A stretch of 64,000 nt of DNA from Hyphomonadaceae bacterium (GTDB lineage Bacteria > Pseudomonadota > Alphaproteobacteria > Caulobacterales > Hyphomonadaceae), in the NCBI GenBank assembly GCA_024743315.1, contig JANSWU010000002.1, forward strand, positions 248,001 through 312,000, given 5' to 3'. The stretch's first letter is position 1; every line of letters starts with the position of its first letter. Made by a program: the position numbers and the translations under genes. Positions 1 through 64,000 of the stretch are shown piece after piece. Below the pieces are notes generated by a model. The model did not search any database and was not told where the DNA came from. It saw only the letters and a list, made by a program, of their open reading frames with translations.

Positions 1-59
1 TCATTGCGACACTGCGGCAGACGTCTATGTAAGGGGCGAAGATGACAGGAGACCCTTCA

Positions 60-542
60 ATGACGATTTCAGTTGGCGACAAACTCCCCGAAGCGACTTT
101 CATGGAAATGACGGCAAATGGCCCCGAGCCCGTGAGCACAGCCGATGTTTTTGCCGGCAAGACTGTGGCCTTGTTTGCCGTGCCCGGCGCCTACACGCCG
201 ACCTGCTCTGCCAAGCACCTGCCTGGCTTTGTCGAGAAACAAGGCGATCTTTCTTCCAAAGGCGTGGATGAGATCGTCTGCACCTCGGTGAATGATGTGT
301 TTGTCATGGGCGCCTGGGGCAAGGATAATGGCGTCGATGGCAAGGTCCGGATGCTCGCCGACGGCAATGGCACTTTTGCCAAAGCGCTCGGGCTGGAAAT
401 GGATGGCAGTGGCTTCGGCATGGGTCAGCGGTCGCAACGCTATTCCATGCTGGTCAAGGATGGCACTGTAGCAGAACTAAACGTTGAGCAGGGCGGTGGT
501 TTTGAAGTTTCAAGCGCAGACTACTTACTCGCACAGCTTTAG
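60..542 (+). CDS. Peroxiredoxin, Prx5/glutaredoxin-type (AhpC/TSA redoxin family)
   Basis: Thiol peroxidase of 160 aa that would reduce hydrogen peroxide and organic hydroperoxides in the cytoplasm. The peroxidatic cysteine is Cys49 in the motif PGAYTPTCS, which is diagnostic of the Prx5 group, and the whole protein is one redoxin fold of normal family length. A further cysteine lies in EIVCTSVND; no clear resolving cysteine was assigned. I prefer the ATG at 60, preceded by AGGAG at 47-51, to the in-frame ATG at 42, which would add six residues outside the fold. It is followed by a strong terminator, so it is probably transcribed alone. Function is confident; the start is less so. Confidence 0.93.
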   Translation: MTISVGDKLPEATFMEMTANGPEPVSTADVFAGKTVALFAVPGAYTPTCSAKHLPGFVEKQGDLSSKGVDEIVCTSVNDVFVMGAWGKDNGVDGKVRMLADGNGTFAKALGLEMDGSGFGMGQRSQRYSMLVKDGTVAELNVEQGGGFEVSSADYLLAQL

Positions 543-556
543 AGCGAGCGAATAAA

Positions 557-581
557 GATCTGTTTCAAGCTGGAACAGATC
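557..581 (+). other. Inverted repeat (10-bp hairpin) after the peroxiredoxin gene
   Basis: GATCTGTTTC (557-566) and GGAACAGATC (572-581) pair over ten positions with one G-U pair and a 5-nt loop. No T-run follows, so it is not a terminator by itself. It could stabilise the 3' end of the peroxiredoxin mRNA or be a protein-binding site. Confidence 0.5.
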
Positions 582-610
582 CTCAAGGTTTCGTAACGGA
601 ATCGGGTGAG

Positions 611-644
611 AACGGCGTGTTTCCATGGGAAATGCGCCGTTTTT
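611..644 (+). terminator. Rho-independent terminator after the peroxiredoxin gene
   Basis: AACGGCG (611-617) pairs with CGCCGTT (635-641), and the stem continues through TTTCC (620-624) and GGAAA (628-632), giving about 14 pairs with two G-U pairs and a 3-nt loop. The T-run at 640-644 completes an intrinsic terminator between the peroxiredoxin gene and the SPFH gene. Confidence 0.8.
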
Positions 645-715
645 CGATGAATAATTATTGAAAAACGGCAAAATCCTTCCCATGTGAATCTTGGTTCAAT
701 CAGGGAGGACCATAA

Positions 716-1633
716 ATGGAAATGAATTTAATTGTACTCGGCCTGTTGGCAGTTGCGGCTCTGGTGCTGATCACATCTGCAGTCAAAGTCGTGCCTCAAG
801 GGTTTAATTATACTGTAGAGAACTTCGGACGATACACGCGCACGCTCGGTCCGGGCCTACACTTCATCATGCCCTTCTATCAGCGCGTTGGGCGCAAGAT
901 GAACATGATGGAGACGGTGCTCGATATTCCGACCCAGGAAGTGATTACCCGCGACAATGCGCAAGTCTCTTGTGATGCGGTTGTGTTTATCCAGGTCGTC
1001 GATCCAGTTTCGGCCGCCTATGAGGTCAACAATCTTGAAAATGCGATCACCAATCTGTCGCTGACCAATATCCGGACCGTGGTCGGGTCGATGGATCTCG
1101 ACGAGGTCTTGTCCAATCGCGATGACATCAATGCGCGGCTTTTGTCCGTGGTCGACGCGGCGACCAATCCATGGGGCGTGAAAGTCACGCGGATTGAGAT
1201 TGCCGACCTGTCACCACCAGCCGACATTACGGAAGCCATGGCGCGTCAGATGAAAGCCGAACGCTTGAAGCGGGCGGAAATTCTCACCGCAGAGGGCGAC
1301 AAGCAATCGGCGATTCTGAAAGCAGAGGGCCTGAAACAGTCTCAGATCCTCGAAGCTGAAGGTCGGCGCGAAGCGGCCTTCCGGGACGCTGAGGCGCGGG
1401 AGCGGGAAGGCGAAGCGGAAGCCAAAGCGACCGCCTTTGTGTCTGAAGCGATCGCCAAGGGTGACGTCAATGCGATCAACTACTTCCTTGGTCAGCAATA
1501 TGTCACCGCGTTTGAGAAGCTGGCCTCAGCCGGCGGCAACAAGACGGTCATCATTCCAGCAGAGTTCAGCTCGATTATCGGAACGATTGAAGGCATTCGC
1601 GGCCTGACGGACGCGGCCAAGGATAAAGCCTAG
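716..1633 (+). CDS. SPFH/band 7 membrane protein (stomatin/paraslipin, QmcA-like)
   Basis: Membrane scaffold of the stomatin/prohibitin/flotillin superfamily, 305 aa. One N-terminal transmembrane segment (about residues 4-22) is followed by the SPFH domain, starting near VVPQGFNYTVENFGRY, and by an Ala/Glu-rich helical region (about 170-245, repeats of the form ILxAEGxKQ) typical of the oligomerising coiled coil. GGAGG at 704-708 supports the ATG at 716. The next gene, nine bases downstream, encodes an NfeD protein; SPFH and NfeD genes are commonly paired, and the two products are thought to act together in membrane quality control or microdomain organisation. The exact client is unknown. Confidence 0.92.
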   Translation: MEMNLIVLGLLAVAALVLITSAVKVVPQGFNYTVENFGRYTRTLGPGLHFIMPFYQRVGRKMNMMETVLDIPTQEVITRDNAQVSCDAVVFIQVVDPVSAAYEVNNLENAITNLSLTNIRTVVGSMDLDEVLSNRDDINARLLSVVDAATNPWGVKVTRIEIADLSPPADITEAMARQMKAERLKRAEILTAEGDKQSAILKAEGLKQSQILEAEGRREAAFRDAEAREREGEAEAKATAFVSEAIAKGDVNAINYFLGQQYVTAFEKLASAGGNKTVIIPAEFSSIIGTIEGIRGLTDAAKDKA

Positions 1634-1642
1634 GAGATCATC

Positions 1643-2116
1643 ATGGAAGGCTTAGACCTCGTACTTTGGCCCCCAACGGCCTGGCATTGGCTGGCCTTGG
1701 GACTGTTCCTCCTCTCCATCGAAATGATGACAGGCACCTGGGACTTGCTGTGGGTTGGCTTGGCGGCTTTGTTCACCTCCGCCTTCGCCGCCTTCGCGCC
1801 AGCCGGGATTGCTGGCTGGGAAGGACAATTGGTGTTCTTCGCGATCGCTTCGACCGTGCTGTTCATCATCGGTCGCACCGTGTTCCGATCGATGCGCGAA
1901 AACATAAAAGAACATCCGACCTTGAACAAAAGGATGGCTGGAACCCTCGGACAACGCGGCGTGGTCGCCGCGGACTTTTCCGGTGGCCTCGGCCGCGTGA
2001 AACTCGGCGATACGGTTTGGTCGGCCGCGAGTGTCGACGGAGCTGACCTGGCCAGCGGGGCTTCGGTAATTGTCGAAGCGACCGAAGGCACAACGCTTAA
2101 GGTGCGACCCGCGTAA
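1643..2116 (+). CDS. NfeD family membrane protein (short form)
   Basis: Short NfeD-type protein, 157 aa: two or three hydrophobic segments in the N-terminal 80 residues (WHWLALGLFLLSIEMM; LLWVGLAALFTSAFAAF; FFAIASTVLFIIG), then a C-terminal OB-fold-like domain (about 95-155, with RGVVAADFSGGLGRVKLGD). The serine-protease domain of long NfeD proteins is absent. It is co-transcribed with the SPFH gene nine bases upstream and is its probable partner. A strong terminator follows. Confidence 0.9.
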   Translation: MEGLDLVLWPPTAWHWLALGLFLLSIEMMTGTWDLLWVGLAALFTSAFAAFAPAGIAGWEGQLVFFAIASTVLFIIGRTVFRSMRENIKEHPTLNKRMAGTLGQRGVVAADFSGGLGRVKLGDTVWSAASVDGADLASGASVIVEATEGTTLKVRPA

Positions 2117-2427
2117 ACGGCTTTCCCTGAGCGTGCTCTTTAAAGAAAAAAGCCGCCTGATTTCGGGCGGCTTTTTAGTGGGCAAGTCCTGATGCCGCCT
2201 TCCGGGGTGAACGCCCAAACCAGGTGATTAATGTCCAACCAGATTTTCCTTGAGGCCGATAATACGAATAAAATCAGCGCTGTGATGTGAGCGGGTGTGG
2301 CGCAATTGCAACCATGCCGAGTTCGCATACTGCCTATGCAGATTTTTGCCCTAATCCGCGCACAATTGAATTCCTAAATCGTGCGTGAAGCGTCCGGAAG
2401 TGGCGCGATAAATGCAAGGAGCCTCCC
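2117..2427. other. Gene-free stretch between nfeD and the mlaC-like gene
   Basis: 311 bases without a supportable gene. The first part holds the terminator at 2147-2176. The rest shows no RNA gene, repeat or clear promoter; it presumably carries the promoter of the gene at 2428, whose ribosome binding site AAGGAG lies at about 2414-2419. Confidence 0.6.
2147..2176 (+). terminator. Rho-independent terminator of the SPFH-NfeD operon
   Basis: AAAAAGCCGCC (2147-2157) pairs with GGCGGCTTTTT (about 2166-2176) around a short loop, with a T-run at the end. The A-run on the left makes it potentially bidirectional, but the only gene ending here is nfeD. Confidence 0.85.
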
Positions 2428-2976
2428 ATGTTAAGAGCGTTGATCATTTCAAGTGCTTTGCTCGCGTCAGCCCCGCTGGCCTTTGCCAGCAAGGATAATG
2501 TTGAAAGCGCCGAAGCCCTGGTCAGCACGGCGGCCACGGACATCTCGCAAAGCGAGCGCGAACAAGTTGCCGACGCGGTTCTGTCTCACGTTGACACGAA
2601 AGCGATCGCGAATTTTACGCTCGGCCGTTATGGCACCGGATTGAAATCGACAGAAAAAGCCCGGTATGTCAGGACGTTCGAAGATTTTCTGCGTCGTCAG
2701 ATCCAGGCCAATGCCGATCAGTTTTCAGGCGTCGAAGTCGAAGTCGTTGATACCGCGGCGCGCAACGCTCGCGATGCCATCGTCACGACACAGGTTCGCA
2801 ATGGCGGCGATACGTTGAAAGTGCGGTGGCGTGTGATCGAGCGGTCCGGGAAATGGTCTGTGGTCGATCTGGAAGTCGCTGGCATCTGGCTGGCGATTGA
2901 GCAGCGCGCACAGGTCGCCGCGATCCTATCGCGTCCGGGTGCCAATATTGACGATTTGATTGCCCAGTTCGGGTGA
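2428..2976 (+). CDS. MlaC/Ttg2D family periplasmic lipid-binding protein
   Basis: Periplasmic phospholipid-binding protein of the MlaC (Tol-Tol-Ttg2) family, 182 aa, close to the family length. A signal peptide (residues 1-20, ending APLAFAS) is followed by the single MlaC domain, including FTLGRY and the C-terminal GKWSVVDLEVAGIWLA block. MlaC carries phospholipids between the outer membrane and the MlaFEDB ABC transporter. Here it stands alone with no mlaFED genes beside it, as is common for alphaproteobacterial paralogues, some of which are linked to hopanoid genes. It converges with the protease gene on the other strand 26 bp downstream. Family assignment is confident; the physiological lipid is not known. 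Confidence 0.85.
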   Translation: MLRALIISSALLASAPLAFASKDNVESAEALVSTAATDISQSEREQVADAVLSHVDTKAIANFTLGRYGTGLKSTEKARYVRTFEDFLRRQIQANADQFSGVEVEVVDTAARNARDAIVTTQVRNGGDTLKVRWRVIERSGKWSVVDLEVAGIWLAIEQRAQVAAILSRPGANIDDLIAQFG

Positions 2977-3002
2977 ACCCTAGCGTCTGAGACGACAGCC
3001 AG

Positions 3003-3557
3003 TTACTGCTGAATGATCATCCGTTCGCCGCGAAACTCGTAAGAGTAAAGCTCGCGTAGGAAGCTCATGCCCAGCAGCGACTGGCTGAGATCGGTGCGCA
3101 ACACCATGGCGTCGACGTTGCGGACATTGACCTGGTTGATCTGAATGGACTCGATCTTGACGCTGGCGCCTTTGGTGATCCCGCCAGCCGTACGGATTTC
3201 CCATTTATAATCGAGCGTTTCCGGTCGAAGGCCCATTTTCTGAGCGTCCTTATAGGTCAGTGCGACCACGCTGGCGCCGGTATCGACCATGAATTCGACG
3301 CTGGCTTTCTTATTGACCAGCGCGCGCGTCCAATAATGACCATCAGGCCGGGCGTTGATCGTTGCCATGCGTCGGGCTGAGGTCGCAGGCGCTGGCGGTT
3401 CCACCGCCAAATTCGCCACGCTTGGGGACTCAGAAGGCGTCACTGAAGCGGTTTCTGGCGTGGCTTCTTCGCTGAATTTGGGGTCGAGATAGAATGAGAT
3501 TAAGGCTGCGACGCCACCCGCCAGCAGAAACGTTCCAACCACATGAGAAAGTTTCAT
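3003..3557 (-). CDS. Membrane-anchored retropepsin-like aspartic protease (TIGR02281, clan AA)
   Basis: 184-aa protein with one N-terminal transmembrane helix (about residues 6-25), a variable linker rich in Pro/Ala/Ser, and a single retropepsin-like domain. The catalytic motif FMVDTGASVVALT gives the active Asp, and LLGMSFLREL is the C-terminal hydrophobic-Gly motif of the fold. Like retroviral proteases it has only one lobe and would dimerise. The domain is probably periplasmic. The ATG overlaps the stop of the DUF1289 gene by four bases (ATGA), so the two are translationally coupled. Substrates of this family are largely unknown. Confidence 0.88.
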   Translation of the reverse strand: MKLSHVVGTFLLAGGVAALISFYLDPKFSEEATPETASVTPSESPSVANLAVEPPAPATSARRMATINARPDGHYWTRALVNKKASVEFMVDTGASVVALTYKDAQKMGLRPETLDYKWEIRTAGGITKGASVKIESIQINQVNVRNVDAMVLRTDLSQSLLGMSFLRELYSYEFRGERMIIQQ

Positions 3558-3760
3558 CGCTCGCCCCCTAATTTGCCCAGTGACCGCAAATGGTCGATGC
3601 GTTCGGGCAAAGAGTCTATAACCGATTGGCGTCCAGCATCGTCAAACTGCATCCAACCTCCAATCTCTTTCAAAGAGCGTCCGCAGCCCAGGCAAAGTCC
3701 GGTCTCGCCATCGACGGCACAGACTTTGATACACGGACTTTTAATGTTCGGGCGAGACAT
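3554..3760 (-). CDS. DUF1289 family small cysteine-rich protein
   Basis: 68-aa protein matching the DUF1289 pattern: SPCIKVC followed by LCLGCGR gives four cysteines (about residues 10, 14, 23, 26) that probably bind a metal or Fe-S cluster. The C-terminal half is helical, with WMQFDDAGRQ. It is the first gene of a two-gene operon with the aspartic protease, overlapping it by four bases, and is divergent from the cobT-like gene. Function is unknown for the family. Confidence 0.9.
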   Translation of the reverse strand: MSRPNIKSPCIKVCAVDGETGLCLGCGRSLKEIGGWMQFDDAGRQSVIDSLPERIDHLRSLGKLGGER

Positions 3761-3778
3761 GTTGGCAGCCTTAGAATG

Positions 3779-3793
3779 ATATCCTCAAGATAT
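3779..3793. promoter_or_regulatory. Small inverted repeat between DUF1289 and cobT-like genes
   Basis: ATATC (3779-3783) and GATAT (3789-3793) form a 15-bp interrupted palindrome in the 127-bp divergent intergenic region. The position fits an operator, but the arms are short and no regulator is suggested. Confidence 0.25.
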
Positions 3794-3887
3794 ACTTGCG
3801 ACAGTTTTATCAAATTACCAGAAGCAGAATTGACTTGCACATTGAATTGAGAGCGTTTTATGGCGGTCCCCGTGTGAAGGAGCAAAC

Positions 3888-4889
3888 GTGGCCGAGGCGG
3901 AATCAGAGACCAATCCGTTAGATGATGTTCGCGACTTGGCGATGCGTCCAACCCTGGGCGATGCGCAATCGGCTGAACGGGTTTATGAAGCGCTACTGGG
4001 GATGGGGCGTGAGGGCGATTTCGGGCGCCTCGGCGACGGGGCGGCTTGGCTGGCTGAATGGCAGAAACGCTATCCGCCCCGTCTCGAGAATCCAACCTTG
4101 GCGGTGTTTGCTGGATCACATGGGATTTCCCAGAATGGTGTCACGCTGTCGTCCAATGAAAGCACCCGCGAAAAAGTCGATGCATTGAGAGAAGGCCGCG
4201 CGCCTCTATCGGCGATCGCGGCGCAAGTCGAAACCAATATTCGCGTCTTCGAATTGGCCATCGACAAACCGACGCCAAATTTTGCCGAAGAGCCAGCGAT
4301 GAGCGCCCGCGAATGCGCGGCGACAATTGCTTATGGCTTTGAAGCGCTGGAAGGGGAACCGGATCTGGTGGCGCTCGGTGTAATCGGGGCCGGGATCGGA
4401 ACTTCGGCAGCGGCATTGGCCTGTGCGCTTTATGGTGGGTCGCCTGAATACTGGGTACGCCCAGGGCCTCAGGTGCCGAAGGAAATGAATCAACAGCGGG
4501 TCTCGATTGTCAGCCAGGCGCTGACCACTCATCGTGGCCATTTGACCGATCCGCTTGAAGCCTTGCGCTGCCTCGGCGGACGCGAACTGGCGGCCTGTGT
4601 CGGGGCGATTATCGCGGCGCGGCACCAAGGTGTGCCGGTCTTGATCGATGGCTTCGCGACGACAATTGCTGCGGGCGTCGTGCACGCGCTCAATCCGCTT
4701 GGCATTGATCACGTCAAAGCCGCGCACGTGACCCGCCGTCCAGCGCACGAAGCCGCTCTTGAGCGGATCGGCATGACGCCAATTGCGAATTTCGAATTCA
4801 ATACAGGCGGCGGCATGGGGTCCGCGGCGGCGATTGGTATCCTGCGTACCGCTTGTTCGCCGTTTATTGCGCAGCCGTCAGCTCAATAG
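3888..4889 (+). CDS. CobT-like nicotinate-nucleotide:dimethylbenzimidazole phosphoribosyltransferase family protein, catalytic residues altered
   Basis: 333-aa member of the CobT family, which makes alpha-ribazole phosphate for the lower ligand of cobalamin. Alignment from memory is clear: FAGSHGISQNGV, NFAEEPAM, VLIDGFATTIAA and KAAHVTRRPAHEAALE match CobT blocks. Two blocks that carry the glutamates implicated in catalysis in the Salmonella enzyme are changed: GEMGIGNTT is here GVIGAGIGT and LGEGTGAA is here NTGGGMGSAA. The fold is probably kept, but the usual reaction is doubtful. The GTG start is supported by AAGGAG at 3877-3882. No other cobalamin gene is adjacent. It may be a divergent paralogue with another base or acceptor, or a non-catalytic protein. 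Confidence 0.75.
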   Translation: MAEAESETNPLDDVRDLAMRPTLGDAQSAERVYEALLGMGREGDFGRLGDGAAWLAEWQKRYPPRLENPTLAVFAGSHGISQNGVTLSSNESTREKVDALREGRAPLSAIAAQVETNIRVFELAIDKPTPNFAEEPAMSARECAATIAYGFEALEGEPDLVALGVIGAGIGTSAAALACALYGGSPEYWVRPGPQVPKEMNQQRVSIVSQALTTHRGHLTDPLEALRCLGGRELAACVGAIIAARHQGVPVLIDGFATTIAAGVVHALNPLGIDHVKAAHVTRRPAHEAALERIGMTPIANFEFNTGGGMGSAAAIGILRTACSPFIAQPSAQ

Positions 4890-4921
4890 TTCTGCCCTAA
4901 CGGCACATGAGACAAAGTGAC

Positions 4922-4939
4922 GTTTACGTTCGCGTTAAC
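4922..4939. promoter_or_regulatory. Candidate operator upstream of the acyl-CoA dehydrogenase operon
   Basis: GTTTACG (4922-4928), TTCG, CGTTAAC (4933-4939) form an 18-bp palindrome with one mismatch, about 70 bp before the first acyl-CoA dehydrogenase gene. GACGTTTACG-like inverted repeats are, from memory, similar to operators of LiuR-type regulators of branched-chain amino acid and fatty acid catabolism in Alphaproteobacteria. The regulator assignment is an inference. Confidence 0.4.
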
Positions 4940-5008
4940 TTGCTTTTCTGGCATGGTCACGGCAAAACACGACGCAATACTCCGTCACACTTGTTGGGAT
5001 TTTACGCC

Positions 5009-6205
5009 ATGAATCTTGAATTTTCGCCAGAAGAAGTAGCTTTCCGCGCCGAAGTTCGCGCTTTTATTGAAGAAAACTATCCTGAGGAACTCAAGGGCGT
5101 TGGCTCTCGCGAAGACCTGTCACGCGATGAATTCCTGGCATGGCATAAAGTACTCGGCAAGAAAGGTTGGGCGGCCCCAGCCTGGCCGGAGAAATATGGC
5201 GGCACCGGCTGGACCTCGACGCAGCGTTATATCTGGTCAGAAGAGAATGCGCGTGTTGACGCCATGATGCCATTGCCATTCGGCGTCTCAATGGTTGGAC
5301 CGGTGATCTACACCTTTGGCAATGAAGAACAAAAAGCGCGTTACCTGCCGAAAATCCTGTCTGGCGAAGAGTGGTGGTGTCAGGGCTATTCAGAGCCCGG
5401 CGCGGGATCGGATCTTGCCAGCCTGAAAACGACGGCGGTGCGGGATGGCGATCATTATGTTATCAACGGTCAAAAGACCTGGACGACCCTGGCCCAGCAC
5501 GCCGATTGGGGCTTCTTCCTGTGCCGCACTGACCCGAATGCGGCTAAGCCGCAAGAAGGCATTTCGTTCATTCTCGTCGACATGAACACGCCCGGCATTG
5601 AAGTGCGCCCGATCATCACGATTGACGGTGGCCACGAGGTCAACGAAGTCTGGCTGACGGATGTCCGCGTGCCCGTAGAGAACCGCGTTGGCGAAGAAAA
5701 CCAGGGCTGGACGTACGCGAAATTCCTGCTCGCACACGAACGTTCGGGCATCGCCGGGGTTGCGCGCTCGAAACGCGGCATTGAGCGGCTGCGCAATATT
5801 GCGTCGACGGAAGTGCTGGATGGTGAGCCGCTGATCAAGGACGATTCCTTCGCGCGCAAAATCAGCCAGCTTGAGATTGATCTGACCGCACTCGAATTCA
5901 CCGAGTTGCGCACGCTGGCGCGTGAGTCTGCAGGCAAGGGCCCGGGGCCAGAGAGTTCCATTCTCAAAGTCAAAGGCACTGAGATCCAGCAACGCCTTAC
6001 TGAACTGACCTTGGAAGCAGTTGGCACCTATGGCGCGCCTTATGTCCGCGGCTTGCCGGATGATGGATCGAACGAATTCCCAATCGGTCCGGATTATGCA
6101 CATTATGCTGCGCCGACTTATTTCAACTTCCGCAAGACCTCGATCTATGGCGGTTCGAACGAGATCCAGCGCAATATCATCACCAAAATGATCCTCGGGC
6201 TGTAG
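5009..6205 (+). CDS. Acyl-CoA dehydrogenase (FadE-like, YGGSNEIQRNI type)
   Basis: 398-aa FAD-dependent acyl-CoA dehydrogenase. N-terminal helical domain from FSPEEVAFRAEVRAFI, middle beta domain with WWCQGYSEPGAGSDLASL and TWTTLAQHADW, and C-terminal domain ending KTSIYGGSNEIQRNIITKMILGL. At the position of the MCAD catalytic Glu (YEG) this protein has Gly (YGG); HERSGIA in the C-terminal domain could supply the base, as in isovaleryl-CoA-dehydrogenase-type and heteromeric enzymes. An in-frame ATG at 4907 would add 34 residues unlike the family, so I start at 5009. It is the first gene of an operon with a secreted protein four bases downstream and a second dehydrogenase. The substrate is unknown. 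Confidence 0.92.
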   Translation: MNLEFSPEEVAFRAEVRAFIEENYPEELKGVGSREDLSRDEFLAWHKVLGKKGWAAPAWPEKYGGTGWTSTQRYIWSEENARVDAMMPLPFGVSMVGPVIYTFGNEEQKARYLPKILSGEEWWCQGYSEPGAGSDLASLKTTAVRDGDHYVINGQKTWTTLAQHADWGFFLCRTDPNAAKPQEGISFILVDMNTPGIEVRPIITIDGGHEVNEVWLTDVRVPVENRVGEENQGWTYAKFLLAHERSGIAGVARSKRGIERLRNIASTEVLDGEPLIKDDSFARKISQLEIDLTALEFTELRTLARESAGKGPGPESSILKVKGTEIQQRLTELTLEAVGTYGAPYVRGLPDDGSNEFPIGPDYAHYAAPTYFNFRKTSIYGGSNEIQRNIITKMILGL

Positions 6206-6209
6206 CCTG

Positions 6210-6842
6210 ATGCGAGCGGCCCTGACGATCGGCACACTCATCTTGGCATCCGGAGCGGCGCAGGCGGCTCCGGATGCTGCTTTTCCGATCGGGCCCGGCA
6301 CGGAGATCTTCTGGGTAAGCGCCTATGATGGCGGTTCAGATCGCTTTTACGAATCTCTCATTGCCGAGCAGGGGGATGTGCAAATCTTCCGCACCAATAG
6401 CGACTATTCGGAAGGCGGGCCGAGCGACCATTTCGCGCTCGTTTCCGGCATTTATTATGTCGGATGTGATATGGAGATGCCATCAGATCAGGAACGCGCA
6501 GCTGTGGCCGGGCTCTGGCCTTTGACCTCTGGTGATGTGGTTGAGATTGAAAGTGGTGACGGCGCCAAATTTGAGACCGGCGACACCACAGAATTCTACC
6601 TGATGGGAAGGACTTACCCCGCGCATGTCATTAAGGGCACCTATTATGGCGACGAGGAAAGCGAAGAAATGCTGACCGTGCTGGACGAGGTGAAGCTGAC
6701 AGTGGGTATCAAATGGGATGAAGGCGGAACAGACAGCGCTGTGTTGGTGACAAAACCTGACGCCGTCGCGTCAACCACGCCCGATACGGACTTGATCGGA
6801 ACTTGTGCCGATTTATTGAACACAGAAACAAACGAGAATTGA
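6210..6842 (+). CDS. Secreted protein of unknown function
   Basis: 210 aa with a clear Sec signal peptide (cleavage near AQAAPDA, about residue 20). The mature part is acidic and beta-rich in appearance, with two cysteines (YYVGCDME and IGTCADLL) that could form one disulfide in the periplasm. I do not recognise a family. It starts four bases after the first acyl-CoA dehydrogenase gene and ends 15 bases before the second, so it is certainly in that operon, although its product is exported and its neighbours are cytosolic. No distinct ribosome binding site is seen; translation may be coupled to the upstream gene. Confidence 0.75.
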   Translation: MRAALTIGTLILASGAAQAAPDAAFPIGPGTEIFWVSAYDGGSDRFYESLIAEQGDVQIFRTNSDYSEGGPSDHFALVSGIYYVGCDMEMPSDQERAAVAGLWPLTSGDVVEIESGDGAKFETGDTTEFYLMGRTYPAHVIKGTYYGDEESEEMLTVLDEVKLTVGIKWDEGGTDSAVLVTKPDAVASTTPDTDLIGTCADLLNTETNEN

Positions 6843-6857
6843 TGGGAGGACCACTCC

Positions 6858-8015
6858 GTGGACTTTAATTTTACTGAAGAACAGACAATGATCCGCGACA
6901 GCCTCGCACGGCTGATCCGGGAGCAGTATGATTTTGACACCCGCATGGGCGTGGTCAAAAGCGACAGCGGCTGGCGTCCTGAAATGTGGGCACAGTTTGC
7001 CGAGCTTGGCCTGTTGATGGCGCCGTTCAGCGAAGACGATGGCGGCCTTGGTGGTGGACCGATTGATGCCATGGTCGTCATGGAAGAGTTCGGCAAAGGC
7101 TTGGTGGTCGAGCCGTTTATCCCGAGCGTCGTGTGCGCCGGCGGCTTCTTGAAACATGCAGGCAGCGCCGCGCAAAAGGAAGAGCACCTGCAAGCGATCA
7201 TGGGCGGCGCGAGCACGTTCGCTTTCGCTTATGCAGAGCCGCGTGGGCGATACAATCTCGCCGATCTCGAAACTACCGCCAAGAAAGAGGGCAGTGGCTA
7301 TGTTCTCAACGGCCACAAAGCTGTCGTGATCGGGGCGCCTTGGGCGGACAAGCTGATCGTTACGGCCCGGACCGGCGGCGATCGCCGCGATGAAGGTGGC
7401 GTCAGCGTCTTCATCGTTGACAAAGGGGCCGATGGCGTCACCACGCGCGACTATCCCACCGTCGACGGGCGCCGTGCGTCTGAAGTCTACCTTGAAAATG
7501 TTTCGGTCGGCGCGGATGCGCTGATTGGCGGCGAAGGCGAAGCCCTGCCATTGATCGAACAGGTCGTTGATGAAGCCATTGCAGCGACCTGTGCCGAGGC
7601 GGTTGGCGCCATGGGCGTCGCGCACCAGATGACGGTCGAGTATTCTCGCCAGCGCAAGCAGTTTGGCACGCCAATCGGCAAGTTCCAGGTGCTCCAGCAT
7701 CGCATGGTCGACATGTTCATGGAGCATGAGCAGTCGATCTCGATGACCTATATGGCGACCCTGAAGCTCGGCGAAGATCCGGTTGAGCGCAAGAAAGCGG
7801 TTTCGGCCGCCAAGGTTCGCATCGGCCAGTCCGGGCGTTTTGTCGGGCAGGAATCGATCCAGATCCACGGCGGCATGGGCATGACAGAAGAGCTGGCGGT
7901 CGGCCACTATTTCAAGCGCCTGACCATGATCGATAGCGAGTTCGGCAATGTCGACCATCACATGCGCCGCTACACGGCACTGAGCGCCACTGATCTCAAG
8001 GCCGCGGCCGAGTAA
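6858..8015 (+). CDS. Acyl-CoA dehydrogenase, second subunit type
   Basis: 385-aa acyl-CoA dehydrogenase family protein. It begins FNFTEEQTMIRDSLARLI and carries FAYAEPRGRYNLADL in place of the usual YAMTEPxAGSD block. Its C-terminal block is IQIHGGMGMTEELAVGHYFKRL. It ends in SEFGNVDHHMRRYTAL without the usual GGSxEIQR segment. These departures resemble the partner subunits of heteromeric dehydrogenases described for mycobacterial steroid degradation, and the gene sits in one operon with a second, different dehydrogenase. The GTG start is supported by GGGAGG at 6845-6850. A strong terminator (8041-8073) follows. The substrate cannot be inferred. Confidence 0.88.
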   Translation: MDFNFTEEQTMIRDSLARLIREQYDFDTRMGVVKSDSGWRPEMWAQFAELGLLMAPFSEDDGGLGGGPIDAMVVMEEFGKGLVVEPFIPSVVCAGGFLKHAGSAAQKEEHLQAIMGGASTFAFAYAEPRGRYNLADLETTAKKEGSGYVLNGHKAVVIGAPWADKLIVTARTGGDRRDEGGVSVFIVDKGADGVTTRDYPTVDGRRASEVYLENVSVGADALIGGEGEALPLIEQVVDEAIAATCAEAVGAMGVAHQMTVEYSRQRKQFGTPIGKFQVLQHRMVDMFMEHEQSISMTYMATLKLGEDPVERKKAVSAAKVRIGQSGRFVGQESIQIHGGMGMTEELAVGHYFKRLTMIDSEFGNVDHHMRRYTALSATDLKAAAE

Positions 8016-8040
8016 GACCCCGCTTCAATTTGACAATTTG

Positions 8041-8073
8041 CCCCGCCACGCGCTTCAGTGTGGCGGGGTTTTT
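8041..8073 (+). terminator. Rho-independent terminator abutting the next ribosome binding site
   Basis: CCCCGCCAC (8041-8049) pairs with GTGGCGGGG (8060-8068), extended by a G-U and a C-G pair, followed by TTTTT at 8069-8073. It ends the acyl-CoA dehydrogenase operon. The Shine-Dalgarno GGAGG of the next gene (8076-8080) begins three bases later. Confidence 0.88.
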
Positions 8074-8085
8074 ATGGAGGATCGA

Positions 8086-8610
8086 ATGCGCGGATTTTTT
8101 CTGACTGGAGCTTTGCTCGCGCTCGTGCCCACGGGTTTGGCGCAAGACGAGACACCGCCGCCGCCATGCAGCGGCGACGCTTTCAAGCAATTTGATTTCT
8201 GGCTTGGTGATTGGGAAGTGACGACGCCGGACGGCAATTTGGCCGGCGAGAACCTGATCACTAGCGAAGAGAATGGCTGCTTGATCCTGGAGCGTTGGAG
8301 TTCCGTCAATGGTGGCACTGGACAGAGCTATAATTACTATAATCCGGCGACCGAAAAATGGCGTCAGGTCTGGGTCAGCCAGGGCGCAATGATTGATTAC
8401 GAAGGCGGGCTGACAGAGTCCGGGTCGATGAAGCTGGAAGGCACTATCACCTATGTCGCCAATGGCCTGCAGGCTGCATTTACCGGCGAATGGACGCCGA
8501 ACGAAGACGGCACTGTGACGCAATATTTTGAGCAATATGATGCTGAGGCGGATCAGTGGAATCCTTGGTTTACCGGGCTCTATACCCAAAAGGATCACGA
8601 TACCCCTTAA
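8086..8610 (+). CDS. Secreted DUF1579-like protein
   Basis: 174-aa exported protein: signal peptide (residues 1-19, ending PTGLAQ) and a mature domain with FDFWLGDWEV and GCLILERW, hallmarks of the lipocalin-like DUF1579 family often found in secreted proteins of marine Proteobacteria. I start at the ATG at 8086, which has GGAGG at 8076-8080; an in-frame ATG at 8038 would lie upstream of the terminator hairpin and bury the signal peptide. The stop TAA (8608-8610) overlaps the stop of the convergent gene. Biochemical function is unknown. Confidence 0.8.
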   Translation: MRGFFLTGALLALVPTGLAQDETPPPPCSGDAFKQFDFWLGDWEVTTPDGNLAGENLITSEENGCLILERWSSVNGGTGQSYNYYNPATEKWRQVWVSQGAMIDYEGGLTESGSMKLEGTITYVANGLQAAFTGEWTPNEDGTVTQYFEQYDAEADQWNPWFTGLYTQKDHDTP

Positions 8611-9182
8611 GCGTTCAGGGTCCAAGCGAGCTGGGCGCCGCAGGCGATGAGCTGTAATAGAGCGAGCGCTGCAAATAGCGCGCGCCACCGGACTTTTGGA
8701 AAGCGCAGCCACAAGACAGCGGTTGCAGCCAGCGCGCACACCGTTTCGATCACGCCGCCCCACAATCCATTCGAGCCAGGGTCCCAATAAGAAATCGGCG
8801 ACACAAAGCGCCAATCCGTCAACGGCCAGAAATGCCGGTGCGCATCATCGGCATGAAGCGGAAAATCGCAGGCGACATGGATGAGAGCGGCGGCGCTAAA
8901 GACGCTGACCAGTGGCCACTTGCGCCAGACCGCGATTGCGAGCAGCGCCCCAAAAACAACAAACGAGTTCGACATCGCGCCCAGGCTCTGCCACGGCTCG
9001 GTCCAATATTGGACGTTCCAGGTCTCCTCGCCCGTCCAGCCTTGAAGGCGGCTCCAGGCAAAGAACACAAACATCGATGCATCCGGGACGAAGGCGCCAG
9101 CCAAAACAATCCAATTGCGCCTGGGCATTTCCGGACGCGTCAGGGCGGCAGACGCGATGACCATGTGCGCAATCGTATTCAT
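8607..9182 (-). CDS. YdjM-like membrane-bound metal-dependent hydrolase family protein
   Basis: 191-aa integral membrane protein with about five hydrophobic segments. NTIAHMVIASAALTR at the N-terminus and HVACDFPLHADDAHRHFWPLTDW give the pattern of conserved His/Asp residues seen in PF04307-type (YdjM) proteins. Related alphaproteobacterial proteins are often mislabelled as cobalamin biosynthesis protein CobQ. The coding frame stays open upstream to 9416, but the ATG at 9182 gives a start directly at the conserved block. It is divergent from the crotonase gene (96-bp gap). Substrate unknown. Confidence 0.7.
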   Translation of the reverse strand: MNTIAHMVIASAALTRPEMPRRNWIVLAGAFVPDASMFVFFAWSRLQGWTGEETWNVQYWTEPWQSLGAMSNSFVVFGALLAIAVWRKWPLVSVFSAAALIHVACDFPLHADDAHRHFWPLTDWRFVSPISYWDPGSNGLWGGVIETVCALAATAVLWLRFPKVRWRALFAALALLQLIACGAQLAWTLNA

Positions 9183-9278
9183 TGCCGCAGGCTGCAAGAG
9201 GACTTGCCGCGAGGCAAGTGGTGACACTCGGCGAGACAGCTGTAAAAGCAGACAAAATATACAAGGAGGCGTCGCCAC

Positions 9279-10076
9279 ATGTCCGTCATCAAATTCGAGA
9301 AACACGGAGCCATCGCAACACTGACGCTGACGCGCCCGGACATGATGAACGCGCTCGGCCAAGAGGGCGATGGCGCGGCCGTGGCCGCCGCTTGTGCCGA
9401 GATTGAAGCCGATCATGACATCCGCGTGGCCATCCTGACCGGCGAAGGGCGGGCCTTTTCAGCTGGCGGCGATGTCAAAGCGATGCGCGATCGCACTGGC
9501 GCCTTTGCCGGCTCGCCGTACAGCGTGCGCGAGGGCTATCGCCGCAACATCCACCGGATCGTAAAGTCGCTCTACAATCTCGAGACGCCATTAATTGCCG
9601 CAGTGAATGGCGCCGCGATTGGGCTCGGTTGTGATGTGGCCTGCATGGCGGACGTCCGGATCGCATCCGACAAGGCCAAGTTTGGCGTCACGTTTTTGAA
9701 GCTCGGCCTCATTCCAGGCGACGGCGGGGCCTGGCTCTTACCACGGATCATTGGTGCGAGCCGCGCCGCCGAGCTTTTATTCACGGGCGACGTCATTGAT
9801 GCGGCCACAGCCGCAGACTGGGGCCTGATCTCGCGAGCGGTCCCAGGTGACACCCTGATGGATGAAGCAATGGCCTTGGCGACCCGAATGGCGGTGCAAC
9901 CACCACAAAGCTTGCGCGTCGCCAAGACGCTTCTGCGTCACGGTACGACGGCGAGCTATGAAACCATCATGGAAATGTCGGCCGCCGCTCAATCCATGAT
10001 GCACCACACCGAGGATCACATTGAAGGGGTCAATGCGATCCTCGAAAAGCGCACGCCGACATTTGAAGGCAAATAG
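9279..10076 (+). CDS. Enoyl-CoA hydratase/isomerase (crotonase) family protein
   Basis: 265 aa, normal crotonase length. AFSAGGDVKAM and NGAAIGLGCDVACMAD contain the oxyanion-hole and CoA-binding segments, and IPGDGGAWLLPR is the third conserved block. The two glutamates of classic enoyl-CoA hydratase are not both present: the first position has Asp (GCDVA) and the second falls in FGVTFLKLG without Glu, while Asp in PGDGG is placed as in some isomerases. I therefore call the family, not hydratase activity. AAGGAGG at about 9262-9268 supports the start. It converges with the MAPEG gene with only three bases between the stops. Probably acts in acyl-CoA catabolism with the dehydrogenases upstream. 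Confidence 0.9.
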   Translation: MSVIKFEKHGAIATLTLTRPDMMNALGQEGDGAAVAAACAEIEADHDIRVAILTGEGRAFSAGGDVKAMRDRTGAFAGSPYSVREGYRRNIHRIVKSLYNLETPLIAAVNGAAIGLGCDVACMADVRIASDKAKFGVTFLKLGLIPGDGGAWLLPRIIGASRAAELLFTGDVIDAATAADWGLISRAVPGDTLMDEAMALATRMAVQPPQSLRVAKTLLRHGTTASYETIMEMSAAAQSMMHHTEDHIEGVNAILEKRTPTFEGK

Positions 10077-10079
10077 GCT

Positions 10080-10490
10080 TTAGTGAACCTTGATGATCGC
10101 CATAACGGCGAGCAAAAGCCCACCCGCATAGGTCACGAGCGCGCCGAGTGCTTTCAGGATATGCGGCTTTTCCAATGTCTCGCAGATCAGGAAACCGATC
10201 GCGTGGACCAGGCGGGACACCGTCACGGCGACAATGGTCCACATGACCAGACCGCCAAGGTCTCGGCCTTCATAAGCAAAGCCGACGATCAGGAATAAGC
10301 CGATCAGGAGCGCGGCATATTCAGCCGCATTGCCATGCGCGCGCTGTGCCTTTGCCATGCCGGAACTCGGATCGAGCGTCGTGCCGTAGGCAATGGTTTT
10401 GCTGGCGCCGCGCTGAACGCTGGTCCAGAATGCCAGGAGCAGGGTCAAGATGACCAGGCTGGCCGAGCAAAGAATAATTGTAATATGCAT
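10080..10490 (-). CDS. MAPEG family membrane protein
   Basis: 136-aa protein with four transmembrane helices and the MAPEG signature region KAQRAHGNAAEYAAL. Eukaryotic relatives are microsomal glutathione transferases and eicosanoid synthases; bacterial members may conjugate glutathione to lipophilic compounds. The ATG at 10490 has GGGAGG nine bases upstream; the open frame extends further but lacks family similarity there. It is divergent from the RidA-like gene. Confidence 0.88.
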   Translation of the reverse strand: MHITIILCSASLVILTLLLAFWTSVQRGASKTIAYGTTLDPSSGMAKAQRAHGNAAEYAALLIGLFLIVGFAYEGRDLGGLVMWTIVAVTVSRLVHAIGFLICETLEKPHILKALGALVTYAGGLLLAVMAIIKVH

Positions 10491-10559
10491 TGTGATGAGC
10501 CTCCCATTTGTTTTCTTTTGAGTGTATGGCGCTTCGTCTGACCTGCAAAGGAGACTGCC

Positions 10560-10946
10560 ATGCCGTCGCCGCGCCGATTGATTTCGACCGGATCGCCGTT
10601 TGAGAAGACGATGGGTTATTCCCGCGCCGTGGTGCAGGGCGATTGGTGCTTCGTGTCCGGTGTGACCGGCTATGATTACAAGACTATGGTGATGCCGGAG
10701 GCCATTGCGGCGCAGGCCCACAATTGTTTCGGGACCATCGCAAACGTATTGGACGAAGCTGGCTTCGAGATCACCGATATTGCCCGGGTACAGTACACGG
10801 TCACGGATCGCGCTCTGGTGTCTGAGCTGCAACCCGTGCTGGAAACCCATCTCGGCGATATCCGTCCCGCCGCAACCATGGTGATCGCCGATCTTATCGA
10901 GCCGCAAATGTTGGTGGAAATCGAGGTCACCGCCTATCGCGGCTGA
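10560..10946 (+). CDS. RidA-family (YjgF/YER057c/UK114) protein, non-archetypal
   Basis: 128-aa protein of the Rid superfamily, which forms trimers with ligand sites between subunits. SPFEKTMGYSRAVVQGDWCFVSGVTGYDY and the C-terminal VEIEVTAYRG block are typical. The arginine needed for enamine/imine deaminase activity in archetypal RidA (in the motif PAR-S/T) is replaced: this protein reads RPAATMV. It belongs to the alphaproteobacterial subgroup with that change, whose reaction is not established. AAAGGAG about eight bases upstream of the ATG supports the start. Confidence 0.87.
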   Translation: MPSPRRLISTGSPFEKTMGYSRAVVQGDWCFVSGVTGYDYKTMVMPEAIAAQAHNCFGTIANVLDEAGFEITDIARVQYTVTDRALVSELQPVLETHLGDIRPAATMVIADLIEPQMLVEIEVTAYRG

Positions 10947-11014
10947 CATTCCGGATTTGATTTCTTCGCCAGCCCGCGTAAGTCCACCCCCTATGTTTCA
11001 GAAAGGCCGCAAAC

Positions 11015-12322
11015 ATGCGTGATGGCGGACGAATCGCTGCAGCGATTGATGTTCTGAGTGATGTGCTTGGGCGTCATCAGCCGGTCAAAGTCGCCGCCCG
11101 GGATTGGGGCAAGCGGGCGCGTTATGCGGGCTCAAAAGACCGCGCCTGGGTATCAGGCCTGGTTCTTGACGCGCTGCGCAAGCGCAACTCGATTGCCCAT
11201 GCGATGGGGGATGACAGCCCGCGTGGACTGATCCTCGGCGCGCTGAGCTTTGCGTGGGGCTGGGACATTCGCCGGATAGATGAGGCCATGGATGAGCAGC
11301 ATGCGCCGAGCGCGCTAACGCTGCACGAGCGCGAACGTCTGGTGATGGCGCCGGATGTGACCGCTGAACCGCATATTGCTGGCGATTATCCAGAATGGAT
11401 GTCGCCGCACATGCAGCGCGCGTTTGGGGAACTGGCTGCCGTCGAAGGCCAGGCCATGGCGGTGCGCGCGGATGTCGACCTCCGGGTCAACACGCTTAAG
11501 GTCGACGCAGAGAAGGCTGCGGCCCCGTTGCGCAGCGCCAAAGCCGAGCCGTCCAGGCTGCTGCATCATGCCTTTCACATCCCAGCCCGAGACCCGTCGC
11601 AGCGAGAAGCGAGCCTCGATAATATTCCGGCTTACTCTAAAGGCTGGGTCGAAGTTCAGGATGCCGGATCGCAAATCGCCGCTGCTGCGGCCAATGCGCA
11701 AGCCGGCGAGCAAGTGCTCGATTATTGCGCCGGGGGCGGTGGCAAGACGCTGGCCCTCGCCGCGGCGATGGGCGGCAAAGGCCAGGTCTTTGCCTATGAC
11801 ATTGACGGTCGACGCCTGAGCGCGATCATTCCGCGCCTGAAACGCTCTGGCGCGCACAATGTGCAATTGCTTCACCCAAGTGAGCCAGAGGCGCTTGAAG
11901 CCCTCAAAGGCAAAATGGATTGTGTTTTTGTCGACGCCCCTTGCACCGGGACCGGGACCTGGCGGCGTCGCCCGGACACCAAATGGCGGGTCAAACCCAA
12001 GTCGCTGGAAACCCGGATCAGCCAGCAGGATGAAGTGCTGAGCAAGGCTGCAGACTTTGTGAAACCGGGTGGGCGCTTGCTTTATGCAACCTGCTCCTTC
12101 CTTGTCGAAGAAGATGAAGACCGGGTTGACGCCTTCCTCGCAGCGAGGCCTGGCTGGGGCCAGGAAGATGCGGTCACACATGCGGCCGCCAGTGGTCTTC
12201 TGACAGAGGAAGGTCTGGCCGTGATCAAGGCAGGGCAGGGGCCGTCTGGAAGCGTCCGCCTGACCCCGCGCAGCGCCGGAACGGATGGCTTCTTTTTCGC
12301 CATGCTGCGGCGGCAAGGTTAA
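11015..12322 (+). CDS. RsmB-like rRNA (cytosine-5) methyltransferase, NOL1/NOP2/Sun family
   Basis: 435-aa SAM-dependent methyltransferase that would methylate cytosine in rRNA (16S m5C967 in the RsmB archetype). The N-terminal third is an alpha-helical RNA-binding region, with a weak NusB-like start. Then come DLRVNTLK, the SAM-binding motif VLDYCAGGGGKTLALAAAMGG, and the two catalytic cysteines in DAPCTGTGTWRRRPDTKWR and LLYATCSFLVEEDE. These give a complete catalytic set. It is transcribed in the same direction as the PH-like membrane protein and guaA. Confidence 0.92.
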   Translation: MRDGGRIAAAIDVLSDVLGRHQPVKVAARDWGKRARYAGSKDRAWVSGLVLDALRKRNSIAHAMGDDSPRGLILGALSFAWGWDIRRIDEAMDEQHAPSALTLHERERLVMAPDVTAEPHIAGDYPEWMSPHMQRAFGELAAVEGQAMAVRADVDLRVNTLKVDAEKAAAPLRSAKAEPSRLLHHAFHIPARDPSQREASLDNIPAYSKGWVEVQDAGSQIAAAAANAQAGEQVLDYCAGGGGKTLALAAAMGGKGQVFAYDIDGRRLSAIIPRLKRSGAHNVQLLHPSEPEALEALKGKMDCVFVDAPCTGTGTWRRRPDTKWRVKPKSLETRISQQDEVLSKAADFVKPGGRLLYATCSFLVEEDEDRVDAFLAARPGWGQEDAVTHAAASGLLTEEGLAVIKAGQGPSGSVRLTPRSAGTDGFFFAMLRRQG

Positions 12323-12404
12323 CGCAGATCAAACAAATTGCCGCCGTGGCTTCGCGTCAAATTCAACTCCTTCGGTCAGAGTGTGCGCCAAGAGGGAGGA
12401 CAAA

Positions 12405-13061
12405 ATGGCTGTGAATTCTCAGGATGGCGTAACCACGCTCACCCCGACGGCGTGGAAATGGTTTACAGGCGCCGCCTTCATATTCTTCCTGATTCCGCCT
12501 TTTGGAATTCTGATCGCCGTGGTCTTCATTCTAACGGGAGCAGGGGTGCTCCAACGGCTCACCCTGTCCCCAGATGGGCTTTCAGTGCGCAATTGGTGGT
12601 CGACGAAGACTTATGCCTGGTCCGAGATTGGCGACTTTCGCGTGCACACGGTCAAATCTGGCCTATTCACCGCCGCGAACATGGTCTCCTTCACGCAAAC
12701 GGGCAAGGATGACAGTGTGATGGGAAAGGCGAGTAAGTTCCTCGTCGGCGGTACCGATACTGTTCCGGCGGTTGGCATGAAGGCTGGAAAGCTAGTTCTT
12801 CTCATGCAGGCCTATAAGCAAGGATTTGCGCCGCAAAGCGCTTCCTTTCCGGTCGCGAAAAGTTCGCCAGTATCTGCTCTGCCGGTAAAACCAGCCACAC
12901 CAAAACGCCCGCGGGCTGTACCTGCGACACCGCGGGCGCAACGCATGAGGCATACCGCGAAGCCGAAACTCGGGTCTAAATCAAGCAGCTCGACCCCATT
13001 GGTCCAGGATGGCGGTAGCCTGTTCGGACGGCGTCGTCCTGACTCTCCTTTTGGGTCCTGA
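12405..13061 (+). CDS. Hypothetical membrane protein with PH-like domain
   Basis: 218-aa protein. A hydrophobic stretch at about residues 18-45 (WFTGAAFIFFLIPPFGILIAV) probably forms one or two membrane helices. It is followed by a bacterial-PH-like segment (LTLSPDGLSVRNWWSTKTYAWSEIGDFRV) and a basic Pro/Ala/Ser-rich tail from about residue 130 with low complexity. I start at 12405, where GGGAGGA lies five to ten bases upstream; the frame continues upstream into the methyltransferase gene. Function unknown. Confidence 0.7.
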   Translation: MAVNSQDGVTTLTPTAWKWFTGAAFIFFLIPPFGILIAVVFILTGAGVLQRLTLSPDGLSVRNWWSTKTYAWSEIGDFRVHTVKSGLFTAANMVSFTQTGKDDSVMGKASKFLVGGTDTVPAVGMKAGKLVLLMQAYKQGFAPQSASFPVAKSSPVSALPVKPATPKRPRAVPATPRAQRMRHTAKPKLGSKSSSSTPLVQDGGSLFGRRRPDSPFGS

Positions 13062-13104
13062 TCTGCCCGGTTGAGCCCCGTGCGGGACTCAGCTAAAGGG
13101 CGAC

Positions 13105-14667
13105 ATGGCTGACCAGAAACACGAACGCGCGCTGATTATCGACTTTGGAAGTCAGGTCACGCAGCTCATCGCCCGACGGCTCCGCGAGAGCGGTGTTTAT
13201 TGTGAGATTCACCCGTTCAACAAAGTCGATGACGCCTTCCTAAAAACCTATGATCCACAGGCGGTGATCTTGTCGGGGGGACCAGCCAGCGTCACCTGGG
13301 AGGACAGCCCGCGCGCCCCGGCGGAAGTGTTCGAACTCGGCGTTCCGGTGCTTGGCATCTGCTATGGTCAGCAAGTGATGATGGAACAGCTTGGCGGCCG
13401 GGTTGAAAGCGGCACCAGCCGCGAGTTTGGCCGCGCCTATATTGATCGCGTCATTGACGACCCGATCCTCTACGGTCTGTCCTTCGAAGGGCAGGGCGAG
13501 CAGGTCTGGATGAGCCATGGCGACCACGTCGCGGAGATGGCCGAAGGCTTCGAAGTCGTCGCCAAATCGCCCGGCGCCCCTTTTGCAGTGATCGCGGATC
13601 GTGAGCGTCACTTCTATGGCACACAATTCCACCCGGAAGTCGTGCATACGCTGAGCGGCAAACAGATGTTGCGCAATTTCACCCACGATATTGCCGGCCT
13701 GAAGGGCGACTGGACCATGGCCGCCTATCGCGAAGAGGCGATTGAAAAGATCCGGGCGCAGGTTGGCTCGGGCCGGGTGATTTGCGGACTGTCGGGCGGG
13801 GTCGACAGTTCCGTCGCGGCGGTGCTGATCCATGAAGCGATCGGGAGTCAACTCACCTGCGTCTATGTCGATCACGGCCTGATGCGGATGAATGAGAGCG
13901 AACAAGTCGTCAGCCTATTCCGTGAGCATTACAATATTCCGCTCGTACACGTGGATGCCTCTGATCTGTTTCTCGGTGAGCTGGCGGGGGTGAGCGACCC
14001 GGAACGCAAACGCAAGATCATCGGCAAGCTGTTCATCGATGTGTTTGAAGCAGAGGCCAAAAAGATTGGTGGGGCCGATTTCCTCGCCCAAGGCACGCTT
14101 TATCCAGATGTCATCGAAAGCGTTAGCGCAATTGGTGGTCCCTCGGTGACAATCAAGAGCCACCATAATGTTGGCGGTTTGCCGGAGCGGATGAACATGC
14201 AGCTGGTCGAGCCGCTGCGGGACCTTTTCAAGGATGAAGTGCGAGCCTTGGGCCGCGAGCTTGGTCTGCCGGAAGCCTTCATCGGACGTCATCCTTTTCC
14301 CGGGCCTGGTCTCGCGATCCGTATCCCGGGCGAGATTACACGCGAAAAAGCCGACACGCTGCGAAAGGCGGACGCGATCTATCTTGAAGAGCTGCGCAAC
14401 GCGAATCTTTATGACGAGATCTGGCAGGCTTTTGCGGTTTTGCTGCCGGTAAACACGGTTGGCGTAATGGGCGATGAGCGGACCTATGAGAACGTTTTGG
14501 CGCTGCGTGCGGTAACTTCTACGGATGGTATGACCGCAGATTATTTTCCCTTCGAGCACGACTTTCTTGGTCGCGTCGCGACGAGAATTATCAACGAAGT
14601 CAAGGGTGTAAACCGTGTGGTTTACGACATCACGTCAAAGCCGCCGGGAACCATTGAGTGGGAATAG
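13105..14667 (+). CDS. guaA: GMP synthase (glutamine-hydrolysing)
   Basis: 520-aa two-domain enzyme converting XMP to GMP with glutamine and ATP, the last step of guanine nucleotide synthesis. The N-terminal class I glutaminase has the nucleophile in GICYGQQ and the His-Glu pair in [12 protein letters not shown]. The ATP pyrophosphatase domain has the P-loop [10 protein letters not shown] and [11 protein letters not shown]. The C-terminal dimerisation domain ends in the family-typical KPPGTIEWE. Length and motifs are normal. No guanine riboswitch is visible upstream; a small G+C hairpin sits at 13072-13091. Confidence 0.98.
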
Positions 14668-14683
14668 GGCGCTGCACCGCCCG

Positions 14684-14819
14684 TTAATCATTACAAAGAT
14701 CAAACCTTAATGACGTAAATTTAAGGCCAGCTGATCTGCGCTTTAAGTATCGTCTTAGGAGGTTGTTAAGGCCCTGCACCGATTTTCAGTAGAGTTAATT
14801 TTCGGGCCGACTTTGTTAA
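14684..14819. promoter_or_regulatory. TTAA-rich leader of the 14833-17212 module
   Basis: Seven TTAA tetramers occur at 14684, 14707, 14721, 14743, 14666+100 (14766), 14795 and 14816, where well under one would be expected by chance at this base composition. CCTTAA (14705-14710) and TTAAGG (14721-14726) form an inverted repeat. CtrA recognises TTAA half-sites spaced as TTAA-N7-TTAA; none has that exact spacing, so CtrA control is only a suggestion. Confidence 0.35.
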
Positions 14820-14832
14820 TGGGATTGGGCAA

Positions 14833-16416
14833 ATGAATAGAAAATCGGTGCGCTGGGGCGCAGATATTGGCTATCAGTCTGCAATCAGAACGTTCAAACC
14901 GAAGGAATCGCTGCGCAAGCATGGCCTGAAAGGCAAGCTGTCAGAAGGCGATCTCGGGTTTAGTCGCGGGCGCACCCGCAAGATTGCGCAAGAAGATGCC
15001 GCAGATGCTGTTCCTGCCTCCGAAGCGATCACCGAAGATCAGTGGAGCGAGCGCGAGCAGGAGATTGCTGAGCGCGCTGGAAGCGTCCGTCGCGGCCTTG
15101 AGACCTGGATGAGCGCCACGGCCGCCAGTGTCCGCAATTTCATTCAGGACTGCACGCCAGCAGATATTCATCCAGATCATTTGCGTGAAGTGATCAAGGC
15201 GGAAGAGAATGAGTTTCGCCACTATGAAGTCGACGATGCCGACTCAGCCAAGGATCATCACGATGCGACGGTGATCGAGCTGCAGCACTTCAAGCAGCAG
15301 CATGGCGACCGCATCGGCAAGCGCACACCAGACATTAAGAAAAACGTCGAGCAGACGCTCGCCATCCTGCTTTTGATCATGATTGTCGAAGGCTGCTTCA
15401 ACGCACTCCTGTTCAAGGACGCTCAATCCTCTGGCCTGATGGGCGGCATGATGGTCGCCTTCGGGATCAGTGCCGTCAACGTGTTGTGCGGTGTGCTCGC
15501 GGGCTTCTTCGGGCTGCGTTATCTCAATCACCCGGACAAAGGCTTCCAGATTGCTGGCGGCGTGGTTGCGGGTCTGCTGATCTTCTTCGGCATCATGCTG
15601 AATTTCTTCATCGCGCATTTTCGGGATGCGGTTGAGATTAGCTTGCATGCGGCCCAGGAGGCTGGGTCGCTGGCAGGGTTCTCGATGTTCGACATCTCGC
15701 CTAGTGCCGTGATTGGTAGCATGTTCCCGAATATTTTCGGGCTGGATTCGCTCGTCGCGATTGCCTTGCTCCTGATCGGTCTGACGATTTTTGGTGTTGC
15801 TGTTTATGAAGGCTATGACCGGATTTCCGATCGCTATCCGGGCTATGGCCGGGTCTGGCGCAAGGAACGTCTCGCCTATGAAAAGCGGCAGGCGGTTCGT
15901 AACGGCGTCCGCGATGACCTATCAGATTATTTCACGCGCTGCCGGTTCTGGTTCGAGACCCAACACAAACGCCACACAGCAGCCAAGCGTGAGATCGAGA
16001 AATCGCTGAATGAGTTGGAGGCCCATCGTGACCGTGCCGTTGGCATTGCTGCCAAAGCTGGCGACCAGGAGCGCTCGCTTAAGATCGCTTACCGTCAGGC
16101 GCATCGCCGCGCCCGCAACAAGTTTCGCGACAAGCTCGGCGAGCAGGCGGCGATCCCGGCCTATTTTGATGAGATTGTCACGCCCAACCTGCCCGGCTTT
16201 GACCTCAGCAAAGAGCGTGAACAAGCCAATGCCGCGATCAAAACGATTGAACAGAACCTGACCGCGTTGAATCTGACGCGGGAATGGCTCGAGACGCATA
16301 TTCAAAGCGTGCAGAAGGGCCTCTCCACGATCCAGAAACAGGTCAATCAGGAAGTCGCCAAGGCGCGGGATGCGCGGCTCGCCCGCGAACATCAGAACGA
16401 CGCCCGGTCGGCCTGA
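14833..16416 (+). CDS. Unrecognised multi-pass membrane protein with long cytosolic helical domains
   Basis: 527 aa. Residues 1-170 are soluble, charged and helical, with a basic N-terminus. Four membrane segments follow at about 175-194, 201-229, 237-260 and 302-325. The C-terminal 200 residues are strongly charged coiled coil (for example KREIEKSLNELEAHRDRA). I do not recognise a family. Gly/Met-rich segments in the membrane region (GLMGGMMVAFG) suggest tight helix packing. It precedes the 257-aa gene at 16439 by 22 bases, with the ribosome binding site in the gap, so the two form a module. No enzymatic motif is seen. Confidence 0.8.
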   Translation: MNRKSVRWGADIGYQSAIRTFKPKESLRKHGLKGKLSEGDLGFSRGRTRKIAQEDAADAVPASEAITEDQWSEREQEIAERAGSVRRGLETWMSATAASVRNFIQDCTPADIHPDHLREVIKAEENEFRHYEVDDADSAKDHHDATVIELQHFKQQHGDRIGKRTPDIKKNVEQTLAILLLIMIVEGCFNALLFKDAQSSGLMGGMMVAFGISAVNVLCGVLAGFFGLRYLNHPDKGFQIAGGVVAGLLIFFGIMLNFFIAHFRDAVEISLHAAQEAGSLAGFSMFDISPSAVIGSMFPNIFGLDSLVAIALLLIGLTIFGVAVYEGYDRISDRYPGYGRVWRKERLAYEKRQAVRNGVRDDLSDYFTRCRFWFETQHKRHTAAKREIEKSLNELEAHRDRAVGIAAKAGDQERSLKIAYRQAHRRARNKFRDKLGEQAAIPAYFDEIVTPNLPGFDLSKEREQANAAIKTIEQNLTALNLTREWLETHIQSVQKGLSTIQKQVNQEVAKARDARLAREHQNDARSA

Positions 16417-16438
16417 AAGCAAGAGACGGAGGTAAAAG

Positions 16439-17212
16439 ATGCCCCGAGCTAGAGAAAAAGGCCCTTGGTTCTGGCGCAGCGCCATCGGCGTCATGTTGCT
16501 CAGCGTGGTTGGTCTGTTTTCGGTGGCGGCGTTTAATGCTGCACCCGCCCTGGACCCTGAGAATGAGTGCCGCATGGACCGGCGTGACCCAGCCCATACG
16601 ATCCTGCTGATTGATCAGTCGGATCCGTTTTCTGAGAATGACTTGGCTTGGGTCGACGAATTGATTGACGCAGAAGCGCGCGCCTTGCCTCGCTTCGGCC
16701 GTCTGACCGTCGTGTTGCCGAACAGCGCCCAGCCGTTTGATCCGAAAACGCTCTACGTGCATTGCTCGCCAGGCAGCGTGGAAGATGCCAATCCAATCCT
16801 GCAGAACCCACGCATGATTGACGATACCTGGCGCGAGCATTTCTATCAGCCGTTATCTGAGACGGTCGGGGAAACGCTAAAAACGACCAGCCAACCAAGC
16901 TCGCCGCTGTTTGAAGCGCTATATGCTGTCGGAGACCGAGCTGATTTTCAGTCAAACCGCAGCAATCGCCGCTTGGTGATTGTCTCGGACCTGATGCAGC
17001 ATTCAGACGCCTTCTCCTTCTATCGCAGCGGGGCGGATCTCGCGGCCTATTCAGAGACCTCGGTGTCCGGACAAGTGCCGGTTTTTGACGGCGTAGATGT
17101 CGTCGCGCGGATTGTCCCGCGTCAGGAATATGACCTGCCGATCAGTGAGCTGAAGGCGTTCTGGCGGAACTATTTCGAGAAAACCGGCGCGACTTTCGGC
17201 TCAACCAATTAG
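16439..17212 (+). CDS. Membrane-anchored protein with von Willebrand A-like features
   Basis: 257 aa. One transmembrane helix (about residues 15-33) is followed by an extracytoplasmic or cytosolic domain that looks like a degenerate vWA fold: HTILLIDQSDPFS resembles the first MIDAS strand (Asp-x-Ser, but the second Ser is Pro), and RRLVIVSDLMQHS resembles the strand carrying the third MIDAS Asp. Residues between them are mixed alpha/beta in appearance. It is co-transcribed with the 527-aa membrane protein. Its stop overlaps the convergent gene at 17209 by four bases. Function unknown; the vWA resemblance is by eye only. Confidence 0.72.
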   Translation: MPRAREKGPWFWRSAIGVMLLSVVGLFSVAAFNAAPALDPENECRMDRRDPAHTILLIDQSDPFSENDLAWVDELIDAEARALPRFGRLTVVLPNSAQPFDPKTLYVHCSPGSVEDANPILQNPRMIDDTWREHFYQPLSETVGETLKTTSQPSSPLFEALYAVGDRADFQSNRSNRRLVIVSDLMQHSDAFSFYRSGADLAAYSETSVSGQVPVFDGVDVVARIVPRQEYDLPISELKAFWRNYFEKTGATFGSTN

Positions 17213-17958
17213 AGTCGAGAGATCGCGCTGACCGGCGCATCGAGCAGGAACAGATCTCCAAAGCGCTGGACCTGACCGGTAATCGAGACCGGGTCGGCGA
17301 CATAAGGCAGCAAGTCCTTATTGTGGCCGTAGCCGCCGGAGGTCATCACCATAAGCGCCGATTGTTGCTTCGGATCTTCAACATAGAAGGCGGGCGGCAA
17401 ACCGCTGCGAATGCACAAGCTGGCGCAGGATTTATGCACTTTGCCACTGGACGGCCGCATGGCGCCGAACCAGCATTTGGTGTCCAGGATCTCGCCATTC
17501 AGCGAGACGTTCATGATCGGCTCTGGCGTCGGGAAGGCCAGATCGCCGATCTCGCCGTCGACATCTTCGCGGATCCAATCGAGCCCGTCGATCACCGCAA
17601 TCATTGCATGCCGTCCGCGCTGGATGAGAGAGCCTTGGACCACGACCGGTTTTCCGGCGAGCGCGCCAATCTTGGCACTGACCCCGCATTTGCCTTGACA
17701 ACCGAGCAGCGCAGTTCGGGGCGTGCCATCGAGTTCAAGCGTCCGCAGCATGCCGTACGGCTCAGCGGTCGCGATGCCGCGCCAATCACGCACCTCGCCC
17801 ATATTCCAGGTCCCGGGGCCGGCGGGCTTTTGCAAGGCGGCGATCCCGGTGGCGGTCGCCGCCGTTCCGGCGAGCAGCCCGAGACCTGCGCCAAGGAAAA
17901 ACCGGCGATCGACTTTTGGCGTGTCGGCCCAGCCAATGAAGAAATCATCCTTGTTCAT
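17209..17958 (-). CDS. Exported cysteine-containing protein of the Rieske cluster
   Basis: 249 aa, last gene of the five-gene Rieske operon. The N-terminus holds DRRFFLGAGLGLLAG, an RRxFL-type Tat-like signal or anchor, so the rest is probably periplasmic. The body has two OB-like halves. Conserved-looking cysteines occur as LLGCQGKCGV, in DTKCWFGAM and in KSCASLC, the last two in a block (GKVHKSCASLCIRSGLPPAF) that I recall from other periplasmic redox-associated proteins without a known function. The ATG overlaps the stop of the ferric-reductase/Rieske gene by four bases. A metal or cofactor-binding partner of the membrane protein is plausible but inferred. Confidence 0.72.
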   Translation of the reverse strand: MNKDDFFIGWADTPKVDRRFFLGAGLGLLAGTAATATGIAALQKPAGPGTWNMGEVRDWRGIATAEPYGMLRTLELDGTPRTALLGCQGKCGVSAKIGALAGKPVVVQGSLIQRGRHAMIAVIDGLDWIREDVDGEIGDLAFPTPEPIMNVSLNGEILDTKCWFGAMRPSSGKVHKSCASLCIRSGLPPAFYVEDPKQQSALMVMTSGGYGHNKDLLPYVADPVSITGQVQRFGDLFLLDAPVSAISRL

Positions 17959-19001
17959 GCTGAGGCTCCAATCTGGCTCGGGGTTTGCGGTGTGCCGGGA
18001 GCGTTCGGCTCCGGGTTCACATAGACCACGCCATCGACGATGCGGGTCGCATAGGTGGCGATCTTCTCGGTAAAGGGCGGCGGGCTCTGGCCGTCTTGCA
18101 TACGGTATTGGAAGCCATGCCAGGGGCAGGTGATGCAGCCATCGACAATCTTGCCCTCGCCAAGCGGCCCGCCTTGATGGCGGCAGACATTCGAGACGGC
18201 CGAGATTTTTTCACCATCCCGAAACACGGCGATCGCTTCGCCCTTAGCGGGTCGGATGATCTTGGCGCGCGCGTCTTCCATGTCGGCCACAGCAGCGACT
18301 TTCAGCCAACCGTCCAAACCGTCGCGATGCGATGAACGCAGCCCGGCGATACCCGAGATGAGGTGGAGACCGATAACAGTCACAGCTGAGGCCGCGAGCA
18401 GACCGACATAGATAGGGTCTTTGTTAAACTGGATCGCGCCGAGCGCCACGTGGAGGACCAAGGCGGCATAAGCGAAATAGACTCCCATATGCAGCGTCTT
18501 CCAGAGCCCAGGTCCGAGATTGGCATTCCAGAAATCATGGCTGGTCGCAGCCATCAGGAACAGAATGATCAGGGCGACAAAGCCAAGGCTCTCGAACGGG
18601 AAGCCGGACAGGCTGTCATAGCGCGGATTGGAAATGAACACCGAAACCAAGGGGTTGGTTTCGGAGAAGCCATGATACCACATAATTGTCAGCGCAGCAT
18701 GCATCAGCGCGATCAGGAAGGTCGTCACACCTAAGTGCCTGCGATTGTACAGGAAGGGTTTGAACCGATCGGTGAAGCGCGCCAGTGGGCCGATGCAGAG
18801 GATGAAGGTCAACAGCAGGAAGGCGAGCGTGCCGGTGGCACGGATTACGACTTGTACCGGATGCAAGCTCTCGCCGGCTGGTTGCGTGCTAAAACTGACC
18901 GCGATGAAGCCAACTAAGTAGAGCGCGATCCCAATAAGGAGCCAAAGATCGAAGCGCTTCTTGAACGGTGTCGATTGAACGGCTTTGTAGTCGTGGGACA
19001 T
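17955..19001 (-). CDS. Ferric-reductase-like transmembrane domain fused to a Rieske [2Fe-2S] domain
   Basis: 348 aa. Six hydrophobic segments in residues 18-217 form a ferric-reductase-like heme-binding membrane domain. Histidines such as those in LIALMHAALTIMWYH and TLHMGVYFAYAALVLHVALG lie in helices and could ligate b-type hemes. Residues about 230-325 form a Rieske domain with ligands in CRHQGGPLGEG and CPWHGF, the spacing of ferredoxin-type Rieske proteins. The arrangement suggests electron transfer between membrane hemes or quinone and a cytosolic [2Fe-2S] centre. It overlaps the 49-aa gene by one base and the 249-aa gene by four, so all are translationally coupled. Electron donor and acceptor are not known. 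Confidence 0.88.
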   Translation of the reverse strand: MSHDYKAVQSTPFKKRFDLWLLIGIALYLVGFIAVSFSTQPAGESLHPVQVVIRATGTLAFLLLTFILCIGPLARFTDRFKPFLYNRRHLGVTTFLIALMHAALTIMWYHGFSETNPLVSVFISNPRYDSLSGFPFESLGFVALIILFLMAATSHDFWNANLGPGLWKTLHMGVYFAYAALVLHVALGAIQFNKDPIYVGLLAASAVTVIGLHLISGIAGLRSSHRDGLDGWLKVAAVADMEDARAKIIRPAKGEAIAVFRDGEKISAVSNVCRHQGGPLGEGKIVDGCITCPWHGFQYRMQDGQSPPPFTEKIATYATRIVDGVVYVNPEPNAPGTPQTPSQIGASA

Positions 19002-19150
19002 TAGCGTGCCTCCTCGATCAGTACGTCTGGCAAGGTCTCGTTCACGGGGGCACCGGGGCGCATGACGATCGAAAGCGCAAACAGCCCGGCAATGACTGGG
19101 GCGAGGACGATCCAGATCAGGAGATGCGCGCGTTTATGAGCACGTTTCAT
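19001..19150 (-). CDS. Small single-pass membrane protein (49 aa) of the Rieske operon
   Basis: 49-aa peptide starting MKRAHKRAHLLIWIVL: a basic N-terminus with two His, one transmembrane helix (about residues 10-32) and a short polar tail. It starts four bases inside the end of the 76-aa gene and its stop overlaps the ferric-reductase/Rieske start by one base (TAATG). That packing supports it as a real gene. An upstream in-frame ATG at 19201 would lie within the previous gene. Probably a small subunit of the membrane complex; this is inferred from position only. Confidence 0.65.
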   Translation of the reverse strand: MKRAHKRAHLLIWIVLAPVIAGLFALSIVMRPGAPVNETLPDVLIEEAR

Positions 19151-19377
19151 GAGACGGGCGGCTCCTTCTGCGTGAACAGTTTGGTGAGCATAATCGGCCA
19201 AAGCCCGGCAACTCCCGGCAGGATCAACAGCCGAACGCGAAAGGGCAGGCCTTTGCCTTTCGCGGCGGGATCTATTCGACCCGCACCACCCAACATATAA
19301 ATCAGACCAACCAGCAGTCCGATCCCGAAATAGATCCCGAGCGCGAGAACCAGCGTTTCTGCGGCGGTTTCACTCAT
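19147..19377 (-). CDS. Small two-pass membrane protein (76 aa) of the Rieske operon
   Basis: 76 aa with two hydrophobic helices (TLVLALGIYFGIGLLVGLIYML and VRLLILPGVAGLWPIMLTKLF) joined by a basic loop. No family recognised. It overlaps the Rieske-GltS gene by four bases upstream and the 49-aa gene by four bases downstream, so it is locked into the operon and is likely a small subunit or assembly factor of the membrane protein encoded next. Confidence 0.75.
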   Translation of the reverse strand: MSETAAETLVLALGIYFGIGLLVGLIYMLGGAGRIDPAAKGKGLPFRVRLLILPGVAGLWPIMLTKLFTQKEPPVS

Positions 19378-20990
19378 CGTGTCACCCCGGCATAAGTAAC
19401 CCCGGACAGGTGAGACATTTCGCGGCTACAAGTCACCAGGTCGTCAATGCTGAAGTCCGAGAGACGACTGTGCCCGCAGGCGCGCGCCATGACTTTCATC
19501 AGATCGGTGGAGGCGTCGAAAAAATTCTTCAGCCGTTGGGCGGACTTCTCGATCACCAGGCGCGAAACCAGATGCGGCTTCTGCGTGGCGATGCCAACCG
19601 GACAGTTATTGGTGTGACAGGCGCGCATGGCGATGCAGCCAATCGCTTGCATGGCGGCGTTTGACACCGCGATCGCGTCGGCGCCAAGCGCCAGGGCTTT
19701 GACGAAATCAGCCGGTTTGCGCAGGCCGCCCGTGATCACCAGAGAAACGTCGCTGCGGCCATTTTCGTCGAGGAATTTTCTTGCCCGGGCGAGGGCGGGG
19801 ATGGTCGGCACCGAAATATTGTCCCGGAAAATAATGGGCGCCGCGCCGGTGCCGCCGCCGCGTCCGTCGAGGATGATATAGTCAACACCGACCAAGAGCG
19901 CCGCCTCAATATCTTTTTCAATATGCTGCGCAGACAATTTGTAACCGATCGGAATGCCGCCGGTGCGGTCGCGCACCTCGTCGGCGAAATCTTTGACTTG
20001 CAAACAATCGGTCCAGTCCGGAAAGCGGGGCGGGGAGATCGCGGCTTGGCCTTCTTCGAGCCCGCGAACTTCGGCAATCTTGCCTTTGACTTTTTCCCCT
20101 GGCAGGTGCCCGCCCGTGCCGGTTTTGGCGCCTTGGCCGCCTTTGAAGTGAAAGGCCTGGACCTTGTCGAGCTTGTCCCAGGAAAAGCCAAAGCGCCCAG
20201 ACGCGAGCTCATAGAAATAGCGAGAACAGGCCTCCTGTTCTTCTGGCAGCATACCGCCTTCACCGGAGCAGATGCCGGTGCCGGACAGTTCCGCCCCGCG
20301 CGCGAGCGCGATCTTGGCGGGCTCGGAAAGTGCGCCGAAGCTCATATCAGAAACGAAAAGCGGAATGTCCAAGTGCAGGGGTTTCTGCGCATTGGGGCCG
20401 ATTGTGGTTTTGGTTTCGACCTCCGCGTCGTCGAGCAGCGGCATCTTGTGCAGCTGCGCCGTGATCATCTGGATGTCGTCCCATTTCGGTAGCTCTTTCG
20501 CTGGGACGCCCATGGATTCAGTGATCCCGTGATGCCCTGTTTTCGTCAGGCCATCGCGGGCATATTGCTGGATCAAGCCATTGTTCGGCTCAGCGTGTTC
20601 GCCATGGCTCGGATCCTGGTACAGGCCGAGATATTCATCGCGATTGTATGGCTGAGGGTTCTCATAGCCCCACTGATTGATTTCGTCCGCGTCGACCCGA
20701 ACCTCGCCCTCTTCGAGCCAGGCCTGAAACTTGGGCAAAGCTTCGGAATTCTCATACTCAGAGACCCCGCTATCGAGTCGGTAATCCCAATTGTGGACCC
20801 CGCAAATCAGATTGTCATTGGCATCGACATGCCCGTCTGACATCAGCGCGCCGCGATGCAGACAGCGGCCATAAAACACCGACACCGTGTCATCGAAACG
20901 GACCACGACCAGATCGACCTCGCCAACTATCGCATATTCCGGCTGTCGATCTTCCAGATCATCCCATTTAGCGATGGCGATTTTATTCAT
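19374..20990 (-). CDS. Rieske [2Fe-2S] domain fused to FMN-binding glutamate-synthase-like domain
   Basis: 538 aa. Residues about 5-105 are a Rieske domain with ligands in CLHRGAL and CGVHNW. From about residue 130 follows a complete glutamate-synthase large-subunit FMN domain (GltB_S-like): PLFVSDMSFGALS, GTGICSGEGGM, GGQGAKTGTGGHLPG, DGRGGGTGAAP for FMN phosphate, and cysteines of a 3Fe-4S-type site in CIAMRACHTNNCPVG. The glutaminase domain of true GltB is missing and replaced by the Rieske module. The enzyme is thus probably a flavin oxidoreductase receiving or giving electrons through Rieske. It leads a tightly overlapping five-gene operon and is divergent from another Rieske-fusion gene. 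Substrate unknown. Confidence 0.9.
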   Translation of the reverse strand: MNKIAIAKWDDLEDRQPEYAIVGEVDLVVVRFDDTVSVFYGRCLHRGALMSDGHVDANDNLICGVHNWDYRLDSGVSEYENSEALPKFQAWLEEGEVRVDADEINQWGYENPQPYNRDEYLGLYQDPSHGEHAEPNNGLIQQYARDGLTKTGHHGITESMGVPAKELPKWDDIQMITAQLHKMPLLDDAEVETKTTIGPNAQKPLHLDIPLFVSDMSFGALSEPAKIALARGAELSGTGICSGEGGMLPEEQEACSRYFYELASGRFGFSWDKLDKVQAFHFKGGQGAKTGTGGHLPGEKVKGKIAEVRGLEEGQAAISPPRFPDWTDCLQVKDFADEVRDRTGGIPIGYKLSAQHIEKDIEAALLVGVDYIILDGRGGGTGAAPIIFRDNISVPTIPALARARKFLDENGRSDVSLVITGGLRKPADFVKALALGADAIAVSNAAMQAIGCIAMRACHTNNCPVGIATQKPHLVSRLVIEKSAQRLKNFFDASTDLMKVMARACGHSRLSDFSIDDLVTCSREMSHLSGVTYAGVTR

Positions 20991-21066
20991 TCTGCAGACC
21001 CCCTCAAAACGTGTCTCCCGCCTCTAACGAATGCCGCTCTCCTGCGCCAATCACAAGCCCCCCAAA

Positions 21067-21084
21067 AAATTGTGATCGCAATTT
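21067..21084. promoter_or_regulatory. 18-bp palindrome in the divergent Rieske promoter region
   Basis: AAATTG-T-GATC-G-CAATTT is a palindrome except for one central pair. It lies in the 154-bp region between the two divergent Rieske-fusion genes, about 60 bp from the ATG at 21145 and 77 bp from the ATG at 20990. A shared operator for both operons is likely; the regulator is not evident. Confidence 0.5.
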
Positions 21085-21144
21085 CATATGTCTACGATAG
21101 AGTTTTTCGATAGGGCAGCGACAGGCAAGCGAGGGGGTTAATCC

Positions 21145-23139
21145 ATGACTGAAACCAAAACCACACTGATCTGGCATAAGGTCGCTGAACCCAATGAGGT
21201 CTCAGAGGGACGGGTGAAATCTGCCACGGCTGGCACCCAATCGATCGCCTTAGTTCATTTCCAGGGACAATACGCGGCGATGGATAATAAGTGCCCGCAC
21301 CAGGGCGGTCCTCTGGGCGAGGGCTCAATCGAGCAGGGCATTGACGATCAATGCTGGTTGCGGTGTCCCTGGCATGGTTGGGATTTTGATCCCCTTACAG
21401 GAAAACCTCCAGGCGGGCATGAAGATACCGGCCAGGAAATGTTCGATGTCCAAGTCCGCGACGATGGCGTCTATGTCGGCGTCCCGGCTTTGCCGCCGCG
21501 ACAGCGCACAATTGCCGATGTCATGGCCGAGACGATGACCAATTGGGGCGTGTCCAGCGTGTTTGGCATGGTCGGACATTCCAATCTTGGCCTCGCCGAT
21601 GCGCTCAGGGTGCAAGAGGCAGAGGGCAAGCTCAAATATTATGGCATCCGGCACGAGGGCGCGGCCGCTTTTGCGATCTCCGGCTATGGCAAGCTGACGG
21701 GGCACCCCGCCGCCGCGCTGACCATTGCCGGCCCAGGCGCGACCAATCTTTTGACAGGGCTGTGGGACGCAAAGGTCGATGGCGCGCCGGCGCTGGCACT
21801 GACGGGCCAGGTCCAGGACCAGGTCGTCGGCGTGCACGCGTTTCAGGACATTGATCTCGAGGCCGCGTTCGAAGCGGTAGCTGAGTTTTCCGAGACTGTA
21901 CATCTGACCTCGGACCACGCGCTCTTGATGACCCAGGCGATCAAGACGTCGATTCTCAAACGCGGCGTCGGCCATCTTGTGTTCCCGGACAATGTTCAGC
22001 CCAAACCCGCCGCAGAGGACGCCAAAGCCTATGGTCCCGCAGGCCGGATGGCCGACATGGCGGTGGCACCGCCGCCTTCTGCGGTCGAGGCGGCAAGCAA
22101 ACTCCTACAGGGTGCCAAGCGCCCGATGATCATTGTCGGCTATGGCGCCCTGCAAGGCATGGAGCAGGTCATTGCGCTGGCCGAGACACTCGGAGCCCCG
22201 ATTGCCACCACGTTCAAGGCCAAGGGCCAGATCGGCGATGATCATCCGCTCGCGGCAGGCGTGATGGGACGGTCCGGGACACCGATCGCAAGCTGGTTCA
22301 TGAATGAAGCGGATCTGCTCCTGGTCTTCGGCGCGAGTTTCTCTGACCATACCGGCATATATGAAGGCGCGCCGACCATTCAGGTCGATACCGATCCGAT
22401 GCGGCTCGCCAAACGCCATCCGGTCACGGTCCCGGTCATGGGCGATGTCGCTGTGACGGCAGACTTGTTGAAAGCCAAGCTCGAGCGCGGCGGCGCGGCG
22501 GCCATGGACCTACGCGGCGAAGTGGCGGAGCGCTGGAAACTGTGGCGCGCTGAAAAAGCCAGCCGCGTCGAGGAAGATCGCGGCAAAGGGGTCTCAGCGG
22601 CCGCGGTGTTCGAAGCCCTGACCAAAGCCGCACCCGCCGACGCCATCCTGCCGGTCGATGTGGGCAACAATACCTATTCCTTTGGTCGCTATTTCGAACC
22701 GACCGGGCAGCAGCGCGTTTTGATGTCCGGCTATCTCGGCTCGATCGGGTTCTCTTTCCCGGCGGCGATGGGGGCCTGGGCGGCGACACAGGAAGATGGG
22801 CCTTACAAGGGCCGCAAAGTGATATCGGTCTCCGGCGATGGCGGTTTTGGGCAATATGCGATGGAGTTCACCACGGCGGTCAAATACGGCATGAACATCA
22901 CGCATGTGCTGATGAACAATTCCGAGCTCGGCAAGATTACCAAAGAGCAGAAAGCCGCCGAGTTTGAGGTCTGGCAGACCAGCCAGGTCAATCCGAGCTT
23001 TGCCGGATTCGCGCGCTCCTGCGGGGGCATGGGTGAGCTCGTCAAAACGCGCGAGCAATTGACCGAGGCGCTGGCCAAAGCGATTGCACATGACGGGCCG
23101 TCTCTGGTCGAGGTGATCACCGACGCGGAGTTGATGTGA
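21145..23139 (+). CDS. Rieske [2Fe-2S] domain fused to thiamine-diphosphate-dependent enzyme
   Basis: 664 aa. Residues about 8-112 are a ferredoxin-like Rieske domain, ligands in CPHQGGPLGEG and CPWHGWDFDPLTG. From about residue 120 there is a full three-domain ThDP enzyme of the acetolactate synthase/pyruvate oxidase superfamily: the activating Glu in YGIRHEGAAAFAISGYGKLTG, FAD-type middle domain (RPMIIVGYGALQGM), and the ThDP motif GDGGFGQYAMEF...LMNN. Ordinary family members are about 550 aa, and the extra length is the Rieske module. It could oxidatively decarboxylate a 2-oxo acid with electrons leaving through Rieske, which is inferred. The last bases overlap the DUF1622 gene (TGATG). 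Confidence 0.9.
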   Translation: MTETKTTLIWHKVAEPNEVSEGRVKSATAGTQSIALVHFQGQYAAMDNKCPHQGGPLGEGSIEQGIDDQCWLRCPWHGWDFDPLTGKPPGGHEDTGQEMFDVQVRDDGVYVGVPALPPRQRTIADVMAETMTNWGVSSVFGMVGHSNLGLADALRVQEAEGKLKYYGIRHEGAAAFAISGYGKLTGHPAAALTIAGPGATNLLTGLWDAKVDGAPALALTGQVQDQVVGVHAFQDIDLEAAFEAVAEFSETVHLTSDHALLMTQAIKTSILKRGVGHLVFPDNVQPKPAAEDAKAYGPAGRMADMAVAPPPSAVEAASKLLQGAKRPMIIVGYGALQGMEQVIALAETLGAPIATTFKAKGQIGDDHPLAAGVMGRSGTPIASWFMNEADLLLVFGASFSDHTGIYEGAPTIQVDTDPMRLAKRHPVTVPVMGDVAVTADLLKAKLERGGAAAMDLRGEVAERWKLWRAEKASRVEEDRGKGVSAAAVFEALTKAAPADAILPVDVGNNTYSFGRYFEPTGQQRVLMSGYLGSIGFSFPAAMGAWAATQEDGPYKGRKVISVSGDGGFGQYAMEFTTAVKYGMNITHVLMNNSELGKITKEQKAAEFEVWQTSQVNPSFAGFARSCGGMGELVKTREQLTEALAKAIAHDGPSLVEVITDAELM

Positions 23140-23582
23140 TGTTTGCGTCAGACGGTGGGCACATGATGGAAGGCATGACTGGCGGGACCTCTCTGGAACA
23201 CTTGCCGTTCGGTTTGGATGAGCCGGTGATGCACACGCTGGAAGGTCTGGCGATCTGCATTGATCTGATCGGTGTTGGTCTGATCCTGTTTGGCTTTTTC
23301 GTGTCGCTGATCCGATTGGTCGGTGGGCTCCGACATGGTATTGGGCTTACTCGAAATCTCAGTCATATCAGTGCCGTCCGGACCATTCTTGGGACTTATA
23401 TTCTGACTGGGCTTGAGTTTATGATTGCCTCAGACATTATCCATACGGTAATTACGCGTGAATTTTCCGATCTGATCTTTGTCGGGCTTCTGGTGCTGAT
23501 CCGGACCGCGATTTCCTTCTTCCTCGGCCGCGAGATCCTCGAGATCCAACAGGAAGAGACTCAGAAAAGGACGGTCGCCTAG
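23139..23582 (+). CDS. DUF1622 family membrane protein
   Basis: 147 aa, three transmembrane segments: LEGLAICIDLIGVGLILFGF, YILTGLEFMIASDII and LIFVGLLVLIRTAISFF, with the conserved FxLGREI ending of DUF1622. The N-terminal 25 residues are Met/Gly/His-rich. I start at the ATG at 23139, which overlaps the upstream stop as TGATG and has GGAG eight bases before it; a GTG at 23136 is possible. It forms a two-gene operon with the Rieske-ThDP enzyme and may be its membrane partner. Its stop overlaps that of the convergent modC by four bases. Confidence 0.85.
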   Translation: MFASDGGHMMEGMTGGTSLEHLPFGLDEPVMHTLEGLAICIDLIGVGLILFGFFVSLIRLVGGLRHGIGLTRNLSHISAVRTILGTYILTGLEFMIASDIIHTVITREFSDLIFVGLLVLIRTAISFFLGREILEIQQEETQKRTVA

Positions 23583-24670
23583 CCGTTAAAGGTCGCGCTT
23601 TTGATCAGGGCGAAAACCGCTTGTCCTGGCGCAAGAGCAAGATCGCTCACGGCTTTACGGGTTACGGTGGCCAGCAGGGTTTGCCCATTAATTTCGAGGT
23701 GCAGAGTTTGAAAAACCGGTCGCTTGCTGGCCTCAATTTGCTGGATCGTAGCCGGGATCATGTTCTGGATGCTGATCCCGGTTGGACGCTCTAGGGCGAT
23801 CGAGACATCGCGCGCGGCGATCTTGAGCTGCACCTGAGTGCCGGGTTCCAGATGCAGGCCTGCTGCAAGCCAGATCGAGGCGTCACCGGATTTTACTTCC
23901 AGGAGATCGCTGTCGGACGCCCGCGCCTGAACGATACCTTCGATCACGCTGGAAAGCTCATAGGGATTGCGCCCGGCCTCCAGGCCGAACCGGCTCAATA
24001 CTTCATCGGTCGGCCCGCGCGCCACAACCCGCCCGGCATCGAGCACGATGACACGATCGGCAATCCGGCTGACTTCATCGACATCATGGCTGACATAGAG
24101 TGTGGGCAGATTGAACTGTGTTTTCAGCGTCTCCAGAAACGGCAACAGATCCCCCTTTCGCGCTGTGTCCAAGGCCGAAAGCGGCTCATCGAGCAAGAGG
24201 ATTTTAGGGCGTGTCAGCAAGGTTCGGGCGATCGCGAGCCGCTGTTTCTCGCCCCCGGAAAGCGTGCTTGGATGCCGGTCCATGAGCGGGGTAAGATCCA
24301 TTGCATCCACGATCTCTGAATAGGCGTGACCCGGGGCGCTCCTGTCCGCGCGCTTGTCGGCATAATCGAGATTGCCGCGCACCGAGAGATGCGGGAAAAG
24401 CTGGGCATCCTGGAACACCGTGCCGACACCTCGGCGATGCGCCGGCACCCAGGTTTTTGGCGATGTACTAAACCAGGGCGATCGGTTGAACGTGATCACG
24501 CCGTCCGTCGGCCGCAAAAATCCCGCGACCAGGTTGAGCAGGCTGGTCTTGCCGCTGCCGCTCGGTCCAAATACAGCCGTGACTCCGTCGAGCGGCAGGC
24601 GTTCATCCAAGTCGAGCGTGAACCCGTCCCAACGCATCCGGGTCTGCAGATGAAGCTCAGAGCCTGACAT
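23579..24670 (-). CDS. modC: Molybdate ABC transporter ATP-binding protein ModC
   Basis: 363 aa. ABC ATPase domain with Walker A FGPSGSGKTS, signature LSGGEKQRLAIART, Walker B ILLLDEPLSALD and switch YVSHDVDEV, followed by a C-terminal mop/TOBE domain (about 290-360) typical of ModC, which can bind molybdate. It energises uptake through ModB. Its start overlaps the 3' end of modB by 14 bases, and the three mod genes form one operon reading A-B-C. Confidence 0.95.
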   Translation of the reverse strand: MSGSELHLQTRMRWDGFTLDLDERLPLDGVTAVFGPSGSGKTSLLNLVAGFLRPTDGVITFNRSPWFSTSPKTWVPAHRRGVGTVFQDAQLFPHLSVRGNLDYADKRADRSAPGHAYSEIVDAMDLTPLMDRHPSTLSGGEKQRLAIARTLLTRPKILLLDEPLSALDTARKGDLLPFLETLKTQFNLPTLYVSHDVDEVSRIADRVIVLDAGRVVARGPTDEVLSRFGLEAGRNPYELSSVIEGIVQARASDSDLLEVKSGDASIWLAAGLHLEPGTQVQLKIAARDVSIALERPTGISIQNMIPATIQQIEASKRPVFQTLHLEINGQTLLATVTRKAVSDLALAPGQAVFALIKSATFNG

Positions 24671-25331
24671 GGGCCGGGAACCTTTTATTGAACAGGAAGA
24701 CGCAGAACAGGGTCAAAAAGGAGATCACCAGCAAGATCAGCGACAGCACATGTGCGTCGGCATAATTGAGCGTTTCGACATTCTCATAGATCTCAATCGA
24801 CGCGACGCGGGTGCGATCCGGAATGTTGCCACCGACCATCAAGACCACGCCGAACTCTCCCAATGTATGGGCGAAAGAGAGCACGGTCGCTGTGACGAAA
24901 CCGCGGATCGACATCGGCACCGCGACCGAGAAGAAAGCGTCCAATCGTGAGGCGCGCAAACTAGCGGCCGTGCGCATCGCTTGCTGAACTGGCCCCTCAA
25001 AAGCAGTCTGCAAAGGCTGGATCATGAACGGGAAAGAATAGATCACCGAGCCGATGGCCAGGCCTGTGAAGGAGAAGCTGAGCGTGTCGCCTGTGGCTTG
25101 CAGCCAAAAGCCCCCAAAGGGCGCGTTTGGGCTCATCGCGATCAATAGATAGAAGCCAAGCACGGTCGGCGGCAGCACCAGCGGCAGCGCGATAATCGCT
25201 TCAATCGCAGGCTTAAAACGCGACCGCGTCTGCGCCAACCACCAAGCGAGCGGCGTGCCGATGATCAGCAGCACAGCCGTGGTGACGAAGGCGAGCCGCG
25301 CGGTGAGCCAGAGAGCGGACAAGTCAGGCAT
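24657..25331 (-). CDS. modB: Molybdate ABC transporter permease ModB
   Basis: 224-aa integral membrane protein with about five helices and the binding-protein-dependent permease motif FFSVAVPMSIRGFVTATVLSFAHTLGEFGVVLMVGG, in which the EAA loop contacts ModC. The length fits ModB. It starts two bases after modA ends and overlaps modC. Confidence 0.95.
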   Translation of the reverse strand: MPDLSALWLTARLAFVTTAVLLIIGTPLAWWLAQTRSRFKPAIEAIIALPLVLPPTVLGFYLLIAMSPNAPFGGFWLQATGDTLSFSFTGLAIGSVIYSFPFMIQPLQTAFEGPVQQAMRTAASLRASRLDAFFSVAVPMSIRGFVTATVLSFAHTLGEFGVVLMVGGNIPDRTRVASIEIYENVETLNYADAHVLSLILLVISFLTLFCVFLFNKRFPAHVRL

Positions 25332-25333
25332 GG

Positions 25334-26050
25334 TCAGGGCAAGTCATAGCCATGCTGGGCAATGATGTCTTTGGCCGACGCGCTGTTCAAATAGTCCATG
25401 AACGCTCGCGCGGCGGGGTTTTCTGTTGCGGTGGTGATCAGGACGGCATCTTGCGCGATCGGATCATAGAGATCGCTCTCAGGCCGCCAAAAGGTCCCGC
25501 GCTCAGTTCCCGTTCGCGACAACACCTGAGCCTCAGAGACAAATCCAAGCTGAGCGTTTCCGGTGCTGACAAAAGCGAAGGCCTGGCCGACATTTTCGCC
25601 GAGAACGAGTTTTGTCGATAATGGCGCATCCAACCCCAAGGCTCCGATCACCTGTATGGCCGCGCGTCCATAGGGCGCAAGATCGGGATTGGCGACCGCG
25701 AGGCGGTGAAGGTCGGAGGCGCCTAGGCTCTCCGCATCGAGGGCCGTAGCTTGTTCGCTCCACAGCACCAGTCGCCCGAGTGCATAGGTAAAGCGCGAGC
25801 CCGCGATGGCGCGACCGTCTTCGACCAGGCGCGCGGGCCGTGCCTGGTCCGCCGCCAGGAAAACATCATAAGGCGCGCCATAAGTGATTTGCGCAAAAAG
25901 CTTGCCGGTGGACCCCGTGACGATGTCGAGCTCGTACCCGGTATCGGCTTCAAACGAGACTTCCAGCGCATCCATGGTGGTCTTGAAGTTTGAGGCCACT
26001 GCGACCGTGACGGTCCGGTCCTGCGTCGGGGATCCGCAGGCGGCCAGCAA
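25334..26050 (-). CDS. modA: Molybdate-binding lipoprotein ModA, 5' end apparently frameshifted
   Basis: Periplasmic molybdate-binding protein, 238 aa from the first canonical start, a TTG at 26050. That start gives only MLAACGS, with no room for a signal peptide before the lipobox cysteine. The same frame upstream (to 26083) reads IKPFILICLLALLAAC, a perfect lipoprotein signal, yet has no ATG, GTG or TTG before a stop. One base fewer in the A4 run (26078-26081 on this strand) would join a GTG at 26090 and give MRHKPFILICLLALLAACGS. The gene is therefore probably about 13 codons longer, and either mutated or miscalled. The mature domain is normal (AVASNFKTTMDAL; GSTGKLFAQI). Confidence 0.85.
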   Translation of the reverse strand: MLAACGSPTQDRTVTVAVASNFKTTMDALEVSFEADTGYELDIVTGSTGKLFAQITYGAPYDVFLAADQARPARLVEDGRAIAGSRFTYALGRLVLWSEQATALDAESLGASDLHRLAVANPDLAPYGRAAIQVIGALGLDAPLSTKLVLGENVGQAFAFVSTGNAQLGFVSEAQVLSRTGTERGTFWRPESDLYDPIAQDAVLITTATENPAARAFMDYLNSASAKDIIAQHGYDLP

Positions 26051-26142
26051 AGCGAGTAAGCAGATGAGGATAAACGGTTTTATGACGCACTCTAATCTGA
26101 AAACAGATTTGTCCTAGGCGCGCACGCGGTCAAAGTCGATGC

Positions 26143-26176
26143 AAAAAAAAGGCCGGAGCGAGGGAGCGCTCCGGCC
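26143..26176 (-). terminator. Rho-independent terminator of the fatty acid hydroxylase gene
   Basis: GGCCGGAGCG (26151-26160) pairs perfectly with CGCTCCGGCC (26167-26176) around a 6-nt loop. Eight A at 26143-26150 are a U8 tract on the minus strand, so it terminates transcription coming from the gene at 26206-27045 before modA. Confidence 0.92.
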
Positions 26177-26205
26177 GGTTAAGGTCTTATGGGAGATGGT
26201 TTTGC

Positions 26206-27045
26206 TTATTCAGCGGGCACCATCTGAGGCCGCTTCTTTGCCGCGCGCCGGGCCGCTTTTATGGCTTTTGCGCGTTGTTCCTGTTCGTCGAGGCGCTGCA
26301 AATAGTTCGGGTGTTCAGTCCCCATCCAGCGGTCCCACCAAGTGAAATAGAAACCGAAATTCCCAGTGCCGCGTTCGTGGTGCATGTCATGATGCGTGAC
26401 CGTGGTTAGCCAGCCAAGGACCGGCAACCGTGCCCAGCTCCGAGGGAAGACTTCATAACCGCAATGAGCCAGGGCATTTTTGAAGATCATGATGGTGAGC
26501 ACGATATAGAGCGCGAGATTGTGGGTCGGGATGATCATCAGCGCGATCGGGACATACATGTATTCGATGACCGCTTCGCCCGCCGCGAAATTATAGGCTG
26601 TGAAGGGCGTTGGATTGTGCGAGCGATGGTGCTGCATGTGGGTGCGCTTGTAGAGCTTGGCCGTGTGCATCGCCCGGTGCGTCCAGTAGAAATAGGTGTC
26701 GTGCAGGATGATCAGCAGCGGGATGGAGACCCAGAACCAGAGCATCCCATACTCGGCAAAATCATCATATTTTTTGAAGATGCCGAGATCGGCCGCTTCA
26801 AAGATGAAAATATCCATCGCGACAAACACGCAGACGGTTTTGAACGAGTGTTTTAGCTCCATCTGGATTTGCTTGGCGCGCGGGGTGGGCTTGCGGATTT
26901 TGCGCGTCTCAATGAAGCGGTGAAGGATTACCCACAAAACCAAGAACGTGACCAGCGTGCCCATCGCATAGCGGGTCGCTTCGAACTGGATCCCGCCAAA
27001 TATGCGCGGGCCGAGATAGTCCGTTAAGAAGGGTAACAGGTCCAT
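26206..27045 (-). CDS. Sterol desaturase/fatty acid hydroxylase family protein
   Basis: 279-aa integral membrane di-iron oxygenase. The histidine clusters HDTYFYWTHRAMH, HMQHHRSHNP and THHDMHHE fit the HX3-4H, HX2-3HH pattern of the superfamily, with hydrophobic segments before and between them. Members hydroxylate or desaturate sterols, fatty acids, carotenoids or hopanoid-type lipids; the substrate cannot be told. The C-terminus is basic and Ala-rich. It is monocistronic, with a strong terminator downstream, and an AraC-type regulator gene on the same strand lies 106 bp upstream and may control it. Confidence 0.92.
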   Translation of the reverse strand: MDLLPFLTDYLGPRIFGGIQFEATRYAMGTLVTFLVLWVILHRFIETRKIRKPTPRAKQIQMELKHSFKTVCVFVAMDIFIFEAADLGIFKKYDDFAEYGMLWFWVSIPLLIILHDTYFYWTHRAMHTAKLYKRTHMQHHRSHNPTPFTAYNFAAGEAVIEYMYVPIALMIIPTHNLALYIVLTIMIFKNALAHCGYEVFPRSWARLPVLGWLTTVTHHDMHHERGTGNFGFYFTWWDRWMGTEHPNYLQRLDEQEQRAKAIKAARRAAKKRPQMVPAE

Positions 27046-27151
27046 TGGGGTGTCTCCTCATAGGTTGATGAGGACAAACCAGCACAGGCCGACGCAACAA
27101 GCTCCGCAGCCGCGAAATTGCGGGTAGATTTTCAAAAATGAGGATGGTTTT

Positions 27152-28222
27152 TCAGGATTGCGCAGTCTCAGACAGTGCGGCGGTACGGAATGCGCTCGGC
27201 GTCAGTCCTTCCTCGGACTTAAAGGCCCGATTGAATGTGGCGAGCGAAGCGTAGCCAACATCCATGGCAATGGTCAGGATCGGCACCCGCGCTTGTTCGG
27301 GATCGGCCAGGGCGGTTTTGGCATCGGCGAGACGATACTGGTTCAGGAAGGCTGCGAAATTTCGATAGCCGAGGCCTTTATTGATCAACGCGCGCAATTG
27401 ATGCTCAGGGACGCTTAGCCTGGCGGCCAAATCCCCGATACCGAGCCCCGGTTCACGATAAAGCTTGTCTTCCTGCATCGCAAAAAGCAGGCGGGAATGG
27501 GTGGCGGAGTCCTTGGGGTCGATACTCGGAACCGGCGTCTCGCGTTTTGGCGTAGGTTGAAACAGCAAAGCTTCCTGATTGAGGCTTAAATAAAGATAGG
27601 CGCCCAAGAGTACCGGCGGAAAAATGATCGCGGTCCGGATCAGCGACAAGGAGGGCGGGTCGCTATTGTCTCCGGTCATCGAGGTGTAGAACATCTCGCC
27701 GAGGACGACCAAAGCCGTGGCGACGCTCATCGCAATCACATACCAAAGCCGGATCTTGCGCCGCGCTTCAATCAAATCATCCCGCAATCCTGACAGGGCG
27801 ACCCAGAGCAGGTGCAAAACCATCGCGATCGAGAGTGCGCGTACTGCGATTTCGTACATCCAAGGGATCTCGAACCAGCCGAACAGGTATTCGATACGTG
27901 CGGGGCCCGCGATCCCGAGATAGGCGCCAAGCGTGAGCCAATGAAATGTGCGCAGTTTGAAATCATCCTGGAAAATGGCGAGGCTGAACCACCAGACAAA
28001 AACAACGTTCGCGGTGTCGACCAGTCTCAAGCCTTCATAGAGCGGGGTCGGCGGTCGGGTCTCTGGGGGCGCCGTCGATAAGAGCATGGCGCCGAGCGTG
28101 AAGCCGAGCGCGATCATGATCCGTCCCTGGATTAGATGCCGGGCATCCCGGATCGCCAGAATGGCGAGCCAAACCAACAGCGTGACGGCAGAAAAACGGA
28201 TGATCGTGTCGAGAAAGATCAT
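27152..28222 (-). CDS. Membrane-anchored AraC-family transcriptional regulator
   Basis: 356 aa. The N-terminal 215 residues contain about seven hydrophobic helices, with the first at residues 8-24, forming a membrane sensor. The last 110 residues are an AraC-type double helix-turn-helix domain: LGIGDLAARLSVPEHQLRALINKGLGY and the second helix set ILTIAMDVGYASLATFNRAFKSEEGLTPSAFR. This layout is a known class of membrane-bound AraC proteins. It may respond to lipid or envelope signals and regulate the neighbouring hydroxylase gene; that link is inferred from position only. Confidence 0.9.
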   Translation of the reverse strand: MIFLDTIIRFSAVTLLVWLAILAIRDARHLIQGRIMIALGFTLGAMLLSTAPPETRPPTPLYEGLRLVDTANVVFVWWFSLAIFQDDFKLRTFHWLTLGAYLGIAGPARIEYLFGWFEIPWMYEIAVRALSIAMVLHLLWVALSGLRDDLIEARRKIRLWYVIAMSVATALVVLGEMFYTSMTGDNSDPPSLSLIRTAIIFPPVLLGAYLYLSLNQEALLFQPTPKRETPVPSIDPKDSATHSRLLFAMQEDKLYREPGLGIGDLAARLSVPEHQLRALINKGLGYRNFAAFLNQYRLADAKTALADPEQARVPILTIAMDVGYASLATFNRAFKSEEGLTPSAFRTAALSETAQS

Positions 28223-28340
28223 GTCTACAGTCCTGCCTGCATTCGCAGAGGCGTCAAGCGCAGCGCTTTGGGCCTAGCCAAGCCGGACAGTTCTGAATAA
28301 CAGGGCAGGTCAGTCTCTAACCGTATAAAAAGTCACGCAA

Positions 28341-29663
28341 ATGCGCCTTTCCCGCTACTTCATTCCTGTTTCAAAAGATGTGCCCGCGGATGCCACGATT
28401 GCCAGCCACAAATTGATGCTGCGCACCGGCATGATCCGTCAGAATGGCGCCGGGATTTATTCCTGGCTGCCACTCGGCTTCCGGGTTCTGAAGAAAATCG
28501 AACAAATCGTACGCGAAGAAATGGATCGCGCCGGCGCCATTGAAATGCTGATGCCCACCTTGCAGCAAGCCGATCTTTGGCGCGAATCCGGGCGCTATGA
28601 TGATTATGGTGCTGAAATGCTGCGGATCACCGACCGGCACGAGCGGGACATGCTCTACGGTCCGACCAATGAAGAGATGATCACGGATATCTTCCGGTCC
28701 TTCGTGAAGAGTTACAAGGCACTGCCGATCAATCTCTATCACCAGCAATGGAAGTTTCGCGATGAAATCCGGCCCCGGTTTGGGGTCATGCGCGGGCGCG
28801 AATTTTACATGAAGGACGCATACAGCTTTGACCTCTCAGAGGCGGCGGCGCGCGTGTCCTATCAGAAAATGTTCGCGGCCTATCTCAATACGTTCGCGCG
28901 TATGGGGATCACGGCGATACCCATGCAAGCCGATCCCGGCCCGATTGGCGGCGATCTCAGCCATGAATTCCTGATCCTCGCCGATAGCGGCGAAAGCGAG
29001 GTTTATTGCGATAAGTCGGTCCTCGACGTGCCGGCCCCCGGGGCGGATTTCGATTTTGACGACCTGGGCGCGCTCGAAGCGGAAATGACCAAGCGAACCC
29101 AATTCTATGCGGCAACTGACGAGAAGCATGATGAAGCCGCTTTCGCTGCGATCCCGGAAGAACGGCGGGTTAAAGCGCGCGGCATCGAGGTTGGTCACAT
29201 CTTCTATTTCGGCACCAAATACTCAGAGCCGATGAAAGCCGAAGTCCAGACCTCTGATGGCGATCTCGTGACCATCCATGGCGGGTCTTATGGCATTGGC
29301 GTGTCGCGCTGTGTCGGCGCGATCATTGAGGCAAGCCATGACGAGAATGGCATCATCTGGCCGGAAGAAGTGGCACCATTCGGGGCAGGGATCATCTCAA
29401 TGAAGCCGGACGATGCGGATGTCTCAGGTGTGGCGGACGAGGCTTATGCGAAGCTCTGCGCGGCGGGCAAGGATCCGCTTTATGATGAAACCGCCGATCG
29501 AGCAGGGCCGAAATTCGCGCGCATGGAGCTGATTGGATTGCCCTGGCAGATCACGGTCGGGCCGCGCGGGGTGAAATCCGGAACCGTTGAGCTCAAACAT
29601 CGCGCCAGCGGCGATAAGGAAGACCTGTCGCTAGAATCGGCCATCAACAAGATTTGCGGCTAG
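28341..29663 (+). CDS. proS: Prolyl-tRNA synthetase (short bacterial class)
   Basis: 440-aa class II aminoacyl-tRNA synthetase charging tRNA-Pro. It is the alphaproteobacterial form without the large editing insertion. Motif 2 region [30 protein letters not shown], motif 3 [16 protein letters not shown] and the C-terminal anticodon-binding domain are all present. It heads the conserved proS-lolCE-lolD-dnaE block; a palindromic repeat lies between it and lolCE. Confidence 0.97.
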
Positions 29664-29690
29664 GAGTTGGTTTTGGGCACAATCATGTCT

Positions 29691-29774
29691 TGTCATCCCG
29701 GGCGAGCGCAGCGAGACCCGGGACCCAAAGACACCGTGTGCTGGGCCCCGGATCGCGTGGCGTCCGGGGTGACA
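29691..29774. repeat. REP/BIME-like palindromic intergenic repeat (84 bp)
   Basis: The ends TGTCATCCCGG (29691-29701) and CCGGGGTGACA (29764-29774) are inverted copies with one mismatch. Inside are two further hairpins: CCCGGG with CCCGGG around 29697-29712, and CCCCGGA with TCCGGGG around 29746-29767. Elements beginning GTCATCCCGG are a familiar dispersed palindrome in many alphaproteobacterial genomes. It is the only copy seen in the window. Confidence 0.7.
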
Positions 29775-29838
29775 GCGATTGTGCGGCGCTCTCCACCTCA
29801 CCACGTTTTCTTCACAATCTCAGCCTAACGATCCGAAC

Positions 29839-31110
29839 ATGAGCCGTGCCACCCCTTTTGGACAAGTTGAGCGAACGCTGGCCTGGCGGTATCTGAGGGC
29901 GACCCGCGCCAATGGCGGCGTGTCGGTGGTTTCCATCGTGTCCTTTATCGGCATTCTGCTCGCTGTGATGGCACTGATTGTCATCATGTCAGTGATGAGC
30001 GGCTTTCGAGCCACTTTGCTGGATGCCATGCTAGGCGGGCAGGGCCACATTTTCGTTTACACGCAGGAGTCGCCGCAAGAGCGGATCGATGAGCTGGCCC
30101 TGCGCATTGAAGCGCTCCCTGAAGTGGATCAGGCGATGCCGATCATCGAGCAGCAAGTGCTGGCGACGACCGACCGCCGACAAAGCGGTGCTATCGTACG
30201 TGGGGTTCGCACTGAGGATCTCGATAATTTGCCATTCCTCGAGGGCGGCGCCGATGCGGCGCGCGCGATCGGTTTTGGCGAAGGCCGAAATGGCGGTGAC
30301 GTGATCATGGTGGGGCGCTTCCTGGCGGCCAACCTCGGGCTCTATCCGGGTGATCAATTGACCCTGATTGCACCAGAAGGGGTGCAGGGTCCGTTTGGCG
30401 TCACCCCAAGGCGCAAGACCTACACAGTTGGGCAATTCTTCCAAACTGGCAGTGTCGAACTGGACGAGCTCTACATCCTGATGCCGGTCCAACAGGCGCA
30501 ACTCTTCTTCAGCCGTAAGGGTCTGTATGACAAACTGGATTTGCGCCTCCCAGATGCAATGGTGACGGCGCCGGCTGAGGCGGCGGTGCAGCGCGCGCTC
30601 AATTACGAACTGCCAACCCAGACCTGGAAAGTGCAGCGCGAGGCGTACTTCAACGCACTGAACACTGAACGCTCAATGATGATGATTATCATGTTGATCC
30701 TGATCATGATCACGTCGCTAAACATCATTACGGGCGTCGTGATGCTGGTGAAGAACAAGACGAGTGACATCGCCATCTTGCGCACCGTCGGGACAACCCG
30801 GGGCTCGATCATGCGGGTCTTCCTGATGATCGGAGCTTTGCTTGGGCTGACTGGAGCATTCATCGGCGCCGTGCTCGGCGTGATCGTGGTGATGAACATC
30901 AATTATGTGATCGATGGCATCGGCTTTGTCCTGCAGCGCGAGCTGTTCCCGCCAACCGTCTATGGCTTGGACGGGTTGCCGGCCATTCTCGACTGGGTTG
31001 AGGTCACTTTGGTGACGCTCTGGGCCATGGCCATGTCCATGCTGGTGACCATTTGGCCGGCCTGGGCGGCGGCACGGCTCGATCCGGTTGAAGCGCTGAG
31101 GTTCGAATAA
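29839..31110 (+). CDS. lolC: Lipoprotein-releasing system permease LolC/LolE
   Basis: 423-aa inner-membrane subunit of the Lol ABC transporter that releases outer-membrane lipoproteins to LolA. One N-terminal helix (SIVSFIGILLAVMALIVIMSVMSGFR), a large periplasmic domain (about 50-270) and three C-terminal helices match LolC/E topology. The ATG at 29839 begins directly before the conserved start (LAWRYLRA); an in-frame ATG at 29779 would add 20 unrelated residues. Only one permease gene is present, as in alphaproteobacteria with a single LolCE-like (LolF-type) subunit. lolD starts at the last base of its stop codon. Confidence 0.93.
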   Translation: MSRATPFGQVERTLAWRYLRATRANGGVSVVSIVSFIGILLAVMALIVIMSVMSGFRATLLDAMLGGQGHIFVYTQESPQERIDELALRIEALPEVDQAMPIIEQQVLATTDRRQSGAIVRGVRTEDLDNLPFLEGGADAARAIGFGEGRNGGDVIMVGRFLAANLGLYPGDQLTLIAPEGVQGPFGVTPRRKTYTVGQFFQTGSVELDELYILMPVQQAQLFFSRKGLYDKLDLRLPDAMVTAPAEAAVQRALNYELPTQTWKVQREAYFNALNTERSMMMIIMLILIMITSLNIITGVVMLVKNKTSDIAILRTVGTTRGSIMRVFLMIGALLGLTGAFIGAVLGVIVVMNINYVIDGIGFVLQRELFPPTVYGLDGLPAILDWVEVTLVTLWAMAMSMLVTIWPAWAAARLDPVEALRFE

Positions 31111-31799
31111 TGGCGGCGGTTCTGGAACTTCGCGAGATTATCCGCGAGTACAAGTCGGAAAGCGGCACGCTGCGCGTCTTGGACGGGGCCGATCTGGTGC
31201 TTAATCCGGGCGAACTGGTTGGGCTGATCGGGCCGTCTGGGTCGGGTAAGTCGACGCTCCTGCATACGGCAGGTCTGCTGGAAAAGCCCGAAAGCGGGCA
31301 AGTCTTCCTTGAAGGGGAAGACTGCATCGCCCTGAATGATAGTGGTCGGACCCGTTTACGGCGTGAAAAACTCGGCTTTGTCTATCAGTTCCATCATCTG
31401 CTGCCGGAGTTTAACGCTCGCGACAATGTCGCCATGCCGCTCATGGTTGGCGGCTTAGGACGTCGCAAGGCGCGTGAGAAAGCGGATGTTTTGTTGGCGG
31501 AAATGGGCTTGTCCGAACGCCTAAAGCACCAACCCGGTCAAATGTCAGGCGGTGAACAGCAAAGAGTCGCGATCGCGCGCGCCTTGGTCAATGATCCACG
31601 CTTGGTGATCGCTGATGAGCCAACGGGCAATCTTGATCCCGCAACAACGGAACGGGTGTTCGAAAGTCTGATCCGGATGGCGCGCAGCGAAGGGGCGGCG
31701 GTGCTGGTCGCGACCCACAACATGGCGCTCACGCGGCATATGGACCGGGTGCTGACTCTTCAGGATGGGAAACTCACAGATTTTGTGAGCACAGATTAA
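31110..31799 (+). CDS. lolD: Lipoprotein-releasing system ATP-binding protein LolD
   Basis: 229-aa ABC ATPase of the MacB/LolD type. Walker A IGPSGSGKSTLLH, Q-loop YQFHHLLPEFNARDNV (the LLPEF stretch is LolD-like), signature MSGGEQQRVAIARAL and Walker B LVIADEPTGNLD. It powers lipoprotein extraction with the LolC/E permease encoded immediately upstream, overlapping by one base (TAATG). Confidence 0.96.
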   Translation: MAAVLELREIIREYKSESGTLRVLDGADLVLNPGELVGLIGPSGSGKSTLLHTAGLLEKPESGQVFLEGEDCIALNDSGRTRLRREKLGFVYQFHHLLPEFNARDNVAMPLMVGGLGRRKAREKADVLLAEMGLSERLKHQPGQMSGGEQQRVAIARALVNDPRLVIADEPTGNLDPATTERVFESLIRMARSEGAAVLVATHNMALTRHMDRVLTLQDGKLTDFVSTD

Positions 31800-31800
31800 A

Positions 31801-31815
31801 GTTCTGCTTTTGTTC
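31801..31815. promoter_or_regulatory. Perfect alphaproteobacterial SOS (LexA) box upstream of dnaE
   Basis: GTTC-TGCTTTT-GTTC matches the GTTC-N7-GTTC consensus of alphaproteobacterial LexA exactly. It starts two bases after the lolD stop and lies 104 bp before the proposed dnaE start. LexA control of dnaE is an inference from this site. Confidence 0.6.
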
Positions 31816-31918
31816 TTTTGTCTTTGATGCTATCGCTTCACCGCAAGAGTAAGTTTGTTGGGGCGACGGAGAATCGCGCCAAACCGACTTGTTCATCTGT
31901 TCGGATCGGGAGCGCCCT

Positions 31919-34900
31919 TTGAGCCAGTCGCCATTCATCCATCTTGCCGTGCGAACCTCGTTCTCACTGCTTGAGAGCATGATCACGACCAAGGGTCTGA
32001 CCAAATGGTGCCAAGAGCAGGGCATGCCGGCTGTGGCGGTCACAGACCGCAACAATCTTTTCGGGGCGCTTGAGCTGTCGGAAAGTCTCTCAGGTGCGGG
32101 CATCCAACCGATCATGGCGGTTTGCTTTGATGTCACCGATGGGGCGCATCAGGAAACCATTACGCGCCTCTCGCTCTACGCCCAGAACGAGGCCGGTTAC
32201 AAACGACTGATGGCGCTTTCCAGCTATGCCTATCTCGATGCCGAGAATGGTGTGCCGCGCATCCATAAGAAGTATCTTGAGGAAAAGACGGAGGGCTTGA
32301 TTGTGCTCACCGGTGGGGCCGAAGGAGAGGTCGCCCGGCACCTGCTGAAAGACAAAACCGAGGACGCCAGGGCGACCTTGGAGAAGCTCGCCGCGAATTT
32401 CCCAGACCGGTGCTATGTTGAAATAACCCGGCACGGCTCGGTCGCAGAGGCGCAGACGGAGCCTGGCCTCCTGGCGCTCGCGTATGAGCTCGACCTGCCC
32501 ATCGTCGCCACGCATGATGCCCGCTTCATGAAAGCCGCAGATGCCGAAGCGCATGATGCGATGATGTGTATCGCCAATGGCGCTTATCTCGGCCAGGAAG
32601 ACCGGCCACAGGTTGAAGGTCAGCAATATCTCAAAACAGAAGCCGAGATGCGCGAACTCTTCGCCGATCTGCCCGAAGCGATTGAGACTACGGTTGAGAT
32701 CGCCAAACGTTGCGGCATTCGCGCCACAAAGCACGCGCCCATCCTGCCGAATTTTGGCGATGGCTCACGCTCTGAAATTGATGAGCTGAAATTGCAGGCC
32801 AAGGAAGGCCTGGAGGCGCGTCTCGCTGAAGCGCCGAAGCTTTATGCCAGCCGTGAGACCTATTTCGAACGGCTCGATTACGAGCTCGGCATTATTGAGC
32901 GGATGGGCTTTCCCGGCTACTTCCTGATCGTTGCCGACTTCATCAAATGGGCGAAAGAGCAGGACATCCCGGTTGGGCCGGGCCGGGGCTCAGGCGCGGG
33001 CTCGCTGGTCGCCTGGGTGCTGACCATTACCGACCTCGATCCGTTACGCTTTGACCTGCTGTTCGAACGCTTCCTCAACCCGGAACGGGTCTCGATGCCC
33101 GACTTCGATATCGACTTTTGCCAGGAACGCCGCGGCGAGGTGATCCGCTATGTCCGCGACAAATATGGTGCGGAATCGGTCGCCATGATCATTACGTTCG
33201 GGACCTTGCAGGCGAAAGCTGTGGTCCGTGATGTCGGGCGCGTCATGCAGATGCCTTATGGCCAGGTTGACCGGCTCGCCAAGCTGATTCCGTTCAATCC
33301 GGCCAAGCCGCCGAAACTGTCCGAGGCGATCGAAGACGAACCAAAGTTTGACGAAGAGGTCAGTCGCGACCCGCGGGTTGGCGAGCTGCTCGATACGGCG
33401 CTGGCGCTGGAGGGCATGTATCGCAATGCCGGGACGCACGCTGCGGGTGTGGTGATTGGTGATCGCCCCCTGACCGAGCTGGTGCCGCTTTACAATGATC
33501 CGCGCGCTGACCTGCCAGCGACCCAGTTCAATATGAAATGGGCGGAATCGGCCGGCCTGGTAAAATTCGACTTTCTCGGCCTGAAAACCCTGACGGTGAT
33601 TGATCGGGCGCTGAAATTCATTCGCCGCGATGGCCAGGATGTTGGCCCGGAATGGCATAGTCTGGACGATGCCGAGACATATAAGTTGATGGCATCGGGC
33701 GAGACGCTCGGTGTGTTCCAATTGGAAGGCCAGGGCATGCGCGACACGTTGCGCAAGGTCCGTCCGGGCAATCTGGAGGACGTGATCGCGATCATCTCGC
33801 TGTATCGTCCGGGGCCAATGGATAACATCCCGGTCTATGTTGCGGGTAAGGAAGACCCGAACACGATCAAATATCAGCACCCGGACCTCGAACCGATCCT
33901 GCAGGCAACCTATGGCGTGCCGGTCTATCAGGAACAAGTGATGCGGATGGCTCAGGAGATTGCCGGCTATTCGCTCGGCGAAGCCGACTTGCTCCGCCGC
34001 GCCATGGGTAAGAAAAAGCTCGAGGAAATGGTCGCGCAACGCGAGCGCTTCTTGAAAGGTGCGAAAGAGCTGAAAGGCATTGAAGCACCGCTCGCCAATG
34101 ACATTTTCGACACGATGGAAAAGTTTGCCGGCTATGGTTTCAACAAGTCGCACGCCGCGGCTTATGCCTTGATCGGCTATCACACCGCCTATCTGAAGCG
34201 CCATTTCCCCGTCGCCTTCCTCGCCGCGTCGATGAGCCTGGACCTGCACAATACCGACAAGCTCGCCGCCTTTTTCCAGGAGGCGCGGCGCCTGAAAATC
34301 CCGGTTATCGCACCGAATGTGAATGTCTCGACGGCGGATTTTGATGTCGATGGAGGCTCGATCGTCTATGCGCTCGGTGCCCTTAAAGGGGTCGGGCCCG
34401 AAGCGATGAAGCATTTGGTGGCCGAACGCGAGGCCAATGGCGCTTATAAATGTCTTCACGATTTCGCGGAACGCGTCGATCCGAAAGACATCAACAAGAA
34501 GTGTTTCGAACAGCTTGCCAAGGCTGGCGGCTTTGATGCGTTGGAGCCGAACCGGGCGCGCGTCTTGAAATCAGCGCCCATGCTCGCCGCAACATGCTCT
34601 GCGTCCGCCGAAGACCGAGCCGGCGGGCAGGGCGGCCTGTTCGGGGATGCTGAACCGGCCATGCGCGCTGACCTGCCCAAAGCTGCGGCTTGGAACATGC
34701 AGGAAAAGCTGGATCAGGAATTCGCCGCCATCGGTTTCTATTTCTCTGGTCATCCGCTCGACGATATTCTCGACAGCCTCGAGGATGGGCGCATCACCTA
34801 TGCCATGAACATCGCTGACAGTGCGGTGGACGGCAAACCGATGGAGCTGATCGGGGTGGTGCGTCGACGCGTCGAAAAACCAGCGCGCAATGGCGGTAAA

Positions 34901-35338
34901 TTCGCCTTCCTGACTCTGTCCGACCCAACCGGAGAGGTCGAGCTTATGGTGATGCCGGAGCTGCTATCAGATATGCGCGATCAGCTGGAACCCGGTTGCG
35001 CCGTTGTGATTTTAACCGAGGTACGTCGGCGCGATGATGAAATCCGTCTGTCGGCGCGGCGGGTGCAGCCGATTGAGCAGGCGCGGATTGCCAAAAAGGC
35101 ACCGGCCCTATCCGTGCGGCTCGAAAAAGGCGCGGATCTGAGCGGTCTTGCGGCCATTGCGGCGCGCTTGAAGGGGGCTTCTGGGCAAGATCGTGGTGAG
35201 ATATTTGTGCGTCTTCCGATCGAAGATGGCCGCGTTGTAACCCTCAGGCTACCTGACACCTATCCGACCGGGATCGAAGCCTTGCGGGCCTTGAAAACCG
35301 CCCCCGGTGTCGCCCGCGTTGATCACGAGGCTGCCTGA
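31919..35338 (+). CDS. dnaE: DNA polymerase III alpha subunit
   Basis: 1139-aa replicative polymerase. N-terminal PHP domain from [15 protein letters not shown], polymerase core with [15 protein letters not shown] and the catalytic aspartates in [13 protein letters not shown], fingers region, helix-hairpin-helix segment ([27 protein letters not shown]) and an OB-fold ([27 protein letters not shown]). The size and features are of DnaE1, not the shorter ImuB-linked DnaE2. The start is a TTG at 31919 with GGGAG at 31908-31912; another TTG at 31889 is possible. A perfect LexA box lies upstream. Confidence 0.97.
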
Positions 35339-35363
35339 GCCCGCACTGATCTGAGGCCGGGTG

Positions 35364-35391
35364 TTGCACTGCAGCTTTATTCATGTATAGA
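35364..35391 (+). promoter_or_regulatory. Putative sigma-70-type promoter of rpsB-tsf
   Basis: TTGCAC (35364-35369) and TATAGA (35386-35391) are separated by 16 bp, about 100 bp upstream of the rpsB ATG. This would give an rpsB leader of roughly 90 nt, a place where autogenous S2 control acts in other bacteria. Confidence 0.5.
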
Positions 35392-35488
35392 CGCGCGCAA
35401 CAACCCCCGATGCGTGGTCCTTCCGGTGTCGGTCCTCAAGTGAGGCTCGATAGGGATCATGCCGGTCAACCGGATAAGGAAAATTAAG

Positions 35489-36328
35489 ATGGCACTGCCT
35501 GAATTCACAATGCGTGAACTGCTCGAAGCTGGCGTTCACTTTGGCCACCAAACTCACCGTTGGAACCCCAAGATGAAGCAATTCATCTATGGCGCGCGTT
35601 CTGGCATTCACATTATGGACCTGTCCAAGTCTGTGCCGCTTTTGCATCAGGCGCTCGTGAAAGTCCGTGATACGGTTTCTAAAGGCGGCCGCGTACTGTT
35701 CGTCGGCACCAAGCGCCAGGCGGCTCAGCCAATCGCCGAAGCGGCTCAGCGCTGCGCGCAATATTACATGAACCATCGCTGGCTCGGCGGCACACTGACC
35801 AATTGGTCGACGGTTTCAAACTCGATCAAGCGACTGCGCGAACTCGAAGAAACCCTGTCAGACAAAGAACAATCCGGCCTGACCAAAAAAGAGCTGCTGA
35901 ACCTGGAGCGCGACCGCGAGAAGCTCGACAAGGCCCTGGGCGGAATTGCCAATATGGGCGGCCTGCCAGATCTGATCTTTGTCATCGACACCAACAAAGA
36001 AGCGATCGCCATCAAAGAAGCGCGCAAGCTGGGCATCCCAGTGGTCGCTGTGGTCGATACCAATTGTGACCCTGACGATGCCGACTTCGCCTTCCCCGGC
36101 AATGATGACGCGGCGCGCGCGATCTCGCTCTATTGCAACCTGATCGCTGATGCTGTTCTGGACGGCCTCGCTGAATCGTCAGCTGGGCTTGGCATTGATT
36201 TGGGCGCTTCGGAAGATATTGAAGCGCTGGTCGAGGCTGACGTCGCCGCAGCCGAAGCGGCAGAGACGGAAGCGGAAACCGCAACCGAAGAAACCGCTGA
36301 AGTCACTGAAGACAAAACTGAAGCTTAA
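35489..36328 (+). CDS. rpsB: 30S ribosomal protein S2
   Basis: 279 aa. The S2 core is complete: [35 protein letters not shown], and the [33 protein letters not shown] block. The C-terminal 45 residues are an acidic Glu/Ala/Thr-rich extension longer than in E. coli, as in many alphaproteobacteria. I start at MALPEF (35489) with AAGGA upstream, not at the ATG at 35459. tsf follows 33 bases later. Confidence 0.97.
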
Positions 36329-36361
36329 ACACCCCCGGGTTTGAACAGAAGGACAACTAGG

Positions 36362-37261
36362 ATGGCTCAGATTACTGCCGCCCTCGTCAAGGATCTGCGT
36401 GACAAGACTGGCGCAGGTATGATGGACGCGAAGAAAGCGCTGGTTGAGAATGATGGCGACGTCGAAGCCGCTGTCGATTGGCTGCGCGCGAAAGGCCTGT
36501 CTAAGGCTGCCAAAAAGTCTGGCCGCACCGCGGCGGATGGGCTGGTTGCTGCCGTCGTCTCGGACGATGGCAAAACCGGGTCGGTGGTCGAGCTGAATGC
36601 CGAGACCGACTTTGTTGCGCGTAACGAAACGTTTCAGGGGGCATTGGCCGATATCGCCAAGCTCGCGCTGACCACAGATGGCTCCACTGAGGCGGTGAAG
36701 GCCGCCGCGGCGCCGGATGGCGATGGCACAGTCGAAGACATGATCAAGCGTCTGGTCGGCACGATCGGCGAAAACATGACTCTGCGTCGTGCGGCTCAGA
36801 TCAAAGCTGACTCCGTCGCCGCGTACATTCACAGCGCCGAAGCGCCTGGCATGGGCAAGATCGGTGTTCTGGTTGGCCTCAATGGCTCTGGCGATCTCAC
36901 CGAAGCGGGCAAGAAAGTTGCGATGCATGTCGCGGCCACCTCGCCAGCCTCTGCGACCGTCGCTGATCTCGACCAGGATCTGGTCGCGCGCGAAAAGCAG
37001 GTGCTGACAGAACAAGCTGAGCAATCTGGTAAGCCAGCCAATGTCATCGAGAAGATGATCGAAGGCCGGATCAAGAAGTTCTACAAGGAAGTTGTTCTGG
37101 TGGAGCAGCAATTTGTCATGAACCCGGACCAGACCGTTGGTCAGTTCATCTCAGATAGCGGCGCCGAACTCGCTGGCTTTGTAATGTTCAAGCTCGGCGA
37201 AGGCATCGAAAAGGCCGAAGACAATTTCGCCGAAGAAGTCGCCTCCATGACCAAGGCGTAA
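36362..37261 (+). CDS. tsf: Translation elongation factor Ts
   Basis: 299-aa guanine nucleotide exchange factor for EF-Tu. N-terminal UBA-like domain ([19 protein letters not shown]), the TDFVARN motif that contacts EF-Tu, and two core subdomains are present, with normal length. AAGGA lies ahead of the ATG at 36362. A strong terminator follows, so rpsB-tsf is one transcript. Confidence 0.98.
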
Positions 37262-37289
37262 AGCCTTCAAAAAATAAGTGCTTTTAGGT

Positions 37290-37324
37290 CCCGGCCACCG
37301 ATGACAGGTGGCCGGGAATCTTTT
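37290..37324 (+). terminator. Rho-independent terminator of rpsB-tsf
   Basis: CCCGGCCACC (37290-37299) pairs perfectly with GGTGGCCGGG (37307-37316) around a 7-nt loop, followed by AATCTTTT. It separates tsf from pyrH, 30 bases before the pyrH ATG. Confidence 0.88.
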
Positions 37325-37353
37325 ATGGGCTCAGAAGCAGCGGGAGACGCAGG

Positions 37354-38100
37354 ATGCCAGGTGAAACCGAGACCGATCGTGGCTTGAAATATAAGCGCGT
37401 TCTCCTGAAGATTTCGGGAGAGGCCCTCATGGGCTCTACCGATTATGGCATTCACATGCCGACCTGTCTTGGATTTGCAGAAGAGATTGCCGCCGCACGC
37501 GATCTTGGCGTCGAAATCTGCCTGGTCATTGGTGGCGGCAATATTTTCCGCGGCATGAAGGGCGCGGCACAGGGTATGGAACGCTCACAAGCCGACTCCA
37601 TGGGCATGCTTGCGACAATCATGAATGCCCTTGCCATGCAAAGCGCCCTGGAATCGATCGGCGTGCAGACGCGAGTCCAGTCCGGGATTCGGATGGACGA
37701 GGTCTGCGAGCCGTTTATTCGCCGCCGCGCCATTCGGCATATGGAAAAAGGTCGGGTCGTGATCTTTGCGGCTGGCACCGGTAATCCATACTTTACCACC
37801 GATACCGGCGCCGCCTTGCGCGCCGCAGAAATGCATTGCGATGCGATGATGAAAGGCACGCAGGTCGACGGCGTGTATTCGGCCGATCCGAAAACCGATC
37901 CCAATGCCGAACGCTATGATCATCTGACCTATCAGGATGTCTTGGCGCGCAATTTACGCGTCATGGATGCGTCCGCTGTCAGTCTGATGCGTGACACCAA
38001 TATACCAATTGTGGTTTTCTCCTTGCATAATAAGGGAGCGCTGCAAGATGTGCTGACCGGAAAAGGGCCAAGCACGGTCATCTCCGGATCGAGAGGATAG
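37354..38100 (+). CDS. pyrH: Uridylate kinase
   Basis: 248-aa hexameric UMP kinase of the amino-acid kinase family, making UDP from [16 protein letters not shown], the GGGNIFRG glycine loop, and the [19 protein letters not shown] block are diagnostic. GCAGGA lies ten bases upstream of the ATG. frr follows after three bases, in the standard order. Confidence 0.97.
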
Positions 38101-38103
38101 AAA

Positions 38104-38658
38104 ATGAGTTACGATAAAAAAGACCTCGAACGCCGCATGGAGGGCGCGATCAGTTCCCTGCAAACCGAATTGCAAGGGCTGCGCACAGGGCGCGCCTCGG
38201 TCAATCTGCTCGATACGGTCCAGGTCCCTGCCTATGGCTCGAATATGCCGCTCAATCAGGTTGGGTCAGTCTCGGTGATGGATGCGCGGATGATTGCAGT
38301 AAATGTTTGGGATAAGGGCCTGGTCGGCGCAACCGACAAAGCAATCCGGGAAAGCGGGTTGGGCTTAAATCCGGTTGTCGATGGCCAGACCTTGCGGATC
38401 CCCATCCCGCCACTCAATGAGGAGCGCCGCGTTGAATTGACCAAAGTCGCTGGCAAGTATGCAGAATCGGCTCGGGTCGCTGTCCGCAACGTCCGTCGCG
38501 ATGGCATGGATTCCTTGAAGAAAATGGAAAAAGACGGGGACATTAGCGAAGATGAGCATCGCTCGCTGTCCGACGAAGTACAAAAGCTGACGGACATCTA
38601 TGTCAGCAAAGTCGATGACGCCCTGAAAACAAAAGAAGCGGAGATCATGCAGGTTTGA
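38104..38658 (+). CDS. frr: Ribosome recycling factor
   Basis: 184 aa, normal length. With EF-G it splits post-termination ribosomes. The three-helix bundle shows [14 protein letters not shown], the [12 protein letters not shown] hinge region and [18 protein letters not shown]. Its stop overlaps the TTG start of uppS by two bases. Confidence 0.98.
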
Positions 38659-39419
38659 CCGCCGCCACTTCAGCCGCTCGCTCAGGTGATAAGGCGCCTG
38701 AGATCAGTGACTTTCCCAACCATGTTGCAATCATCATGGATGGCAATGGGCGCTGGGCGAAAGCGCGTGGCTTCCCGCGCGCGATCGGACATGAGCGCGG
38801 TGTTGAAGCGCTGCGTCGCACGGTTGAAGCTGCGCAGGAGATCGGTCTCAAGAATCTGACCGTGTTCTCATTTTCGACTGAGAACTGGCGCCGGCCTGTT
38901 TCGGAAGTGAACGCGCTGTTCGGCTTATTGAAAGCCTACGTGAAGCGCGATCTGAACCGCTTGGCCGAAGAGGGCGTGAAGATCCGCATTCTGGGCACGC
39001 GGGATGGACTCCCAGATGACATTCTAGAGCTTGTCGATCGGGCCGAAAAACGCACGGCAGAGAATGATGCGTTCAACCTCTGCATCGCCTTCAATTATGG
39101 TGGGCGCGAAGAAATGCTGCGCGCCGCCAAAGCCATGGCGGAAAAGATCTCAGCCGGTGAGGTGGAAGCCTCGGAGATCGACGAAACAGCTTTCGCGCGT
39201 TTTCTCGATACCGATGGCTTGCCAGACCCTGATATTTTGATCCGCACCAGCGGAGAATATCGCCTGAGCAATTTCTTGATCTGGCAAGCGGCGTATGCGG
39301 AGCTGGTTTTTCTGGATGTCTTATGGCCGGATTTTGGCAAGTCGCATCTGCTCGATGCGATTGAGATGTATCGGGCGCGTGAGCGTCGATTTGGCGGTTT
39401 GGCGTCGGGAGCCGCTTAG
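38655..39419 (+). CDS. uppS: Undecaprenyl diphosphate synthase (isoprenyl transferase)
   Basis: 254-aa cis-prenyltransferase that extends FPP with IPP to give the C55 carrier lipid for peptidoglycan. The [17 protein letters not shown] motif carries the catalytic Asp; [13 protein letters not shown] and the C-terminal [20 protein letters not shown] block bind substrates. The start is a TTG that overlaps the frr stop; no ATG or GTG occurs before the catalytic MDGNG, so an unusual start is required. cdsA follows after three bases. Confidence 0.96.
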
Positions 39420-39422
39420 ACT

Positions 39423-40241
39423 GTGGCGCGCCAAAAACAGCATGACGGTCAGCCCGGAGATCTCGGGCTCAGGCTGATTTCGGCTGCGGTGATGATCCCA
39501 ATCGGTTTGTTCCTGGTTTGGAAAGGCGGGCCTTGGCTCTCCGCCGGGTGCGGTCTGTTTGCTGGCTTAATGGCTTATGAGTGGATCCGAATGACGGGCT
39601 CGCCATCGATGAAGGCATTCGTTTTTTTGGCGATGCTGCCCTTTCTTCCGGCTATTCTTGATGCGCCCCTCTGGGCGGTTCTGACGCTCGCAGCGAGTGT
39701 TTTTCTGGCAAGTCTTACCCATCCCGTAGGGAGTAAGCGGGGGGCCGAAGCGTTTGGCATGTTATATGTGGCCGGCATGCCGCTCGCCCTGTTTTTCATG
39801 CGAGAAGGTCCGTGGGATGGGGTGGCGGTTGCCTTGATCTTCATGGCGATCGTTTGGGGATCAGACTCGGCTGCCTATTTTTCAGGGCGTGGATTTGGCG
39901 GACCACCGCTGCATCCGGATTCGCCGGCGAAAACCTGGAGTGGCGCAATCGGCGCCATCCTGTTTAGTGCGCTATGTGGGGTCTTGGCGGCGCGGATCAC
40001 GGGCGGGGATGTGTTCGTGTGGGTCATGATGGGGGCGCTGATTTCGATCATCGCGCAACTTGGAGACCTATTCGAAAGCTCGATGAAACGGCAATATGGA
40101 ATTAAGGATTCCAGTGGTTTGGTGCCCGGCCATGGCGGATTGCTCGATCGGGTCGACGGCCTCGGCATGGTGTGTGTTGCAACTGTTCTGGGTTTTCTAT
40201 TTGCCCCGGGCTTGGTCGCCGTATTAGGTCTGAGCGGATGA
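39423..40241 (+). CDS. cdsA: Phosphatidate cytidylyltransferase
   Basis: 272-aa multi-pass membrane enzyme that makes CDP-diacylglycerol from phosphatidic acid and CTP. About eight hydrophobic segments are visible, and the C-terminal CdsA signature is present (SDSAAYFSGRGFGG, SPAKTWSGAIGA, LGDLFESSMKRQYGIKDSSGLVPGHGGLLDRVDG). GTG start at 39423. It overlaps dxr by four bases (ATGA). Confidence 0.96.
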   Translation: MARQKQHDGQPGDLGLRLISAAVMIPIGLFLVWKGGPWLSAGCGLFAGLMAYEWIRMTGSPSMKAFVFLAMLPFLPAILDAPLWAVLTLAASVFLASLTHPVGSKRGAEAFGMLYVAGMPLALFFMREGPWDGVAVALIFMAIVWGSDSAAYFSGRGFGGPPLHPDSPAKTWSGAIGAILFSALCGVLAARITGGDVFVWVMMGALISIIAQLGDLFESSMKRQYGIKDSSGLVPGHGGLLDRVDGLGMVCVATVLGFLFAPGLVAVLGLSG

Positions 40242-41452
40242 GTGAGGTGCGCACACTTTCAATTCTGGGCTCGACCGGATCGATCGGGACATCCGCGCTC
40301 GCCGTGGTCGCGCATGCCAATGCTGAGGCCGACGACCCCGTGTTCGCCTTGGATACACTCAGTGCCGGATCGAATGTCGATCTCTTGATCGAACAGGCGC
40401 TCTCTTTTCGGCCTCAGCAAGTTGTCATCGCAGATGAACGCAAACGCGATCATTTGCGGGCCGCGCTCTCCGGAACCGGTATAGAAGTCGCCGCTGGTGC
40501 AGAGGCCATCAAAGAAGCGGCCACGCGGCCAGTTCATCGGCTGCTCGCCGCGATTGTCGGGATTGACGGGTTGCCTTCAACATTGGCCGCGCTCGAAGCT
40601 GGGAACTCGGTTGCTTTGGCAAATAAAGAAAGCATGGTGTGCGCCGGGCCACTGCTCAACCGAATAGCTGAACAACGAGACGTCGCGATTGTGCCGACCG
40701 ATTCTGAGCACAATGCCATGTTTCAGGTGATGGAGCGCCGGGAGGATATCGAACGGCTGATCCTGACCGCCTCGGGAGGCCCGTTTCGGGGGTATCAGCG
40801 CAGCGATCTGCAGTCAGTCACGCGCGCCAATGCGCTGGCCCATCCGCGTTGGGAAATGGGGCAGAAAATCTCGATTGATAGCGCGACCTTATTCAATAAG
40901 GGATTGGAGCTGATTGAGGCATCCTACCTGTTTGATATTCCCGAAGACCGGATTGAAGTCGTCGTTCACCCGCAATCCATTGTCCACTCTGCCGTGGCGT
41001 ATCGCGATGGATCGGTGCTGGCGCAAATGGGCACGCCAGACATGCAAACCCCGATCGCCCATGCGCTGACCTGGCCGGAACGGCGTCAACCGACCGCGGT
41101 CGAGGCCTTGGATCTGATTGCGCTCAGCAAGCTGGACTTTGAAGCCCTTGATTCGGAAAACTTTCCAGCTGTGGGTCTGGCGCGGCAAGCCTTGAGGGCC
41201 GGATGCGGTGCACCAACTGTATTAAATTGCGCTAATGAAGCTGCTGTAGCTGCTTTTCTTGCGGGCCAATGTCGATTCCTCGACATAAGCTGGGTTGTGG
41301 AAGCGGCCTTGCAGCGGTTTCTATCTGGGCCAATGGCTTGTCAGGATTGCGATAATCTGGAAGCAGTCATGGCCATTCAGGCTGAGGCCAAACGATTAAC
41401 CGGCGCACTCTTGGAAGACGTGCAAAGCCAGACGCAGGAGCGAACAGCTTGA
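40238..41452 (+). CDS. dxr: 1-Deoxy-D-xylulose 5-phosphate reductoisomerase
   Basis: 404-aa NADPH-dependent enzyme of the MEP pathway, producing the IPP that UppS uses. GSTGSIGTSAL is the NADPH-binding motif; PTDSEHNAMFQ and ASGGPFR line the active site; HPRWEMGQKISIDSATLFNKGLELIEA is diagnostic. I start at the ATG at 40238, which overlaps the cdsA stop; a longer frame from 40172 lies inside cdsA. rseP overlaps its end by four bases. Confidence 0.97.
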   Translation: MSEVRTLSILGSTGSIGTSALAVVAHANAEADDPVFALDTLSAGSNVDLLIEQALSFRPQQVVIADERKRDHLRAALSGTGIEVAAGAEAIKEAATRPVHRLLAAIVGIDGLPSTLAALEAGNSVALANKESMVCAGPLLNRIAEQRDVAIVPTDSEHNAMFQVMERREDIERLILTASGGPFRGYQRSDLQSVTRANALAHPRWEMGQKISIDSATLFNKGLELIEASYLFDIPEDRIEVVVHPQSIVHSAVAYRDGSVLAQMGTPDMQTPIAHALTWPERRQPTAVEALDLIALSKLDFEALDSENFPAVGLARQALRAGCGAPTVLNCANEAAVAAFLAGQCRFLDISWVVEAALQRFLSGPMACQDCDNLEAVMAIQAEAKRLTGALLEDVQSQTQERTA

Positions 41453-42624
41453 CGGAGATTCTGGCGCAAGGCCCGATTTTTCTGATTTGCCTGGCATTCC
41501 TGCTCGGCGTGGTCGTGATCATTCACGAGCTCGGCCACTATTTGGCAGGGCGCTGGTATGGTGCGGCCGTGGAATCCTTCTCGGTTGGCTTTGGAAAACC
41601 GATCGCGGAAATCAAAGACAGCAAGAACACACGCTGGCGGATCAATTGGATTCCGCTCGGCGGGTTCGTGAAATTTGTCGGCGAGAGCCAATTGCCGGGC
41701 GATGTCGGCAAACAGGAGCAAGGCCCGATCGGCAAGCCTTACCATGAGCTCGGCGTCGGGGCGCGCTCAATCGTGGCGATGGCCGGGCCTGCAGCGAATT
41801 TCATCCTGGCTGTCTTCCTGTTTGCGATCTTCTTCGCGTTCCGTGGCACTGAGCAATACGATGTCTATGCGTACCAGGTGAATGATGGCTTTCCGGCCGC
41901 CGAAGCCGGTATGGTTGCTGGCGATGTGATTAAGACGATTGACGGCAAGCCAATCCGCGAAGTTGCAGATATGATCGTCATCACCACCATGTCCTCAGGA
42001 CGAGAGCTGAATTTTGAGATCGAACGAGGCTCGCAATCGCTGAACCTCACAGTGACGCCAGTGCGTGTGGTGCGTGAAAACCAGCTTGGTCAGATCGTGC
42101 CGCAAGGTACGATCGGGCTGGTGCCAGCGCCGGTCGCGGACTCGGTCGAGTTTCGGCGCTATGGTCCAATCAGTGCGGTTGGCAAAGGCGTTGTCGAAAC
42201 CAAGAACACGGTCGAACACACCGTCTATATGTTAAGCCGGATCATTACCGGCAAGGAACCACTGGGCCTGATGAGCGGCCCGGTTGCGATTGGTGACGCG
42301 GGGAGGCGGATCGTCAATCGCACATTGGGTGCAGAAACTGTGCCCATGTCTCGGCGTGTCAGTGCGTTGGCTTGGTCAACCCTGCAACTTTGCGCGCTTA
42401 TCTCGATAGGCATTGGCTTTTTCAACCTGCTGCCATTGCCTGTCCTTGACGGGGGACATCTCGTTTTCAACGCCTATGAAGCTGTGACTGGCAAAGTAAT
42501 GCCAGAAAAGGTGCAGGAAGTGGCATTGATGGCGGGGCTTGGTCTGCTATTGACCATGTTCGTTTTCATCACCTGGGGTGACGTTCTGGAAACCGGCCTA
42601 TTTGCCGGCTCAACAGGCGAGTAA
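41449..42624 (+). CDS. rseP: RseP-type site-2 membrane metalloprotease
   Basis: 391-aa intramembrane zinc protease. The catalytic HELGH lies in the first membrane helix (VVIIHELGHYLAGRW) and the third ligand in the LDGGH segment near residue 335. One PDZ domain is clear (FPAAEAGMVAGDVIKTIDGKPI). RseP cleaves anti-sigma factors and remnant signal peptides in the envelope stress response. The start is a TTG at 41449 with GGAG eight bases upstream, overlapping the dxr stop by four bases. Confidence 0.95.
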   Translation: MTEILAQGPIFLICLAFLLGVVVIIHELGHYLAGRWYGAAVESFSVGFGKPIAEIKDSKNTRWRINWIPLGGFVKFVGESQLPGDVGKQEQGPIGKPYHELGVGARSIVAMAGPAANFILAVFLFAIFFAFRGTEQYDVYAYQVNDGFPAAEAGMVAGDVIKTIDGKPIREVADMIVITTMSSGRELNFEIERGSQSLNLTVTPVRVVRENQLGQIVPQGTIGLVPAPVADSVEFRRYGPISAVGKGVVETKNTVEHTVYMLSRIITGKEPLGLMSGPVAIGDAGRRIVNRTLGAETVPMSRRVSALAWSTLQLCALISIGIGFFNLLPLPVLDGGHLVFNAYEAVTGKVMPEKVQEVALMAGLGLLLTMFVFITWGDVLETGLFAGSTGE

Positions 42625-42653
42625 GTCACTTGCCATGGAGGATCGAGGGATCG

Positions 42654-45224
42654 ATGCGTAAAGTATTGGCGGCAGCCTTGATGGCGTCTAGCGCGCTTGT
42701 GGTCACAGAAGCTCCTGTGATGCAAGCTGGTGCGCAAGTGAATGAAACGATCCGTCAGATTCGGATCGAAGGAAACCAGCGAATCGAAGATCGCACGGTG
42801 CAATCCTATCTGTTGGTAGCGCCCGGGGATGCGTTCGATCCGGCCCGGATCGACCTATCGCTCAAGACTTTGTTTGCGACCGGGCTATTCGCCGACGCGT
42901 CGTTCGATAAAGCAGGTCCTGACCTGATTGTGCGTGTCGTCGAAAACCCGATTATCAACCGGGTGCTCTTCGAAGGAAACAACGCGCTCGACGATGACAA
43001 ACTGCGCGAAGAAATTCAGGCGGCCCCTCGCGGGATTTTCACCGCGGCGCGGGTGCAAGCCGATGTTCAACGCATTCTCGAACTTTACCGACAGGCCGGC
43101 CGCTTCTCGGCCACCGTCGAGCCACAGTACAAACCGCTTGATCAGAACCGGGTCGATTTGGTGTTCGTCATGTCGGAGGGGCCGGTCACCGGCGTTCGTT
43201 CGATCAATTTCATCGGCAATGACGCGTATTCAGATCGCCGCCTGCGCAGCGAGATTGTCACCAAGCAGTCGCGTTGGTGGCGATTCTTTAGCTCGAATGA
43301 TAATTACGATCCGGGCCGCCTTGAATTTGACCGCGAATTGCTGCGCGAATTCTATCAGAACAAAGGCTACTATGATTTCCGCGTGATCAGCGCCGTCGCG
43401 GATCTGACCCCGGATCGCGAAGACTTTTATATCACTTACACGATTGATGAGGGCGAGCAGTACACGTTTGGCGAAGTCGAGGTTGAAACGGCTCTCGACA
43501 AGCTCAGCTCAGAGGGCTTGAAGCGTGCAGTGCCGTTCAGCGATGGGGATCTGTTCCGCGGCGATGCCATCGAAGACACGATCGACACGCTGACCTATGC
43601 TGCCGGGATTGCCGGCTATGCCTTTGTCGACATCACGCCACGTCTCGAAGCCGATCCTGAAACCCGCAAAGTGAATGTCACTTTTGCGATTGATGAAGGC
43701 CCGCGCGTTTATATCGAACGGATCAATATTAACGGCAACACTCAGACGCTGGATCGTGTTATTCGTCGGGAATTACGGGTTGCCGAAGGGGACGCGTTTA
43801 ACCGGGTGCTGCTCGACCGGTCTCGTAACCGCGTCCGGGCCCTGGGATACTTTGAAGAAGTTGAAATCACCGAGCGGGCAGGGTCTCGACCGGATCGCAC
43901 GGTGGTCGATATCGATGTCACCGAGACAGCAACCGGCGAATTGTCCTTTGCTGCCGGGTTCTCGTCAGTTGATGCTTTTCTTCTCGATCTCAGCGTGACT
44001 CAGCGCAATTTGCGGGGGCGTGGTCAGACCTTGGTGGCGCGGCTATCGGCCTCTGATCGCCAGCAATTTGTCGATTTCCGCTTCCAAGAACCTCGTTTCC
44101 TGGATCGCAATCTGTCCGCGGGCTTGGAAGTGTTCTCGACCCGCTCGGACTTCTTGGATGTATCGAACTTCGAATCCGAGACCATCGGGGCGGGGGTGAA
44201 TTTCGGCTTCCCGGTTAGCGAAAACACCGGCCTGCAGCTTCGTTATCGGATCCAGACCGACGAAATCAATCTTGAAGACCAGAATGTCATTATTGACGAA
44301 GATGGCTTGGTGGTTCGGACTTTCGTTCAGACCGAAGGCCAGGACACGCCAGACGACTTTTTCGATGACCGGTTCCGAGTGGTTGAACTAAGCGACGTCA
44401 TGGAGGGCGAACGCCTTGTCGACCAATGCGCGACCGTCGTCGTCAACCGAGACCCCACCTGTGCTGCGGAACGCTCTGATATCACGTCTTTGGTGGGCTA
44501 TTCGTTCAACTGGGATCGCCGAAATGATCCGATTGCGCCAACCGGCGGCTTTGATTTCTCGATCAGCCAGGACATTGCCGGCCTAGGCGGTGACGTTCAA
44601 TACCTCAGAACCGAAGCATCAGGGGCAACATATCGTGGAATTTTCCGCGGCGTGCGCGCCAGCGTGCGCCTGTCTGGGGGGTATATTGAGCCATTCGGGG
44701 ACGATGATAGTATCCTGATTAATAATCGTTTTTTCCGGGGCGGTCGGACCTTCAGAGGATTTGACGTCGCCGGGATTGGTCCCCGTCAGGTATTCACGCT
44801 TGCTGATAATGAGGGCAATGTCACTGATGTGAAGCCTGGGCGCGCTTTGGGCGGAAAGGCTTACTATCAGGCCACGGGCGAACTGACCATTCCCAACTAC
44901 CTGCCGGAAGAATATGGTATTCGTACCAAGCTCTTCGTTGAAGCGGGTGGTCTGGGCATTCTGGACGATGTCGACATTACCGATCCAATCTTTGGGCAAA
45001 CTCAAACCGGGGCGTTTGCAAATATCGGATTTAACGGTGTCGCCCCCGGCACACCGATTGTGAGCCAAATCAAAGACGGTCTTGGCCTGCGGGCATCCGC
45101 AGGTCTCTCCGTGGGCTGGGATTCGCCATTCGGACCAATTCAGTTCGACTTTTCACAAATTCTTCGCAAGGAGGAGTACGATCGGACGGAGACTTTCCGC
45201 TTCAGTACATCCACTCGCTTCTAG
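42654..45224 (+). CDS. bamA: Outer membrane protein assembly factor BamA
   Basis: 856-aa core of the BAM complex. Signal peptide (about residues 1-30, ending MQAGAQ), five POTRA domains (about 35-430) and a C-terminal 16-strand barrel. The loop-6 motif appears as GGRTFRGFDVAG and the protein ends in an aromatic residue (STRF), the BAM recognition signature. I prefer the ATG at 42654, which begins a normal signal peptide, to 42630. It is followed by skp and lpxD, as usual. Confidence 0.96.
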   Translation: MRKVLAAALMASSALVVTEAPVMQAGAQVNETIRQIRIEGNQRIEDRTVQSYLLVAPGDAFDPARIDLSLKTLFATGLFADASFDKAGPDLIVRVVENPIINRVLFEGNNALDDDKLREEIQAAPRGIFTAARVQADVQRILELYRQAGRFSATVEPQYKPLDQNRVDLVFVMSEGPVTGVRSINFIGNDAYSDRRLRSEIVTKQSRWWRFFSSNDNYDPGRLEFDRELLREFYQNKGYYDFRVISAVADLTPDREDFYITYTIDEGEQYTFGEVEVETALDKLSSEGLKRAVPFSDGDLFRGDAIEDTIDTLTYAAGIAGYAFVDITPRLEADPETRKVNVTFAIDEGPRVYIERININGNTQTLDRVIRRELRVAEGDAFNRVLLDRSRNRVRALGYFEEVEITERAGSRPDRTVVDIDVTETATGELSFAAGFSSVDAFLLDLSVTQRNLRGRGQTLVARLSASDRQQFVDFRFQEPRFLDRNLSAGLEVFSTRSDFLDVSNFESETIGAGVNFGFPVSENTGLQLRYRIQTDEINLEDQNVIIDEDGLVVRTFVQTEGQDTPDDFFDDRFRVVELSDVMEGERLVDQCATVVVNRDPTCAAERSDITSLVGYSFNWDRRNDPIAPTGGFDFSISQDIAGLGGDVQYLRTEASGATYRGIFRGVRASVRLSGGYIEPFGDDDSILINNRFFRGGRTFRGFDVAGIGPRQVFTLADNEGNVTDVKPGRALGGKAYYQATGELTIPNYLPEEYGIRTKLFVEAGGLGILDDVDITDPIFGQTQTGAFANIGFNGVAPGTPIVSQIKDGLGLRASAGLSVGWDSPFGPIQFDFSQILRKEEYDRTETFRFSTSTRF

Positions 45225-45247
45225 TTATTTCGACAGGAGAGAAACTC

Positions 45248-45841
45248 ATGTTTCGACTTAAATCCCTATTCGCGGCGTTCGCTTTGATCGTCGCCACCCC
45301 GCTCGCGCTGGCTCCCGCCGCCGCAGCACAGGGCACCACGGCGGTGGTGATCGATCGCAACCAGATCTTTGCACAAAGCAAAGCTGGTCAGGATATCATT
45401 ACCAAGATTCAAGGCATTGAAGCTGCGATGCAGGGCGAGCTGAAGCCGACCGCTGACCAGTTGGCTGCTGAAGGGCCGGCGCTTGAAGCCAAGACCACTG
45501 GCAAAACTCGCGAAGCCATCCTTGCAGATGCAGCGCTGAAAGCAGAGGTCGAAGCCTATGCACGCAAGGCTGGTGAATTTAACCGGAAACGCCAGATCAC
45601 GGCACAAGAACTTGCACTTACGGAGCGCCAGGCGCTGGTCGATTTCAATACTGCCCTCGTTCCCGTACTGCGCGAAGTCGTTGCTGAGCGCGGCGCCAAT
45701 GTCATTCTCGACAAATCGCAAGTGGTCTTTGTTGATGACGCGACCGATGTTACAGCGTCAGTCGTTGCAAAACTTGATGCGAGCACGCCGACCATCAATG
45801 TTGTTCGCCAGCGGGTTCCGACCCAGCCTGCACAACAGTGA
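45248..45841 (+). CDS. skp: OmpH/Skp family periplasmic chaperone
   Basis: 197 aa: signal peptide (residues 1-28, cleavage near APAAAAQG), then the OmpH domain, starting TTAVVIDRNQIFAQSKAGQDI and continuing as the long helical tentacles of Skp. It would hold unfolded outer-membrane proteins for BamA, encoded 23 bp upstream. AGGAG precedes the ATG by about eight bases. Sequence conservation in Skp is low, so the call rests on pattern and position. Confidence 0.9.
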   Translation: MFRLKSLFAAFALIVATPLALAPAAAAQGTTAVVIDRNQIFAQSKAGQDIITKIQGIEAAMQGELKPTADQLAAEGPALEAKTTGKTREAILADAALKAEVEAYARKAGEFNRKRQITAQELALTERQALVDFNTALVPVLREVVAERGANVILDKSQVVFVDDATDVTASVVAKLDASTPTINVVRQRVPTQPAQQ

Positions 45842-45859
45842 TTTGAACCAGGGGGGCTG

Positions 45860-46864
45860 ATGTTAATCGATCAGCGCTTTTACGATCTTAAGGGTCCGCA
45901 ATCCCTGCGGACCCTTTTGCGTACTTGCGGTTTCGAGAGCGAGCTCGCCGCAGACATCGAGATTTCTGGCGTCGCGGCATCAGATTCCGCGGGACCAGGT
46001 GACCTCTGCTTTGTCGAAGGCGCGGCGAGCCAGGCAGAAAAAGTGAACTCTGAAGCGGGCGCTTGCTTCGTGACTGACAAAGCTCAGAGCGGGCTGCCAG
46101 ACGGGGTCATGGCGATCGTCGTGTCGCACCCAAGATACGCGCACAAACTGGTCAGTGAGGCGCTCTTCAGTCTGAAAGACTGGATGGCCCCAGGACCGGA
46201 TCCTGCCATTCATGAGACGGCCCGGGTGGCACCTGGCGCATTCATTGGCGCAGGCGCCGCCATCGGCGCTGACGCTCAAATTGCACCCGGCGCAGTCATC
46301 GGCCCCGGCGTGCAGATCGGGGCGCGCACGAAGATCGGCGCGAACGTTTCCATCCGCTGTGCATTGATCGGCAATGATGTCGTTGTTCATTCCGGTGCGT
46401 CTATTGGAGAAGCCGGCTTTGGTGTCACGCTTGGTCCAGACGGCGCGGAAGATGTGCCGCAATGGGGGCGTGTGATCATTCAGGATCACGTCACGATCGG
46501 TGCTAATTCATGCATAGATCGCGGTGCTTTCAGCGACACGATCATTGGCGAGCGAACGAAGATCGATAATCTCGTTCAGATTGCGCACAATGTGGTGATC
46601 GGTCGGAATGTCATGATGGCAAGCTTTACCGGCATTTCAGGCACCAGCGAGGTCGGTGATGGCGTCGTAATGGGCGGCCGCGTTGGTATTGCCGACCATG
46701 TTACTATCGGCGCTGGCGCCCAGCTCGCTGCCTCGGCGGGGATCTTCAGGGATATTCCAGCTGGCGAAACGTGGGGCGGCGTTCCAGCCAAGCCGTTGCG
46801 CCAATATCTGCGAGAAATCGCCTGGATTCAGAAACAAACAGCTCCAAAGAAGAAGCCGAAATGA
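45860..46864 (+). CDS. lpxD: UDP-3-O-(3-hydroxyacyl)glucosamine N-acyltransferase
   Basis: 334-aa acyltransferase for the third step of lipid A synthesis. N-terminal uridine-binding domain (about 1-100), then a left-handed beta helix of hexapeptide repeats (GAFIGAGAAIGADAQIAPGAVIG and onward); the catalytic His lies in QIAHNVVIG. The C-terminal helix ends in a basic tail. lpxA overlaps its stop by four bases; fabZ, usually between them, is missing. Confidence 0.96.
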   Translation: MLIDQRFYDLKGPQSLRTLLRTCGFESELAADIEISGVAASDSAGPGDLCFVEGAASQAEKVNSEAGACFVTDKAQSGLPDGVMAIVVSHPRYAHKLVSEALFSLKDWMAPGPDPAIHETARVAPGAFIGAGAAIGADAQIAPGAVIGPGVQIGARTKIGANVSIRCALIGNDVVVHSGASIGEAGFGVTLGPDGAEDVPQWGRVIIQDHVTIGANSCIDRGAFSDTIIGERTKIDNLVQIAHNVVIGRNVMMASFTGISGTSEVGDGVVMGGRVGIADHVTIGAGAQLAASAGIFRDIPAGETWGGVPAKPLRQYLREIAWIQKQTAPKKKPK

Positions 46865-47652
46865 CAGTTACGGTTCATCCCACCGCGATTGTTGAACCTG
46901 GGGCAGAGCTTGGCGCCAATGTGTCGGTCGGTGCCTTGGCCTATGTCGGCCCGGATGTCGTGATTGGCGATCATTCGGTCTTGCACCCCAAAGCCACCGT
47001 TTTTGGACATACCACGCTCGGGGAAGCGGTCGAAATCTATCCCGGCTCAGTTATTGGCGGTCCGCCTCAAGTGCTCGGCTACAAACCGAGTGATGAATCC
47101 CGTCTCGAGGTTGGGGCCCGTACAGTCCTGCGCGAACATACGACACTACACACCGGCTCGCCGGAACATGGCGGGCTAACCAAGGTCGGCTCTGACTGCT
47201 TGTTCATGGCGCATACGCATGCCGCGCATGACTGTGTGCTCGGCAATAAGTGCGTGATTGCCAATAATACCCATATTGGGGGTCATGTGACCGTCGGGGA
47301 GCAGGTTTGGTTCGGCGGCGCCGTGGCGGTTCACCAATGGTGCCGGATCGGTGATCACGCCTTTGTTGGCGGTGGTGCGATTCTCGTGGCGGACGTTATT
47401 CCGTTTGGCTCAGTGGTTGGCAATCACGCACACTTGGCAGGCCTCAACGTGGTCGGGCTGAAGCGTCGGGGCTTCTCGCGCGAAACCATTCGCAGCCTGA
47501 GATCGGCTTATCGCATGCTGTACGCGAAAGAGGGGACCTTCTCTGAGCGCCTCGAAGACACCGCAGTGACCTTCGCTGATTCAGCGGAAGTCATGCAGAT
47601 TGTTGATTTCATTCGAAACAGCAAAAATCGCGCGCTCTGTTTGCCGCGATAG
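46861..47652 (+). CDS. lpxA: UDP-N-acetylglucosamine O-acyltransferase
   Basis: 263 aa, catalysing the first step of lipid A synthesis. The hexapeptide left-handed helix begins at VHPTAIVEPGAELG; the catalytic His is in MAHTHAAHDCVLGN, and the C-terminal helical domain has GLNVVGLKRRGFSRE. The ATG at 46861 overlaps the lpxD stop as ATGA; upstream in-frame starts lie inside lpxD. Confidence 0.97.
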   Translation: MTVTVHPTAIVEPGAELGANVSVGALAYVGPDVVIGDHSVLHPKATVFGHTTLGEAVEIYPGSVIGGPPQVLGYKPSDESRLEVGARTVLREHTTLHTGSPEHGGLTKVGSDCLFMAHTHAAHDCVLGNKCVIANNTHIGGHVTVGEQVWFGGAVAVHQWCRIGDHAFVGGGAILVADVIPFGSVVGNHAHLAGLNVVGLKRRGFSRETIRSLRSAYRMLYAKEGTFSERLEDTAVTFADSAEVMQIVDFIRNSKNRALCLPR

Positions 47653-47661
47653 GAGGCCGAT

Positions 47662-48501
47662 TTGGCACCACTCGGGATCATTGCAGGACTAGGCGAGCTG
47701 CCTGTGCAAGTAGCCGATGCGGCGATCGAGCGGGGACAAGGGGTCTATGTGTTGCGTCTGAAAGGCTTTGAAGAGCCTGCCTTGGCCACCTATCCAGGCG
47801 AAGTTGCTGGGATTGCCGAGATTGGCAAAGCCTTCAAAGCGTTTCGCCAGGCGGGCTGCGAACAGATCTGCTTTGCCGGGATTGTTAAGCGCCCCGATTT
47901 TCAGGCGTTGAAACCCGATTTGAAAGGCATTTCCTTATTGCCGAAAGCCGTGGCCGCGGCCCGCCAGGGCGATGACGCGCTGCTCAGCTTCTTGATCAAA
48001 GTCTTTGAGGATGAGGGCTTTGAAGTGATTGGCGCGGATCAGGCCGCGCAATCCCTGACCATCGGAGCTGGCAGCCTCGCAGGCGCCGCGCCGACGGGTA
48101 CAATGCTCGACGATCTCAAGAAAGCCGCTGAGATTGCGACGGTCATGGGGCGCCATGATATTGGTCAGGGCGCGATTGTCGCCAATGGCCTGGTCCTGTG
48201 TGTTGAAGCGCAAGAAGGCACAGACGAAATGCTACGCCGCTGTGCGGACCTTCCGAGCCAATTGCGGGGATCTCCCACGGACCGAGCCGGAGTTTTGGTC
48301 AAACGACCGAAACCGGATCAGGAACGGCGCATCGACTTGCCGACGATCGGCTTGGCGACGGTTGAACTCGCGGCGGAAGCGGGTCTGGCGGGAATTGGCT
48401 TTGAAGCGGATGGTGCCTTGATCCTCAATCATGACGCCGTCAAAGCACGTGCAGAAGCACTGGGCCTGTTCCTATACGGGTTTCCCGAGGACTGGCCGTA
48501 A
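47662..48501 (+). CDS. lpxI: UDP-2,3-diacylglucosamine diphosphatase LpxI
   Basis: 279 aa of the DUF1009/LpxI family, which makes lipid X from UDP-diacylglucosamine in alphaproteobacteria that lack LpxH. The N-terminal Rossmann-like half starts LGIIAGLGELPVQVADAA; the C-terminal catalytic half contains GRHDIGQGAIVANGLVLCVEAQEGTDEML. TTG start with AGGAGG at 47651-47656. lpxB starts on the last base of its stop codon. Confidence 0.95.
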   Translation: MAPLGIIAGLGELPVQVADAAIERGQGVYVLRLKGFEEPALATYPGEVAGIAEIGKAFKAFRQAGCEQICFAGIVKRPDFQALKPDLKGISLLPKAVAAARQGDDALLSFLIKVFEDEGFEVIGADQAAQSLTIGAGSLAGAAPTGTMLDDLKKAAEIATVMGRHDIGQGAIVANGLVLCVEAQEGTDEMLRRCADLPSQLRGSPTDRAGVLVKRPKPDQERRIDLPTIGLATVELAAEAGLAGIGFEADGALILNHDAVKARAEALGLFLYGFPEDWP

Positions 48502-49661
48502 TGGCAGCCGGACGTCTCTACTTCGTTGCGGCTGAGCCGTCTGGAGACCTGCTCGCCCGTGAAACCATCGACGCCTTGCGCGTTCTCCAACCTCAAATCG
48601 AGATCGCCGGCATCGGCGGCGGCGAGCTGGCCAAGATCGGGATTGAATCCCCAATTGACGTCACACCGCTTTCTATCGTGGGCCTGTTCGATGGTTTGAA
48701 AGTCTATGGCACCGTGCTCAAGCTCGCCGATCAGGCCGTTGATGAGATCATCGCCAACGCCCCGGATGCAGCAGTGCTGGTCGACTCCTGGGGATTCATG
48801 GTGCGTGTCGCGCAACGCCTTCGCGAGCGTGCCCCAGAGATCAAGATCATCAAGCTGGTTGGCCCGCAAATCTGGGCAACCCGGGCCGGGCGCGCCAAAA
48901 AGCTGGCGGCGGCGGTCGATCACTTGATCTGCATCCATCACATGGAGGCCCCGTATTACGAACCGTTCGGCCTCCCCGTCACGGTGATGGGGAATCCGGC
49001 CTTGAGCCGGACCGAGCTCGGCAATGGTGCTGCCTATCGACAGAAATTGGGGCTGAAAGAATCGGATGATTTGCTGCTGGTTTTGCCGGGCAGCCGGCCA
49101 AGTGAAATCCGCCGCGTCGCGCCAGCGCTTGTTGAGGCCGCTTGGCTGATGAAATCCGAACGCCCTGACTTGCACGTTCTCATCGCACCTGCCCCTGCGG
49201 TGCGAGATCAGTTTCACAGTGCTTTCCCCGAAATCGAGAAATGGGCGCGCTTGCCGGCCCCGGATGATCGCGGCAATGACATTATGGCGGCCGCCGATTA
49301 TGCGCTGGCCTGTTCGGGCACGGTCACTTCCGAGCTCGCGGTTCAGGGCACGCCGTTTCTGGTCGGCTACAAAGCAGGTGCTTTGACTTATCTGGTGGCG
49401 AAAAACTTCCTTTACAAACCGGAACATATCACGCTGTTGAACATCGCCGCGGACGATACCGAAATCGCTCCGGAATTCATCCAAAATGATTTGAGAGCGA
49501 CAAATATTGCTGAAACGGCGCAAAATATGCTCGCCGACAAAACGGCCCTCGAGGCTCAAATTGAGGCGCAAAACAAAGCGCTCTCCCGAATGGGAGAGCG
49601 CGATGAGGCCGCGCCAGAAATTGCGGCCAAGGCAATATTAGAGGTGATTAACGCTCGTTGA
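48501..49661 (+). CDS. lpxB: Lipid A disaccharide synthase
   Basis: 386-aa GT19 glycosyltransferase joining lipid X and UDP-diacylglucosamine. [14 protein letters not shown] at the N-terminus, [17 protein letters not shown], and [12 protein letters not shown] are family motifs, and [22 protein letters not shown] is the donor-site block. Last gene of the envelope operon. Its 3' end overlaps the convergent gltA by 14 bases. Confidence 0.96.
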
Positions 49662-50949
49662 TCGGCACGAAATCGCGCTTCGCTGCACCCGTATAGATCT
49701 GGCGAGGGCGACCGATGCGCTGGCTTGGGTCTTCGATGAATTCGTTTAGCTGAGAGACCCAGCCGACTGTCCGGGCGAGGGCGAATAGCACAGTGAACAT
49801 TTCTGTCGGGAAGCCCATCGCGTCGAGAATGATGCCAGAATAGAAATCGACATTCGGATACAGTTTCTTCTCGCGGAAATAATCATCCTCAAGCGCCAGA
49901 CGCTCCAATTCTTTGGCGACCCGTAGGATCGGCGTGTCGATGCCCAGCTCGTCGAGCACTTCATGCGCAGTTTTCTGCATCACCGTGGCGCGGGGATCGT
50001 AATTCTTATAGACCCGGTGTCCAAAGCCCATCAGGCGGAAACTGTCAGACTTGTCTTTCGAGCGTTCGATATATTCCGGAATGCGATCGACGCTGCCAAT
50101 TTCGCGCAGCATGTTCAGGCAGGCCTCATTGGCACCGCCATGGCTTGGGCCCCAGAGCGACGCAACGCCGGCGGCGATAGCTGCGTAGGGGTGCGCGCCA
50201 GAGGATCCGGCCAGGCGCACCGTTGAGGTCGAGGCGTTCTGCTCATGATCGGCGTGCAAAATGAAGATCTTGTCCATGGCGCGGGCCAGGGTCGGGCTGA
50301 TCTTATACTTCTCGGCCGGGACAGAAAAACACATGCGCAGGAAATTCTCGCCGTATGATAGCTCGTTCAACGGATCAACAAAGAGCTGGCCCTGCGTGTA
50401 CTTGTAGATCCGGGCCGCGAGGGTCGGCATTTTTGCGATCAGACGGATATAAGCGAGATTGCGCTCTTCCGGGTCAGAACTGTCCTGAGCACCAGGATAG
50501 AAGGCTGAAAGCGCGCCGACAGTGCCGGTCAGCATGGCCATTGGGTGACTGTCACGGCGGAAACCATCAAAGAAACGGTCCATCTGAGTATGCAGCAGCG
50601 TGTGTTGCGTCACCTGACCATTGAAGCGCCGGAACTCTTCTTGTGTGGGCAATTCGCCATTGAGAAGCAGGTATGCGACCTCCAGGAAGCCTGATTGTTC
50701 GGCCAGCTGGTCAATGGGATAGCCGCGATGCAGCAGAATGCCTTCTTCGCCATCGATAAAGGTGATTTGGCTTTCGCAGGATCCCGTGGACGTAAAGCCT
50801 GGGTCCAACGTAAAAACGCCTGCATCGGCATACAGGCGCTTCACATCAACAACATCAGGACCATGGGTTCCGGTATAGACCGGAAGCTCAAGCGTCTTGC
50901 CCTTAATGTTCAGGGTCGCGGTATCCGTTTGTTTGATTTTATTGATCAT
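49648..50949 (-). CDS. gltA: Citrate synthase
   Basis: 433-aa type II (hexameric) citrate synthase, first enzyme of the TCA cycle. Catalytic His residues in [17 protein letters not shown] and [15 protein letters not shown], and Asp in the [17 protein letters not shown] block. I prefer the ATG at 50949, which has GAGGG six bases upstream; an ATG at 50961 would add four residues. It converges with lpxB, overlapping it by 14 bases, and lies downstream of gltX on the same strand. Confidence 0.97.
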
Positions 50950-50985
50950 ATCAGCCCTCATGCATCTCTTCTCGTTCGCCCGCGT

Positions 50986-52446
50986 TCAAGCAGGTAAGTG
51001 TTTCCCAATTCTCGCCAGAACCTCATTGCGGCCAAGCCAATGCATGACTGGCGCAAGATCTGGTGCTGGTAGCCCTCCGGTCAGGGCCGCTCTGAGCGGC
51101 GGTCCGACCTGTCCCATCGTCAATGTGTGCGCTGCACAATATGCTTCTAGAACGTCTTGTAATGCTTCAATAGTCCAAGAATCAGATTGGTCTAGTGCTT
51201 CACGGAGTTCTGACAGGCGTTTGATGCCGTCTTCGCGTAATGCTTTCCGTGCTTTTTTGTTCAGATTGTCGGCATTGCTATCCCACAAAAAGCGGCAAGA
51301 TTCGGCCAGTTCAGGCAGCGTTTGGCCCCGTTCTTTCAGGGTTGGCAGCGCTTGCTGCAGGCGCTCAGTCAGCGTGTTCGTGACATCTGTCAGCTTCGCG
51401 ATTTCAGGTGCGACCAAATCCAGCAGGCGACTTTCGTCTATCATGCGGATGAAATGGGCGTTGACGTCGCCGAGTTTCTCCAAATCAAGCCGGCCCGGTG
51501 CCTTGTTGATATCTGAAAGGTCGAATACCGCGGTCGCTTCCGCCATGGTAAAGACTTCTTGGTCGCCATGGCTCCATCCCAGGCGCATCAGGTAGGAATT
51601 CATCGCCTCTGGCAGATATCCCATGTCGCGATAGGCAAGGGTCGACAGCGCGCCATGACGCTTGGACAATTTGGCACCATCCGAGCCATGGATCATCGGC
51701 ACATGCGCAAACTCGGGCACATTCCAGCCCATCGCCCAATAAATCGGTAATTGTCGGAACGTGTTGCGGAAGTGATCATCGCCGCGGACCACGTGAGTAA
51801 CCCCCATATCATGATCGTCGACGACCACAGCCAGCATATAGGTTGGCGATCCATCGGCGCGCAGCAAGATGAGATCATCAATCTCACGGGTTTGCAGCGT
51901 GACTTCGCCTTGCACGTGATCTTTCACGGTCATCGTGTCTTCATCCGGGGCGCGCAGGCGAATTGTGTAAGGGGCATCCGGCCTTGGCGGATCGCCGCCA
52001 TCGCGCCAGGGCGAGCGATATGGGGCGAGCAGGGTCTTTGCTTCCGCTAGCAAGGCGTCGCGCGTCGCCTCACTCAAACCCTCCTCTTTTGCTGCAGTGC
52101 GTTTGGCTTCGCCTTCTTCCCGGCGCGCCTGAAGCTCCTCTGGCGTCGCGTAGCAGCGAAAGGCATGCCCGTGTTCCACCATTTCCAGTGCGCACTCGGC
52201 GTGGCGGTCGGCTTGTTCGCTCTGATAGGTCGGGGCTTGGTCCGGGGTCAGTCCGAGCCAGGCCATGCCATCGAGGATCGCCTGGGTCGCTTCCTGGGTC
52301 GACCTTTGCTTGTCCGTATCTTCAATCCGGAGCAGGAACTGGCCGCCATGGCGCTTAGCTAGCAAGTAATTGAACAAAGCCGTCCGAGCGCCGCCAATAT
52401 GCAGCATTCCGGTTGGGGAGGGGGCAAAACGCGTAACGATAGACAT
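50986..52446 (-). CDS. gltX: Glutamyl-tRNA synthetase
   Basis: 486-aa class I synthetase. HIGH-type motif MLHIGGARTALFN, KMSKS-type motif AKLSKRHGALS, and an all-helical C-terminal anticodon-binding domain. The length fits the discriminating/non-discriminating bacterial form. A zinc-type CxC insertion is not evident. Alphaproteobacteria often have two gltX genes; which one this is cannot be told. It sits between comEC (divergent) and gltA. Confidence 0.96.
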   Translation of the reverse strand: MSIVTRFAPSPTGMLHIGGARTALFNYLLAKRHGGQFLLRIEDTDKQRSTQEATQAILDGMAWLGLTPDQAPTYQSEQADRHAECALEMVEHGHAFRCYATPEELQARREEGEAKRTAAKEEGLSEATRDALLAEAKTLLAPYRSPWRDGGDPPRPDAPYTIRLRAPDEDTMTVKDHVQGEVTLQTREIDDLILLRADGSPTYMLAVVVDDHDMGVTHVVRGDDHFRNTFRQLPIYWAMGWNVPEFAHVPMIHGSDGAKLSKRHGALSTLAYRDMGYLPEAMNSYLMRLGWSHGDQEVFTMAEATAVFDLSDINKAPGRLDLEKLGDVNAHFIRMIDESRLLDLVAPEIAKLTDVTNTLTERLQQALPTLKERGQTLPELAESCRFLWDSNADNLNKKARKALREDGIKRLSELREALDQSDSWTIEALQDVLEAYCAAHTLTMGQVGPPLRAALTGGLPAPDLAPVMHWLGRNEVLARIGKHLPA

Positions 52447-52535
52447 CGATTTTCAAACGTGAATTCAAGCTTCTGGGATAATCTTCCCCGCTTCAACACG
52501 GTCTGCTAAAGTTTCGCAAGGGGCAGGGAGGAAAG

Positions 52536-54525
52536 ATGCAGCGATTTGCGCTGTTCGCACGCCAGGTCCACGTCGCAGGACAAGCTCCGGTTTGGTTTGC
52601 CATTGGCATGTTGATCGGCTGTGTTTGGTATTTTTCAGTCAATTATGAGCCAGACCTTTGGGTCGTATCCGTCGCTTTCTTCGCGCTTCTGATATCGACG
52701 CGATATGCCAAACAGCGCTTCAGATCCGCTGTGTCTGGCGTGGTCTTGATCCTCTTTTGCGGGATCGCGGCAGGCGCCGCTTCGGGCGGCCTGGCCTCGG
52801 CGCGCGTGCAGACCGTCACGATCGTGAAAGAAACGGGGCCGGTGCGCCTGGAGGGATGGATCCAGAATGCTTTGCCGGGCGAGCGCGGCCTGCGCCTGCT
52901 GATCCGAGTGCATGCCATCGATGGGGTCGCAGCGTCGCAGCAGCCAGCTTTCGTTCGGGTCACGCATCGTTCACAGCTGCGCACCGAACCTGGGCGCTTT
53001 GTGACCTGTTGGGTCGTGTTGCGACCGCCCCCCAAGCCCGTGATTTCAAGACTATGCGTTCGACCTGCAGGCCTGGTATGCCGACTTGGGCGCGGTCGGT
53101 TATGTTCAGGGGCGATGCCGTGGTGGTGTGATGGGGGCGCCCGAGGGACTCGTCGCGGTGATGAGTCACGCAATCGCGGTCCAGCGGCGACAATTGGCGC
53201 ACCATGTCCGCGACGCGGCGGGCGACCGCGCAGGCGGGTTTGCCGCCGCTTTGGCGTCCGGTGATCGGAGTTTCATGTCAATCGCGGATCAAGATGCGCT
53301 GCGCGGGGCGGGGCTGGCGCATTTACTGGCGATATCCGGGCTACATATGGGGATTGTTGGGGGTTTGGTCTTTCTTTTGATTTGGCGCGGACTGAGCTTG
53401 ATTGAGCCCCTTGCCTTGCGCGGCTCAGTCAAAAAGCCCGCGGCTGCCGCAGCGCTGCTCGCCTGTTTTGCCTATTTGGTGATTTCGGGGGCGAGTGTCT
53501 CAACCCAGCGGGCCTTCATCATGGCGGCGGTCTTGTTCGGGGCTGTCTTGATCGATCGCACAGCTCTGAGTTTACGGTCGCTCTCAATCGCCATGATCCT
53601 GATCTTGGCGATGGCGCCCTGGAGCGTGCTATCTCCAGGATTTCAAATGTCTTTTGCGGCCACCGGTGCCTTGATTGCGAGTTATGAACGGTGGCAGCGC
53701 CGGCGCCGTGCGTCGGCCGTGCCGAGACGCAGCCAATACGTGTTTTGGCTGCAATCCCTCGTCGTTACATCAACGGTCTCGAGCTTCGCGACCATGCCGT
53801 TCGCGCTGTATCATTTCAGCCGGGTCGCTGGCTTGGGCCTGATCGCCAATTTGATCGCGATGCCGCTTGTCTCCCTGATCAGTGCGCCGAGCGCTGCCGC
53901 GGCCTTGCTCCTCGCGCCCGTCGGGCAGGATGCCTGGGCGCTGCGCCTGTTCGGCCTGTCGCTTGAAGCGGTTCTGGCGGTGGCACATTATTTCAGCCAG
54001 GCTTTGCCGGATCGGACCCTCATGTTTCCAGCGATGCCAGCGAGCTGCCTTGCTCTGTTTACCGGCGCGATCCTGTTTTTCTGCCTGCTCCGCTCTGCGC
54101 GCGCCGCATGGATCAGTTCCACATTGATTGCGGCGCTTTCCGTTCTGGTCTGGGCAAATGCGGGCATCGACCGCGTCCACTGGGCGCCATCTGGCGAGGT
54201 TTTCCTGGAGCACAAATCCGGACGGGTTGAGCGGATCGAACTAATCAAGGGCGAGGGACTGGGACCATTGCGTTTTGCCGATTTAGATGTGACCCGAAAA
54301 TGTCCTGCGGGTGCGCCCTGTCAGATGCGTCTTGGGCCCGCACAGATCGGCTATGACGCGTCTGCTCAAGCGCTGGAGATCACCCATGTCTTGTCGCCAA
54401 GCTCCACTGTGTTGACCTGGTCAGAGGTTAGCGCGGAAAACGGTATCAGCGTAGAATTGCGCGGGGCAACTATCCGCCGGATTGAAAAGCTGGCTTGCGG
54501 ACATCGGCCCTGGCGGTCGTGCTGA
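52536..54525 (+). pseudogene. comEC: ComEC/Rec2 DNA-uptake channel, interrupted by a frameshift
   Basis: Two overlapping frames encode one ComEC-family protein of about 660 codons. The first (from 52536; GGGAGG upstream) holds the N-terminal membrane and DUF4131 OB region to about residue 170. The second continues from GAC at 53050 as DYAFDLQAWYADLGAVGYVQGRC and carries the competence domain (LAISGLHMGIVGGLVF, SGASVSTQRAFIM) to a stop at 54525. The switch must occur between 53041 and 53050, because the second frame has TGA at 53041. One surplus base in TTT (53044-53046) or AA would explain it. No full metallo-beta-lactamase domain follows, as in many alphaproteobacterial ComEC. Either a real mutation or a sequencing error. 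Confidence 0.85.
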
Positions 54526-54538
54526 ACCGGCGGGGGCC

Positions 54539-55216
54539 TTATTCGTATTTGCGGATCAAGGCCACGAGGCGGCCTTGCACCTGCACTCGGTCCGGGCCAA
54601 AAATTCGTGTCTCATATGCCGGGTTTGCCGCTTCGAGGGCGACGGACTCGCCTTTCTTGCGCAAACGCTTCAGTGTGGCTTCCTCATCATCGATTAGCGC
54701 CACGACAATATCGCCCGAATTGGCGCTTTCGGTGCGCTTCAGGATGACAATATCGCCATCGAGAATGCCGGCATCAATCATTGAGTCGCCTTTGACCTCG
54801 AGCGCATAATGGGAATCGCTATCGGCAAATTCTTCCGGCGGTGTAACCCGGTCCACTTCGTTCTGGATCGCCGTAATTGGCACACCGGCGGCAATTCGGC
54901 CAAGCACCGGGATCGTATTCTGGCCCATGGACGGTTTGGTTGAGCCGACCACGCTCGGCCTGAAGGTTTGGCGTCCACGCGGCGGCGCAGCTGGGGTCGC
55001 GGAGTCTGGCATTTTCAGCACTTCCAGAGCGCGCGCCCGGTTGGCCAGGCGGCGGATAAAGCCGCGCTCTTCCAAGGCCACGATCAGGCGATGAATGCCG
55101 GATTTCGAGGCGAGGTTCAGAGCTTCTTTCATCTCGTCAAAGGAGGGCGAGACGCCGTCCGCCTTAATCCGTTCGTGAATGAATAGAAGTAGCTCTTTCT
55201 GCTTAGATGTGAGCAC
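54539..55216 (-). CDS. lexA: LexA repressor
   Basis: 225-aa SOS repressor. N-terminal winged helix ([34 protein letters not shown]), Ala-Gly cleavage site in GRIAAGVPI, and the Ser-Lys self-cleavage dyad in [14 protein letters not shown] and EEATLKRL. Two adjacent LexA-type boxes lie 26-55 bp upstream, indicating autoregulation. It ends 13 bp from the convergent comEC stop. Confidence 0.97.
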
Positions 55217-55241
55217 GGAAATCCTCCGGAATAACGAATCT

Positions 55242-55256
55242 GTTCTCGATATGTTT
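55242..55256. promoter_or_regulatory. LexA (SOS) box 1 upstream of lexA
   Basis: GTTC-TCGATAT-GTTT differs from the GTTC-N7-GTTC consensus at one base. It lies 26 bp before the lexA start and is immediately followed by box 2. Confidence 0.7.
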
Positions 55257-55785
55257 ATTCTCGTTCTGTTCTTTTGTCAAACTCGGGCCGTAAAATACTC
55301 ATGACCAGCGTATCCCAAACCTCGGATCCGATCGGGGTTGTTTCACGACGGCGACCTTCGAGAACGAATCCAGCGGACTGATACGCCCGGATCGCCGCCT
55401 CATTCTGAGAATAGACAAGCAAATCAACGCGGTGGACCCAGGCGAGATCGAACGCGCGCGCAAGGATCAGTTCCATTAAAGGAGCTGCGAGCCCATTGCC
55501 ACGGGCCGCAGGCGCAACCGCAATACGCCCCAAGCCTGCCGTTCGAAGGCGCGGATTGTAATAGATTTGAGCGTGGCCAACCATGTCTGTGCCATGATCA
55601 ACCGCCCAGATCTCGCGGAGCGGTTGAGGTCCGCGGTGCTGCCGCATCAATTGGATGAATTCGCGTTTGTTCAATGGCCAAGAGAGAGCCGCGCCCGCCC
55701 ATTGCAGCACCTCCCGTTCGCTCTGAAACCAAGAAAAGAGTTCGGCTAAATCGCGCTTTTCGAACTTGCGCAATTCCAGGGTCAT
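55255..55785 (-). CDS. GNAT family N-acetyltransferase
   Basis: 176-aa acetyltransferase with the acetyl-CoA loop [20 protein letters not shown] and the later block [22 protein letters not shown]-like segment ([13 protein letters not shown]). It starts by overlapping the trpC stop by four bases, so it is part of the trp operon transcript. Its 3' end covers lexA operator box 2. The substrate cannot be predicted. In related genomes moaC and moeA commonly occupy this slot between trpC and lexA. Confidence 0.88.
55257..55271. promoter_or_regulatory. LexA (SOS) box 2 upstream of lexA, inside the GNAT gene end
   Basis: ATTC-TCGTTCT-GTTC differs from GTTC-N7-GTTC at one base. It directly abuts box 1, giving a tandem 15-bp repeat, and overlaps the last codons of the acetyltransferase gene. 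Confidence 0.7.
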
Positions 55786-56576
55786 CGCGCCGTCCGGAGC
55801 GCTTTTACATGCTGTTCGCGATCACCGCGCTTCATCAGGCTTTCCCCGATCAGGAAACGTCGCGCGCCTGTTTTGCGCAGCCGAACAATGTCCTCAGGCA
55901 AGCTGATTCCGCTTTCGGAAATATAGTCGCGATCGTCCGGGATCAGTTTTGACAAGCGCTCACTGGTGGCGAGATCGGTCTGCATAATCTTGAGATCGCG
56001 ATTGTTGATACCAATCAGAGGCGAGGGCAGCTTGAGCGCACGCTCGATCTCTTCAGCATCATGCGTTTCGATCAAAGCATCCATGCCGAGATCTATGGCG
56101 GTCCGGGTCAATTCCGCGGCCAATCCGTCATCGGTGCACGATAGAATGACGAGCACTGCATCCGCGCCATGCGCCCGGGCTTCCAAGACCTGGATCGGGT
56201 CGATCATGAAATCCTTGCGCAACATTGGCAGCGACACCGCGGCGCGAATGCGGGCAAAGTCCGCGAGCGATCCACCGAAGCTTGGACCATCGGTCAGCAC
56301 AGACAGGCAGGCCGCGCCGCCGCGTTCGTATTGTGCCGCAATCTCGCTCGGATCCGCACCCGGCAAAATCTCGCCGGCGCTCGGACTCTTGCGTTTCATT
56401 TCGCAAATCAGGGCATTGTCGCCGGTCGCCGCAATCTGAGAAAGCCGCGCCGCGAATCCACGTGGTGGAGCTTGCGTCTTCGCCGCGGCGAGCAGGTCCT
56501 GCGCGGAGTGATCGCGTTTCAGAGCATCCACTTCGTCGCGTTTATAAGCGATAATCTTGTCGAGCGCGGTGCTCAT
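55782..56576 (-). CDS. trpC: Indole-3-glycerol-phosphate synthase
   Basis: 264-aa TIM-barrel enzyme closing the indole ring from CdRP. LICEMKRKSPSAG carries the catalytic Lys, LRKDFMIDPIQVLEARAHGADAVLVI the second block, and LIGINNRDLKIMQTDL and ESGISLPEDI the phosphate site. Monofunctional, not fused to TrpF. It overlaps trpD by three bases (ATGA type). Confidence 0.97.
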   Translation of the reverse strand: MSTALDKIIAYKRDEVDALKRDHSAQDLLAAAKTQAPPRGFAARLSQIAATGDNALICEMKRKSPSAGEILPGADPSEIAAQYERGGAACLSVLTDGPSFGGSLADFARIRAAVSLPMLRKDFMIDPIQVLEARAHGADAVLVILSCTDDGLAAELTRTAIDLGMDALIETHDAEEIERALKLPSPLIGINNRDLKIMQTDLATSERLSKLIPDDRDYISESGISLPEDIVRLRKTGARRFLIGESLMKRGDREQHVKALRTAR

Positions 56577-57613
56577 CAGCTTTGTCCTTTGGAGGCGGCG
56601 ATGAGCCGGCTGAGCGTGCCGGTCGCGGTGCCTGAATCGATCGCTTCAGCAGCCATTTCGGCACCTGCCTTCAAATCTGCCGCGAGGCCGAGGACTAACA
56701 GTCCCGCCGCCGCGTTCAGCAAGACCGCGTCGCGGAAAGGACCAGGTCGCCCGTCCAACAATTCGCGAATGGCCAGCGCATTTTCAGCGGGGGCCCCACC
56801 GCTGAGCGCGCTCAAGCGATTGCGTCCGAGACCAGCATCCTCTGGCACAATTGAAAGCTCTGTCAGCGTGCCATTATGGACCTCGATCACCTGTGTTTCG
56901 CCCGCGATGGAAAGTTCATCAATGACTGTGCCGTCAGTGTCGCCGCCATGTACCACCCAGGCGCGGGTCACACCAAGGTCACGCAAAGCCTCAGCCATCG
57001 GGCGCAGCCACCGCGCCTCATTCACGCCAAGCACTTGATGGCTGGCAAAGGCCGGATTTGAAAGCGGTCCGAGCAAGTTGAATATGGTGCGAATGCCGAG
57101 GCTGGCGCGCACCGGCGCAACATGGCGCATGGCGCTATGATACGACCGCGCGAACAGAAATCCGACGCCGGCATGATCGACACAATCCCGGAACCGGTCT
57201 TCGGTGAGATCGAGCTCAACGCCAAGTTCTTCCAAGACATCCGCGCTGCCGGTCTTCGGTGGCACGGAGCGATTGCCGTGCTTGGCCACTTTACCACCTG
57301 CGGCGGCGATAACGATCGCGCTGGCGGTGGATGTGTTCAGGCTCGTCCATCCCAAACCGCCGGTGCCGCACGTGTCGAGAACGGGACCTTCAAGGTCGAT
57401 GGTGCGCGCATTGGCGCGCAGGGTTTTCGCCCCGGCCAGAAGCTCTGCCCCGGTTTCACCCCGCACCGCCAATCCCATCAGAAAGGCGCCAATCTGCTCC
57501 GCTGGAATGTCTCCCGACAAAAGCGCCGCGAAGGCCGATTCCAGGTCGCTCGCTGTCAGGGCCTGTCCGGCGGCCAGGGCTTTTAAAGTCGGGGAAAGGG
57601 TCGAAACGGACAT
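56576..57613 (-). CDS. trpD: Anthranilate phosphoribosyltransferase
   Basis: 345-aa enzyme joining anthranilate to PRPP. DTCGTGGLGWTSLNTSTASAI is the PRPP-binding region, KHGNRSVPPKTGSADVLEELGV the anthranilate site. I start at the ATG at 57613, which has AGGAG seven bases upstream, not at 57634. It sits between trpG and trpC in a conserved order. Confidence 0.97.
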   Translation of the reverse strand: MSVSTLSPTLKALAAGQALTASDLESAFAALLSGDIPAEQIGAFLMGLAVRGETGAELLAGAKTLRANARTIDLEGPVLDTCGTGGLGWTSLNTSTASAIVIAAAGGKVAKHGNRSVPPKTGSADVLEELGVELDLTEDRFRDCVDHAGVGFLFARSYHSAMRHVAPVRASLGIRTIFNLLGPLSNPAFASHQVLGVNEARWLRPMAEALRDLGVTRAWVVHGGDTDGTVIDELSIAGETQVIEVHNGTLTELSIVPEDAGLGRNRLSALSGGAPAENALAIRELLDGRPGPFRDAVLLNAAAGLLVLGLAADLKAGAEMAAEAIDSGTATGTLSRLIAASKGQS

Positions 57614-57634
57614 GGTTGCTCCTGTCAGAGGCAC

Positions 57635-58216
57635 CTAGCGGATCTTGAGAAAGTTCGCGAGCAGGGCGTGACCATGCTCGGTCAGAATACTTTCGGGATG
57701 AAATTGAACCCCAAAGACCGGGCGGGTCTTGTGGCGCACGGACATGATCTCGCCATCCGCGGTGAATGAGTCGGCGATCAGTGTGTCGGGCAATTGTTCC
57801 GGACGGATGGCCAGCGAATGATAGCGCACGACCCGATAGGTTTCTGGTAATCCCTCAAACAGTGGGCCGTTTTCGTGGCGAATATCGCTCAGTTTGCCAT
57901 GGCGGATTTCCTTGGCCGTGATGATGTCGCCACCTTCCGCGGCCCCGATGCTCTGATGGCCGAGGCAAACGCCTAATATTGGCAGGTCCTCCGGCGCTTT
58001 CTGAACCAGTTCTACACAAATGCCAGCTTCATTTGGTGTGCACGGGCCCGGAGACAGCACGATGCCATTCGGCTTCAAGGCCAGCGCCTGATCGACCGTC
58101 AGCTCATCGTTACGGATGACTTGTGTACGCGCGCCGATCTCTTCGAGATAGTGCACCAGGTTCCAGGTGAAACTGTCATAATTATCGATGACGAGGATGG
58201 ATTTGGCGGCGCTCAT
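57635..58216 (-). CDS. trpG: Anthranilate synthase component II (glutaminase)
   Basis: 193-aa class I glutamine amidotransferase supplying ammonia to TrpE. Nucleophile Cys in LGVCLGHQSIG, His-Glu in GVQFHPESI, N-terminal IDNYDSFTWNLVHYL. In many bacteria the same subunit also serves aminodeoxychorismate synthase. Overlaps trpE by four bases. Confidence 0.96.
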   Translation of the reverse strand: MSAAKSILVIDNYDSFTWNLVHYLEEIGARTQVIRNDELTVDQALALKPNGIVLSPGPCTPNEAGICVELVQKAPEDLPILGVCLGHQSIGAAEGGDIITAKEIRHGKLSDIRHENGPLFEGLPETYRVVRYHSLAIRPEQLPDTLIADSFTADGEIMSVRHKTRPVFGVQFHPESILTEHGHALLANFLKIR

Positions 58217-59646
58217 TGGTCGAACTCATATCGGGCAGACAAGGCCGCCGCGCGCTTCAGGGCATTGGCTTTGTGAACGGTTTCATCAAACTCGTATTGT
58301 GGGTTCGAGTCGAGCACGACGCCGCCGCCCGCCTGGATATGCAATTGACCATCCTTGAGGACCGCCGTGCGCAAGGCGATGCAGGTATCGAGATCACCAT
58401 TCCAGCCGAAATAGCCGATGGCGCCGCCATAGATCCCGCGGGCATTTTGCTCGAGCTCATCAATGATCTGCATCGCGCGGATCTTGGGCGCGCCAGAGAC
58501 TGTTCCGGCTGGCAATCCCGCCAACAAGGCGTCGACGGCGGTCAGACCTTCGCGCAAATCGCCTTCAACATGAGAGACAATGTGCATGACGTGACTGTAG
58601 CGTTCGACGATGAATTGTTCAGTCACTTCGACGCTGCCATAGGCGGCGACGCGGCCGACGTCATTGCGACCGAGATCGAGCAGCATCAAGTGTTCGGCGA
58701 TCTCTTTTTGATCGGCCAGCAAGTCCGCCTTGCGCTCCGCATCGATAACGGGATCGCCGGAGCGTGGGCGCGTGCCCGCAATTGGCCGAATGGCGACGCG
58801 GCCATCGCGCACCCGCACCAGGATTTCCGGACTGGATCCGACCAGCCGGACATCGCCAAGGTTCATATGGAACATGAAGGCGGATGGATTGAGGCGGCGC
58901 AAGGCCCGATAGAAGCTGATCGATTTGCGTTTGAACGGTGCGCTGAAACGCTGGCTCGGCACAACCTGAAAAATATCTCCGGCCTTGATATAATCGCGGG
59001 CCGTTTCGACCATGTCGAAATACTGCGCCTGGCTAGTATTGGAGGTGAATTCGAGATCATCGCTATCGCCGTCCCGTGGGGCCAGCGGCGGCGGACTTTC
59101 CAGCGCGTTCTCGACCTTGTCGAGCAAGGCATCCGCGACGCTTTCTTCGCCGGGTCTGTGGCGACCAACGAGGATGAGTTCTTGATAGAGATGATCAAAA
59201 ATCAGCACGACGCCTGGGATCATCAATAGCGCTTCGGGAACGTTCAAGGCATCTGGCTTGGTGATCGCTACTGGCTCAACATGCTGGATGAAATCATAGC
59301 CGATATAGCCAAACACGCCGCTGGCCATCGGCGGCAGATCGGCCTCATTGCCCGCATCCGCGCGGCCGGCATCAGCAAAATGACGCAAAGCGTCGATCGG
59401 TGTGCCATCGAATTTAGCTGCCGCTTCGAAGGCCAAAGTAGGGCTCTCTTCACCCGTCCCGTCGATTACCCGCATCCAGCGCTGTGGATGCAGACCGATA
59501 AAGGAATAACGGCCAAGGCGTTCACCGCCGAGAATGGACTCGAACAAGAAACTCCCGGGCGTGTCCGGCCCGAGCTTCAGCATTGCTGAAACGGGAGTTT
59601 CTAGGTCACCGGGTCGTCGCCGAACCCGTAGCTGATCCCGGCTCAT
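58213..59646 (-). CDS. trpE: Anthranilate synthase component I
   Basis: 477-aa chorismate-using synthase, committed step of tryptophan synthesis. The LFES element of the tryptophan feedback site lies in SFLFESILGGERLGRYS; the C-terminal chorismate-binding domain has RPIAGTRPRSG, AEHLMLLDLGRNDVGRVA and LPAGTVSGAPKIRAMQIIDELE. It overlaps the upstream ppiD stop by four bases, so trp expression may depend in part on the ppiD promoter. No leader peptide or attenuator is visible. Confidence 0.97.
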   Translation of the reverse strand: MSRDQLRVRRRPGDLETPVSAMLKLGPDTPGSFLFESILGGERLGRYSFIGLHPQRWMRVIDGTGEESPTLAFEAAAKFDGTPIDALRHFADAGRADAGNEADLPPMASGVFGYIGYDFIQHVEPVAITKPDALNVPEALLMIPGVVLIFDHLYQELILVGRHRPGEESVADALLDKVENALESPPPLAPRDGDSDDLEFTSNTSQAQYFDMVETARDYIKAGDIFQVVPSQRFSAPFKRKSISFYRALRRLNPSAFMFHMNLGDVRLVGSSPEILVRVRDGRVAIRPIAGTRPRSGDPVIDAERKADLLADQKEIAEHLMLLDLGRNDVGRVAAYGSVEVTEQFIVERYSHVMHIVSHVEGDLREGLTAVDALLAGLPAGTVSGAPKIRAMQIIDELEQNARGIYGGAIGYFGWNGDLDTCIALRTAVLKDGQLHIQAGGGVVLDSNPQYEFDETVHKANALKRAAALSARYEFDQ

Positions 59647-61541
59647 TGTTCCGTCACGAGGCTACGTTTGTACGCGTCCAGGGCGCGGGCATTGGTGGTG
59701 ACCTCGACATCCTCGGCAATGCTGATCAGATACGCCCGGAACAGATCGTCGGCGATATTGCCTTCAATATCCAGTGCACTGGATTGCGCGAGCAGATCCA
59801 AGGTCTCGCTCTCAGGGCGATCAATATCGGTCACCTGCATGATGATCATTTGACCCGACAGGCCCTGGATTGAGAAGGTTTCCCCCTCCGCATTGGCGGC
59901 GAACATGCCATCCAGCAATGGACGAGGGAACTGGAGATCCGTGTTCTGGCGGGTAATCGGACGCGGCAGGCTTTCGACGTTTGTTTCAAATCTGGCAGCC
60001 TCAGCCTCAAGCGTGCTCGTCCCATCCGCGATCGCGGTTTCGATCTCACTCGCAACGGTTTGCAATTGCTCGCTGAGTTGGTCGCGTTGCCAGGCCGCAA
60101 CAAGCTGTTCTCGGACCTCGTCAAACTCTGGCAAGCGTTCCGGGACGATGCGATCGACACGCGCGATCCAGGTCACCTCATCATCACCGAAGCGCTCAGT
60201 ATTGCGCCCTTCAGCCTGCGCATAGACCATTTGTAGCAGGCCAGGTGCCGTCACCAATGGTAGATATCGTTGACCGGCTTGTGTCACGCCATTCGTGTCG
60301 ACCGGGGCAAAGGACAGAACTGGCGCGCCGAGCCCTTCCGCAATTCCTTCAAGATCTGCTCCAGTCCCCAAAAGATCATCAAACTGGGGCAGGGCGTCAT
60401 AGAACAGACCCACCGCCAATTCGCGCGCGAGTTCGTTCTGTATTTCATCGCGGACATTCTCAAACGGCGTCGCGGCCCCCGGAATGATGTCCTCCAAACG
60501 AATGACAACGAACTCGTTGCCGACGGGCTGCGGGCCATGGATCGATCCGATTTGGGCCCCCCGCGCAAAGACTTGTTCGGCTAAACGATCATTGACAATT
60601 ACGTCACGCCGCCCGGTCCGTAGAACAGTTGACAGGGCGGAGTCGATGGCTTCAGCAGCAGCCCCGCCTGCGATCCGCCCCAGTGCTGCCCGAGCGGTCG
60701 CTTCGTCGGCGAAGACAAACTCTGTGAATGTGCGGCTGTCCGGACCGGTATAGCGTTCGTCTTTGTATGCTTCGTAATAGGCGAGGATGTCTTGTTCAGA
60801 CACGTCCGACTGGGCAATGAAATCATCAGGGCTCAGCCGAATCATGCTGACGGCGCGTCGTTCCGGCTCGCGCAGGAAGTCTTTTCGCTCTTCATAAAGT
60901 GCCTGCAACTCTTCTTCGCTCGGTTCACCAATTTCCGGAAGCATGGATTGATCAAGGATGAACCAGGCGGCGGAGCGCAGTTCGCCGGTATAAGCGGCTT
61001 GAAGACGGGCAAGCGCATTTGGCACGCGTAAGCCTTCGACCGGCACGCGTTGCAAACGGTCAATCGTCATTTCCGCTTCGATTTGCGACTCGTAATCGGC
61101 TTCGCGAAATCCGTTTGCATCGAGCAGTTGCGTGTAACGCAGCGCATCGAACACACCCGTTGTGTCCTGAAACACCGGATCGGTTCGAATTCGATCAACA
61201 ATCGCGCCGGTGGTCGCGGCAATCCCTTGTTGGTCAGCATATGCGGTCAGCAGGGTTTCGCGCGACATCTCTGCAAAGACCTGATCCACGATCCCGCGCT
61301 GCATCGCTTCTTCTTTGGTCAGGGCGCGTCCGCGTTCGTCGGTTTGAGTGCGCAAGATGCGCTCCAAGGTCGCATCAAATTTCCGATCGGTGACCCCACG
61401 ATCGCCAGCGCTGACCAAATTGCTGCCGCCGCCCCCGGCGAAAATGTCAGTTACACCCCATGCCGCCATTGCGATAATCACAATGACGAAAATACCACCG
61501 GCAGCGGGCGAGCGGAGCATGTTACGCAACGGGGTCAGCAT
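59643..61541 (-). CDS. ppiD: PpiD/SurA-like membrane-anchored peptidyl-prolyl isomerase
   Basis: 632-aa periplasmic folding factor: one N-terminal membrane helix (about residues 13-31, GGIFVIVIIAMAAWGVTDIF), SurA_N-type chaperone region (QRGIVDQVFAEMSRETLLTAYADQQGI), and a diverged parvulin-type domain near the middle (residues about 240-360). The C-terminal half is less conserved. The length equals PpiD. It leads the ppiD-trpEGDC-GNAT run and is divergent from tpiA across 88 bp. Confidence 0.88.
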   Translation of the reverse strand: MLTPLRNMLRSPAAGGIFVIVIIAMAAWGVTDIFAGGGGSNLVSAGDRGVTDRKFDATLERILRTQTDERGRALTKEEAMQRGIVDQVFAEMSRETLLTAYADQQGIAATTGAIVDRIRTDPVFQDTTGVFDALRYTQLLDANGFREADYESQIEAEMTIDRLQRVPVEGLRVPNALARLQAAYTGELRSAAWFILDQSMLPEIGEPSEEELQALYEERKDFLREPERRAVSMIRLSPDDFIAQSDVSEQDILAYYEAYKDERYTGPDSRTFTEFVFADEATARAALGRIAGGAAAEAIDSALSTVLRTGRRDVIVNDRLAEQVFARGAQIGSIHGPQPVGNEFVVIRLEDIIPGAATPFENVRDEIQNELARELAVGLFYDALPQFDDLLGTGADLEGIAEGLGAPVLSFAPVDTNGVTQAGQRYLPLVTAPGLLQMVYAQAEGRNTERFGDDEVTWIARVDRIVPERLPEFDEVREQLVAAWQRDQLSEQLQTVASEIETAIADGTSTLEAEAARFETNVESLPRPITRQNTDLQFPRPLLDGMFAANAEGETFSIQGLSGQMIIMQVTDIDRPESETLDLLAQSSALDIEGNIADDLFRAYLISIAEDVEVTTNARALDAYKRSLVTEQ

Positions 61542-61629
61542 AGGTTCGACCTTTCCCTTCGGGATCGCTTGTTTGTTTCAGCACAGCTTGCTAGGCGAGC
61601 GCACAAACTTGTTCAAGATGGTGACTGGT

Positions 61630-62376
61630 ATGGTACGCACACTGATCGCAGGCAATTGGAAAATGAATGGCCTGAAATCATCCCTTTCAGAAGTTGATGC
61701 GGTGATCACGCAGCTCGGCGATTTCCCGGATGCAGCAGATTGTCTGATTTGCCCGCCTGCGACCTTGGTGGTGCCGATGCAAGAGCGGGCCGGGGCACGG
61801 CTGAAAGTCGGGGCCCAAAGCTGTCATCCTGAGGCTTTTGGCGCCTTTACCGGCGATCTGTCGGCCGAACAATTGAAAGATGCCGGTGCCTCTTATGTCA
61901 TTGTCGGCCATTCCGAGCGTCGATCCGAGCATGGCGAGCGCAGCGCTTACGTTCAGGAACAAGCGCATGCCTGTCTTCGCGCTGGGATCGTGCCGATTGT
62001 CTGTGTCGGCGAGAGTTTTGCTCAACGCCAGCGCGGCGAAACCAAGGACACCGTGATCCGGATCCTGCGCAAATCACTTCCAACACTGGGATCGAGTGAT
62101 TCCATAGTGGTTGCTTACGAACCCCTTTGGGCAATCGGAACCGGTCTGGTGCCGAGCGATGAAGAAATCGCCGAAGTGCATCAGGTTATTCGCGACCTTT
62201 TGGTTGAACTCTACCAGGATCGAGGGGCTGACCTGCGCATCCTTTATGGCGGCTCGATGAAACCGAGCAATGCTGCTGAAATTCTGGCCATTAAAAACGT
62301 CAATGGCGGCTTGATTGGAGGCGCGAGCTTGAAGGCAGCCGATTTCATGGCCATTTATGCTGCAGCGGTCGCATGA
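61630..62376 (+). CDS. tpiA: Triose-phosphate isomerase
   Basis: 248-aa TIM-barrel glycolytic enzyme. Active-site Lys in IAGNWKMNG, His in IVGHSERRSEHGE, Glu in VAYEPLWAIGTG, and the phosphate loop GGSMKPSNA. The start could be the ATG at 61618 or 61630; the second fits family length and leaves the N-terminal strand intact. Much longer in-frame extensions lie over ppiD and are not real. Confidence 0.97.
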   Translation: MVRTLIAGNWKMNGLKSSLSEVDAVITQLGDFPDAADCLICPPATLVVPMQERAGARLKVGAQSCHPEAFGAFTGDLSAEQLKDAGASYVIVGHSERRSEHGERSAYVQEQAHACLRAGIVPIVCVGESFAQRQRGETKDTVIRILRKSLPTLGSSDSIVVAYEPLWAIGTGLVPSDEEIAEVHQVIRDLLVELYQDRGADLRILYGGSMKPSNAAEILAIKNVNGGLIGGASLKAADFMAIYAAAVA

Positions 62377-62461
62377 ACTGTGCTAAACCGACTGACGGAG
62401 AGGGGTTGGCGGGCTGCAAAGAACCGCGTAAGCCCCGCGGCTTGAGATTCAGGGATCTGAC

Positions 62462-62914
62462 ATGACCAACGTAATTCTTGTCGCACACATTCTGGTATCC
62501 ATTGTCCTCGTCGTTGTGGTGCTGATGCAGCGCTCAGAAGGCGGCGCGCTCGGCATCGGTGGCGGCGGTGGTGGCGGCGGCGGTCTGATGACAGGCTCCG
62601 GTGTGACTGGCGCCCTTGTGCGCACGACGATTATCTTCGGCGCGATTTTCTTCATCTCTAGTCTGACCCTGACGACGATTGCGACGCATGAGAATGCAGA
62701 TGGTCGAACCGATGTGCAGCGCGAACTCGAAAACAGTGTGACCCAGCCAACCGACACGGATGAGAATGCGCTGGACAATTTCGACGACATTTTGAGCGGC
62801 GAAGGCAGCTTGCTGGATGATCCTTTGGCGGTGACTCCCTCCGAGCGCTCGGACACGCCCGAGCCTGCACCGGCTGATGAAGATCCGCTCGCATCTGAAG
62901 CAGACCCGCAATAA
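62462..62914 (+). CDS. secG: Protein translocase subunit SecG
   Basis: 150 aa. Two membrane helices (VILVAHILVSIVLVVVVLMQRSEGGALG and TTIIFGAIFFISSLTLTTIAT) around a Gly-rich cytosolic loop (GIGGGGGGGGGL), then an acidic C-terminal tail longer than in E. coli, as in many alphaproteobacteria. It joins SecYE in the translocon. tpiA-secG-pyrG is the conserved order. Confidence 0.94.
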   Translation: MTNVILVAHILVSIVLVVVVLMQRSEGGALGIGGGGGGGGGLMTGSGVTGALVRTTIIFGAIFFISSLTLTTIATHENADGRTDVQRELENSVTQPTDTDENALDNFDDILSGEGSLLDDPLAVTPSERSDTPEPAPADEDPLASEADPQ

Positions 62915-62934
62915 TTCACAAAAACCCTGACTAG

Positions 62935-64000
<1,066 letters not shown>

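Follow-up and report, generated by a model that had tools for sequence, protein, structure and literature searches.

Three different proteins encoded in one gene cluster of a Hyphomonadaceae genome each carry a Rieske module of their own, and the question raised by this locus is whether they are wired to one another. The locus was analysed in the window, that is, the whole stretch of 64,000 nucleotides, and its relatives were collected by a scan of genome contigs, in which 376 stretches were found to encode a Rieske-ThDP relative and the best 80 were kept. The host genome is about 3.3 Mb, and the closest named loci among the best 80 of 376 were Henriciella MAGs. The answer that we prefer, at a little short of an even chance, is a conserved redox module in which catalytic units bear interchangeable low-potential [2Fe-2S] plugs, probably used in redox or electrophile stress.

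Layout of the locus and cofactor residues

All seven genes named in the sequence-only reading were confirmed by an ORF check of the window (Table 1), and its description of two operons diverging from a 154-bp region with overlaps of 1-4 bases agreed with the coordinates. The minus-strand genes are transcribed in the order Rieske-GltS, 76-aa protein, 49-aa protein, FRD-Rieske and Cys protein, with overlaps of 4, 4, 1 and 4 bases, and on the plus strand the Rieske-ThDP and DUF1622 genes overlap by 4 bases. The inverted repeat in the intergenic region was matched once in the window and in none of 100 shuffles, and a sequence resembling it, as judged by eye, was present in several Henriciella-type loci, which are close relatives.

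Table 1. Features of the divergent cluster in the window
Feature	Position	Strand	Remarks
Membrane-anchored exported Cys protein	17209..17958	-	249 aa; without Pfam match
FRD-Rieske (ferric-reductase-domain + Rieske)	17955..19001	-	348 aa; Pfam
49-aa membrane protein	19001..19150	-	ATG start; alternative TTG at 19201 gives 66 aa
76-aa membrane protein	19147..19377	-	ORF
Rieske-GltS	19374..20990	-	538 aa; Pfam
Divergent promoter region	20991..21144		154 bp
Perfect inverted repeat ATCACAA-N13-TTGTGAT, candidate operator	21050..21076		motif search
Rieske-ThDP	21145..23139	+	664 aa; Pfam
DUF1622 membrane protein	23136..23582	+	148 aa; Pfam

Convergent with the Cys-protein gene lies a gene for a 257-aa protein with no Pfam match (16439-17212), which was found in 4 of the best 80 of 376 loci, all from close relatives. 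The module is flanked by modABC in the window. At the same chromosomal site of a congeneric genome (L117, 9134-10474), only broken remnants of the Cys-protein and FRD-Rieske genes are left, followed by a modC-like gene, and this site reads as a loss of the module.

The claim that three different proteins each have their own Rieske module was borne out: the Rieske domain (PF00355, Pfam cut-off 20.3 bits) scored 46.5 bits in Rieske-GltS, 58.3 in FRD-Rieske and 60.9 in Rieske-ThDP, and the ligands are conserved. Rieske-GltS further matched Glu_synthase (PF01645, 305.5 bits), FRD-Rieske matched Ferric_reduct (PF01794, 58 bits against a cut-off of 28), Rieske-ThDP contained the N, M and C domains of TPP enzymes, and the DUF1622 protein matched PF07784 (66.9 bits). 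For the Cys protein and the 49-aa protein no Pfam match was obtained at E<=1, and the two Pfam matches of the 76-aa protein were both far under cut-off. Among the NCBIfam matches listed for the seven proteins (25 of 59 for Rieske-ThDP), none reached its cut-off.

Rieske-ThDP was aligned over 44 sequences, comprising 39 from the window and genome-contig loci, four from haloarchaeal plasmids and one from a Mycobacteroides plasmid. C50, H52, C74, H77, E171 and D565-G566-G567 were invariant, N592 nearly so, and the central domain, considered as a possible FAD-binding unit, was conserved; we take E171 to be the ThDP catalytic Glu, and D565-G567 with N592 to be the GDG...N ThDP motif. The fetched loci contained 88 distinct ThDP ORFs of the family, and 86 of them carry a Rieske part (82 Rieske alone, four together with CDGSH), which argues that the fusion is not an assembly artefact; the other two are incomplete, one being cut off at a contig end and the other being half of a split ORF. 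In FRD-Rieske, H89, H101, H155, H171 and H184 were identical in 39 of 39 aligned sequences, as were the C-terminal Rieske ligands C273/H275/C292/H295; H89, H101, H171 and H184, and also H155, are putative heme-type histidines. Rieske-GltS consists of a Rieske module and the glutamate-synthase FMN/[3Fe-4S] domain, the glutaminase domain being absent; its ligands C43/H45/C63/H66 were kept in 39-40 of 41 rows, and C452/C458/C463, a C-x5-C-x4-C of the [3Fe-4S] type, in all 41. Judged by their residues, the three Rieske centres look functional. By family knowledge, the additional disulfide cysteines that mark high-potential Rieske proteins of the bc1 type are presumably missing from their motifs, which would place the three centres in the low-potential ferredoxin class.

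In the Cys protein, C162, H175, C178 and C182 were invariant in 35 of 35 sequences and form a putative metal or cofactor site. Its AlphaFold2 model contains an N-terminal helix and two predicted OB folds, and the best structure matches were OB folds. It had been described as an exported Cys protein; membrane-anchored is the better term because a twin-arginine-like motif occurs in just 17 of 32 relatives.

Recurrence across genomes

To determine how the genes are distributed, a class sample of 289 evenly drawn Alphaproteobacteria was searched. Rieske-ThDP was found in 13 genomes, FRD-Rieske in 15 and the Cys protein in 14, and GltS was matched in 12, eight times from the N-terminus (Rieske-GltS) and four times starting at residue 133-134 (later-starting GltS). 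Seven of the eight Rieske-GltS genomes carried Rieske-ThDP and the same seven carried FRD-Rieske (Fisher p about 4e-10 and 2e-9, respectively, with no correction for phylogeny or shared habitat). All three Rieske proteins were present in seven genomes of five families, and at the thresholds used none of the 289 genomes held exactly two of the three. The co-occurrence of the three Rieske proteins is more than chance. Recurrence outside this strain, set beforehand as the point on which the sequence-only reading should be tried, was observed in several lineages, in some with the genes not adjacent: in one genome (G222), assembled in about 20 contigs, each of the three Rieske genes lies on a different contig, and in another (G109) they lie apart within about 67 kb.

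Among 101 relatives, GltS was matched in 16 genomes, of which 12 matches reach the N-terminus, three are cut or partial (G005, G026 and G087) and one starts at residue 133 (G063). When the three partial matches were taken as Rieske-GltS and ThDP fragments were included, FRD-Rieske accompanied Rieske-GltS in 15 of 15 genomes and Rieske-ThDP in 13 of 15. FRD-Rieske itself was present in 22 of the 101 and the Cys protein in 24, every FRD genome having the Cys protein. Of the best 80 of 376 Rieske-ThDP loci, 59 were considered as a source of genomes (leaving 21 aside), and these gave 50 genomes after nine of the 59, mostly near-duplicates, had been dropped; 39 of the 50 held Rieske-GltS and 31 FRD-Rieske (both in 28, only Rieske-GltS in 11, only FRD-Rieske in three, neither in eight), and nine of the 11 with only Rieske-GltS were Gammaproteobacteria as judged by record title.

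The idea that the seven genes co-occur as a set held in part: parts of it recur together, but the set is no single obligate unit of seven genes, the modules being separable and DUF1622 lineage-specific. In the class sample, six of the 13 Rieske-ThDP genomes had neither Rieske-GltS nor FRD-Rieske, and eight of the 15 FRD-Rieske genomes lacked both others. In a phylum sample of 170 Pseudomonadota, GltS was matched in 23 genomes, eight times from the N-terminus and 15 times starting at residue 106 or later; one of these 15 (G576), which starts at residue 110 and contains an internal stop, was left unclassified. Rieske-ThDP was found in three of the 170, all with Rieske-GltS, and the five Rieske-GltS genomes without Rieske-ThDP (six if G576 counts) belong to one family outside Alphaproteobacteria. 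In an Aliikangiella genome (G405, locus L057) Rieske-ThDP is present and the GltS match starts at residue 133, past the Rieske region. FRD-Rieske, the small membrane proteins and the Cys protein are a separable unit, found only in alphaproteobacterial genomes among the genomes searched for it, and Rieske-ThDP and Rieske-GltS recur without this unit.

Beyond these samples, Rieske-ThDP was found on four haloarchaeal plasmids (59-61% identity) and on one Mycobacteroides plasmid (52%), and Rieske-GltS on three of the four haloarchaeal plasmids (about 59-60%), its Rieske module being Pfam-confirmed for one. A Na+/H+ antiporter gene lies directly downstream of Rieske-ThDP in Halorarius; in Mycobacteroides the opposite strand carries genes for a cation/proton antiporter and an FMN-reductase-like protein 2-5 kb upstream of Rieske-ThDP; and some haloarchaeal neighbours are annotated as merA, DsrE and pirin.

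The presence of each module without the others in some genomes, the patchy distribution and the plasmid location in haloarchaea are consistent with shared habitat and mobile islands and no pathway at all, each Rieske module serving its own enzyme alone, with a house ferredoxin or ferredoxin reductase to reduce or oxidise it. We regard this as distinctly unlikely, since Rieske-GltS tracks both other Rieske proteins, whereas later-starting GltS tracks neither Rieske-ThDP nor FRD-Rieske (0/4 in the 289 Alphaproteobacteria). Likewise, when the class and phylum samples were pooled and G576 was left out, Rieske-ThDP was present in eight of the 14 genomes with Rieske-GltS and in none of the 17 with later-starting GltS, with a p of 0.0004 that is uncorrected and confounded with lineage; on moving or removing single doubtful genomes or the window genome, it ranged from 0.0002 to 0.0008.

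Interchangeable [2Fe-2S] modules and gene neighbourhoods

Distinct GltS orthologs in the fetched loci (core of at least 60% identity) comprised 50 with a Rieske module, 10 with two CDGSH motifs and four unclassified, the last being two contig-end pieces and two ORFs whose N-terminal reading frame is disturbed or split; before duplicates and two distant paralogs were removed, the count was 52 Rieske and 10 CDGSH. All 10 fetched Rieske-less GltS matches carry a double CDGSH, as Pfam-checked for one, and the core of all 10 CDGSH-GltS proteins is 64-68% identical to that of the window GltS. Such tandem CDGSH proteins with a glutamate synthase FMN-binding domain were catalogued in 2011 as type 5 CDGSH proteins (PMC3174974). 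They share with the window protein an orthologous Glu_synthase core and an N-terminal [2Fe-2S] module, whereas the window protein has a Rieske module and is accompanied in many genomes by Rieske-ThDP and FRD-Rieske.

CDGSH was also seen on the ThDP side. In one locus (L151, 8016-10409) Rieske-ThDP bears a CDGSH pair before the Rieske module and no further module, and in three others (L153, 7941-10718; L154, 8488-11148; L156, 7557-10190) it bears an N-terminal CDGSH pair and a Fer4_19 domain of the [4Fe-4S] type; in the latter three, several predicted Fe-S clusters thus form a chain joined to the ThDP enzyme. All four proteins come from class-sample genomes without Rieske-GltS and without FRD-Rieske. 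Swappable Fe-S modules fused to very different catalytic units would also suit redox sensors that gate the fused enzymes instead of carrying electrons. This we hold to be very improbable, as the CDGSH, Fer4_19 and Rieske chain in one polypeptide resembles a wire, and according to family knowledge neither the FRD hemes nor the [3Fe-4S]/FMN of GltS can do without an electron partner.

In one family of another class, CDGSH-GltS or Rieske-GltS genes are part of clusters (L128, 8103-16654; L136, 2375-9615; L137, 6382-14711; L138, 1380-7082) with genes for LysR, cytochrome b561, YceI, a nitroreductase or OYE (N-ethylmaleimide-reductase-like), GST and pirin, the L128 members and the L136 GltS being assigned by Pfam and the other genes by likeness; MsrA adjoins one Rieske-GltS in this family. 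From its gene content, the arrangement looks like an electrophile-defence cluster.

To describe the surroundings of Rieske-ThDP, neighbours were scored in those 54 of the best 80 of 376 loci that extend for 8 kb or more to either side. Rieske-GltS was found in 34, FRD-Rieske and the Cys protein in 32 each, the 76-aa protein in 31, the 49-aa protein in 25, a Na+/H+ exchanger (PF00999) in 23, DUF5996 in 12, DUF1622 in 7 and an ECF sigma factor with a zinc-finger anti-sigma factor in 7; none of the scored genes was found in 7. In all of the best 80 the corresponding counts, which are not independent because close relatives are among the loci, were 46 for Rieske-GltS, 42 for FRD-Rieske, 41 each for the Cys protein and the 76-aa protein, 29 for the 49-aa protein, 26 for the exchanger, 19 for DUF5996, 10 for DUF1622 and 8 for the ECF/anti-sigma pair. 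The exchanger, which the sequence-only reading did not include, is a recurrent module neighbour. DUF1622, counted there as a member, does overlap Rieske-ThDP here but is near it in only 10 of the best 80 of 376 loci; it is a local, lineage-specific passenger. DUF5996 (PF19459) or a diverged relative lies near Rieske-ThDP, for example, at L036 10364-11107 and L075 9147-10001, and 18 of the 19 DUF5996 loci in the best 80 of 376 have no FRD-Rieske nearby.

These neighbourhoods bear on a further explanation, in which the proteins form a dedicated catabolic or respiratory route that serves nutrition and not stress: Rieske-ThDP would decarboxylate a specialised keto acid, Rieske-GltS would oxidise or aminate a linked amino or imino acid, and FRD-Rieske would discharge to quinone or outside. 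GltS-family FMN domains act on amino or imino acids in N-methylglutamate metabolism. Such a route is favoured by the GltS-type FMN domain without glutaminase, by the ThDP fold comparison, in which oxidases, acetolactate synthases and acyl-CoA lyases score closely, and by clusters of AMP-binding (acyl-CoA-ligase type), enoyl-CoA-hydratase and short-chain dehydrogenase genes, which recurred within 10 kb of Rieske-ThDP in 15, 13 and 11 of the best 80 of 376 loci. However, these CoA-type genes rarely lie within 400 bp of a core gene (1/15, 2/13 and 3/11) and only once on the same strand, whereas in a separate ORF clustering of the best 80 of 376 loci the exchanger did so in 21 of 25 loci (17 on the same strand) and DUF5996 in 16 of 17 (all on the same strand). 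The ECF/anti-sigma and electrophile-defence neighbours also fit stress regulation better, and we consider the catabolic route unlikely.

Known relatives and the proposed electron route

Rieske-ThDP found its best sequence and structure match in PoxB of E. coli (3eya) and PQO of C. glutamicum (9ev6), with which it shares the three ThDP domains, the catalytic Glu and the GDG..N motif. It differs from them by the N-terminal Rieske fusion, at about 27% identity, and it lacks the C-terminal membrane-binding extension of PoxB, residue 664 aligning with PoxB 532 (3eya; 3ey9 has 572 residues). Against the PoxB-type equivalog NF006591 it scored 285.4 bits, under the cut-off of 792, and fold scores were close among oxidases, acetolactate synthases and acyl-CoA lyases. 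Rieske-GltS shares the FMN/[3Fe-4S] domain with GltB but has neither its glutaminase nor its C-terminal domain, and reached 139.6 bits of the 1047 set as cut-off for the GltB equivalog.

With PF01794 and paired putative heme histidines, FRD-Rieske fits the ferric reductase domain superfamily, in which a bacterial architecture model with Rieske and FMN is listed (PMC3591440). It resembles MsrPQ in its multi-pass heme-type domain and in the exported partner encoded adjacent, yet it scored 47.2 bits against the MsrQ equivalog cut-off of 130, and a Rieske module takes the place of flavin/NADPH domains. The partner is likewise unlike the molybdopterin subunit MsrP: it has predicted OB folds with C-H-C-C and no Pfam match at E<=1. 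No description of the Rieske-GltS, FRD-Rieske and Rieske-ThDP combination was found in the open-access literature searched, in keeping with the earlier view that no system with this gene set had been described; the proteins resemble known families, and the system-level reading is a novel proposal.

Returning to the redox module with interchangeable plugs, its parts would work as follows. Like pyruvate oxidases, Rieske-ThDP would act on an alpha-keto acid, with pyruvate the likeliest, and would hand the electrons singly to its own Rieske centre and not straight to quinone or oxygen. These electrons would enter Rieske-GltS at its Rieske centre and travel on to [3Fe-4S]/FMN for the reduction of a substrate, unless the enzyme works in the opposite direction. 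Alphaproteobacteria would have a further acceptor in FRD-Rieske, which would pick up electrons on the cytosolic side and lead them over two b hemes to the outside, where the membrane-anchored double-OB-fold C-H-C-C protein would receive them in the manner of MsrPQ. Electron transfer between the Rieske partners, which the sequence-only reading had also proposed, is probable, and the outward direction is slightly favoured. The physiological role would most likely be defence against, or repair of, redox or electrophile stress, powered by keto acid rather than NAD(P)H. This role is put forward tentatively: guilt by association with the GltS-family neighbours, the ECF/anti-sigma pairs and some haloarchaeal neighbours points to electrophile or oxidant stress, the context coming mostly from GltS relatives, and the window flanks (modABC) add nothing to it.

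A wider and more speculative reading is that unrelated enzymes may communicate via standardised plug-in [2Fe-2S] modules, Rieske or CDGSH, which were swapped as a set in evolution, so that a keto acid could power reductions both within the cell and beyond it with no call on NAD(P)H. The system would include a ThDP oxidase, a GltS-type flavoenzyme, a transmembrane heme conduit and, in one locus, an FMN reductase; it would be bacterial, with the ThDP and GltS parts also in haloarchaea. Keto-acid electron harvest is known from pyruvate:ferredoxin oxidoreductases and flavin-linked pyruvate oxidases, and a Rieske-wired ThDP enzyme, if real, would be a further way of doing it. That several partners carry plugs of the same kind suggests that partner choice follows a rule set by the Fe-S modules, and the reading, if true, would give context to the CDGSH-GltS proteins and to a group of hypothetical genes, namely those for the C-H-C-C OB protein, DUF5996 and the small membrane proteins.

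A fourth type of Rieske fusion was seen in a genome with no Cys-protein match (L148, 6257-7384), where a Rieske-FMN_reductase gene directly follows the FRD-Rieske gene; this order suggests that soluble Rieske flavoproteins can act as electron donors to FRD-Rieske.
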